Assembly: GCA_944322875.1 (NCBI GenBank)
Contig: CALUQI010000007.1
Span: forward strand, 1 to 37,733
Length of the DNA stretch: 37,733 nt
DNA from: Candidatus Gastranaerophilales bacterium
GTDB lineage: Bacteria; Cyanobacteriota; Vampirovibrionia; Gastranaerophilales; Gastranaerophilaceae
Reading direction: 5' to 3'
In this document: positions 1 to 37,733 of the stretch, piece by piece
Layout: each line of letters starts with the position of its first letter
Numbering within the stretch: the stretch's first letter is position 1
The notes under the pieces: generated by a model
The model's input: only the letters and a program-made list of their open reading frames with translations
What the model was told of the DNA's origin: nothing
Database searches by the model: none
Made by a program: the position numbers and the translations under genes

Positions 1-128
1 TCACTATCAGAATCGCTGTCCGAATCGCTGTCTGAGTCGCTATCCGAATCACTATCAGAATCGCTGTCCGAATCGCTGTCTGAGTCGCTATCCGAATCAC
101 TATCAGAATCGCTGTCCGAATCGCTATC
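1..128 (-). repeat. 48-bp tandem repeat encoding a Ser-Asp stalk
   Basis: Positions 1-48 and 49-96 are identical, and the third copy matches from 97 to 126 before diverging. Read on the minus strand this is an uninterrupted (Ser-Asp)n run, 16 residues per unit. Each unit uses the same order of synonymous Ser and Asp codons. The array continues beyond the window. Long SD runs act as extended wall-spanning stalks in staphylococcal Sdr proteins; that role is inferred here. Confidence 0.93.
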
Positions 129-2315
129 AGTATCTAGCGGGATTTCATCTTCATAATAGTAGTTTCTTTCATCTTCATCATGTTCAATTTCAAGAACATC
201 TTCCGGTCTTACAGGTCTTGCTCCAATTGTTACTTCATTGTCGTCAGTTCCATTTATTGGATTAGTGCTATCATCATCAACTACCGTGAATTTGACGTAT
301 TCTGTATCATTAATAGTGACTTTATTTTCGTCATCTCTAATAAAGTGCTTACCATCAATATATATATCATCAGCTACTATTGTTATTTCTTCTGTGTTAG
401 GATCACTATCGCCCTGAACCCTGCCATTTATTACTGTTACAACACTTTGTGCTCTATCAGGATCTATTCTTGTTTCAGGATTGATATCAAGTGCTTTGAT
501 TTCAACATTTTGTGGTGCTATGTTTGAGTTGGGACCATAGTAATCTTCCGGCGTATTTGGCACTGTACCAAGGTTTTCGATTACTAAAGATTTGCCCTCT
601 GTAACTAATTTTATTTTTTTTGCTGCTGTAATTTCATTTATATTAACATTACCTGTAAAGTGAATGTCTACGTTGCCTTGTCTGGATATTATTGTGCAAA
701 CATTGGTTTTGTTTCCAAGAGCTTTAACGTTAATATCACCGAACTTGGCTAACATGTCTACACCATAATTATCAGCATCTGTTTGTTCTATTATTAAACG
801 ATTACCATCCTCTCCAATTCCGCCACTTGCTATAAGTGAAACACCTTTTCCCGAAACGTTAGGCTGGGTTTTGTCTGTGTTGGCATTTACAATAGAGTAT
901 GGTGCTGAACCCTTGATGCTTGAATCTGCAAGTAATATGACTCGTCCGTCAGTAGATTTGATTTGACCTACTCGCATATCAGTATCTAAACTTGCCAAAT
1001 TTATGTCTGATGTCGCTTGAGCATCAATTTTCCCGGATACTCTTGTGTTGACTGATTTTGTCAGATCCCTTGCATCAGGACCTACTCCGACACATTCTCC
1101 GCCTGTGCAAGCCTGTCCTACTTGTCCATCACCTATTGAACCGTTTTTAACATTTATTGTTAAATTGCCTCCGTCATTTGTTACAAGATGTGTTTTGTTG
1201 ACACTGTTGTTCAAAAGATTTCCGTTCTCAAGATTTATGTTTATATCACCATAAGACGTTACATTATCATTAACGTTGTTGTGACCTACCAAAATGTTTG
1301 AATCTTTGTTTGTTATATTTACCCCTCTGCCGGCGACAGTTCCTTCAACTACTGTTCCGCCTGCTCCGGTGTTCGTTATGTTTACTACTCCGTTTCCGGA
1401 TACTTTACCAGCGTTAGCTATTCTTATACCGTTGGCTCCGGTATTTTCTATCGTAACTTCATCGGATCCAAAGTTTTTTACATTTCCGGTTATTGATACT
1501 CCGGAACCTTCGTCACCGTAAGCTTTTATAACTATACGGCCATCTACATTTGCAAGAGAAGATCCGGTCGTTATATTGTTAGTATTTACCAATTGGTTAA
1601 ATAAATTGGTTGCTTGTTCTTGGCTCGTCATTAATGACATATCTTTAATGCCGCTCATTATTGCAGCATTGTCTCCTACTGCTACTGATGCTGCGTTTAT
1701 TTCAACTCCGCCCTTGGTCGTACCATCAGGAGTTGCGTATACCCCGCCTTGAGTGAAAACTTTACCGTCTATTTGTACGGTACCATTCCCTTTGCTGTTA
1801 TAAAGCGCTTGGTAATCAGAATATTTGACAGTGTCTTTTGTAACTCTGTCAAAATCACTTTGGGTTGGAGTTAAAATCGATAATGATCCAACGTTTAAAA
1901 CACCGCTTGCTCCAACAACCATACCGTTTGGTGACACGAAAACAGCTTTACCGTTGTAAAAATTCCCGTTTCGCATAGAGTTGACTATACCGTTTATATT
2001 AATTTTATTCTGGACAAGGTTTACAAATGTTTCGATGTCTTTTGGATTTCTGCCGCCGGCTCCGTATTGGAAAATTAAGTTCGCTATATCACCGGCACTT
2101 AAGTTGAAGTTCTCATATTGTCTGAATCCTATATTACCTGAACCCGATTGTATCATAGCGGTAGGATCTATGTTATATACTCCGTTATTACCCGTTACTC
2201 CAGTAATATCTGTTCCGGCTGCGGTCGCCGGAACAACCATCGATTGTTGCATTAAGAAAAAGGTTGTCAACAAGGACGCAATTACTCTTCTTTGCCTTTT
2301 CGTGTCAAATTTCAT
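1..2315 (-). CDS. large secreted filamentous adhesin, FHA/LktA-type, with Ser-Asp repeat (C-terminus beyond window)
   Basis: The frame is open for 771 codons from the ATG at 2315 to the window edge, so the gene is partial. RBS AAAGGA lies 7-8 bases before the start. Residues 1-33 are a long signal peptide: basic KRQRR, a hydrophobic stretch, then VPATAA. Residues about 34-175 look like the TPS/haemagglutinin secretion domain: YNIDPTAM, NININGIVN-type strands and the block AVFVSPNGMVVGASGVLNVG. From about 200 to 640 follow parallel beta-helix-like repeats rich in N, G, T and I (for example VVNITNTGAG). An acidic linker (EHDEDERNYYYEDE) leads into pure Ser-Asp repeats from residue about 730. 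Family knowledge: such proteins cross the outer membrane through a TpsB partner or stay surface bound, and the N-terminus resembles the leukotoxin LktA family of filamentous adhesins. No partner transporter is in the window. The reading frame is certain; exact family and export route are inferred. Confidence 0.88.
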   Translation of the reverse strand, partial: MKFDTKRQRRVIASLLTTFFLMQQSMVVPATAAGTDITGVTGNNGVYNIDPTAMIQSGSGNIGFRQYENFNLSAGDIANLIFQYGAGGRNPKDIETFVNLVQNKININGIVNSMRNGNFYNGKAVFVSPNGMVVGASGVLNVGSLSILTPTQSDFDRVTKDTVKYSDYQALYNSKGNGTVQIDGKVFTQGGVYATPDGTTKGGVEINAASVAVGDNAAIMSGIKDMSLMTSQEQATNLFNQLVNTNNITTGSSLANVDGRIVIKAYGDEGSGVSITGNVKNFGSDEVTIENTGANGIRIANAGKVSGNGVVNITNTGAGGTVVEGTVAGRGVNITNKDSNILVGHNNVNDNVTSYGDININLENGNLLNNSVNKTHLVTNDGGNLTINVKNGSIGDGQVGQACTGGECVGVGPDARDLTKSVNTRVSGKIDAQATSDINLASLDTDMRVGQIKSTDGRVILLADSSIKGSAPYSIVNANTDKTQPNVSGKGVSLIASGGIGEDGNRLIIEQTDADNYGVDMLAKFGDINVKALGNKTNVCTIISRQGNVDIHFTGNVNINEITAAKKIKLVTEGKSLVIENLGTVPNTPEDYYGPNSNIAPQNVEIKALDINPETRIDPDRAQSVVTVINGRVQGDSDPNTEEITIVADDIYIDGKHFIRDDENKVTINDTEYVKFTVVDDDSTNPINGTDDNEVTIGARPVRPEDVLEIEHDEDERNYYYEDEIPLDTDSDSDSDSDSDSDSDSDSDSDSDSDSDSDSDSDSDSDSDSDS

Positions 2316-2361
2316 ATTTGTTGTCCTTTCAATTTCTTCGATAAATCGCGTTATACACTTC

Positions 2362-2370
2362 ATTGTACCA
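2362..2370 (-). promoter_or_regulatory. candidate extended -10 promoter of the adhesin
   Basis: On the minus strand TGG-TACAAT forms an extended -10 element, the same as the one before the pilus cluster. A start near 2355 would give a leader of about 40 bases that includes the RBS. No convincing -35 box is visible. Confidence 0.4.
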
Positions 2371-2485
2371 AGAACATGGCTCTGTATATCAGTTTATTAC
2401 GTTTTTTTAAGTTAAAAACGCATCATGCCATATTCATACTTTATATACATGTTAACGGTTAAATTTGAAAAATATTGCGTATTTT

Positions 2486-2509
2486 TTAAGAAATGTTAAC
2501 ACTTCTTAA
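2486..2509. repeat. 24-bp near-perfect palindrome
   Basis: TTAAGAA (2486-2492) and TTCTTAA (2503-2509) flank the palindrome TGTTAACA (2494-2501); only the central pair of spacer bases breaks the dyad. It sits 4 bases past the flippase stop codon and about 120 bases upstream of the adhesin promoter. It could be an AT-rich terminator hairpin for the flippase, but no T-run follows on that strand. It could instead be an operator for the adhesin gene. Confidence 0.6.
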
Positions 2510-2513
2510 TTAT

Positions 2514-3956
2514 TTATTTTTTTAGTACTTTATCTAAAATCCAATAACTTCCGTAAAATACAAAGATCAGCGATAGCATTTTAAATACCGGATAACCACA
2601 ATTTAATTTTGAAAACATAATGTATACTAAAGTAAATGGGATACCTGCAATAAGCATTTTGACAAAAGTTTTGTATGGAAATCTTAATCTTAAACCGGGA
2701 AGAACAATTACTATTGTTAATACAAAGTATATAACGTTTGCTGTCAATGTCGCTATTCCTACTCCTGTTACGCCATATTGGGGAATTAAAATTATATTCA
2801 GTATAACTCCAATTACTCCGGATACTAACTTTATTATGAAATCAATATAAGTCTTATTGGCGAGGTGGTATTGCAATGTTGTATAATCTGTTATTGCTAA
2901 GAAAAATGTTCCGAAGGCAAAATAGGGGATAAGTTTGTATGCATTATAAAATTTTTCATTTGCAAAAATATTAACATAATCAACGCAATATAATGACATT
3001 ACAGTTACTATCGGTAATGAAATTAAAAGATAATAGCCGGCAAAACGTGAAATTATCGGTCTTACATCTATCCGTTCTTCATACATGTTTATTATACGCG
3101 GAATTGCTGCGACAGTTATAATTGCAAAAATTGTCAACAATAGAGGAAGCGTTAAACCATAACCTACACCAACAATTCCTGCTTCCGAAAAACCCTTTAT
3201 ACTGTTCATTATAAATTTATTACTTTGGTTTATTATCCAAGCACTCAATGAAGTCGCAGCAATAGGTATTCCATATTTCCATATCGGAATGAGAAATGAC
3301 CATTCAACTTTTTGAACTTTAAACCACTTCATTATATTGCTTTGGTATATTAATAGTAAATCAATTAGTGAAATTGATACTCCCATACCCAAAAGCATAC
3401 CCATTGCCCCTAGATTGAAATATTTGACAAAAAATACCGATAATCCTATTGTCAGAAATTGATTTAATATTGTTGAAAATGTGAATGACATTGACTTTAA
3501 CTGCGCTCTTATTAGCTGAAAAAGTAATGCTCTTATTGCAACCGGAATTATCAGCATTAGTATTGCAAGAAAATATTTTGCCGGAATGTGGAAAAAAGAG
3601 TAAAAATTATTCCTGAAAACGTACGTTAGCAGAATCATCAGTAAAATATTAAATGTTAAGATGAATACCAGTGTAGTTAGATATTTAGGCATATCTTGCA
3701 TTATCTGGTGATGCCTGAAAAATCTTAGTCCTGAAAGACCTACCCAGTCAGAAAAAATGATGCAAAGAAATGACAAAAGTGCTATTGAAATTGTATAAAG
3801 TCCATATTGATCAGGTGGTAACAAACTTGTATAAACCGGAACTATTAATGCATTCCCCAATGTTCCCACTATTTTGGAGGGAGCATACTTTGCCATATCT
3901 TGAAATATGCCGCGTGTTTGTTCTTCTTCTACCTGTTTATTCTCAACGTATTCCAT
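2514..3956 (-). CDS. polysaccharide flippase, Wzx/MATE-like (MOP superfamily)
   Basis: A 480-residue polytopic membrane protein with about 12-14 hydrophobic segments and basic loops, the usual length for Wzx-type lipid-linked oligosaccharide flippases. The N-terminal part (LGNALIVPVYTSLLPPDQYGLYT) is the typical first-helix signature in which a Pro/Tyr loop precedes the 'YGLY' turn. The C-terminus ends in a lysine-rich tail. It would move undecaprenyl-linked sugar units across the inner membrane for capsule, O-antigen or glycan assembly. RBS AGGA stands 7 bases before the ATG. It follows rimO by 34 bases on the same strand and is probably cotranscribed. No glycosyltransferases flank it, so the substrate cannot be named; a teichuronic-acid or exopolysaccharide exporter is equally possible. 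Confidence 0.8.
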   Translation of the reverse strand: MEYVENKQVEEEQTRGIFQDMAKYAPSKIVGTLGNALIVPVYTSLLPPDQYGLYTISIALLSFLCIIFSDWVGLSGLRFFRHHQIMQDMPKYLTTLVFILTFNILLMILLTYVFRNNFYSFFHIPAKYFLAILMLIIPVAIRALLFQLIRAQLKSMSFTFSTILNQFLTIGLSVFFVKYFNLGAMGMLLGMGVSISLIDLLLIYQSNIMKWFKVQKVEWSFLIPIWKYGIPIAATSLSAWIINQSNKFIMNSIKGFSEAGIVGVGYGLTLPLLLTIFAIITVAAIPRIINMYEERIDVRPIISRFAGYYLLISLPIVTVMSLYCVDYVNIFANEKFYNAYKLIPYFAFGTFFLAITDYTTLQYHLANKTYIDFIIKLVSGVIGVILNIILIPQYGVTGVGIATLTANVIYFVLTIVIVLPGLRLRFPYKTFVKMLIAGIPFTLVYIMFSKLNCGYPVFKMLSLIFVFYGSYWILDKVLKK

Positions 3957-3990
3957 AACTAATTCCTAAATTTATAAATCACTGTGTTTA

Positions 3991-5304
3991 TTATACTACA
4001 AATTTCCCGAATAAATCATATTCATCAGCTTTTTCTATAAGTACTTGTTCTATATCTCCGGGAATAGCTGACTTTTCTGATTTTACGTATACAAGGCCAT
4101 CTATCTCAGGAGCATCATGTGCTGTACGTAATACGTATATTCCTTCATCAGTGTAACTTTCTACTATGCAGGGTATTATTTCACCAATGTATTTTTGATT
4201 TATTTCATAAGATATTCCTTGTTGCAATGTCATTAATTTTTTATAACGTTCATGTTTTATTTTCGCAGGAACTTGGTCTTTCATAGAATATGATGCAGTA
4301 TTCTTTTCCCGTGAATATTCAAAAACGCCCATTTTGTCAAACCGCATTTTTTTAACAAAGTTATATAAATGCTCAAATTGTTCATCAGTTTCTCCTGGAT
4401 ATCCTACTATGAAGGCTGTTCTTATTGCTATATCAGGAATCTTCGTACGAATCTTTTTTATTAGGTTTTCATAGTCAAATACCGGACGACGCATATTTTC
4501 TAAGATAGTTTTGTCTGAATGTTGCAATGGTAAATCTATATATTTTACTACCTTATCATACTTTGCCATTGCTTCAATAAGTTCATCTGTCATTTGTGAA
4601 GGATATGCATACATAACACGTATCCATGAAAGGTTTTCTATTTTGTTCAGTTCTTCAAGCAGTTTAGGAAGCATTTGTTTTTTATAAAGATCTATACCAT
4701 AGCTTGTAGTATCCTGAGCAATCAGTACTACTTCGGTTACACCTTTATTTGCAAGTGTTTTTACCTCTTCAATAATATTTTCCATAGGTCTTGAATGGTA
4801 TATCCCGCGAAGATTGGGAATAATGCAATAACCGCAATGATAATTACAACCGTCAGCGATTTTTACGTAGGAACTTGCTCCCATGGTGATTTGTTGGCGT
4901 TCAATGTTTTCTGGATATATATACTCAGGTTTTTCTGAAACGCAAGAAATGTATTCTTCATTTTTTTCGTCAGCAACTTTATTTACAACATTAACAATTT
5001 CTTTAATATTGGAAGTACCAATCATTGCTGCAATTTCAGGGATTGCTTCTTTAAGATCATCATTATGCTTTTGTGCAAGACAACCGGTAACTATGACTTT
5101 TTTGCCTCGGTTTACCATTTCTAGAATTGATTGAACGGATTCTTTTTCTGCATCGTGAATAAATGAGCATGTGTTTACTATTACAATTTGTGCTTCACCC
5201 TCATCGAGCGTTACTTGGTGCCCTTTTTCAGCCAAAAGACCAAGCATAAGCTCGCTGTCTACAAGATTTTTTGCGCATCCGTGATTTATAAGTGCTATTT
5301 TCAT
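3991..5304 (-). CDS. rimO: ribosomal protein S12 methylthiotransferase RimO
   Basis: A radical-SAM enzyme that adds a methylthio group to the conserved Asp of ribosomal protein S12. The 437-residue protein has the MTTase N-terminal domain with Cys10, Cys46 and Cys75 for one 4Fe-4S cluster. The radical-SAM motif Cys153-x3-Cys157-x2-Cys160 (CNYHCGYC) holds the second cluster. A C-terminal TRAM domain spans about 370-437. RimO rather than MiaB is indicated by the short form and the IADGCNYHCGYCIIPNLRG sequence. The start at 5304 is preferred because GAGAGG lies 5-6 bases upstream. The earlier in-frame ATG at 5322 overlaps the extended -10 box and has no RBS. Transcribed divergently from the secreted protein at 5414. 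Confidence 0.93.
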   Translation of the reverse strand: MKIALINHGCAKNLVDSELMLGLLAEKGHQVTLDEGEAQIVIVNTCSFIHDAEKESVQSILEMVNRGKKVIVTGCLAQKHNDDLKEAIPEIAAMIGTSNIKEIVNVVNKVADEKNEEYISCVSEKPEYIYPENIERQQITMGASSYVKIADGCNYHCGYCIIPNLRGIYHSRPMENIIEEVKTLANKGVTEVVLIAQDTTSYGIDLYKKQMLPKLLEELNKIENLSWIRVMYAYPSQMTDELIEAMAKYDKVVKYIDLPLQHSDKTILENMRRPVFDYENLIKKIRTKIPDIAIRTAFIVGYPGETDEQFEHLYNFVKKMRFDKMGVFEYSREKNTASYSMKDQVPAKIKHERYKKLMTLQQGISYEINQKYIGEIIPCIVESYTDEGIYVLRTAHDAPEIDGLVYVKSEKSAIPGDIEQVLIEKADEYDLFGKFVV

Positions 5305-5320
5305 TTTTGCCTCTCGTTTC

Positions 5321-5329
5321 ATTTTAACA
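5321..5329 (-). promoter_or_regulatory. extended -10 promoter of rimO
   Basis: TGT-TAAAAT on the minus strand places transcription start near 5314, just ahead of the GAGAGG ribosome site. The same TGTTAAAAT element precedes tmk and the helicase gene. No clear -35 box is seen; a second TATAAT-like box lies at 5342-5347. Confidence 0.5.
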
Positions 5330-5378
5330 TGGATATATTTAATTATACATGTTTACTTTATTTTGTACCTTGAACAAC

Positions 5379-5407
5379 TTTACAACTTTGTGGACAAAGT
5401 GTAATAT
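5379..5407 (+). promoter_or_regulatory. promoter of the 5414 gene, probably leaderless
   Basis: TTTACA (5379-5384), a 17-base spacer, then TAATAT (5402-5407). The ATG begins at 5414, where transcription would be expected to start, and no Shine-Dalgarno sequence precedes it. Confidence 0.55.
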
Positions 5408-5413
5408 GTAATT

Positions 5414-6178
5414 ATGAAGAAGGTTTTATTAGTTGGTATTTTCATTTTTATAATGGGTATTCCTTGTCAGGCAGCAAAAGATACAATGCCTGAAGTTAAG
5501 TTGCAGAGAATATTTTTGACGGACACCTCAGAAGCTGAAGATTATATTGAACCTGAAAATATACAACTTAAAGGATACGCTGAATATATTGAAGATTCAG
5601 AAACTGTATACTTAAAAGACAAGGATGACAAATTTGTGCTTAATTTAAAGGTGCCACAAAAAATTTCATCTTCTTCTTTGATTAAAGATAAATCAACTAT
5701 CCAATCTAAAACACCTGTGTTATATTCAAAATACGGTTCAGAGGAATATCAGGTTATACCAAAGGATGAAACTTCACTGGTAAAACAAGGTGAAATATCT
5801 TTCGGGACAAACATGGGGCAAGAGGTAGATTTTGGAGAACTTAAACATAGCGCGAATTTTTTTACAAGGTATGATAAAGGAAATTTCGGTGTTAAGACTG
5901 CATATAAAAGGACAATCGGAAGCACTTATAACAAATATTACGATAGTATTTATGTTGCTCCGGAATACAGGTTGAATAAATTTTTGTCCATAAAGGAAGT
6001 TTTAACCGCTGATTTGACTTACGAACGTAAAAAAGCAGAGGTTGTTTTTGCTGTTAAACCGTTCGCAGATAAACAAGATGACAGACTTAATATAGAATTT
6101 GGAGCTAGTCAGACATTTGATAACAATAATTCAATTATAAGAAAAAAAATAGAGTTTAATACCAGATTTAAATTGTAA
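5414..6178 (+). CDS. secreted beta-rich protein of unknown function
   Basis: A 254-residue protein with a clear signal peptide (MKKVLLVGIFIFIMGIPCQA, cleavage near residue 20). After an acidic N-terminal third (LTDTSEAEDYIEPENIQL) come amphipathic alternating strands from about residue 125 onward (GEISFGTNMG, FGVKTAYKRTIG, RLNIEFGASQTF). The chain ends in a strand with aromatic and basic alternation (IEFNTRFKL). This looks like a small outer-membrane beta-barrel or beta-sheet periplasmic domain, but I do not recognise the family. It is monocistronic as far as can be seen: its own promoter lies just upstream, and the next gene has a separate promoter after a 42-base gap. Confidence 0.75.
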   Translation: MKKVLLVGIFIFIMGIPCQAAKDTMPEVKLQRIFLTDTSEAEDYIEPENIQLKGYAEYIEDSETVYLKDKDDKFVLNLKVPQKISSSSLIKDKSTIQSKTPVLYSKYGSEEYQVIPKDETSLVKQGEISFGTNMGQEVDFGELKHSANFFTRYDKGNFGVKTAYKRTIGSTYNKYYDSIYVAPEYRLNKFLSIKEVLTADLTYERKKAEVVFAVKPFADKQDDRLNIEFGASQTFDNNNSIIRKKIEFNTRFKL

Positions 6179-6184
6179 CATTAT

Positions 6185-6212
6185 TTGATACAGAAAAAAT
6201 TTTGGTTATAAT
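6185..6212 (+). promoter_or_regulatory. promoter of the ftsB-like/TPR operon, probably leaderless
   Basis: TTGATA (6185-6190), a 16-base spacer and a perfect TATAAT (6207-6212). The ATG at 6221 lies 8 bases after the -10 box. No Shine-Dalgarno sequence exists between them. Confidence 0.65.
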
Positions 6213-6220
6213 TAAATTAA

Positions 6221-6652
6221 ATGGAAGGAAAAAATATAAAAAAGAATAAAAATAATAATGCGTCTGCAGAAAAGAATTCTGTGAAAAATACTGCAGCAGA
6301 AATAAAATCACGAAAAGAACTTAGAAGAACAGGTTTTTATTATTCTTTTTTGACAATAATATTACTATTTTGTCTTATACAAATAGGTTTCAGTGCAATA
6401 CTTAATATTTCAAAGTTAGTTGCATATAAAGCAAAAATAATAACATTACGTAAAACATTAAATGATGCTGAAAATCATAATAAAAATTTAAAGGAAGAGA
6501 TAAAGCTGTATTCGACGACACAGAATTTGGAGGGAATAGCTCGAAATACTTTAAAAATGGCAGGCGAAGATGAAGTTCTCATAATAATTAACAAGACCGA
6601 AAATAAAACCAAAAAAGAAGATAAAAAGTCTGAGGTGCACAATGCTGAGTGA
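6221..6652 (+). CDS. septum formation initiator family protein (FtsB/DivIC-like)
   Basis: A 143-residue bitopic membrane protein. It has a charged, Lys/Asn-rich cytoplasmic N-terminus (1-38), one transmembrane helix (about 39-61), a short coiled coil (about 65-98), then LEGIARNTLKMAGEDEVLII (103-122). That last block is the conserved end of the FtsB/DivIC family (E-x-IAR-x-x-L-x-M). Family members bridge FtsL and FtsQ/DivIB in the divisome. The Lys/Glu-rich tail (124-143) is longer than in E. coli FtsB. The gene overlaps the following TPR gene by 11 bases, so the two are probably translationally coupled. FtsL is a less likely alternative because of the intact IAR motif. Confidence 0.8.
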   Translation: MEGKNIKKNKNNNASAEKNSVKNTAAEIKSRKELRRTGFYYSFLTIILLFCLIQIGFSAILNISKLVAYKAKIITLRKTLNDAENHNKNLKEEIKLYSTTQNLEGIARNTLKMAGEDEVLIIINKTENKTKKEDKKSEVHNAE

Positions 6653-8216
6653 AGAAAAAGAAGTATTGGATTATATAAAGAAAGCGTTTTCTTTACGAGC
6701 AAAAAATCTGTATAAACCGGCAGTTGAAATGTTATATAAAGCTATAGACTTAGATAATGATAATGAGGAAGTTTTATACCAGCTTGGAGAATTATATTAT
6801 CTTCTCAATAACAACCAACGTGCTATAGGATACTTAGAACAGGTGTTGAATAAGAGAGCAGACCATTTGGAAAGTTTAAATCTAATAAGGGAAATAAAAG
6901 AAAAAAGCGGCGAGTATGAAGATGCGTTATATTATGCTGAAAGATTGTATGCATTAAGCCCAAATTCTGTTAATTTAAAAAATATCGTAAGATTATTCGG
7001 CAGATTGAAAAATACAAAAGTACTTGCTAAATGTCAAAAAGAAAAATATTGTAACGAAGAAGTGCTTTATGAAATAGCAAACGCATTTTATAAAAATGGT
7101 GAAACAAAAGAAGCAAAAGAGATTTTGGAATCTGACAATAAGTCGGAAGAAATGAGAATATTATTGGGTAAAATATATTTTGACGAGAATAATTTAAAAG
7201 CTTCAAGGGAAATATTTTCCTGTTTTGATCGTAATACGGAAAATCCTGAAGTTCTTAATTATAAAGGTTTATTCGCCCTAGAGGATATGGAATTTACCGA
7301 GGCTATCAAATATTTTTCACGAGCTTCACATATTAACGGAAATAATCCGGTATATTGTTATAATCTGGCAAATGCATATTTTTTCAACGGATGGATGGAA
7401 GAAGCTCAAAAATCATATTCAAAAGCAATATATCTTGATCCCGAGAATTCAGACTACCGATATTCTCTGGCTTACTTATACTATGAAATAAAAGCATACG
7501 ATAAATGTAAAAAAGAAACCGAGGTAATACTTTCAAATAACCCGCAACACTATAGAACACGAGTGCTTAAGGCTTTATTGCTGAACATAGAAAATGATTA
7601 TATAAAAGCAAAAGAGATACTTGAAGAAAATTACAGTCAAGACCCTGAGGATGATTTTAATTTAATATCACTAGCAAAGACTTATAGTCATTTAGATATG
7701 TTTATAAAAGCCGAGCAGATAACTAAAAAAGCTGTTGATAAAAACCCTGATAATATAAATTATATAAGTGACCTTGCAGATTTGTATATACAAGAAAAGG
7801 AATTTGATAAAGCCATTGAATTATCTCAGCGTCTTATAGATTTAAATCCAAAGTATATATACGGTTATATTTTGAGTGCAAAAATAGCGTACATAAAGGG
7901 TGATTATTCAACGGCAAAGAAATATGCTCAAGAATCGCTTTCGCTTGACATAAATTGTTCCCAAGGTTATTACTATTTAGCTCTTGTGAGGTTAGAAGAA
8001 GAAGATTTAGAAGAAGCCGTGGAATGTTTAAAACGAGCAATAACGTATGACTTAAACAACCCGGAATATTATGCCAAGATGAGTGAGATATATGAGAAAA
8101 AGGGTGATGTAAAGACGGCTTTTGATTACATTTCAGAGGCTGTAAGTATTGATGATTCTACAAGGTATAAAGCGCAGTATAAGAAGTTGGCATCAAGTTG
8201 CAGAAAAAATAAATAA
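6642..8216 (+). CDS. tetratricopeptide repeat protein
   Basis: A 524-residue protein made almost wholly of TPR-type helical pairs. Examples of the consensus W/Y-x2-G/A...Y-x2-A-x4-A/L...P pattern are VEMLYKAIDLDNDNEEVLYQ, AIKYFSRASHINGNNPVYCY, AQKSYSKAIYLDPENSDYRY and AVECLKRAITYDLNNPEYYA. About 13-14 repeats fit. There is no signal peptide or membrane helix, so it is predicted to be a cytosolic scaffold. RBS GAGGTG lies 4 bases before the ATG. The start is inside the end of the FtsB-like gene, which suggests a shared role in envelope or division assembly, but the partner cannot be named from sequence. Confidence 0.88.
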   Translation: MLSEEKEVLDYIKKAFSLRAKNLYKPAVEMLYKAIDLDNDNEEVLYQLGELYYLLNNNQRAIGYLEQVLNKRADHLESLNLIREIKEKSGEYEDALYYAERLYALSPNSVNLKNIVRLFGRLKNTKVLAKCQKEKYCNEEVLYEIANAFYKNGETKEAKEILESDNKSEEMRILLGKIYFDENNLKASREIFSCFDRNTENPEVLNYKGLFALEDMEFTEAIKYFSRASHINGNNPVYCYNLANAYFFNGWMEEAQKSYSKAIYLDPENSDYRYSLAYLYYEIKAYDKCKKETEVILSNNPQHYRTRVLKALLLNIENDYIKAKEILEENYSQDPEDDFNLISLAKTYSHLDMFIKAEQITKKAVDKNPDNINYISDLADLYIQEKEFDKAIELSQRLIDLNPKYIYGYILSAKIAYIKGDYSTAKKYAQESLSLDINCSQGYYYLALVRLEEEDLEEAVECLKRAITYDLNNPEYYAKMSEIYEKKGDVKTAFDYISEAVSIDDSTRYKAQYKKLASSCRKNK

Positions 8217-8222
8217 TGCGAT

Positions 8223-8250
8223 TTGCCTTTCCCGAAAATATAAGTATAAT
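8223..8250 (+). promoter_or_regulatory. promoter of the HExxH secreted protein
   Basis: TTGCCT (8223-8228), 16-base spacer, TATAAT (8245-8250). The strong RBS AGGAAGGGG (8261-8269) and the ATG at 8282 follow. Confidence 0.6.
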
Positions 8251-8281
8251 ATAAAATAAAAGGAAGGGGATTAGCGGATAT

Positions 8282-8950
8282 ATGAATATAAAGAAGTTAT
8301 TATTACTAATTATAACCGGAATTTTTATGTCTTCTGCACATGCGGCAGATGAACAGAGTTTGGTTCCGGCGAATTTTCCGAAAAAATATACTCAAGAATA
8401 TATAGAGCAGATAAAACCGATATATAAATCTGTGAGCAAAGATGATGTCATATACGTGGCATTAGATATGTTGAAAAATACAACAGGTGAATTTTCAAGG
8501 AAGGCAATTTTAGGTAATAATTTAACAGAGCGTCCTGTAAAAATAGAATTCAGAGATTTAGGCACAATAAATAAGAGTTATGAATCATTTGATGCATTGG
8601 GATGGAAAAAAGGTAAAAGATTGTATATATTTATAAATCCACGACATAAAGACGCTCCTCCCGGAGCAATTGCTGCATTATTATCTCACGAAGCACTTCA
8701 TCAGGATGAGTTAAATTCTTTAGCAGAGGAAACATACGCTTGGACAATGGAAGCAGCGGTTTGGTGTGAAATATTGAAAGAGTTTCCCGAAAGTGAGGAT
8801 AAACTACACCCGTTGGTAGTCCGTGAAGATACTTTGAAAAAGCTGTTTGAAAAAGGGAATTATACCAACAAATATATTAAAAAAACGGTTATGCAAAATA
8901 AGGGTTACGAAAATCTTCCGGCAACATCGCCCGGATTTGAGAATTTGTAA
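8282..8950 (+). CDS. secreted protein with HExxH metallopeptidase-like motif
   Basis: A 222-residue protein with a signal peptide (cleavage after SSAHA, residue 21). Residues 136-140 read HEALH inside the hydrophobic context AIAALLSHEALHQDE, the usual zinc-binding helix of metallopeptidases. Glutamates 149/150 follow 9-10 residues later (LAEETYAW) and could be the third ligand, as in gluzincins, although the spacing is short. The sheet before it (KRLYIFINP, 112-120) fits the edge strand of a zincin fold. It would act in the periplasm or outside the cell, between an envelope operon and a CtpA-type protease. No known peptidase family is recognised; a catalytically dead or structural zinc protein is possible. 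Confidence 0.6.
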   Translation: MNIKKLLLLIITGIFMSSAHAADEQSLVPANFPKKYTQEYIEQIKPIYKSVSKDDVIYVALDMLKNTTGEFSRKAILGNNLTERPVKIEFRDLGTINKSYESFDALGWKKGKRLYIFINPRHKDAPPGAIAALLSHEALHQDELNSLAEETYAWTMEAAVWCEILKEFPESEDKLHPLVVREDTLKKLFEKGNYTNKYIKKTVMQNKGYENLPATSPGFENL

Positions 8951-8980
8951 AATAAATAGTTAGTCTACATAAAAAGTATA

Positions 8981-9010
8981 TTGATTATAAAAAATCATTG
9001 TTGTTAAATA
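8981..9010 (+). promoter_or_regulatory. promoter of ctpA-like gene, probably leaderless
   Basis: TTGATT (8981-8986) is followed 18 bases later by an extended -10 (TGT at 9002-9004, TAAATA at 9005-9010). The ATG at 9016 lies 5 bases after the -10 box. No Shine-Dalgarno sequence is present. Confidence 0.45.
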
Positions 9011-9015
9011 TTCTT

Positions 9016-10254
9016 ATGAAGAAACAAGTAACTATATTTACATTGATTGTCATAACATTGTTTGCTTTGAACGGTTTGTTTCTGAATGCAAATAATAGAG
9101 CATTCCAAGGGCAAAATGAAGAACTACTAAATAAGGAACATGTTTCTTCTCAAAGATTATTTGACAATGTATGGGAAACCGTAAGAGAAAATTATTATGA
9201 TGCAACTTTAAATAATCAGAACTGGACTCGATGGAAAGAGCACTACCATGGGAAAATAAAAACAGATGAAGATGCAAAGGTTGCGATTCAGAGTATGATA
9301 GAGAGTTTAGATGATCCATATTCCAGATATATGAGCAAGTCGGAATATGCGGATCAAAATGCATCGATAAGTTCCAAAATAACCGGAATAGGTGTTAACA
9401 TAGCTACCAATTCAGGTAAAGTTCAGATAATAAATGTAATGGAAGGTACTCCTGCACAATATGCGAACATACAGAACGGCGATATAATAACAGAAATAGA
9501 TGGTAAGGGAGTGAATGGTTTACCATTATCTGACGTAGCAAATATGGTAAGGGGACCGGAGAATACATTTGTAGAATTAACCATACTGAGAGGAAAAGAC
9601 AAGTTTACAAAAAAAGTTATACGTAAAGAGATTAAGATAAAAACGGTCAGAAGTTCTGTAGAAAAGAATATTGGTTATATTCAAATAATGACTTTCATAG
9701 GTTCAACAACACCAAATGAATTTATGGAAGCATTAGAGAAAACCAAAAAAACAGACGGTTTAATATTAGATTTACGTGGCAATACCGGAGGTCTACTTCC
9801 GAATGCGATATTCATAGCGAACTTATTTATTCCGGAGGGTAATATTGTTAGTATAGTAGGCAGAAACGGATACAAATATGACATATACGCACAAGATGTA
9901 GATTTTAGTATAAATAAACCCATGATAGTATTGGTAGATGGAGCAAGTGCAAGTGCGAGTGAAATATTGTCAGGAGCATTAAAAGATTACAAGAAAGCAA
10001 AACTTATAGGTTCACAAACATATGGAAAGGGTATGGTACAAAAGATTATTCCTTTACCAAATGAAACAGGTTTGAACTTAACGGTAGCAAAATACTTAAC
10101 TCCCAAAGGAATTGATATTAATAAAAAGGGTATAACTCCTGATGTGGAAGTTAATTTCACAATGGAAGATGTCAAACGTCAAAATGATGTTCAATTATCG
10201 ACGGCAAAAACAATACTAAATGAGATGATAGGTCAGAGATTAGCAGGCAAATAA
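9016..10254 (+). CDS. ctpA: C-terminal processing peptidase, S41 family (CtpA-like)
   Basis: A 412-residue periplasmic serine protease anchored by an N-terminal hydrophobic segment (residues 5-24). An N-terminal helical domain (45-115) is followed by a PDZ domain (about 120-205) with the GIGVNIA carboxylate-binding loop and the PAQYANIQNGDIITEIDG core. The S41 catalytic domain starts near 210. LDLRGNTGG (251-259) is the conserved oxyanion region. The Ser-Lys dyad is Ser313 in GASASASEIL and Lys338 in TYGKGMVQ, 25 residues apart as expected. Such enzymes trim C-termini of envelope proteins and peptidoglycan enzymes. The ATG at 9016 is preferred over in-frame TTG codons at 8998/9001 because it starts the MKK signal-like segment and is placed correctly behind the promoter. 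Confidence 0.92.
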   Translation: MKKQVTIFTLIVITLFALNGLFLNANNRAFQGQNEELLNKEHVSSQRLFDNVWETVRENYYDATLNNQNWTRWKEHYHGKIKTDEDAKVAIQSMIESLDDPYSRYMSKSEYADQNASISSKITGIGVNIATNSGKVQIINVMEGTPAQYANIQNGDIITEIDGKGVNGLPLSDVANMVRGPENTFVELTILRGKDKFTKKVIRKEIKIKTVRSSVEKNIGYIQIMTFIGSTTPNEFMEALEKTKKTDGLILDLRGNTGGLLPNAIFIANLFIPEGNIVSIVGRNGYKYDIYAQDVDFSINKPMIVLVDGASASASEILSGALKDYKKAKLIGSQTYGKGMVQKIIPLPNETGLNLTVAKYLTPKGIDINKKGITPDVEVNFTMEDVKRQNDVQLSTAKTILNEMIGQRLAGK

Positions 10255-10277
10255 AAGCTTTACATACGGTAAAGAAT

Positions 10278-10307
10278 TTGGATTTTTGATGATGTTTGTG
10301 CTATGAT
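10278..10307 (+). promoter_or_regulatory. promoter of gyrB
   Basis: TTGGAT (10278-10283), 18-base spacer, TATGAT (10302-10307). A leader of about 20 bases then carries the strong RBS AGGGGG (10325-10330), 5 bases before the ATG. Confidence 0.5.
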
Positions 10308-10326
10308 TATATAAAGAGACTACTAG

Positions 10327-12873
<2,547 letters not shown>

Positions 12874-12874
12874 C

Positions 12875-12900
12875 AAAAAGCTCCATTTATGGAGCTTTTT
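12875..12900 (+). terminator. intrinsic terminator after gyrB
   Basis: A 10-bp perfect stem, AAAAAGCTCC (12875-12884) with GGAGCTTTTT (12891-12900), around a 6-base loop. The T-run forms the end of the 3' arm. It begins 1 base after the gyrB stop codon. Confidence 0.93.
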
Positions 12901-12956
12901 AATTACAATATTTTATTTGCGGCAAATAATTCAATATGAGTATTGCTGAAATTTAA

Positions 12957-12985
12957 TTGAATTTATGTTAAAGTAGATGTACAAT
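12957..12985 (+). promoter_or_regulatory. promoter of adk-map
   Basis: TTGAAT (12957-12962), 17-base spacer, TACAAT (12980-12985), immediately ahead of RBS AGGAGA (12992-12997) and the adk ATG. Confidence 0.65.
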
Positions 12986-13004
12986 TAATACAGGAGAGAT
13001 AAGA

Positions 13005-13664
13005 ATGAAAAGAGAATTTATTTTCTTAGGTCCGCCGGCTTGTGGTAAAGGTACACAGACTGAAATGCTTTCAAAATACATGAAATTACCGCATGTAGAT
13101 ACAGGTTCTCTTTTAAGAGCTGAAATAAATAATAATACGGATTCCGGCAAGGAAGCTAAATCATATATAGAAAGAGGGCTTTTAGTTCCTGTAGAATTGG
13201 TTGCAAAGATAATAAAAAATAGATTATCACAATCCGATTGTGCTAATGGTTATATTTTAGATGGTTTCCCCAGAAGTACCGAACAGGCGGATGAACTTTT
13301 TAGGATAAACGAATTTATAGATGGGGGTAAAGATACAAAATTTACTGCCGTATATTTTGACATAAATACTGATTTGTTAGAAGAAAGGATAGTAAATCGA
13401 CGTTCTTGTCCGCAGTGTGGAACTATATATAATCTTCAATCAAAACCTCCCAAAATAAAGAATCACTGTGATAATGACGGTTCGGAGCTGGTACAAAGAA
13501 AAGACGATACAAGAGAAGTGGCTCACTTAAGGTTTGAAACTTACAATAAAGAAACAGCACCATTGATAACTTATTATCAAGACAAAGGGGTTTTACGAAC
13601 AATCAATGCAAACGGTAACATACAAGAGGTATGGGAAAGGTTGTTGGCAGTAGTAAATGATTAA
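13005..13664 (+). CDS. adk: adenylate kinase
   Basis: Catalyses ATP + AMP = 2 ADP in the cytoplasm. The 219-residue protein begins with the P-loop GPPACGKGTQ (residues 9-18). The NMP-binding region holds DTGSLLRAEI, and DGFPRSTEQADEL is the conserved AMP-binding motif. It is a long-type kinase whose LID carries a metal site: CPQCGTIYN and, 16 residues on, CDND, giving a Cys3-Asp zinc ligand set. The arginines of the LID-core hinge (RKDDTREV) are present. One unusual residue is Cys13 in the P-loop, where Gly or Ala is common. The last 8 bases overlap the start of map, the familiar adk-map pair that usually sits next to secY and rpmJ; those genes are not here. Confidence 0.96.
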   Translation: MKREFIFLGPPACGKGTQTEMLSKYMKLPHVDTGSLLRAEINNNTDSGKEAKSYIERGLLVPVELVAKIIKNRLSQSDCANGYILDGFPRSTEQADELFRINEFIDGGKDTKFTAVYFDINTDLLEERIVNRRSCPQCGTIYNLQSKPPKIKNHCDNDGSELVQRKDDTREVAHLRFETYNKETAPLITYYQDKGVLRTINANGNIQEVWERLLAVVND

Positions 13665-14412
13665 TAGAAAGTCAAAAGAAGAAACAAAAAGAATGCGTCA
13701 TGCGGGTCACATTGTGGCGCTTGTTCACCAGAAAATGCGTGAAGTTATAGAACCTGGGATTTCAACTAAAGAATTGGATTCAATTGCTGAAAAAATAATC
13801 AGAGAAAATCGAGCAATACCTACTTTTTTAGGTTACCAAGGATTTCCGGGTTCAATATGTGCATCAATTAATGAAGAAGTTGTACATGGTATTCCTTCAG
13901 CAAAAAGAGTTTTGCAAGAAGGAGATATAATAAGTATAGATGTAGGTGCTACATATGGAGGATTAGTTGGTGATGGAGCTTGGACTTATCCTGTGGGAAA
14001 AGTTTCAGCAGAAATCCAAAAACTTCTTGTTACGACAGAGGAATCTCTTTTTGCGGGTATTGAGCAAATGAAAGAAGGTAACGTTCTTGATGATATTTCA
14101 AGAGCAATAGAACTTGTTGCCAAAAGAGAAAAACTAGGTATAGTAAGACAATATGGTGGTCATGGTGTAGGACATTCTATGCATGAAGATCCATTTCTAT
14201 TTAATTATAGTGTTGGTGATAGGACTCTTTTAAAGACAGGAATGGCAATAGCAATTGAGCCAATGTTAAATTTAGGAGTTGATGAAGTAGTAGTCAACAA
14301 ATCGGATGGGTGGACAGTAAGTACTGCTGATAGTAAACCTTCAGCACATTTTGAACATACTGTTATGGTAACGGCAGATGGACCGCTTATTTTGACACAG
14401 TTAATGCCATAG
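13657..14412 (+). CDS. map: methionine aminopeptidase, type I
   Basis: Removes the initiator Met from nascent proteins. All five metal ligands can be read in the 251-residue sequence: Asp95 (IDVGATYGG), Asp106 (GDGAWT), His169 (GGHGVGHSMHEDP), Glu201 (IEPML) and Glu233 (HFEHTV). The substrate-site His77 (EEVVHGIP) is also present. It is the short type Ia form without a zinc-finger extension. The ATG lies inside the adk stop region (ATGATTAA), no separate RBS is seen, and translation is probably coupled to adk. Confidence 0.96.
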   Translation: MINRKSKEETKRMRHAGHIVALVHQKMREVIEPGISTKELDSIAEKIIRENRAIPTFLGYQGFPGSICASINEEVVHGIPSAKRVLQEGDIISIDVGATYGGLVGDGAWTYPVGKVSAEIQKLLVTTEESLFAGIEQMKEGNVLDDISRAIELVAKREKLGIVRQYGGHGVGHSMHEDPFLFNYSVGDRTLLKTGMAIAIEPMLNLGVDEVVVNKSDGWTVSTADSKPSAHFEHTVMVTADGPLILTQLMP

Positions 14413-14420
14413 GAGTTGAG

Positions 14421-15050
14421 ATGAATTGTTATGTAGGAGTATCGCTTGCTTCCGGTTCTACTTTAGATACTGGTATAGCTGTTATAGATGAGAATAACAA
14501 ACTTATCTTAATTGATAAGTATTATAAAATGAATGATATCATATTCTTTTTTGAAAATTATTATTCATTAAGGAGTTCACAAATATGTGTGTCAATCCCT
14601 TGGGACAGAACTATGTTGGACGGCAAATGGCGTGTCTTGGCAAAACCATATCAGCAAGTCGCAACAAATCCGCATATGCCTAACATAAGTAATTGGACAC
14701 AGCGTTATTCTCCAAGAGGTTGTGATTTTTTCAGAGAATTATCAGAAAGAGGAATTCCGGTTAAACGTTTTGAATTGTATTTGACACGTCAAAGTTTAAA
14801 ACTTAATTCTTGTTTTAAAGAGCGTTCTCCGGCTGATTGTAAATTTCTGCAGCAGGCTTTGAAAAATGAATGGGGATTTGATGAGTTATCTTCTAATATG
14901 ATGCCTATGTCTCAGTTGGAAGCTGTGGTAGGTGCTATTCTTGCTCGTGAAAATGCTAACAATCCTGATAATATTAAAAAAATATTTGAATTTAGAAATC
15001 TTGATGTTATTGATGTTGTTTCAACAAAAGCTGTTCAAAAAGTTCAATAA
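14421..15050 (+). CDS. conserved hypothetical, possible RNase H-fold (DUF429-like) protein
   Basis: A 209-residue protein with RBS AGGAG(TTGAG) 5-9 bases before the ATG, 8 bases after map. The N-terminus (YVGVSLASGSTLDTGIAVID) has the beta-hairpin pattern of RNase H-like folds, ICVSIPWD at about 55-62 resembles the second core strand motif of DUF429 proteins, and the C-terminal helix SQLEAVVGAILA resembles their final acidic helix. The first catalytic Asp expected in the GxD position is Ser here, so nuclease activity is doubtful. The alternative is an unrelated protein with the same fold. It ends 44 bases inside the convergently transcribed tmk gene. Confidence 0.5.
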   Translation: MNCYVGVSLASGSTLDTGIAVIDENNKLILIDKYYKMNDIIFFFENYYSLRSSQICVSIPWDRTMLDGKWRVLAKPYQQVATNPHMPNISNWTQRYSPRGCDFFRELSERGIPVKRFELYLTRQSLKLNSCFKERSPADCKFLQQALKNEWGFDELSSNMMPMSQLEAVVGAILARENANNPDNIKKIFEFRNLDVIDVVSTKAVQKVQ

Positions 15051-15633
15051 CAGTTTTATGTATTTGTTCAATGGATTTGGATGCATCAATTATCTTAACT
15101 CTTTGAGGGTTTTGTTTTGCTATATCAAGGTAGCCCTGTCTTACTCGATTAAAGAAATCTTTTCCTGCACTTTCCATTCTATCTTTATTTTTCCCAACAC
15201 GTTGCATTGATGTATCGACATCTATGTCAAACACAAATGTTAGATCAGGGTATCTACCATTTACAGCAATTTCATTTAACATTTTTATTCTATCAATTGG
15301 TAATTGTCGGCCATATCCTTGGTATGCAATAGTACTATCAGTATGTCTGTCACAAAGAAGAATTTTCCCTGTTTCCACTGCAGGGTTAATTATTGTATCA
15401 ATATGTTGTGCCCGATCAGCCAAAAATAAAAACGATTCACATCTATCAGAAACTTCGCCGTTGTAATTGAGTAATATTTCTCTGATATTTTCACCAAGGC
15501 CTTTTGCACCGGGTTCTCTTGTAACTATTACTTCAAAACCTTTTTGTGTCAAATATTCTGCCAGCAGATTTAATTGTGTTGATTTACCGCAACCATCTGC
15601 TCCCTCAAATGTTATAAATAATCCTTTGTTCAT
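15007..15633 (-). CDS. tmk: thymidylate kinase
   Basis: Phosphorylates dTMP to dTDP. The 208-residue protein has the P-loop FEGADGCGKSTQ (residues 8-19), the dTMP-binding TREPG motif, the DRH/Y region CDRHTDSTIAYQGYGR, and a short LID with RVGKNKDRME. The start has no Shine-Dalgarno sequence. An extended -10 box ends 6 bases before the ATG, so the gene may be read as a leaderless message. Its 3' end overlaps the convergent gene at 14421-15050 by 44 bases. Confidence 0.95.
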   Translation of the reverse strand: MNKGLFITFEGADGCGKSTQLNLLAEYLTQKGFEVIVTREPGAKGLGENIREILLNYNGEVSDRCESFLFLADRAQHIDTIINPAVETGKILLCDRHTDSTIAYQGYGRQLPIDRIKMLNEIAVNGRYPDLTFVFDIDVDTSMQRVGKNKDRMESAGKDFFNRVRQGYLDIAKQNPQRVKIIDASKSIEQIHKTVIELFEQLLLKQHQ

Positions 15634-15639
15634 AGTTTT

Positions 15640-15666
15640 ATTTTAACATAAAAAAAGCACTTCCAA
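15640..15666 (-). promoter_or_regulatory. tmk promoter nested beside the rplA terminator
   Basis: On the minus strand TTGGAA (15661-15666), a 15-base spacer and extended -10 TGT-TAAAAT (15640-15648). The -35 box lies in the loop and arm of the rplA terminator and the -10 box just past its T-run. The tmk ATG starts at 15633. Confidence 0.5.
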
Positions 15667-15680
15667 GGAAGTGCTTTTTT
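15651..15680 (-). terminator. bidirectional-looking terminator after rplA
   Basis: A 14-bp stem, AAAAAAGCACTTCC (15651-15664) with GGAAGTGCTTTTTT (15667-15680), and a minimal 2-base loop, 15 bases past the rplA stop codon. On the minus strand it is followed by more T residues, so it ends the rpmG-rplA operon. Confidence 0.9.
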
Positions 15681-15695
15681 TTAAATTTAAGCCTA

Positions 15696-16421
15696 TTATG
15701 CAATAAGCTCTTTAACTTCTGCAGCAAAATTTTTGGGATCAATTTTGATTCCTGGTCCCATTGTTGTAGAAAGGTAAACAGACTTAACATAAGTACCTTT
15801 TGCAGAAGAAGGTTTTGCTCTAAGTATTGCATCAGCTAATGTTGCATAGTTTTTAATTAAATCAGCTTCTGCAAATTGGATTTTGCCTATAGGACAGTGA
15901 ATCATGCCCTGTTTATCGGCTCTGTATTCAACTTTACCTGCTTTAGCATCCTTAACTGCAGATGCTACATCCATAGTGACAGTTCCTGTTTTTGGGTTAG
16001 GCATTAGCCCTTTCGGACCTAAAACACGACCCAGTTTACCTAACATACCCATACAATCAGGTGTTGCAATAAGAGTATCAAAGTCAAACCAGCCACCTTC
16101 AATTTTTTCAATAATTTCTTCTGCACCTGCAAAATCAGCTCCTGCTTCTTTTGCTTCTGTTGCTTTAGCACCCTTGGCTATTACGCAAACTTTTACGTCT
16201 TTACCAAGTCCTGCAGGCAAAACTACTGTTGATCTGATTTGTTGATCAGCTTGTCTTACGTCAATACCTAATCTCATGTGACATTCAACTGTCTCATTGA
16301 ATTTTGAAACTTCTTTTGAAATTTCTTGTAATTTTTTAACTGCATCAACTGCCGTGGAAGGTTGAACAAAACCTTCAAGCATTTCTTGCATCTTTTTTTG
16401 TTTTTTAGTTAATTTACTCAT
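15696..16421 (-). CDS. rplA: 50S ribosomal protein L1
   Basis: A 241-residue L1 protein: it binds helices 76-78 of 23S rRNA, forms the mobile L1 stalk and acts as translational repressor of its own operon. The conserved core includes [30 protein letters not shown], in which the [13 protein letters not shown] block is diagnostic. The C-terminus has the domain I return strand ([18 protein letters not shown]). RBS AAAGGA lies 10 bases before the ATG, directly downstream of an RNA hairpin that resembles the L1-binding site. It is the last gene of the operon. Confidence 0.97.
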
Positions 16422-16438
16422 TATTTTAATTTCCTTTC

Positions 16439-16467
16439 ATGGTATTAACGGGTTTTCACCCTTCCAT
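16439..16467 (-). promoter_or_regulatory. predicted L1-binding hairpin before rplA
   Basis: In the mRNA AUGG pairs with CCAU. Then comes an asymmetric internal loop (AA opposite GUUAAUA) and an inner stem GGGU/ACCC capped by GAAA. The layout and the sequence UGG-AAGG...GUUAAUACCA match the L1 site of 23S rRNA helix 76-77 (UGGGAGG...UUGAAAUACCA). It begins at the rplK stop codon and ends 17 bases before the rplA ATG. Confidence 0.72.
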
Positions 16468-16895
16468 TATCCTTCTTTAACTGTAACACCCATTGCTCTG
16501 CATGAACCTTTTATCATTTCAACTGCAGCATCCATAGTTGTTGCATTTAAGTCATTCATCTTAATTTTTGCTATTTCTTCAAGTTGTTCTCTGGTAATTT
16601 CAGCAACTTTGTCCTTGTTTGGAACGGCTGAACCTTTTGAAATGTTCAGAGCTTTCTTTATCAAAACCGGTGCCGGTGGTGATTTTACTATAAATGAAAA
16701 ACTCCTGTCTTCATAAACATCAATCACAACAGGAATAATATAGCCTGCTTGAGATTCTGTTTTAGCGTTGAATTGTTTACAAAAATCCATAATATTCACA
16801 CCGTGCTGACCTAATGCAGGACCAACCGGGGGTGAAGGATTTGCTTTTCCGGCTTCAATTTGAAGCTTGATTTTTCCTACTACTTTTTTTGCCAT
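16467..16895 (-). CDS. rplK: 50S ribosomal protein L11
   Basis: A 142-residue L11 protein of the GTPase-associated centre, binding 23S rRNA near position 1067. The N-terminal domain has [27 protein letters not shown], the proline-rich linker site for thiostrepton and factor binding. The C-terminal RNA-binding domain ends [13 protein letters not shown]. The start at 16895 (MAKKVVGK) is chosen because GGAG sits 6 bases upstream and the family begins there. An upstream in-frame ATG at 16937 would run through the L1-site hairpin. Confidence 0.97.
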
Positions 16896-16908
16896 TTTTT
16901 TCTCCTTT

Positions 16909-16938
16909 TGTGGTTCTAACGGGGGCGTCCCTTCCACA
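16909..16938 (-). promoter_or_regulatory. predicted L1-binding hairpin before rplK
   Basis: In the mRNA UGUGG pairs with CCACA. An internal loop (AA opposite GUUAGAA) and inner stem GGG/CCC follow. It is the counterpart of the hairpin before rplA, with compensatory change in the outer stem. It ends 13 bases before the rplK ATG, against the Shine-Dalgarno sequence. Confidence 0.72.
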
Positions 16939-16957
16939 TTGTTTGTACTACATCTTA

Positions 16958-17596
16958 TTATAATTTGTTGATTTGCTTATACTCTAGTTCTACCGGAGTT
17001 TCACGACCAAATATTGAAACATTCGCACGTAACTTAGATTTATCAGGATAAACTTCAATAATATCCGCAATAAAGTCGGCAAATGGTCCAGATATAATTC
17101 TAACTTTATCGCCTGCTTTTACATCCAGTTCAATTTTTTCTGTTTGTGAAGATGAACGGTGAATTATCTTTTTAATTTCACTATCACGTGCCGGAATCGG
17201 TTTCTTTGCTGAGCCTACAAACTTCGTAACACCAGCAGTGTGCCTTACTACATACCAGCTGTCTTCGTCCATTATCATTTCTACAAGTACATATCCGGGG
17301 AATATTTTTTCCTCTCGTTCCTGCTTTTTACCAGCTTTCATCTGTGTTACAGTCTTTTGTGGAACTTCTACTCGGAAAATCTTTTCACCCATGTTCATAT
17401 ATTCAATACGTTTCTCAAGATTAACTTTAACTTTGTTTTCGTGCCCTGAGTATGTATGAACAATGTACCAGCGTTTTTGATTCTTTTTCGCTGCCTTCTC
17501 GGTATTCTCAGCTTCCTCTTGCGCTGCTGCAGCAGCTCTTTCCGATTGCAAGTCTTCGTTTAACTGTTCTTCCATTGATTTTTGTTTCTTAGTCAT
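16958..17596 (-). CDS. nusG: transcription termination/antitermination factor NusG
   Basis: A 212-residue protein. An alanine/glutamate-rich, highly charged N-terminal extension of about 40 residues precedes the NGN domain ([20 protein letters not shown], residues 42 on; FPGYVLVEM is the conserved core strand). The C-terminal KOW domain (about 158-212) has [17 protein letters not shown]. It binds RNA polymerase and couples it to ribosomes or Rho. RBS AGGTGG lies just before the ATG; Met8 is an alternative start without an RBS. It lies between secE and rplK, the universal order. Confidence 0.96.
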
Positions 17597-17605
17597 AAGC
17601 CACCT

Positions 17606-17797
17606 TTATTTTAACAGACCAAACAGGCCTTTGAATATTATATCCATTAAATATATTGCAACTGTAAATACAAATACGATTACTATAACAAAGATAGTTT
17701 CTGTGACAACTTGGCGTCGTTCCGGCCAGCTAATTTTGCCCCATTCCGTCTTTACACCTCTGAAGTATGTTTTTACTGAATTAATAAATTTATCCAT
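17606..17797 (-). CDS. secE: preprotein translocase subunit SecE
   Basis: A 63-residue single-span SecE of the short bacterial type. An amphipathic N-terminal helix holds the conserved VKTEWGKISWPERRQV motif (residues 15-30) that clamps SecY. One transmembrane helix (about 33-58) follows. It stabilises the SecYEG channel in the inner membrane. It lies 9 bases upstream of nusG and 23 bases downstream of tRNA-Trp in the same operon. Confidence 0.95.
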   Translation of the reverse strand: MDKFINSVKTYFRGVKTEWGKISWPERRQVVTETIFVIVIVFVFTVAIYLMDIIFKGLFGLLK

Positions 17798-17820
17798 TTG
17801 TATTTCCTTTAATTTAATTC

Positions 17821-17892
17821 GCGCCCTGAAGGACTCGAACCCTCGACATCCGGTTTTGGAGACCGACGTTCTACCAACTGAACTAAGGACGC
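17821..17892 (-). tRNA. trnW: tRNA-Trp (anticodon CCA)
   Basis: A 72-base cloverleaf on the minus strand. The acceptor stem pairs GCGTCCT with AGGGCGC (one G-U pair). The D arm is GTTC/GAAC. The anticodon loop CTCCAAA has CCA at positions 34-36. The T arm is GAGGG-TTCGAGT-CCTTC. The 3' CCA is not encoded. It lies between rpmG and secE, a position conserved in many bacteria, and is probably processed from the operon transcript. Confidence 0.96.
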
Positions 17893-17967
17893 AGACGGGG
17901 AATCTTGTACCCCTGTATTTTAACGACTCTTATTGTAAATATATTTAGTCGTTTACCTTAGTCCTCA

Positions 17968-18135
17968 CTACTTAGTTTCTTTGTGGTTGGTATGTTTTTT
18001 GCACGTCGGACAGTATTTGCTCAATTCCAACCTGTCTTTCGTATTCTTCTTGTTTTTTACTGTTGTGTAGTTTCTTTCTTTGCAATCTTCACATGCTAGA
18101 ACTACCATTCTGTCGTTTTTTCCTTTGATTCCCAT
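17968..18135 (-). CDS. rpmG: 50S ribosomal protein L33
   Basis: A 55-residue protein, [18 protein letters not shown] at the start and [15 protein letters not shown] at the end. The two CxxC pairs (Cys15-x2-Cys18 and Cys42-x2-Cys45) form the zinc ribbon of the C+ type of L33. RBS AAGGA lies 8 bases before the ATG. First gene of the rpmG / tRNA-Trp / secE / nusG / rplK / rplA operon. Confidence 0.95.
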
Positions 18136-18171
18136 TGTTTTATTCCTTTTTTGTTAAATTATCTCCTATTT

Positions 18172-18205
18172 AAAATAGAATGTGAGAAAATCCACATTCT
18201 ATTTT
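18172..18205 (-). promoter_or_regulatory. 13-bp perfect hairpin in the rpmG leader
   Basis: Arms 18172-18184 (AAAATAGAATGTG) and 18193-18205 are exact complements around an 8-base loop. On the minus strand no T-run follows, so it is not a good terminator. It would lie about 10 bases from the predicted 5' end of the operon mRNA and 36 bases before the rpmG ATG. Confidence 0.7.
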
Positions 18206-18220
18206 TCGGCTTATGCCTTT

Positions 18221-18248
18221 ATGATATAACAAAAAAAATAAAAAGCAA
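18221..18248 (-). promoter_or_regulatory. candidate promoter of the rpmG-rplA operon
   Basis: On the minus strand TTGCTT (18243-18248), a 16-base spacer and TATCAT (18221-18226). A start near 18214 fits the leader hairpin. No other promoter is evident between here and rplA. Confidence 0.45.
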
Positions 18249-18268
18249 ACTAATTGTTACATTTTATA

Positions 18269-18298
18269 AAAAATTACGGGGTGAGACCTGTAATTTTT
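18269..18298 (-). terminator. terminator whose stem includes the stop codon of the coiled-coil gene
   Basis: AAAAATTAC (18269-18277) pairs with GTAATTTTT (18290-18298), with an inner GG/CC extension. On the minus strand the stem opens in the TAA stop codon (18297-18299) and closes in a T-run. Confidence 0.8.
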
Positions 18299-18887
18299 AA
18301 AACTCAATTGGTTTTCTATTATTAGAAAGCTGCGAAGATTGCATTCCGTAAGAACCCAATGAATCCGTTCTTAACTTTTCCATGTATACCTGACCATTCT
18401 TCACCACTTGTTGTAGTTGTGAAAGATTGCCTTCCAAGTTCGTCAAAACTTGTTCTGCATACAATTCTGCACCCTCACGAGTTTTCATTGCATCTTCCCT
18501 TGCCTGATGTCTAACACTTTCGGCTTCTTCAAATGCTTTACGTTTAATCTCTTCGCATTCTTCTTGAACTTGTGCTCTTATTCTATTACCTTCTCGTTCG
18601 AGCGCTTTTATAAAATCTGCTTCCGAAAGTTTTCGATCTGCTTCTTTTTGGGCATCACTTATTATTTTTTCAGCTTTCTGTTGAGCTTCTATTTGGAGCT
18701 CCTCCCGACGACGTAAAAACGATCTGGCTTCCTGTACTTCCACAGGAAGTGATGCATATATTCGGTCTATTAATGTTTCTATTTCTCTCGTTTTTACTAT
18801 TGTATATTTCCTTGGAATGATCGGAAACCCCTCTTCCAATGAAATCTCCAGCATTTTTAGTAAATCATATACTCCGTTTTGTTGCAT
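18297..18887 (-). CDS. coiled-coil protein, DivIVA/ATP-synthase-B-like
   Basis: A 196-residue soluble protein. The first 60 residues (VYDLLKMLEISLEEGFPIIPRKYTIVKTREIETLIDRIYASLP) match an N-terminal module found in Firmicutes proteins encoded beside coaD. Residues about 65-175 are a continuous charged coiled coil (EELQIEAQQKAEKIISDAQKEAD) of the kind that is often mis-annotated as V- or F-type ATPase subunit. A role in envelope or septum organisation is possible but unproven. The start at 18887 is chosen because AAAGG lies 7 bases upstream; two earlier starts lack an RBS. It lies 95 bases downstream of coaD on the same strand, which supports the conserved pairing. Confidence 0.75.
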   Translation of the reverse strand: MQQNGVYDLLKMLEISLEEGFPIIPRKYTIVKTREIETLIDRIYASLPVEVQEARSFLRRREELQIEAQQKAEKIISDAQKEADRKLSEADFIKALEREGNRIRAQVQEECEEIKRKAFEEAESVRHQAREDAMKTREGAELYAEQVLTNLEGNLSQLQQVVKNGQVYMEKLRTDSLGSYGMQSSQLSNNRKPIEF

Positions 18888-18982
18888 ACACATACCTTTC
18901 TTATATATATCATGAATTCTAACCTGACTTATCTTGATTGTCAAATAATTCAAGAAAGTTTAAAACATATTATTTAACATAA

Positions 18983-19453
18983 TTAATTATTTTTGAGATA
19001 TTTGTACACAGGGTCTGGTACGAATTTTGAAATATTACCTTTGTTATTCAAAATTTCTCGTACAGTACTTGATGAAATAAAGTTATACTCAGGTTTTGTA
19101 ATTAAAAATACCGTTTGTATATCCGGTGCAAGTGCACTGTTTGTTTGTGAGAGTTGCATCTCGTATTCAAAGTCGGATACTGCTCTTAGACCTCTAATTA
19201 ATATTTCGGCACCTTTTTTTCTGGCATATTCTATTGTTAGCCCGTCAAAAGAATCAATTTCTACATTTTTTAAGTGGGTTACACTTTCTTTGATAAGTTT
19301 AATGCGTTCTTCTACTGTTAAAAAAGCGTTTTTTTCTGAATTCCGTGCTACCGCGATTATAACTTTATCAAAAATGCCGGCACTTGTCTCTAAGACATCC
19401 AGATGTCCTTTGGTTATTGGATCAAAACTGCCAGGATAAATTGCTGTTTTCAT
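18983..19453 (-). CDS. coaD: phosphopantetheine adenylyltransferase
   Basis: Makes dephospho-CoA from 4'-phosphopantetheine and ATP in coenzyme A synthesis. The 156-residue sequence starts MKTAIYPGSFDPITKGHLDV, with the T/H-x-G-H nucleotidyltransferase motif (TKGH). It contains RGLRAVSDFEYEMQ and the second signature SSSTVRE. The start at 19453 is preferred over 19471 because GGAAAGGGAAG stands directly before it and the family begins with the beta-strand MKxAIYPGSFDP. Confidence 0.96.
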   Translation of the reverse strand: MKTAIYPGSFDPITKGHLDVLETSAGIFDKVIIAVARNSEKNAFLTVEERIKLIKESVTHLKNVEIDSFDGLTIEYARKKGAEILIRGLRAVSDFEYEMQLSQTNSALAPDIQTVFLITKPEYNFISSSTVREILNNKGNISKFVPDPVYKYLKNN

Positions 19454-19530
19454 TTGCTTCCCTTTCCACATTATAATTATAACCTAAATATTTTAAGTTT
19501 ATAACATTGTTTTACATGTGGTTTGTAAAA

Positions 19531-19566
19531 AAAAAGAGACACCGTTTAGGTGTCACTTTTTTTTAT
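19531..19566 (-). terminator. intrinsic terminator after the winged-helix gene
   Basis: GACACC/GGTGTC stem with a 5-base loop, one mismatch, then A-run and T-run arms (AAAAAG / CTTTTTT). On the minus strand it lies just after the stop codon at 19575 and is followed by T residues. Confidence 0.85.
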
Positions 19567-19574
19567 TAGCAAAA

Positions 19575-19781
19575 CTATTTAAGTCTTACGTTAACTGATG
19601 TACCTTTTTTAGATATTTCAACTTTGTCTTCTCTTGCTAACCAACCAAGACCTAAGTCTGCAAAATTTCCTTTAAGATCTAATTCCTTTTTCATTTTAGA
19701 AAAAGATGATTCTCCGTTGTTGCTTAAATAATCATAAATCTGTCCTGCTGAAAATCCGATTTGTTCTTGTAGTTCTTGCAT
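19575..19781 (-). CDS. small winged helix-turn-helix protein (DUF2582-like)
   Basis: A 68-residue protein: IGFSAGQIYDYLSNNGESSFSKMKKEL is a helix-turn-helix, GNFADLGLGWLAREDKVEI carries the recognition helix region with the typical GWLARE motif, and KKGTSVNVRLK is the wing. The family (winged helix domain, DUF2582/PF10771 type) is found in anaerobes and its target is unknown. A strong RBS (GGAGG, 8 bases before the ATG) suggests good expression. It is a single-gene unit with its own terminator. Confidence 0.8.
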   Translation of the reverse strand: MQELQEQIGFSAGQIYDYLSNNGESSFSKMKKELDLKGNFADLGLGWLAREDKVEISKKGTSVNVRLK

Positions 19782-19887
19782 TTGTCATTCCTCCAATTAT
19801 TTTGTACATGCCTCTATGTCTAAATGATAGAATAATTTGAAATAAAATGCAATAGTATATTGGAATTAGGTTTATAAAATAATTTTA

Positions 19888-19896
19888 TGTTAAAAT
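19888..19896 (+). promoter_or_regulatory. extended -10 promoter of the helicase-nuclease operon
   Basis: TGT-TAAAAT, identical to the elements before rimO and tmk and here preceded by the same TTA as tmk. Transcription would start near 19903, right before the AGGGGG ribosome site (19904-19909). Confidence 0.5.
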
Positions 19897-19917
19897 ACTT
19901 TATAGGGGGTATTGATT

Positions 19918-22900
19918 TTGATTATTCAGGGAACATTAAGTTCTGATAAAACAGATATTTTGGTTTCAAAATATGTTGAACTTTTAAATTCCGGTGTGAA
20001 ATCTTCACAGATTCTTGTGATTGTTCAAAATTCAAGCCTTAAAAATAAATTTATTGAAAAAACATTAGCAAAGTTGAATATTTCCGTTTTGGAAAAGCTT
20101 AATGTATATTCGTTTTTTGGTTTAGTGTATAACACAGTCGTTGATAATTGGGCCTTTTTAGAAAACAGAAATATTTATGATAATACAGTTATTATACCTA
20201 ACCTTGCCGGGTTGGAAATTTCTCAATTTATATTGAAAGACATTTTGAAGGAGATTCCGTTTAAGGGGTACAATTCGAAGAAATCATTATTACACCAGTT
20301 ATTTAGACGTTATTCTTTAATTGTCCAAAATAATTTGTCTGATTCTGATGTTGATGAGCGAGCAAAAATTTTGAAAGAAACTTTTGCTGACGATGCTAAG
20401 TCGGCTTTGAAAAAATTGCTTTCTAAAACTTTACAACTAAGAGATTTTGATTATTTAAGACAAACTTTGGTATTTAATTTTATATATCAAAACACCGGTT
20501 ATTTTGATAATATTAAATATTTAATACTTGATGATGGGGACGAAATTACTCCGGTTTGTTTTGATTTTATAAATTATATTGCTCCGCAGTTAAAGGATGT
20601 TGCTATTGCATATGATAAAAACGGTGCCAGCCGAGCCGGGTATTTGAGTGCTGATAAAAATGCGGTTTGGGAGTTTGAAAAACTTTTTAAGCAAAAAGCT
20701 TTGGAGATTGAAACTCTTACTGCTATGAAAGAAGATGCTGATACTATTTTTAATAATGTTATAAATATTGATAATAAAAAATTAAAAAGATTCGTTTTTC
20801 AATCTCCATCCAAGCGTGCCAAGATGATTGACTTAGCCGTTTCAAAAATCAATGACTTGCTAAAAATGAATATTAAGCCTTCCGAAATTTCTATAGTTAC
20901 TCCAATAATTGATGATATGCTGAAATTTTCTTTGAAAGAAAATATTAATGCTGATTTACTTTTTATCTCAGGAAGTGAAAAACTTGTTCAAAATCGTTTT
21001 GTTCAGGCAGCATTGACAATACTTAAATTGAATACTGATTTAAAAGAAAAATTATCTGAGTTTGATATAAGAGTTATATTAACAGAACTTTTGACAATTC
21101 CGGTTAAATATTGCCGTCAAATTTTGGAAAATTTTGAGCAAACTAAAAAACTACCAAAATTTGATTTCAAGGATGATGAGTTTAATAATAAGTATAAAAA
21201 ACTTCTGAAGCTTATTGAAAGTTTGAATGATTCTGATGCCAGAATGTCAGAACAAGTTTGTGATATATACAATGAAATTGTTGAGTTTACTTTCGTGAAT
21301 CCGGATGAAATAAATAAATTCAATTTCTTTGTAAAACAATTAAGAGAATTTGAAAATATACTGGGTGACGATTTTGAACAAAGGAAAGTTGAAATTATAA
21401 CGCAAATAGAAAACTCAATAATATCAGAAAATCCGTATTCCGTAATTGATATAGACTCAAATAACCTGATAGTTTCAACCCCTCAAAAAATTATTGATAA
21501 CCAAATAAGAACAAAATATCAAATATGGCTTGATGTTTCAAGTGATGAATGGGTAAAAAATGATACCGGACCGCTTTATAATGCTTGGGTATTTCAGAAA
21601 GGTTGGGATAAAGAGACTTATACGATTGAGGATAATATAAATTTGAGCAAAGATAAAACTGCAAGGATGCTCAGAAAACTTGTTTTATGTGCTGATGAGA
21701 GGATTTTTGCATTTTCAAGCCTATTTGACGGAAATGGTGTAGAAAATTTCGGCGGTATTGAAAGTTATATGAATTTTGAACAGGAAACTTCACAAGAACA
21801 GGTTATAAAACCAATAATTCCACGGCCTGATCAGATGCCTGTTTTGGAATACAAGTCCGGAAATATGGCTATATCAGCTGTTCCAGGTGCCGGGAAAACT
21901 ACTATATTATTGGCACTTTTGTTGAAATTGCTTAACTGTGGTGTTTCTCCAGAAAAAATATTTGTACTTACTTATATGGAATCGGCTGCCAGAAATTTCC
22001 GTGAAAAAATAAAAAATATCAGACAAGATTCTGTTCAATTACCCAATATAAGTACAATTCATGGGTTAGCACTTAGAATTCTGAAAGAAAATGGTAATTT
22101 CGAAAGACTGGGACTGAGTTCTGATTTTGAAATCTGTGATGATACCCAGCGCAGTCGAATTATTCGTGAAATCTCGGATAATTTAAAACTTAAAAAGTCA
22201 GAAATTGATGAATTTGATCGCGGTATTTCTATATTTAAACTCTCTAACGGCCAATTAAATATTGAAACTTGTGATAATAAACTTAAAAAGTTTTTTGAAT
22301 TCTTTAATCATTATCAGTTAAAACTTTCCGGTCAAAATCTTATTGATTATGATGATATGCTTATTTCTTCCGTAAAATTGCTAAAGGAAAATTCTGATAT
22401 CTTAAATCACTATCAGGAAATCTGTGAATATATTATAGAAGATGAAGCTCAGGATTCGTCAGCAATTCAGCAAGAATTGATTGGACTCTTGAGCGGTAAA
22501 CATAAAAATTTGATACGGTGCGGGGACATTAACCAAGCTATAACCACCACTTTTTCAAATGCTGATGTTGAAGGGTTTAGAAAATTTATTAATGACAATA
22601 ATAAAGTGATTATGAATTGCTCTCAAAGATGTACAAAAGATGTTTGGACATTGGCTAATAATCTTGTTAATTTCGCTCAATGTAAAGAATATTCTATAAA
22701 TGCGTTTTATAAAATCTTTATGCTTCCTGTAGAAGGGAAAAATCCCATTCAGCAAAATGCTGTTAAATCTAAAATTTTCGAAAACCCTTTGGATGAAAAA
22801 AATTTTGTAATTAAAACAATAAAAAATGCTTTTGCACATAACCCAAAAGCTACTGTTGGTATCCTTTTAAGAAATAATTTCCAGGTTGCTCAATGGCTTA

Positions 22901-23772
22901 ATTTAATTACTGATAGCGGTTTGAAAAGTATTTCAAGGAGTGAGTCCTTAGAACAAAAATCTATTTTTAAAACAATATTCGCTATTTTTTGTATGATAAT
23001 TGAACCTTTTGATAATAATGTCGTCGCTGATAATTATGAAGTATTGGCTGAAATCGGATTGTATAAACCTCGTTTAGGTGTGGAGATAAGAAATTTAGAA
23101 ACCTCTTTCATTGAAACTGATTGTGATAATATTGAAAACCCATACTTAGGTCAGTTTTATTGGGATTTGAATTATTGGCTATCATTGTCTTATTTGCCTC
23201 CTGAGGAACTTGCTATAAAAATAGGATTAACTTATTTCAAAAGTGAAATAGAAAAATCTAATGTCTATCTTATATCTACTTTGATAAAGCGTATAAGTCT
23301 TATAGATAAAAATTTGTCGTATGTTGTACAGAGATTGGGTGAATTGGCGAAAAAACCTTCCTTAAGCGGATTTAAGTTTTTTTCGGAAGAAGATGAGTGT
23401 GACCGTGAATTTTTAGAAGGCAAGGTTCAAATTATGACTCTTCATAAATCGAAAGGTGATGAATTCGATTTGGTTTTTTTACCTGAAATGACCGAAAAAA
23501 ATCTAACTTTAGATTTTGATAATATTAAATTAAAATCATCTGATTTTAATGAAAATATTCGCCGTACAAATCCTGAATACACCGCACGTTCTGAATCAGA
23601 CTTGAAACAGGAATTGATATCAGAGAATTTTAGACTTTTGTATGTCGCAATTACAAGGGCTAAAAGAAATCTTTATATTACAACTAGCAAAAAAAATAAA
23701 TCCTTTGGAAAAATTTTCGAACAAGAACCAAGTATTATATTTTCAGAACTTCTGGGAGGCAGATATGAATAG
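19918..23772 (+). CDS. tandem SF1 helicase: inactive AddB-like half fused to active UvrD-type half
   Basis: A 1284-residue protein. The C-terminal half has all UvrD/Rep motifs: Walker A AVPGAGKTT (about 655), TYMESAARNFREKI (Ia), STIHGLALRIL, DEAQD (about 841), GDINQAI, QRCTKDVWTLANN, MTLHKSKGDEFDLVFLPEM (V) and LLYVAITRAKRN (VI, about 1240). The N-terminal half echoes the same order in decayed form: GTLSSDKTD in place of Walker A, ILVIVQNSSLKNKF, NVYSFFGLVYN, LILDDGDE (about 204), then IVTPIIDDM and STPQKII. This two-fold layout equals AddB-like plus AddA-like helicases on one chain, without a nuclease domain. Start: TTG at 19918 is 8 bases from AGGGGG; TTG at 19912 is only 2 bases from it. 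It overlaps the nuclease gene by 8 bases. Likely role: double-strand break end processing. Confidence 0.85.
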   Translation: MIIQGTLSSDKTDILVSKYVELLNSGVKSSQILVIVQNSSLKNKFIEKTLAKLNISVLEKLNVYSFFGLVYNTVVDNWAFLENRNIYDNTVIIPNLAGLEISQFILKDILKEIPFKGYNSKKSLLHQLFRRYSLIVQNNLSDSDVDERAKILKETFADDAKSALKKLLSKTLQLRDFDYLRQTLVFNFIYQNTGYFDNIKYLILDDGDEITPVCFDFINYIAPQLKDVAIAYDKNGASRAGYLSADKNAVWEFEKLFKQKALEIETLTAMKEDADTIFNNVINIDNKKLKRFVFQSPSKRAKMIDLAVSKINDLLKMNIKPSEISIVTPIIDDMLKFSLKENINADLLFISGSEKLVQNRFVQAALTILKLNTDLKEKLSEFDIRVILTELLTIPVKYCRQILENFEQTKKLPKFDFKDDEFNNKYKKLLKLIESLNDSDARMSEQVCDIYNEIVEFTFVNPDEINKFNFFVKQLREFENILGDDFEQRKVEIITQIENSIISENPYSVIDIDSNNLIVSTPQKIIDNQIRTKYQIWLDVSSDEWVKNDTGPLYNAWVFQKGWDKETYTIEDNINLSKDKTARMLRKLVLCADERIFAFSSLFDGNGVENFGGIESYMNFEQETSQEQVIKPIIPRPDQMPVLEYKSGNMAISAVPGAGKTTILLALLLKLLNCGVSPEKIFVLTYMESAARNFREKIKNIRQDSVQLPNISTIHGLALRILKENGNFERLGLSSDFEICDDTQRSRIIREISDNLKLKKSEIDEFDRGISIFKLSNGQLNIETCDNKLKKFFEFFNHYQLKLSGQNLIDYDDMLISSVKLLKENSDILNHYQEICEYIIEDEAQDSSAIQQELIGLLSGKHKNLIRCGDINQAITTTFSNADVEGFRKFINDNNKVIMNCSQRCTKDVWTLANNLVNFAQCKEYSINAFYKIFMLPVEGKNPIQQNAVKSKIFENPLDEKNFVIKTIKNAFAHNPKATVGILLRNNFQVAQWLNLITDSGLKSISRSESLEQKSIFKTIFAIFCMIIEPFDNNVVADNYEVLAEIGLYKPRLGVEIRNLETSFIETDCDNIENPYLGQFYWDLNYWLSLSYLPPEELAIKIGLTYFKSEIEKSNVYLISTLIKRISLIDKNLSYVVQRLGELAKKPSLSGFKFFSEEDECDREFLEGKVQIMTLHKSKGDEFDLVFLPEMTEKNLTLDFDNIKLKSSDFNENIRRTNPEYTARSESDLKQELISENFRLLYVAITRAKRNLYITTSKKNKSFGKIFEQEPSIIFSELLGGRYE

Positions 23773-24403
23773 TTTTTCACCTAATATGCTCAAAACATTC
23801 AATGAATGTCCAAAAAAATATTATTATAAGTACGTTAAAAAAATATCTGTTCCGCAAAAAGAATCTTATTTTGAAAGAGGTAAGAAAATTCACGCGATTG
23901 CAAACTATTATCTTAAAGGTGAAGATATATCTAAAATGGAAAAAATTCTTGATAAAGAAGATTTAATTTTGTGGGAAAGGCTTAAAAGTAATGAATTCTT
24001 TAATAAACAATACCTGTATTCTGAGTACAATCTTTCCTGTAAAATTGAAAATTTTTGGATAAATGGTCGTTTAGATGCTATTTTTAGAGAACATGATAAA
24101 TATTTTATTTTGGATTATAAAACCGGTTCAATTCCCAAAAATCCTGAATATGATTTCCAGACTATGATTTACTTGATTATGGCTGACCAATTTTTGGAAG
24201 ATTATGTGAGTCTCTCTTTTGTATATTTGGATCTTAAGAAGGACATAAATTATGAAATTGTCTTAACCGAAAATCTTAAAAATAGTTATATATCACAAAT
24301 ATCAAATATAGTTAAAGAAATTCTTAAAACTCAAGAATATCACACCAAAACAGATAACTGCAGATTCTGTGAATATGTAAAGCTGTGTGGATTATTGAGA
24401 TAA
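23765..24403 (+). CDS. PD-(D/E)XK nuclease with Fe-S cluster cysteines (AddB C-terminal/Cas4-like)
   Basis: A 212-residue RecB-family nuclease. His43 (ERGKKIH), Asp104 (GRLDAIF), Asp117-x-Lys119 (ILDYKTG) and Gln132 form the RecB-type active site. Cys15 (NECPKKYYYKY) with Cys199-x2-Cys202-x5-Cys208 can hold a 4Fe-4S staple; as I recall, Bacillus AddB has the same C-terminal spacing. The ATG lies inside the helicase stop (ATGAATAG) with GGGAGG 5 bases upstream, so translation is coupled. A lone Cas4 is the alternative, but there is no CRISPR array or cas gene nearby, and the helicase partner favours end resection. It is about the length of the isolated nuclease module of AddA/AddB. Confidence 0.87.
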   Translation: MNSFSPNMLKTFNECPKKYYYKYVKKISVPQKESYFERGKKIHAIANYYLKGEDISKMEKILDKEDLILWERLKSNEFFNKQYLYSEYNLSCKIENFWINGRLDAIFREHDKYFILDYKTGSIPKNPEYDFQTMIYLIMADQFLEDYVSLSFVYLDLKKDINYEIVLTENLKNSYISQISNIVKEILKTQEYHTKTDNCRFCEYVKLCGLLR

Positions 24404-24772
24404 AGTACAAACATTGGGATTATTTTTGTACATATCCCAAGATGATTGTGCTGTAGAATCGCCATTAGGATCAGATTTCATAGCCGAAACCAGTTCGTTT
24501 ATTTGTTCACGAACAAAATTACAGCTGAAAGCTTCGGTTTTTCCGTTTTGAGTTGATTTTTCACTATATCTGCATCTGTATTTGTTGTCCCAACCTATAA
24601 TTTGTCTCGAAATGCTTATATCACCGTTTTCATTTGGTATTTTGAGCATTATTGAAGATGGAAGACAGTGTGTAAATCTGACTATAAAACCGTCATCATA
24701 CCTCTGCGAGGGTAAGGCCATACTTGATGTGAATAAAACTAATATGCTAATAGCAATAAAGACTTTTTTCAT
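24392..24772 (-). CDS. small secreted protein with four cysteines, unknown function
   Basis: A 126-residue protein with a signal peptide (MKKVFIAISILVLFTSSMA, cleavage near residue 19). Four cysteines in the mature part (36, 67, 84 and 122) could make two disulfide bonds. The rest is polar, with RQIIGWDNKYRCRYSE and CNFVREQINELVSAMKSDPNG. No family is recognised. GGAGG 5 bases before the ATG sets the start; the frame stays open upstream but that stretch runs into the rplL terminator. It overlaps the 3' end of the convergent nuclease gene by 12 bases. Confidence 0.7.
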   Translation of the reverse strand: MKKVFIAISILVLFTSSMALPSQRYDDGFIVRFTHCLPSSIMLKIPNENGDISISRQIIGWDNKYRCRYSEKSTQNGKTEAFSCNFVREQINELVSAMKSDPNGDSTAQSSWDMYKNNPNVCTLSQ

Positions 24773-24821
24773 TTTTACCTCCAAATCCATGATAGCAAAT
24801 TTTTTATCATTTTGCAATAAA

Positions 24822-24847
24822 AAAGAGGTGTAAAATAACACCTCTTT
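24822..24847 (-). terminator. intrinsic terminator after rplL
   Basis: A 10-bp stem AAAGAGGTGT / ACACCTCTTT with a 6-base loop. On the minus strand it is followed by further T residues, 22 bases past the rplL stop codon. Confidence 0.92.
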
Positions 24848-24869
24848 ATGAGAAAGATAATCAAATAAA

Positions 24870-25244
24870 TTACTTGATTTCAACAGAAGCACCAGCAGCT
24901 TCAAGCTGTTTTTTAATAGCTTCTGCATCTTCCTTTTTAACATTTTCTTTGATTGGTTTTGGAGCAGCATCAACCAAATCTTTAGCTTCTTTTAAGCCAA
25001 GACCTGTGATAGCACGTACTTCTTTCAATACTGCAATCTTGTTAGCACCGGCTGAAGCCAATACTACAGTAACTTCAGAAGCTTCTTCAGCTGCTGCATC
25101 ACCTGCAGCTGCAACAGGAGCTGCTGCTACTGCAACAGGAGCTGCTGCTGATACGCCAACTTTTTCTTCCATTGCTTTACCTAATTCTGCTGCTTCTAAT
25201 AATGTCAATTTCTCAATTGATTCTAAAATTGATTCTACACTCAT
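24870..25244 (-). CDS. rplL: 50S ribosomal protein L7/L12
   Basis: A 124-residue acidic stalk protein. The N-terminal dimerisation domain ([29 protein letters not shown]) is followed by an Ala/Val-rich hinge (about 33-55). The C-terminal factor-binding domain contains [20 protein letters not shown] and the end AAGASVEIK. It recruits translational GTPases and is carried in several copies on L10. RBS AAAGGAG precedes the ATG. Second gene of the rplJ-rplL operon. Confidence 0.98.
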
Positions 25245-25301
25245 TTTGTTCTCCTTTATATTTTTTAAATTTTGTACCTAGTTTTTTGTGTTAAAAACAC
25301 A

Positions 25302-25823
25302 TTATGCTGCCTTTTGATCTCTGACAGCTGCCATAGCTCTTGTAAGTTGAGCCATAACTGCATTGATTGATCCAACAATACCTGTAGCAGGTGAGTTGAC
25401 ACAACCAAGCATTTTTGCGTAAAGTTCTTCTTTTGAAGGAAGTTCTGCAAGTGCTTTTGTTTCGCTTTCTGTTAAAAGTTTTCCGTCTAAAGCTGCACCT
25501 ATAATTACTCCTTTTTTGGTATCTTTGATGAATTTAGAAACAGCTTTTGCAGGACTTACAGGATCATTGTAACCGAATGCCAAAGCTATCGGACCTGTCA
25601 ATTTTTCTGTAAGAATTTCATAGGGAGTACCTTTAACAGCAATTTTAGCCAAAGTATTTTTAACTACTGCGTAGTCTCCACCGTCTTTTTGTAGTGCACG
25701 TCTTAGATTTGTTATTTCTTCAACGGTGTATCCTTTATACTCTGTAATAACGGCTACTTGGGCTTTTTCAATTTTTGATTTTAATGCATCTATCTTCTCT
25801 GATTTAAATGCTTTTGTTGCCAT
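25302..25823 (-). CDS. rplJ: 50S ribosomal protein L10
   Basis: A 173-residue L10 (P0) protein that anchors L7/L12 dimers to 23S rRNA. It has EYKGYTVEEITNLRRALQKDGGDYAVVKNTLAKIA at 28-62 and the GPIALAFGYNDPVSPAKAV block; the C-terminal helix (NAVMAQLTRAMAAVRDQKAA) binds L12. RBS AAAGGAG lies 6 bases before the ATG. The long structured leader upstream is the site of autogenous control by L10(L12)4. Unlike many bacteria, rplJ-rplL does not follow rplK-rplA here but lies 9 kb away. Confidence 0.97.
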   Translation of the reverse strand: MATKAFKSEKIDALKSKIEKAQVAVITEYKGYTVEEITNLRRALQKDGGDYAVVKNTLAKIAVKGTPYEILTEKLTGPIALAFGYNDPVSPAKAVSKFIKDTKKGVIIGAALDGKLLTESETKALAELPSKEELYAKMLGCVNSPATGIVGSINAVMAQLTRAMAAVRDQKAA

Positions 25824-25859
25824 TTTTAGCTCCTTTACTTTTTTTATCGACCTTTAAAT

Positions 25860-26029
25860 ACAAAAAAGACTTCGCGTCTTTATTGTTTACCGCAAAATCT
25901 TACACAGTCTCACTATATTTATATTTTTATATTTCGACTTGATGTAACCTCGGCCGGCTGGTTTATTAAGGGATTTTGGCAGGAACTTAAATTACCTGAC
26001 CTTACCCCGCCTGACTGTCTGCGGTTTCT
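25860..26029 (-). promoter_or_regulatory. L10 ribosomal-protein leader (rplJ attenuator)
   Basis: The leader RNA contains the conserved blocks of the bacterial L10 leader: CGCAGACAGTCAGGCGG near the 5' end and GCCGGCCGAGGTTA further on. These can pair to expose the L10-binding kink. The 3' end has a terminator-like hairpin, AAAGAC/GTCTTT (25865-25881 on the plus strand) with a GCGAA loop and a T-run, 41 bases before the rplJ ATG. The L10(L12)4 complex would shift the balance between antiterminator and terminator; this mechanism is known for the family and inferred here. Confidence 0.85.
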
Positions 26030-26035
26030 CCTGTT

Positions 26036-26064
26036 AATTTACATTAAAAATTATTATATGTCAA
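26036..26064 (-). promoter_or_regulatory. promoter of rplJ-rplL
   Basis: On the minus strand a perfect TTGACA (26059-26064), 17-base spacer and TAAATT (26036-26041). The predicted start near 26029 coincides with the 5' end of the L10 leader. Confidence 0.65.
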
Positions 26065-26104
26065 CAATTTTGTTAAGAAATAGTAAACTATCAACGAGCA
26101 AGTA

Positions 26105-26503
26105 CTAAATTTTACCATTCATCTTAGCTTTTAATCTAGCCATAGCTCTTGCAAGTGCTGCCTCTGCTCGTTTTGCATCTATGCTTGCATCATTTTCTGC
26201 CAACCTTGCTTTTGCTCTTTCAAGTGCATTTTTTGCTCGGGATTCATCTATTTCTTCTCCCGATTCCGCATTTTTAGTGAGTATCAAACCTTCATCATTT
26301 TGAAATTGGAATATTCCACCCATCGTTGTGAATAATTTTATTTCATTACCTTGAACGATTTTCGTGATCCCGATTCCTAAAGCTGTCATAAACGGAACAT
26401 GACCTTTCAATATTCCGAACTCACCTTCAGTGCTTTTTGAATATATTTCATCAACATTTCCATCAAAGACAACTTTTTCATGAGTGATTATTTTTAAATG
26501 CAT
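26105..26503 (-). CDS. atpC: ATP synthase epsilon subunit
   Basis: A 132-residue subunit of the F1 central stalk. The N-terminal beta-sandwich has VVFDGNVDEIYSKSTEGEFGILKGHVPFMTAL, the conserved GEFGILxxHxP motif. The C-terminal helical hairpin (RAKNALERAKARLAENDASIDAKRAEAALARAMARLK) is the inhibitory arm. It is paired only with atpD, 30 bases downstream of it. The cyanobacterial and chloroplast name for the epsilon gene in this position is atpE; I use the common bacterial symbol. Confidence 0.96.
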   Translation of the reverse strand: MHLKIITHEKVVFDGNVDEIYSKSTEGEFGILKGHVPFMTALGIGITKIVQGNEIKLFTTMGGIFQFQNDEGLILTKNAESGEEIDESRAKNALERAKARLAENDASIDAKRAEAALARAMARLKAKMNGKI

Positions 26504-26533
26504 AATAATTTTCCCTCTTAAAGTTTGTAAAGA

Positions 26534-27995
<1,462 letters not shown>

Positions 27996-28068
27996 AAATA
28001 AAATTTAACAAAAAAGTAAATTACTGGCAAAAAAATATTTCTTGTGTATTATATATGTATATCGGATT

Positions 28069-28938
28069 ATGGATAGATATATGCAAGGACTTATTGAAAA
28101 AGAATTATCAGGTGCGGATAAAATTTTGAAGCCTGATTTTGCGTCAAGGGCGGGTCGTGAATTCCTCGCTTACTATTTGCAAACAAAGTTTAAGCAGATA
28201 ATTGCTTTTGATAAAAAATATTCAACACCTATTTTTAGAGAAATAAGTCCGGATTTTATTTCTCGTTTTTCTAAAAGAATTATAAACAATCCATCAAAAA
28301 GATTTTTAATCAGCATAACAGGTGAATCTGCTGCCGGAAAGTCTACAATATGTCGTGAAATAGCTAAGGTTATTGAACAGCTTTCAATGCCTGTTACAGT
28401 GCTTACTACCGATAATTATTTTAATGATATATCGTCTTTAATCGCCCAATATGGTACTTTTGATAACCTAAGAGACAGTGGTTATGATGTTGATGCCCCT
28501 TCCAGTTTCCAGCTTGAAGTGTTAAGGCATGACCTGCAGGATTTAGCTGATGGTTTAGATATAAAATCTCCTATGTACCTCCCAAATGGAACTGGTGTTT
28601 CAATACCCTCAGCTATAAGCGTAAAATCTTCAAAAATAATCGTTGTTGAAGGTATTGCTACTATGTATGAAGATGTGAAAGAGGTTTTTGACGTTAAAAT
28701 ATACGTGGAAACAGATGATGATGTAAGAAAAAAATGGTTTATTGAAAGGGCTGTAGGAGAAAGAAATCAGGATGTTAATAACGCTTTGAAACATTGGGAT
28801 TACATAATGAAGGCAGGAGAAAAGTATGTAAAACCTTTCAGAAAAGAATCCGATATTGTTATTAATGGTAAATCTGATTTAAAATATTTTGCTCAAATTC
28901 TTGAATATATTCATGCTATTACTAATAATTTTCAATAA
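28069..28938 (+). CDS. uridine kinase/phosphoribulokinase-type P-loop kinase
   Basis: A 289-residue protein (from the ATG at 28069; 28081 is an alternative, and neither has a clear RBS). About 80 N-terminal residues are family-specific. The P-loop TGESAAGKST lies near 84-93. TTDNYF is the URK-type substrate loop (the family has DxFY/DNYF), DAPSSFQLEVLRHDLQDL matches the DHPxAFD region, and KIIVVEGIATMYEDV is the conserved 'EGI' strand. The Arg-rich lid RAVGERNQD is present. It probably phosphorylates a nucleoside or small sugar-like substrate, but it is only distantly like Udk, so the substrate stays open. Transcribed divergently from atpD. Confidence 0.75.
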   Translation: MDRYMQGLIEKELSGADKILKPDFASRAGREFLAYYLQTKFKQIIAFDKKYSTPIFREISPDFISRFSKRIINNPSKRFLISITGESAAGKSTICREIAKVIEQLSMPVTVLTTDNYFNDISSLIAQYGTFDNLRDSGYDVDAPSSFQLEVLRHDLQDLADGLDIKSPMYLPNGTGVSIPSAISVKSSKIIVVEGIATMYEDVKEVFDVKIYVETDDDVRKKWFIERAVGERNQDVNNALKHWDYIMKAGEKYVKPFRKESDIVINGKSDLKYFAQILEYIHAITNNFQ

Positions 28939-28960
28939 TTGTTAACGTTTGTGTGTGTTG

Positions 28961-28989
28961 TTGCCTCTTTTTTCTAAATATGGTACAAT
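28961..28989 (+). promoter_or_regulatory. promoter of the pilus cluster
   Basis: TTGCCT (28961-28966), 17-base spacer ending in TGG, then TACAAT (28984-28989), an extended -10. A start near 28996 leaves a leader of about 110 bases before the first gene. I see no convincing structured element in that leader; it contains only a 12-codon open frame at 29011-29046. Confidence 0.65.
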
Positions 28990-29105
28990 CTTTTAGTTAA
29001 GTGGTGTATTATGTTAGTACAGAGTATAATTAAATACATTAAATAACCGATACATAAAATGGCTCATTAAAATATAATTAATATGGTACTGAGAAAAGGT
29101 GTCAA

Positions 29106-29783
29106 GTGAAGTTAGAAGAAGAGTTAAAAAAAATATATATTGAGGTCAATGAGAAGCTTGATAAATATTTCAGCCCAAATGGCAAGAAGGTATTTTTAGC
29201 ATTGGTTTGTGTTGGAATTATCGCAATCACGTTCTTATTAGCGTCGTTTTGCAAAGAATATACATCAAATGAGGAAAAACCGGTCCCATTAGAAGATAAT
29301 ATTCCTGCAGTCATGGATGATGCTGGAATTATGCCGGACAGCTCTTTGGAAAAAGATGTAATCAATATAGAAAAAAAAGACGATAAGAGGGTTTCTTTTG
29401 CCGTAGAAGATTATGGGCGTTCAAATCCTTTTATGCCGGAAGCTGGTTCTGTGAGTACTGGATATTCATTAATGGCACCTCCTGAGAATCTTTCTTCAGG
29501 AAGTTCAGATGCGGCAAAAGTAATTACAACAAAAGTGTCAGGAATAATGTATGAACCAAACAGACCTTCTGCAATTTTGAATATAGAAGGCGAAGATTAT
29601 TTAGTCAGATCAGGTGATTATATAAATAATTATAAAGTTTTATCAATAAGTAAAAATCTTGTTACAGTTCAACTTGGCTCAAATATATATAAAGCAGGTG
29701 TTGGCGAAGTAATAAGTGACGGAGAAATAAATTATAATAAAGAGGATAATTTGGAACATAAGTTTGGCGGAGCCAAGATATAA
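29106..29783 (+). CDS. type IV pilus/type II secretion inner-membrane protein, PilP/GspC-like
   Basis: A 225-residue protein with a GTG start (AAAAGG 6 bases upstream). Topology: 28 charged cytoplasmic residues, one transmembrane helix (29-48), a disordered acidic linker with GRSNPFMP (104-111), then a small beta-domain at about 140-215: VSGIMYEPNRPSAILNIEG, YLVRSGDYINNYKVLSI, VTVQLGSNIYKAGVGE. This beta-domain is the homology region shared by PilP and GspC that docks on the secretin N0/N1 domains. PilP is normally a lipoprotein; this one has no lipobox (the sequence before Cys49 is LLASF), so its anchoring is GspC-like. It lies directly upstream of the secretin, as pilP does. Confidence 0.78.
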   Translation: MKLEEELKKIYIEVNEKLDKYFSPNGKKVFLALVCVGIIAITFLLASFCKEYTSNEEKPVPLEDNIPAVMDDAGIMPDSSLEKDVINIEKKDDKRVSFAVEDYGRSNPFMPEAGSVSTGYSLMAPPENLSSGSSDAAKVITTKVSGIMYEPNRPSAILNIEGEDYLVRSGDYINNYKVLSISKNLVTVQLGSNIYKAGVGEVISDGEINYNKEDNLEHKFGGAKI

Positions 29784-29796
29784 TGCAGGAGCAGAT

Positions 29797-31596
29797 ATGA
29801 AAAGTAAAATTTCACAAAAAATTATTGCAGGTTTAATATTAACGGTATTTGTATTTTCAAATACGTTAATGTCAGTGTCAGCAGTTAATGATAAACCGGT
29901 CTTACGCGCAGATGGTGAAGATACAGTTAAGCTAAAGGCTGATGTGGCCATAACTACTGTGAAGAACCCTGTAACACTTAGTTTGCGTGATTCTGATGCA
30001 AAACAAGTTTTACGTATGTTTGCGGATCAGGCAGGGATGAACATAATTTTTGATTCAGGTGTTTCAGGCAAAGTTACAATGGATTTGGTTGAGGTTCCAT
30101 TGAATCAGGCATTTGATTTAGTTTTAGGTGTTGCCGGTTTAACATACATAGTAGAAGGTAATACCCTTATAATTTCCTCATCCGGTTCGGATGTTGGTTT
30201 GGCAAAACAAGAAATTACTCTAATTCCGGTTAAATATATTGACGCTTCAGCTATGGCTGAATTTTTGAATAAAAATGTTTTTTCAATGAAAAAACCTGGG
30301 CTTTCAAACTCGGAAATAGTAACGACAAACCCAATGACAAATGAGCTTTTGGTTTTCGGTACTAAAAATGATGTTTCAATAGCAAGAAAAATTGTAGAAA
30401 AATTTGACAGAAAACCTCTATCAACATCTATAAAAGTCAGTCACACAACACCGGAACAAATGGCGGCATTGGTTTGTGATATGCTTTTACCATCAACATC
30501 TTCAGGTTCAGGCAGTTCAACTGGCGGTGCCGCAAATATAAGTGGCGGTGTTGTTACGGGTGGTGCAAGTTCCAGCAGCAGCTCAAGCGAAGTTGAACTT
30601 GGCGGGGGTGAGGTTGCTTGTACTGTAAAGGCTTCAGGTTCGGGTGCTTTGTCTCCTATGCCTTTACAAAGTCTTGCCATATCTTACTTTACGCAACAAG
30701 GTACGATTGGTATTATGGGTGGCTCTGAGCAACAGGTTGAGATGATTAAAGAATTTATTGCTCAAAACGACAGAAAACAACCTCAAGCTTACCTTGAAGT
30801 TTCAATTATTGAGTTGAGTGAAGCTGGCAGTAAGACACTTGCTAATACTTGGCAATACTTAAGCAAAAATTTCTCTTTTAACTATTCTGCAGGTTCTACC
30901 GGTACTAATCCTAATTATCCTATATTCTTCCATGGTAACAGATACCCGTTTGTTGAAGAACCAGGTCAAGATCCTTCTTATGATGTTACTAAATACACTG
31001 GTCCTTCCGCTTTAACTTACACCATCAATTATATTTTGGAAAACAGAAAAGGTAGAGTTGTTGCAAATCCTCGTATATTAATTACCAATGGTCAAGAATC
31101 AGTTATTGACTTAACTTCAGATTACGTTAAGACTGTAACTTCTCAAGTTGTTTCTTCTTCTTTGACCGGTGCGGTGCAAAGAACATATGAAATTGGTGAT
31201 GATAACGGTATTAAGGTTACTATTACACCGTTTATAAGTCCTGATGGCTATGTGACTTTAAATATTACTCCTGAGTATGCAACAATTAGCAGTCAAGTTA
31301 CGTCACCAAACGAAGATGATCCGAGTGTAACTGACATTCAGGCTACTTTGCTTCAAAGAAGAAATTTGGATTTGAAAAATGTTAGAATTAAAGACGGCGA
31401 AACACTAATTATTGGTGGTTTGATTCGTGAAGATGAGCAAAAAACAGTTCAAAAAATCCCGTTCTTAGGCGATATCCCGGGGTTGGGTATGTTTTTTAGA
31501 ACAACTGTTACAAGTAAAAATAAAGAAGAAATGCTAATTATGCTTACACCAAAGATTATCAATGACGATTCGGCGGATAATGCAGATACTCTGTAA
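29797..31596 (+). CDS. pilQ: secretin, PilQ/GspD family
   Basis: A 599-residue outer-membrane channel with a signal peptide (cleavage near SVSA, residue 29). The N0/STN-like domain (about 50-115) has SLRDSDAKQVLRMFADQAGMNIIF. A Secretin_N domain (about 125-230) precedes a Ser/Gly-rich low-complexity loop (about 230-270). The secretin core has VVANPRILITNGQESVIDL, RNLDLKNVRIKDGETLIIGGLI and KIPFLGDIPGLGMFFRT. No AMIN domains, so it is a short PilQ. The start at 29797 is set by AGGAG 5 bases upstream; an in-frame ATG at 29764 lies inside the preceding gene. The long secretin-type C-terminus ends about 12 residues after LTPKII, without an S-domain. Confidence 0.92.
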   Translation: MKSKISQKIIAGLILTVFVFSNTLMSVSAVNDKPVLRADGEDTVKLKADVAITTVKNPVTLSLRDSDAKQVLRMFADQAGMNIIFDSGVSGKVTMDLVEVPLNQAFDLVLGVAGLTYIVEGNTLIISSSGSDVGLAKQEITLIPVKYIDASAMAEFLNKNVFSMKKPGLSNSEIVTTNPMTNELLVFGTKNDVSIARKIVEKFDRKPLSTSIKVSHTTPEQMAALVCDMLLPSTSSGSGSSTGGAANISGGVVTGGASSSSSSSEVELGGGEVACTVKASGSGALSPMPLQSLAISYFTQQGTIGIMGGSEQQVEMIKEFIAQNDRKQPQAYLEVSIIELSEAGSKTLANTWQYLSKNFSFNYSAGSTGTNPNYPIFFHGNRYPFVEEPGQDPSYDVTKYTGPSALTYTINYILENRKGRVVANPRILITNGQESVIDLTSDYVKTVTSQVVSSSLTGAVQRTYEIGDDNGIKVTITPFISPDGYVTLNITPEYATISSQVTSPNEDDPSVTDIQATLLQRRNLDLKNVRIKDGETLIIGGLIREDEQKTVQKIPFLGDIPGLGMFFRTTVTSKNKEEMLIMLTPKIINDDSADNADTL

Positions 31597-31611
31597 TATA
31601 CTATCAAAAAG

Positions 31612-33624
31612 ATGAATGAACTACTTAACAGATTAAAAAACAGTATTAATAAAGAAATACTTAATCATATAAGTGATGCACTAATGGAACAAAATAAATT
31701 TGTTCCTATTAGTGTAAAGGATAAGTTTTTATTTGTTGCAGTGGGCTCAAGTTCAGATAAAGATAGTGTAAGTAAAATATTAAAAAATTATTTCCCTTAC
31801 CAGATAAAATTTATACAAGTTTTAGATGCAGATTTAAATGAGTTAATATACAGTCTTAAGAGGGATTCTTCAACACCTTCTCTTTTTGATGGACATGAAG
31901 AAAAACAAATCAAGCTCGGTGAAATGTTAATTCAAAAAGGTTACATAACCGACGTACAGCTTTTACAAGCACTTGCTGAAAGTAAACGATTAAAGATGCC
32001 TGTTGGATCTACTTTATTCAAGTTAGGATTCATCTCTTTAGATCAGTTGAAGTCTATTTTGCATTTGCAAACCGGATTTGACATGGTTAGTAATGAACAA
32101 TTGGCAAAGCAAGATAAGTTTGTAAATATTTTGCCGGAAGATTTTATTAAGGCAAATCAAGTAATACCGATTTCTTCTGACGGAAAAACCCTTACTTTAG
32201 GTGTTGTACATCCTGTAAAACCTGATGTATTGAAAGAAATTATATATTTAACAGGGCAAAATCCAAAACAGCTTTTGATGACGCACTATGAGTTTGAAAA
32301 CTCTTTAGAAATGTTTTTTAGTGCACAGAAAAAAGAAACACAAAAAATAATCAAACAAATTGAAACTGAAGCAGCTGATATAGAGGTAGAAGAAAGTCTT
32401 TGGGAACAAGTTGATGCGGAATTACAGGACTCGACAGGTTCTGTAGCAAAATTTGTAAACCAAATCATCACTAATGCTATTGATAATAAAGTTTCTGATA
32501 TTCATATAGAACCAAGGTTAGATGGTTATATAGTAAGATATCGAAAAGACGGTATGTTGCAAAAAGTTTTAGAAATCCCTTCAAAAGTAGAAACTTCTGT
32601 TATTGCCAGATTTAAAGTTATGTCTAGAATGAATATTGCTGAGCATAGACGTCCTCAAGACGGTACTTTTTCAATAAAATACAAAAAGCAATCTTATGAT
32701 TTTCGTATAAATACCTTGTCTGTGTCCGGAAAAGAAAAGATGGTTATTCGTGTTTTAGCTCCTGCAGTTAGTTTGAAAGCGGAAGATAGAAAGATAGTTT
32801 TAGCCGGTGCTACAGATGCTGATCTTGCTAAAATTAAAGATATGATTAGCTGTCCAAATGGTATTATTTTAACTTCAGGACCAACAGGATCCGGTAAAAC
32901 TACCACTTTATATTCCGTATTGAGAAGCTTGAATGATGAACACGTTAATATTACTACAATTGAAGACCCTATTGAAATTAAGTTAGAAGGGATTAATCAA
33001 TCTCAAGTTAATCCCAAAGCCGGTATAACTTTTGCCTCTTGTATGCGTGCAATATTAAGACAAGATCCGGATATTATACTTGTTGGTGAAATCCGCGACT
33101 ACGAAACTTTAGAAATAGCGATTTCTGCCGCACTAACAGGACATTTGGTTTTGAGTACTGTTCACACTAACTCTGCCGCTGCAACCGTTACAAGATTAAT
33201 TGAAATGGGGGCAAAAGATTATCTTGTATCTTCAACATTGTCAGGTGTTATCGCTCAGCGTTTAGTAAGATCATTGTGCCCGGATTGTAAGGAGGAATGT
33301 TTCCCCACTTATGAAGAAGCAAGGCAAGTTTATTCTAAAGAGGAAGATATACAGAAGTTTATGAAAACACCTATTTATAGAGCAAAAGGTTGTAATAAAT
33401 GTGATTTTACGGGATACAAGGGTCGTCTTGGCGTATTTGAAATTATGCCTATTACAAAAGAAATTAAAAAACTTATTGCTCAAGGTGCGCATGATCTTGC
33501 TATTGAAGAATCGGCAGTTGCTAATGGGATGATAACTTTAAACCAGTCCTGTTTAAATCATATAAAAAACGGTATTACAACCATTGAAGAATTTGTAAGA
33601 GTTTTGGGTATTGTTAGTGAATAA
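31612..33624 (+). CDS. pilB: type IV pilus assembly ATPase PilB/GspE
   Basis: A 670-residue AAA-type secretion ATPase. An N-terminal region of about 100 residues precedes a MshEN/GspE-N domain (LGEMLIQKGYITDVQLLQALAE, about 102-170) of the kind that can bind c-di-GMP. The ATPase core contains Walker A GPTGSGKTTT (about 423-432), the Asp box TIEDPIEI, Walker B ILVGEIRD (about 487-494) and the His box LVLSTVHTNSAAA. A tetracysteine zinc site is formed by CPDCKEEC (about 556) and CNKC (about 594). It powers pilus extension rather than retraction: PilT lacks the zinc site and the N-terminal domains. Found 15 bases after the secretin. Confidence 0.94.
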   Translation: MNELLNRLKNSINKEILNHISDALMEQNKFVPISVKDKFLFVAVGSSSDKDSVSKILKNYFPYQIKFIQVLDADLNELIYSLKRDSSTPSLFDGHEEKQIKLGEMLIQKGYITDVQLLQALAESKRLKMPVGSTLFKLGFISLDQLKSILHLQTGFDMVSNEQLAKQDKFVNILPEDFIKANQVIPISSDGKTLTLGVVHPVKPDVLKEIIYLTGQNPKQLLMTHYEFENSLEMFFSAQKKETQKIIKQIETEAADIEVEESLWEQVDAELQDSTGSVAKFVNQIITNAIDNKVSDIHIEPRLDGYIVRYRKDGMLQKVLEIPSKVETSVIARFKVMSRMNIAEHRRPQDGTFSIKYKKQSYDFRINTLSVSGKEKMVIRVLAPAVSLKAEDRKIVLAGATDADLAKIKDMISCPNGIILTSGPTGSGKTTTLYSVLRSLNDEHVNITTIEDPIEIKLEGINQSQVNPKAGITFASCMRAILRQDPDIILVGEIRDYETLEIAISAALTGHLVLSTVHTNSAAATVTRLIEMGAKDYLVSSTLSGVIAQRLVRSLCPDCKEECFPTYEEARQVYSKEEDIQKFMKTPIYRAKGCNKCDFTGYKGRLGVFEIMPITKEIKKLIAQGAHDLAIEESAVANGMITLNQSCLNHIKNGITTIEEFVRVLGIVSE

Positions 33625-33635
33625 TAGGTAATAAA

Positions 33636-34865
33636 ATGACTATATATAATTATACAGCATTAAAAAACAATAAAGAAATAGTAAAAGGAAAAATAGAAGC
33701 CTTAACTCCCCGTGAAGCAAGAGATAATATAAGGAAATTGGGGTTTATTCCTACTAAAGTAGAAGAAGAAAGATCAAGGCAGCAGCAAGATCCAAAAGAA
33801 GAAGCAAAGAATATTAAGAAAGGCAAAGTTTCAAAGTTGGGATTGCAGGATAAAATTGATTTCACGTCAACATTGCAAATATTAGCTCAATCAGGTATTC
33901 CTATTATTGAGTCGCTTTTGTTTATAGAAAATGATGCTGCAAAATTAAAAATAAGGTTAGTTGCTCAAGAATTGCGAAGACAAATTATGAATGGAGGAAC
34001 ATTTGCCGATACTATAGCCAGATACCCAGAGCAGTTCGGACAAATATATATAGGTCTGTGCAAGGCAGGTGAAGATTCAGGTGAATTGGAAAAAACACTG
34101 GAAAGATTACTTGAACTGCTTAACAAACAGGCTGCTATTAAAAGTAAAGTTATTGGTACATTGATGTATCCTATTTTTGTTATTGTTTTGGCTATTGTAA
34201 TTGTATTAATAATGTTAATTTTTGTTTTCCCTGTGTTTAAAGAAATGTTTGATTCTATGGGAAAGGAACTTCCTTGGATTACTGCAAAACTAATGGACTT
34301 AGGAGTTTTCTTGAAAACTTATTGGTATTTTGTACCTTTAATATTGGGTTCTGCCGTTGCTTTTGTTGTATTTTTGTTTAGGTGGCAGCCAAGTAAACGT
34401 AAAATTGATGAATATATACTTAAGATTCCTGTATTGAGTGATTTAATTCAATTTGCAAATTTCTCTAATTTTATAGCCGTTCTGCAAGTTGCATACGATG
34501 CTGGTATACCAATCATAGAATGTTTATATTTATCTAATTTAACGTTAACAAATTATATTTTGAAAACTCGTATAGATTCAGCCACAGGAAAGGTTCAACA
34601 AGGTCAACATCTGTCTTCCGCGCTGAGATCTACAAGAGTTATGCCAAAAATGATTTTATTTATGATTGCTACCGGAGAACAGTCTGGTCGTTTGGGAGAT
34701 ATGCTGCTGCAGGCTACAAATTTCATTGATAAAAAGTTGGATGGTATCATAGATGTTATGACTAAAATGATTGAACCTATTATGTTAATTGTAATTGGTG
34801 GAATTGTTCTTATTTTAGCACTTGCACTATATTTGCCATTATTCGGATCATATCTTGCATTTTAG
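33636..34865 (+). CDS. pilC: type IV pilus inner-membrane platform protein PilC/GspF
   Basis: A 409-residue protein of the GspF fold repeated twice. The N-terminus YNYTALKNNKEIVKGKIEALTPREARDNIRKLGF is the typical opening. The first cytoplasmic helical domain (about 75-170) has FTSTLQILAQSGIPIIESL. Transmembrane segments lie near 175-200 and 230-255. The second domain (about 275-375) has FANFIAVLQVAYDAGIPIIECL, and a last helix lies near 380-405. PilC is turned by PilB to add pilins. In cyanobacteria pilT often sits between pilB and pilC; here the two genes are separated by only 11 bases. Confidence 0.93.
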   Translation: MTIYNYTALKNNKEIVKGKIEALTPREARDNIRKLGFIPTKVEEERSRQQQDPKEEAKNIKKGKVSKLGLQDKIDFTSTLQILAQSGIPIIESLLFIENDAAKLKIRLVAQELRRQIMNGGTFADTIARYPEQFGQIYIGLCKAGEDSGELEKTLERLLELLNKQAAIKSKVIGTLMYPIFVIVLAIVIVLIMLIFVFPVFKEMFDSMGKELPWITAKLMDLGVFLKTYWYFVPLILGSAVAFVVFLFRWQPSKRKIDEYILKIPVLSDLIQFANFSNFIAVLQVAYDAGIPIIECLYLSNLTLTNYILKTRIDSATGKVQQGQHLSSALRSTRVMPKMILFMIATGEQSGRLGDMLLQATNFIDKKLDGIIDVMTKMIEPIMLIVIGGIVLILALALYLPLFGSYLAF

Positions 34866-34876
34866 GAGATGTTATT

Positions 34877-35683
34877 ATGAAGATTATTGTTATCACTGGC
34901 GCAACTTCCGGAATCGGAAAAGCTTTGCTGGAATATTTTGTCAAAAATAATACTGTTTTTGCGGGGTACAGAAATGAGGATTATTTAGATGAATTAGAAA
35001 AAACAGGCGCAATCCCATTTTATATAAATATGTCAGATGAGGTGTCAGTAAGACAGGCTGCCGCATTCATAAAATCTAAAACTGATAAGATAGATACATT
35101 GATTAATGCTGCCGGATGTGTTGTTGCAGGTGCTGTTGAAAATTTGGATATATCAAGAATTAAGGAACAATTTAATGTTAATACTTTTGCACACCTTGAT
35201 TTTTCACAAAGACTTTTGGAGTTACTTAGCGGTGGAAAAATTATTAATATAAGTTCCATGTCAAGTTTTGGAATTTTCCCTTTTGTTGCACCTTATTGTG
35301 CTTCAAAACGTGCTTTGGATATATTGTTTAATTCTTTAAGTTGTGAAACAAAGAGAGACGTTAAAGTAGTTTCAGTAAAACCTGGAGTTATTGCTACACC
35401 TTTGTGGAATAAGTCTATTGAACTTAATCGTTCTTCAATAAATAATTCAAGCGGATTTGAAAATGAAATGCGATATATGGTTAAAAATGCACAACAAAAC
35501 AGTATAAAAGGTTTGGATGTATTAAAAGTTGTAGAAATTATTGCAAAAATTGATCGTATGGAAAATCCTAAACCTTCATACACTGTTGGTTTTGATGCTA
35601 AGTTAGCTGAAATTATTTCAAAATTACCTCAAGGAGTTTTAAATAGATTAATAAAATACGGGTTGTCAGTTAAAATTAGGTAA
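34877..35683 (+). CDS. short-chain dehydrogenase/reductase
   Basis: A 268-residue classical SDR. The NAD(P)-binding motif TGATSGIG (6-13) is at the N-terminus, followed by GYRNEDYLDEL. NAAG (about 76-79) and the catalytic Ser-Tyr-Lys set (ISSMSSFG...PYCASKRAL, with the Tyr-x3-Lys intact) are present. The PG motif after the active site (VKPGVIATPLW) completes the fold. The C-terminal part resembles SDRs of lipid or steroid type, but the substrate cannot be told. AGGAG lies 7-8 bases before the ATG. It is 11 bases after pilC and probably shares its transcript, although no role in pili is known for such enzymes. Confidence 0.88.
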   Translation: MKIIVITGATSGIGKALLEYFVKNNTVFAGYRNEDYLDELEKTGAIPFYINMSDEVSVRQAAAFIKSKTDKIDTLINAAGCVVAGAVENLDISRIKEQFNVNTFAHLDFSQRLLELLSGGKIINISSMSSFGIFPFVAPYCASKRALDILFNSLSCETKRDVKVVSVKPGVIATPLWNKSIELNRSSINNSSGFENEMRYMVKNAQQNSIKGLDVLKVVEIIAKIDRMENPKPSYTVGFDAKLAEIISKLPQGVLNRLIKYGLSVKIR

Positions 35684-35690
35684 TTATTGC

Positions 35691-35719
35691 TTTACAAAAG
35701 GGTGGTTTTAAGATATTAT
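35691..35719 (+). promoter_or_regulatory. promoter of pyrH-frr-cdsA
   Basis: TTTACA (35691-35696), 17-base spacer, TATTAT (35714-35719), just before RBS GGAGAG (35737-35742). It gives the housekeeping genes expression separate from the pilus cluster. Confidence 0.65.
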
Positions 35720-35748
35720 TTAAAAAAATGTCCTGTGGAGAGAAGAAT

Positions 35749-36459
35749 ATGCAATATAAGAGAATTTTGTTAAAGATAAGCGGAGAAGCACTTTTAGGTG
35801 TTCGTCAGTTTGGTATTGATCAAGAACCTGTAAAAATGATTTCGGAAGAGATTAAAAAAGCCGTAGAATTAGGCGCTCAAATTGCTGTAGTTGTTGGTGG
35901 CGGTAATATATTCAGAGGGATGAAAAATAGTGCCAGATTAGGTATGGATCAGGTATCAGGAGATTATGTCGGCATGCTTGCCACTGTCATGAATGCGATT
36001 GCTTTGCAAAGTGCGTTGAATCAAATTGAAGTTCCTTGTCGTGTCCAAAGTGCAATTGCTATTAATCAAGTTGCGGAACCTTACATAAGGCATCGTGCAA
36101 TAAGACATTTGGAAAAAGGTCGTGTAGTGATTTTTGCTGCGGGTACCGGGAATCCATTTTTTACAACGGATACTGCTGCTGCATTAAGAGCATCAGAGAT
36201 CAATGCGGATGCAATGCTTATGGCTAAAAATGGCGTTGACGGTGTTTATACAGATGATCCTAATACTAATCCAAATGCCAAAAGACTGGATAATATTACT
36301 TACGATGATATCATTAAAAATGGGTTGAAAGTCATGGATACTTCAGCTTGTGCTTTATGTAAACAAAATAATATCCCTATTGTGGTATTTGATTTTGATG
36401 CGCAAGATGGTATTATCGATATTCTAAACGGTAAAGAAATTGGAACACTTGTTAAATAA
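35749..36459 (+). CDS. pyrH: UMP kinase
   Basis: A 236-residue amino-acid-kinase-fold enzyme that makes UDP from UMP. It opens with YKRILLKISGEALLG; IAVVVGGGNIFRG is the nucleotide-binding glycine loop, AAGTGNPFFTTDTAAALRA is the UMP-site signature, and KNGVDGVYTDDPN closes it. The start at 35749 (MQYKRILL) is chosen by the GGAGAG site 6 bases upstream; an earlier ATG at 35728 overlaps the RBS region. Order pyrH-frr-cdsA is conserved in most bacteria, usually behind rpsB-tsf, which are missing here. Confidence 0.97.
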   Translation: MQYKRILLKISGEALLGVRQFGIDQEPVKMISEEIKKAVELGAQIAVVVGGGNIFRGMKNSARLGMDQVSGDYVGMLATVMNAIALQSALNQIEVPCRVQSAIAINQVAEPYIRHRAIRHLEKGRVVIFAAGTGNPFFTTDTAAALRASEINADAMLMAKNGVDGVYTDDPNTNPNAKRLDNITYDDIIKNGLKVMDTSACALCKQNNIPIVVFDFDAQDGIIDILNGKEIGTLVK

Positions 36460-36475
36460 TTGAAAGAGGTAAAAT

Positions 36476-37042
36476 ATGTCAGAAGCTTTAGATGAATTAT
36501 TTTTGTTTGGAGAAGAAAAAATGGAGAAAGCTATTTCTCAGCTTCATAGAGAATTTGCTTCAATAAGGTCAGGAAGGGCCAATCCTGCGATATTGGATAA
36601 AGTTTTAGTTGATTATTATGGTGTTCCGACACCTCTTAGACAGATGTCTCAGGTGACAGTTCAAGATGGAACTACTTTAGTTATTTCTCCTTATGATAAG
36701 TCAATTTTGAAAGATATTGAAAAAGCTATTATTAAAGCTGAAATAGGGATTACGCCTAACAGTGATGGTATCTGTATAAGACTGGCTTTCCCGCCGTTGA
36801 CAGAAGAAAGAAGACGCGAAATTGTAAAAGATGTTAAAAAATTAGGTGAGGATGCAAAAGTTGCTATAAGAAATATTCGCAGAGATATGGCAGATGATTT
36901 AAAAAAACTTGAAAAATCTGAAAACTTGCCTGAAGATATGGTGAAAGACAATCAGGATAAAATTCAAAAATTAACCGATAAATATACCGGAATTGTTGAT
37001 AATAATGTGGCTAACAAAGAAAAAGAGGTTATGACAGTATAA
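36476..37042 (+). CDS. frr: ribosome recycling factor
   Basis: A 188-residue RRF that, with EF-G, splits post-termination ribosomes. It shows the three-helix bundle and beta/alpha cap: ISQLHREFASIRSGRANPAILDKVLVDYYG, the flexible hinge TPLRQMSQVTVQDG, and the C-terminal helix with RRDMADDLKKLEKS. RBS GAGG lies 7 bases before the ATG. Its stop codon TAA shares one base with the cdsA ATG (TAATG), a coupling arrangement. Confidence 0.97.
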   Translation: MSEALDELFLFGEEKMEKAISQLHREFASIRSGRANPAILDKVLVDYYGVPTPLRQMSQVTVQDGTTLVISPYDKSILKDIEKAIIKAEIGITPNSDGICIRLAFPPLTEERRREIVKDVKKLGEDAKVAIRNIRRDMADDLKKLEKSENLPEDMVKDNQDKIQKLTDKYTGIVDNNVANKEKEVMTV

Positions 37043-37733
37043 TGGTCGAGATAAAGGGGTTAAATAAAAATGCTACAAGGATGCTTACAGGGCTTATCTT
37101 GGGAACTGTAGCCATGGCTTGTATTATAGAAGGCAAACTTGCACTTTTGGCTATTTTGCTTTTTATTTTGTATTTTGCATCAAAAGAATACGTTAAAATA
37201 CTCAATCATAAAGGATTTTATCCCAGTTTAAAAATGATATATATTGCAGAAGCTATTTTGGCGGGAATAGCATATTTTCAAAGATTTGATCTTGTAGCTT
37301 TTGCACTTACTGTTTGTGTAACTTGTGCGTTTATGTGGGTTTTGTTCAAGGGACGACAACCATATATTGCTAATGTTGCAACTACAGTTCTTGGAATGAT
37401 TTATTGCGGCTGGTTTCCTTTGCATTTATTGTTTCTTAGAAACCTTGAAAGTGCAGAGTATAATGACGGTTTGGCATTTGTAGTGATGATGTTTATTGCA
37501 GTTTTGCTTACTGACACAGGTTGCTATTACGTTGGAAGACATTTAGGTAAACATAAATTGGCTCCGGTTATCAGTCCAAATAAGACGATTGAGGGTTCCA
37601 TTGGTGGTGCTTTATGTGCTATTTTGGGGGTTTTGATAATTGGTTGGTATATTGGTCTTGAATGGTATATGTCCTTTATTGCTGGTCTGCTTTGTACATT
37701 GTTTGCACAGATAGGTGATTTGTGTGCATCTCT
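37042..37733 (+). CDS. cdsA: phosphatidate cytidylyltransferase (C-terminus beyond window)
   Basis: The first 230 codons of CdsA, which makes CDP-diacylglycerol for phospholipid synthesis in the inner membrane. Several hydrophobic helices are followed by the family signature at about residues 160-190: LTDTGCYYVGRHLGKHKLAP, then SPNKTIEGSIGG, and further on QIGDLCAS. The family pattern S-x-x-K-R/T-x-x-K-D-x-x-x-x-x-x-GHGG lies beyond the window. The start overlaps the frr stop by one base and an RBS-like GAGG lies 13 bases upstream inside frr. Confidence 0.95.
   Translation, partial: MVEIKGLNKNATRMLTGLILGTVAMACIIEGKLALLAILLFILYFASKEYVKILNHKGFYPSLKMIYIAEAILAGIAYFQRFDLVAFALTVCVTCAFMWVLFKGRQPYIANVATTVLGMIYCGWFPLHLLFLRNLESAEYNDGLAFVVMMFIAVLLTDTGCYYVGRHLGKHKLAPVISPNKTIEGSIGGALCAILGVLIIGWYIGLEWYMSFIAGLLCTLFAQIGDLCAS

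Follow-up and report, generated by a model that had tools for sequence, protein, structure and literature searches.

Candidate end-resection complex of Cyanobacteriota, encoded in Gastranaerophilales as a fused helicase and an adjoining Cas4-like nuclease

The window analyzed here, a whole stretch of 37,733 nucleotides from a Candidatus Gastranaerophilales bacterium, encodes a two-lobed helicase that is followed directly by a small nuclease. Our preferred reading is that these two proteins probably form one helicase–nuclease complex, which would resect the ends of double-strand breaks and degrade foreign linear DNA in the manner of AddAB and RecBCD, though being of separate descent. By kind, the pair is a helicase–nuclease, and it departs from AddAB, AdnAB, and RecBCD in defining features that were tested. 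Counted in favor of a single complex are the pairing of the two genes in every family locus tabulated, the predicted fold of the N-terminal lobe, the clade formed by the motor lobe, the co-occurrence of both lobes across the phylum, the adjacency of motor and nuclease in a sericytochromatial genome (G035), the recC, recB, and recD genes of a genome whose family lacks the pair (G114), the presence of priA upstream of some loci, and the mutant phenotypes reported for S. elongatus.

Architecture of the locus

All features described here lie on the forward (+) strand. The helicase (1284 residues, 19918..23772) is an open reading frame with full-length relatives in the same family. It starts with TTG at 19918, eight bases downstream of a GGGGG that is likely its ribosome-binding site (19905..19909), and ends with TAG at 23770–23772. 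The nuclease gene (212 residues, 23765..24403) starts with ATG at 23765 and thus overlaps the helicase stop by 8 nt (23765..23772), and its own stop codon ends at 24403. Neighbors in the window include the household genes gyrB, coaD, and atpD.

An earlier note on this DNA had described the long chain as a decayed helicase half followed by a complete UvrD half without a nuclease domain, and both motifs and Pfam bear this out: UvrD domains are recognized at residues 639–1258 only, and Pfam finds no nuclease domain in the chain. The N-lobe (residues 1–628, 19918..21801) has a degenerate Walker A motif, GTLSSDKTD, at residues 5–13 (19930..19956) and an altered motif II, LILDDGDE, at residues 202–209 (20521..20544), both placed correctly in the note as judged by sequence and alignment; motif VI is absent. 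The C-lobe (residues 629–1284, 21802..23769) is a UvrD-type motor by Pfam and by phylogeny. It carries the Walker A motif AVPGAGKT at residues 654–661 (21877..21900), which is the same in all 49 aligned rows, and alignment also locates motif II, EDEAQD, at residues 841–846 (22438..22455) and motif VI, VAITRAK, at residues 1243–1249 (23644..23664).

The N-terminal ~620 residues had further been proposed to be helicase-like, and structure prediction and structural searches agree. The AlphaFold2 model of the N-lobe (pLDDT 86.6) has a full SF1A helicase fold, inactive-looking given its motifs, and is matched by Foldseek and VIA to UvrD, AdnB, and AddB; the best query-normalised TM score in Foldseek is that of AdnAB (0.67), and RecC is among the matches (3.4e-10). 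An orthologue was modelled as a 1200-residue chain (pTM 0.77), and among the 50 chains listed as its structural matches AddB is the sole one placed on the N-lobe, with UvrD, AdnB, and AddA being placed on the motor lobe. At the sequence level, a PDB search with the family N-lobe profile returns a single unrelated match (E 1.5), and one with a phylum-wide N-lobe profile finds PcrA at 2.3e-11.

The 212-residue protein is matched by PF12705 and combines a RecB-type PD-(D/E)XK core with four cysteines, a feature shared with Cas4 that predicts an Fe–S cluster. The catalytic core extends from Asp104 to Asp117-x-Lys119 (24074..24121), and Cys199, Cys202, and Cys208 (24359..24388) form the likely Fe–S site together with Cys15. 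The note's account of a separate Fe–S-type nuclease, with Cys15, Cys199-x2-Cys202-x5-Cys208, Asp104, and Asp117-x-Lys119 as its key residues, thus stands, and these residues are invariant in 33 aligned nucleases. In four further family loci, the nuclease has none of these cysteines but retains its catalytic core, so the cluster, if present, is dispensable. Judged by sequence, the protein belongs to the Cas4/AddB/AdnB superfamily. It scores 55.5 bits against the Cas4 model TIGR00372 (cut-off 65) and 8.8 bits against NCBIfam addB_alphas (cut-off 486.5), in both cases below the cut-off, and the best PDB sequence match of its profile is AdnB (6e-7).

Descent of the three parts

A tree was built from 52 SF1A motors. 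One of its clades (100/99) unites the C-lobes of 15 fusions with a single gene from Sericytochromatia and with the non-PcrA UvrD of all seven cyanobacteria tested; PcrA, AddA, and the UvrD–Cas4 fusions lie outside it, the last of which contribute seven rows that make up a clade of their own. Because of long branches (G035, G377), the inner order of the motor clade is unsure. The composition of this clade identifies the fused motor as the orthologue of the cyanobacterial UvrD other than PcrA. The fused helicase scores 87.4 bits against NCBIfam addA_Gpos (cut-off 707.65) and 69.9 bits against recB (cut-off 696.05), again below both cut-offs.

The motor tree bears on the earlier note's view of the locus as AddAB with a re-partitioned architecture. 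By descent, this would mean that the helicase part of an AddB was fused to that of an AddA and that one nuclease was split off. The parts list is indeed similar, the structural matches of the N-lobe include AddB, and AddA frames without a nuclease occur in three relatives (the distribution of AddA being taken from loci read). However, AddA joins PcrA with a support of 96/87 and falls outside the motor clade; the N-lobe reaches a profile–profile probability of 5.7% against AddB, in a comparison with seven AddB of the same family only, versus 45% against its own C-lobe; and elsewhere in the phylum the other classes already encode the parts as individual genes. Disfavored by both the motor tree and the profile comparison, a rearranged AddAB is highly improbable, and the re-partitioning claim is not supported.

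The N-lobe tree comprises 45 rows (19 cyanobacterial, 11 sericytochromatial, 12 family fusions, and 3 outer fusions). The cyanobacterial, sericytochromatial, and family fusion rows form one group each, and all 15 fusions fall together with a support of 100/97, the deep joins being less sure because long branches meet there. Of the 19 free-standing cyanobacterial N-lobes, 18 have a strict Walker A consensus, as do 10 of the 11 sericytochromatial ones and one of the three outer fusions (another of these, G373, reads AxxxxGKT); none of the 12 family fusions has it. Among 49 aligned family N-lobes, the glycine preceding the P-loop lysine is replaced in 46, and GxxxxGKT is retained in two. The loss of Walker A in the fused N-lobe is therefore taken to be derived, since most free-standing N-lobes tested keep the consensus. 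A TRAK-type motif VI was found in none of the 45 rows, fused or free-standing. With motif VI missing everywhere and Walker A mostly kept, it seems from the sequences that the N-lobe lost its motor drive early and retained its nucleotide-binding loop until late in the Gastranaerophilales lineage.

A free PF12705 protein of 257–293 residues is present in all seven cyanobacteria tested that have both lobes. In the nuclease tree, these free proteins cluster with the nuclease adjoining the fused helicase of G377 (95/97), the G035 nuclease falls on a long branch with the nucleases of AddA, AddB, and UvrD–Cas4, and the remaining pair nucleases fall in no supported group. The pair nuclease and the free cyanobacterial protein are likely orthologues. 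One cyanobacterial nuclease matches 9iac weakly (3.7e-5), and our literature search found no publication on 9IAB.

Distribution in the family and the phylum

Within the family, the nuclease lies directly 3' of the helicase on the same strand in all 48 loci tabulated. Of 97 genomes, 91 have a match to the N-lobe profile, among them 81 of the 83 genomes that are of good quality. The order of helicase then nuclease is not universal beyond the family, as the nuclease of the order mate G261 is on a separate contig from the helicase. In three loci of two other genera, priA is found directly upstream of the pair, its identity being confirmed by a family search in one locus, and this adjacency is a link to replication restart.

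The window's own genome (1.49 Mb, 94.1% complete) has members of the UvrD family at three places: PcrA (assigned by tree), the fused helicase, and a 1041-residue SF1-type protein (assigned by eye). None of these looks AddA- or RecB-like, PF12705 matches the 212-residue nuclease only, and a search with an AddB profile found no AddB; these results agree with the first reading of the locus, which had expected no canonical addA or addB. The family as a whole is less uniform. AddB occurs in 16 of the 97 genomes, as a fragment in three of them (G155, G171, G178). It accompanies the N-lobe in 15 of the 91 genomes that have one, the N-lobe occurs without AddB in 76, including that of the window, and a single genome has AddB alone (G171, 80% complete). 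Five have neither (G149, G174, and the incomplete G165, G173, and G191). The 15 genomes that have both imply that the pair and AddAB can coexist in one cell, so the pair cannot be regarded simply as a replacement of AddAB. Judging from G058, a cyanobacterium in which a PF12705 protein with AddB matches adjoins a 1087-residue PF12705 protein, such coexistence of the pair system with AddAB-type genes extends to cyanobacteria. G115, of the window's own genus, lacks the pair; G115, G149, and G174 have a single PF12705 protein each (1019–1032 residues), and none was found in G077. The ~1000-residue PF12705 proteins of relatives were considered as AddB and rejected, the four loci read being UvrD–Cas4 fusions (partial frames).

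Searching the phylum with the N-lobe yields weak colinear matches in true cyanobacteria, inside frames of ~700 residues, and free-standing N-lobes of mostly about 640–810 residues are found in Cyanobacteriia and Sericytochromatia. A novelty specific to the lineage is therefore rejected: the fused form is that of Gastranaerophilales, but its parts occur throughout the phylum, and both other classes encode them as separate genes. Protein searches listed the best 120 of 2670 matches, the best 120 of 2265, and 11. The second of these, started from one cyanobacterial N-lobe, found its 2265 relatives among 7997 candidates scored; among the best 120 listed, the named organisms are cyanobacteria, for example, Pseudanabaena, Coleofasciculus, and Leptolyngbya, and the proteins are annotated as hypothetical or as "recombinase family protein". 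The 11 matches came from the G035 N-lobe, two being named Candidatus Sericytochromatia, of which one is identical to the query. Among the best 80 of 304 loci in a scan of named genomes, the labels are Gastranaerophilales, Melainabacteria, Cyanobacteria, uncultured bacteria, and a few odd bins.

Co-occurrence of the two lobes was scored with combined profiles in 203 genomes outside the window's class, using E cut-offs of 1e-15 for the N-lobe and 1e-70 for the motor, the latter falling in a gap from 1e-54 to 1e-80. Both are present in 134 genomes, neither in 62, and 7 are mismatched, with the N-lobe only in five (G029, G032, G118, G131, G403) and the motor only in two (G016, G255); the N-lobe is thus found in 139. 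Fisher's p (1.7e-43) is unfair as a probability because 57 of the 62 double absences belong to a single family, f28, all 57 genomes of which lack both lobes. The others are f26 (2/2), G213, G001, and G047, an incomplete genome with an N-lobe match of 1.3e-11 that was counted as absent. In the window's own class, both are missing from f2 (8/8) and f35 (1/1).

The f28 genomes span 1.6–3.7 Mb. In one whole genome of this family, G114, the N-lobe and motor profiles find only a PcrA-size protein and RecB, and the nuclease profile finds no match. The genome carries recC, recB, and recD side by side (1010746–1020122), matched lengthwise by the NCBIfam models at 489, 603, and 292 bits, which is below the cut-offs of 583, 696, and 310 (recD being scored on a piece). 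Together, this genome size and the recBCD genes suggest that f28 is the Prochlorococcus/Synechococcus family.

Gene order outside the family speaks both for and against a shared function. In the sericytochromatial genome G035, the motor (693 residues) and the nuclease (234 residues) are neighbors, with the N-lobe encoded on a different contig, an intermediate arrangement between separate genes and the fusion. No motor or nuclease of the pair type was found near free-standing N-lobes in eight stretches (seven cyanobacterial, one sericytochromatial). The proteins could accordingly be two separate tools, namely a UvrD-like accessory helicase, which carries a regulatory lobe and serves fork repair or RecA clearing, and an independent nuclease. 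That the motor is UvrD-like, that the stretches read show no linkage among the three genes in cyanobacteria, that the G261 nuclease lies on a different contig, and that most pair nucleases are left ungrouped in their tree would all fit. We nevertheless find this reading quite unlikely in view of the adjacency in 48 of 48 family loci, the adjacency of motor and nuclease in G035, G373, and G377, and the free PF12705 protein that accompanies the two lobes in every cyanobacterium tested.

A proposed complex and its relation to known systems

AddAB consists of AddA, a motor with a C-terminal nuclease domain, and AddB, in which an inactive helicase and an Fe–S nuclease follow each other in the same chain. 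An inactive SF1 helicase fold at the AddB N-terminus is a feature that the N-lobe is predicted to share. However, the fused motor has no nuclease domain and lies outside the AddA clade, the N-lobe is followed by the motor instead of the nuclease, both lobes form one chain, the nuclease is single and separate, and scores stay below the NCBIfam cut-offs for AddA and AddB. In AdnAB, both subunits are motors and both carry a nuclease domain, whereas neither lobe has one here; AdnAB nonetheless gives the best TM score for the N-lobe and the best PDB sequence match for the nuclease profile. RecBCD likewise combines an inactive helicase domain, that of RecC, with the motor RecB, and Foldseek matches the N-lobe to RecC among others, but the fused motor lacks a RecB-type nuclease, and recCBD occurs in G114, of a family without the pair system. 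With Cas4, the nuclease shares the PD-(D/E)XK core and four cysteines while scoring below the Cas4 cut-off, and the UvrD–Cas4 fusions, with seven rows, lie in a clade separate from the fused motor.

The closest published arrangement is an operon of an unfused UvrD and an adjacent Cas4-like nuclease, described as "mostly Clostridiales", found in a non-defence context, and guessed to act in DNA repair (PMC5704561). In the parts of that paper available to us, these pairs have no inactive helicase lobe, and a cyanobacterial three-part system is not mentioned. A description of such a system was not found in the literature searched, most subscription journals and bioRxiv preprints being outside its scope.

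We propose that the complex would have three components, the N-lobe (helicase-like in its predicted fold and devoid of motif VI), the UvrD-type motor, and one PD-(D/E)XK nuclease, encoded by three genes in cyanobacteria and by two in Gastranaerophilales, and that the lobes and the nuclease would assemble in cyanobacteria as well. The motor would travel 3'–5' along one strand, the inactive lobe may guide or scan the other strand like the inactive domains of AddB and RecC, and the nuclease, a single one that in the note's view would serve both strands, would cut the threaded strands, leaving a 3' tail for RecA. The role of the inactive lobe is proposed by analogy with AddAB and RecBCD, the inactivated helicase domains of which have been proposed to recognize Chi (PMC4824097, as far as available to us).

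Genetic data come from S. elongatus. According to the accessible portions of two papers (PMC10653904, PMC7125226), losing cas4 or uvrD raises the transfer or maintenance of an RSF1010 plasmid, and Cas4 loss improves transformation; the uvrD of the plasmid screen is a paralogue of PcrA. We infer that cas4 and uvrD are the orthologues of the nuclease and the motor, in which case the phenotypes are those expected from losing a DNA-degrading complex. The N-lobe gene is not among the six named hits of the plasmid screen, and neither uvrD nor cas4 is named in the main text of a UV screen of S. elongatus, as far as these sources were accessible.

Since the phenotypes on record concern plasmid and transformation control, the pair might be a defence or anti-plasmid module, degrading DNA that enters the cell and playing no part in the repair of breaks in the cell's own DNA. 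The PADLOC models for GajB-type UvrD helicases and for Cas4 match the motor and the nuclease, and UvrD–Cas4 fusions were assigned to defence in the part of PMC5704561 available to us. Yet the PADLOC matches reflect the shared SF1 fold, and the free N-lobe matches no PADLOC model. Moreover, defence genes are patchy, whereas the N-lobe is present in 91 of 97 family genomes and both lobes in 134 of 203 others, and the pair follows priA in three loci and sits among household genes in the window. We therefore regard a pure defence role as unlikely.

The preferred reading, one end-resection complex, also has points counted against it: the unlinked nucleases of G261 and of the cyanobacteria read, the mostly ungrouped pair nucleases in the nuclease tree, the missing mention of the N-lobe gene in the plasmid screen and of uvrD and cas4 in the UV screen, the AddB of 15 of 91 genomes, the loss of the cysteines in four loci, the survival of pair-less lineages (G077, G115, G149, G174), the seven mismatches, and the origin of 57 of 62 double absences in one family. 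Whether Cyanobacteriota have, across the phylum, a fourth bacterial class of end-resection complex beside RecBCD, AddAB, and AdnAB is, in our judgment, evenly balanced. This class would combine an inactive helicase, a UvrD motor, and a Cas4-like nuclease; it would be the RecBCD equivalent that model cyanobacteria were thought to lack, would have given way to genuine RecBCD in marine lineages with small genomes, and would have become a two-gene operon in Gastranaerophilales.

The fusion in Gastranaerophilales flags specific cyanobacterial genes as candidate parts of one machine, among them the N-lobe gene, which has no assigned function and, outside the window's class, was scored as present in 139 of the 203 genomes. 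The question is testable in tractable strains, and its answer matters in practice for the engineering of cyanobacteria, namely for their transformation and for keeping plasmids in them. If the proposal is true, the three known families are not the only ones in which an active motor is combined with an inactive helicase lobe and a Cas4-like nuclease.

PDB matches and cysteine loss in the pair nuclease

When compared with the PDB, the profile of the pair nuclease, the PD-(D/E)XK protein encoded next to the fused helicase, matches 9iab (6e-4) and 9iac (2e-3), two solved cyanobacterial PD-(D/E)XK structures of ~275 residues each, for which a literature search found no publication. At four loci (L329–L332, in genomes G146, G203, G161, and G362, respectively), all four Fe-S cysteines have been lost from the pair nuclease, while the PD-(D/E)XK core is retained.

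Neighboring genes

At three of these four loci (L330, L331, and L332), priA lies immediately 5′ of the fused helicase, with either a gap of 4 nt or an overlap with the helicase start; the identity of PriA was confirmed by family search at L331 alone. In the window, a PilB-like type IV pilus ATPase is encoded at 31612–33624, 7 kb downstream of the helicase–nuclease pair.

Unusual forms of the fused helicase and the N-lobe

The N-lobe of genome G075 (L067) carries a 176-residue in-frame insertion at approximately residue 265, which is flanked on both sides by near-identical repeats and looks, on visual inspection, like a DUF559-type nuclease. Comparable insertions may be present in G150, G176, and G201, where the frames are also longer. 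In G168 (L328), the fused helicase frame stops early, ahead of motif VI and close to a contig end, and the nuclease match is located on a different contig; the early end may reflect either a broken gene or an assembly error. The free-standing N-lobe of G231 (L174) reads as a 334-residue frame directly next to one of 361 residues, so that either the gene is split or the sequence contains an error.

Other helicase and nuclease combinations

A separate UvrD-Cas4 fusion of ~1000–1030 residues is found at four loci (L049–L052) and in about half of the family sample, and is absent from the window’s genome. In G130, G207, and G155 (L057, L058, and L070), the AddA frames of 862, 881, and 832 residues, respectively, stop after the helicase and have no nuclease domain, and the adjoining AddB retains its own. 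Such predicted AddA/AddB pairs are another one-nuclease arrangement.
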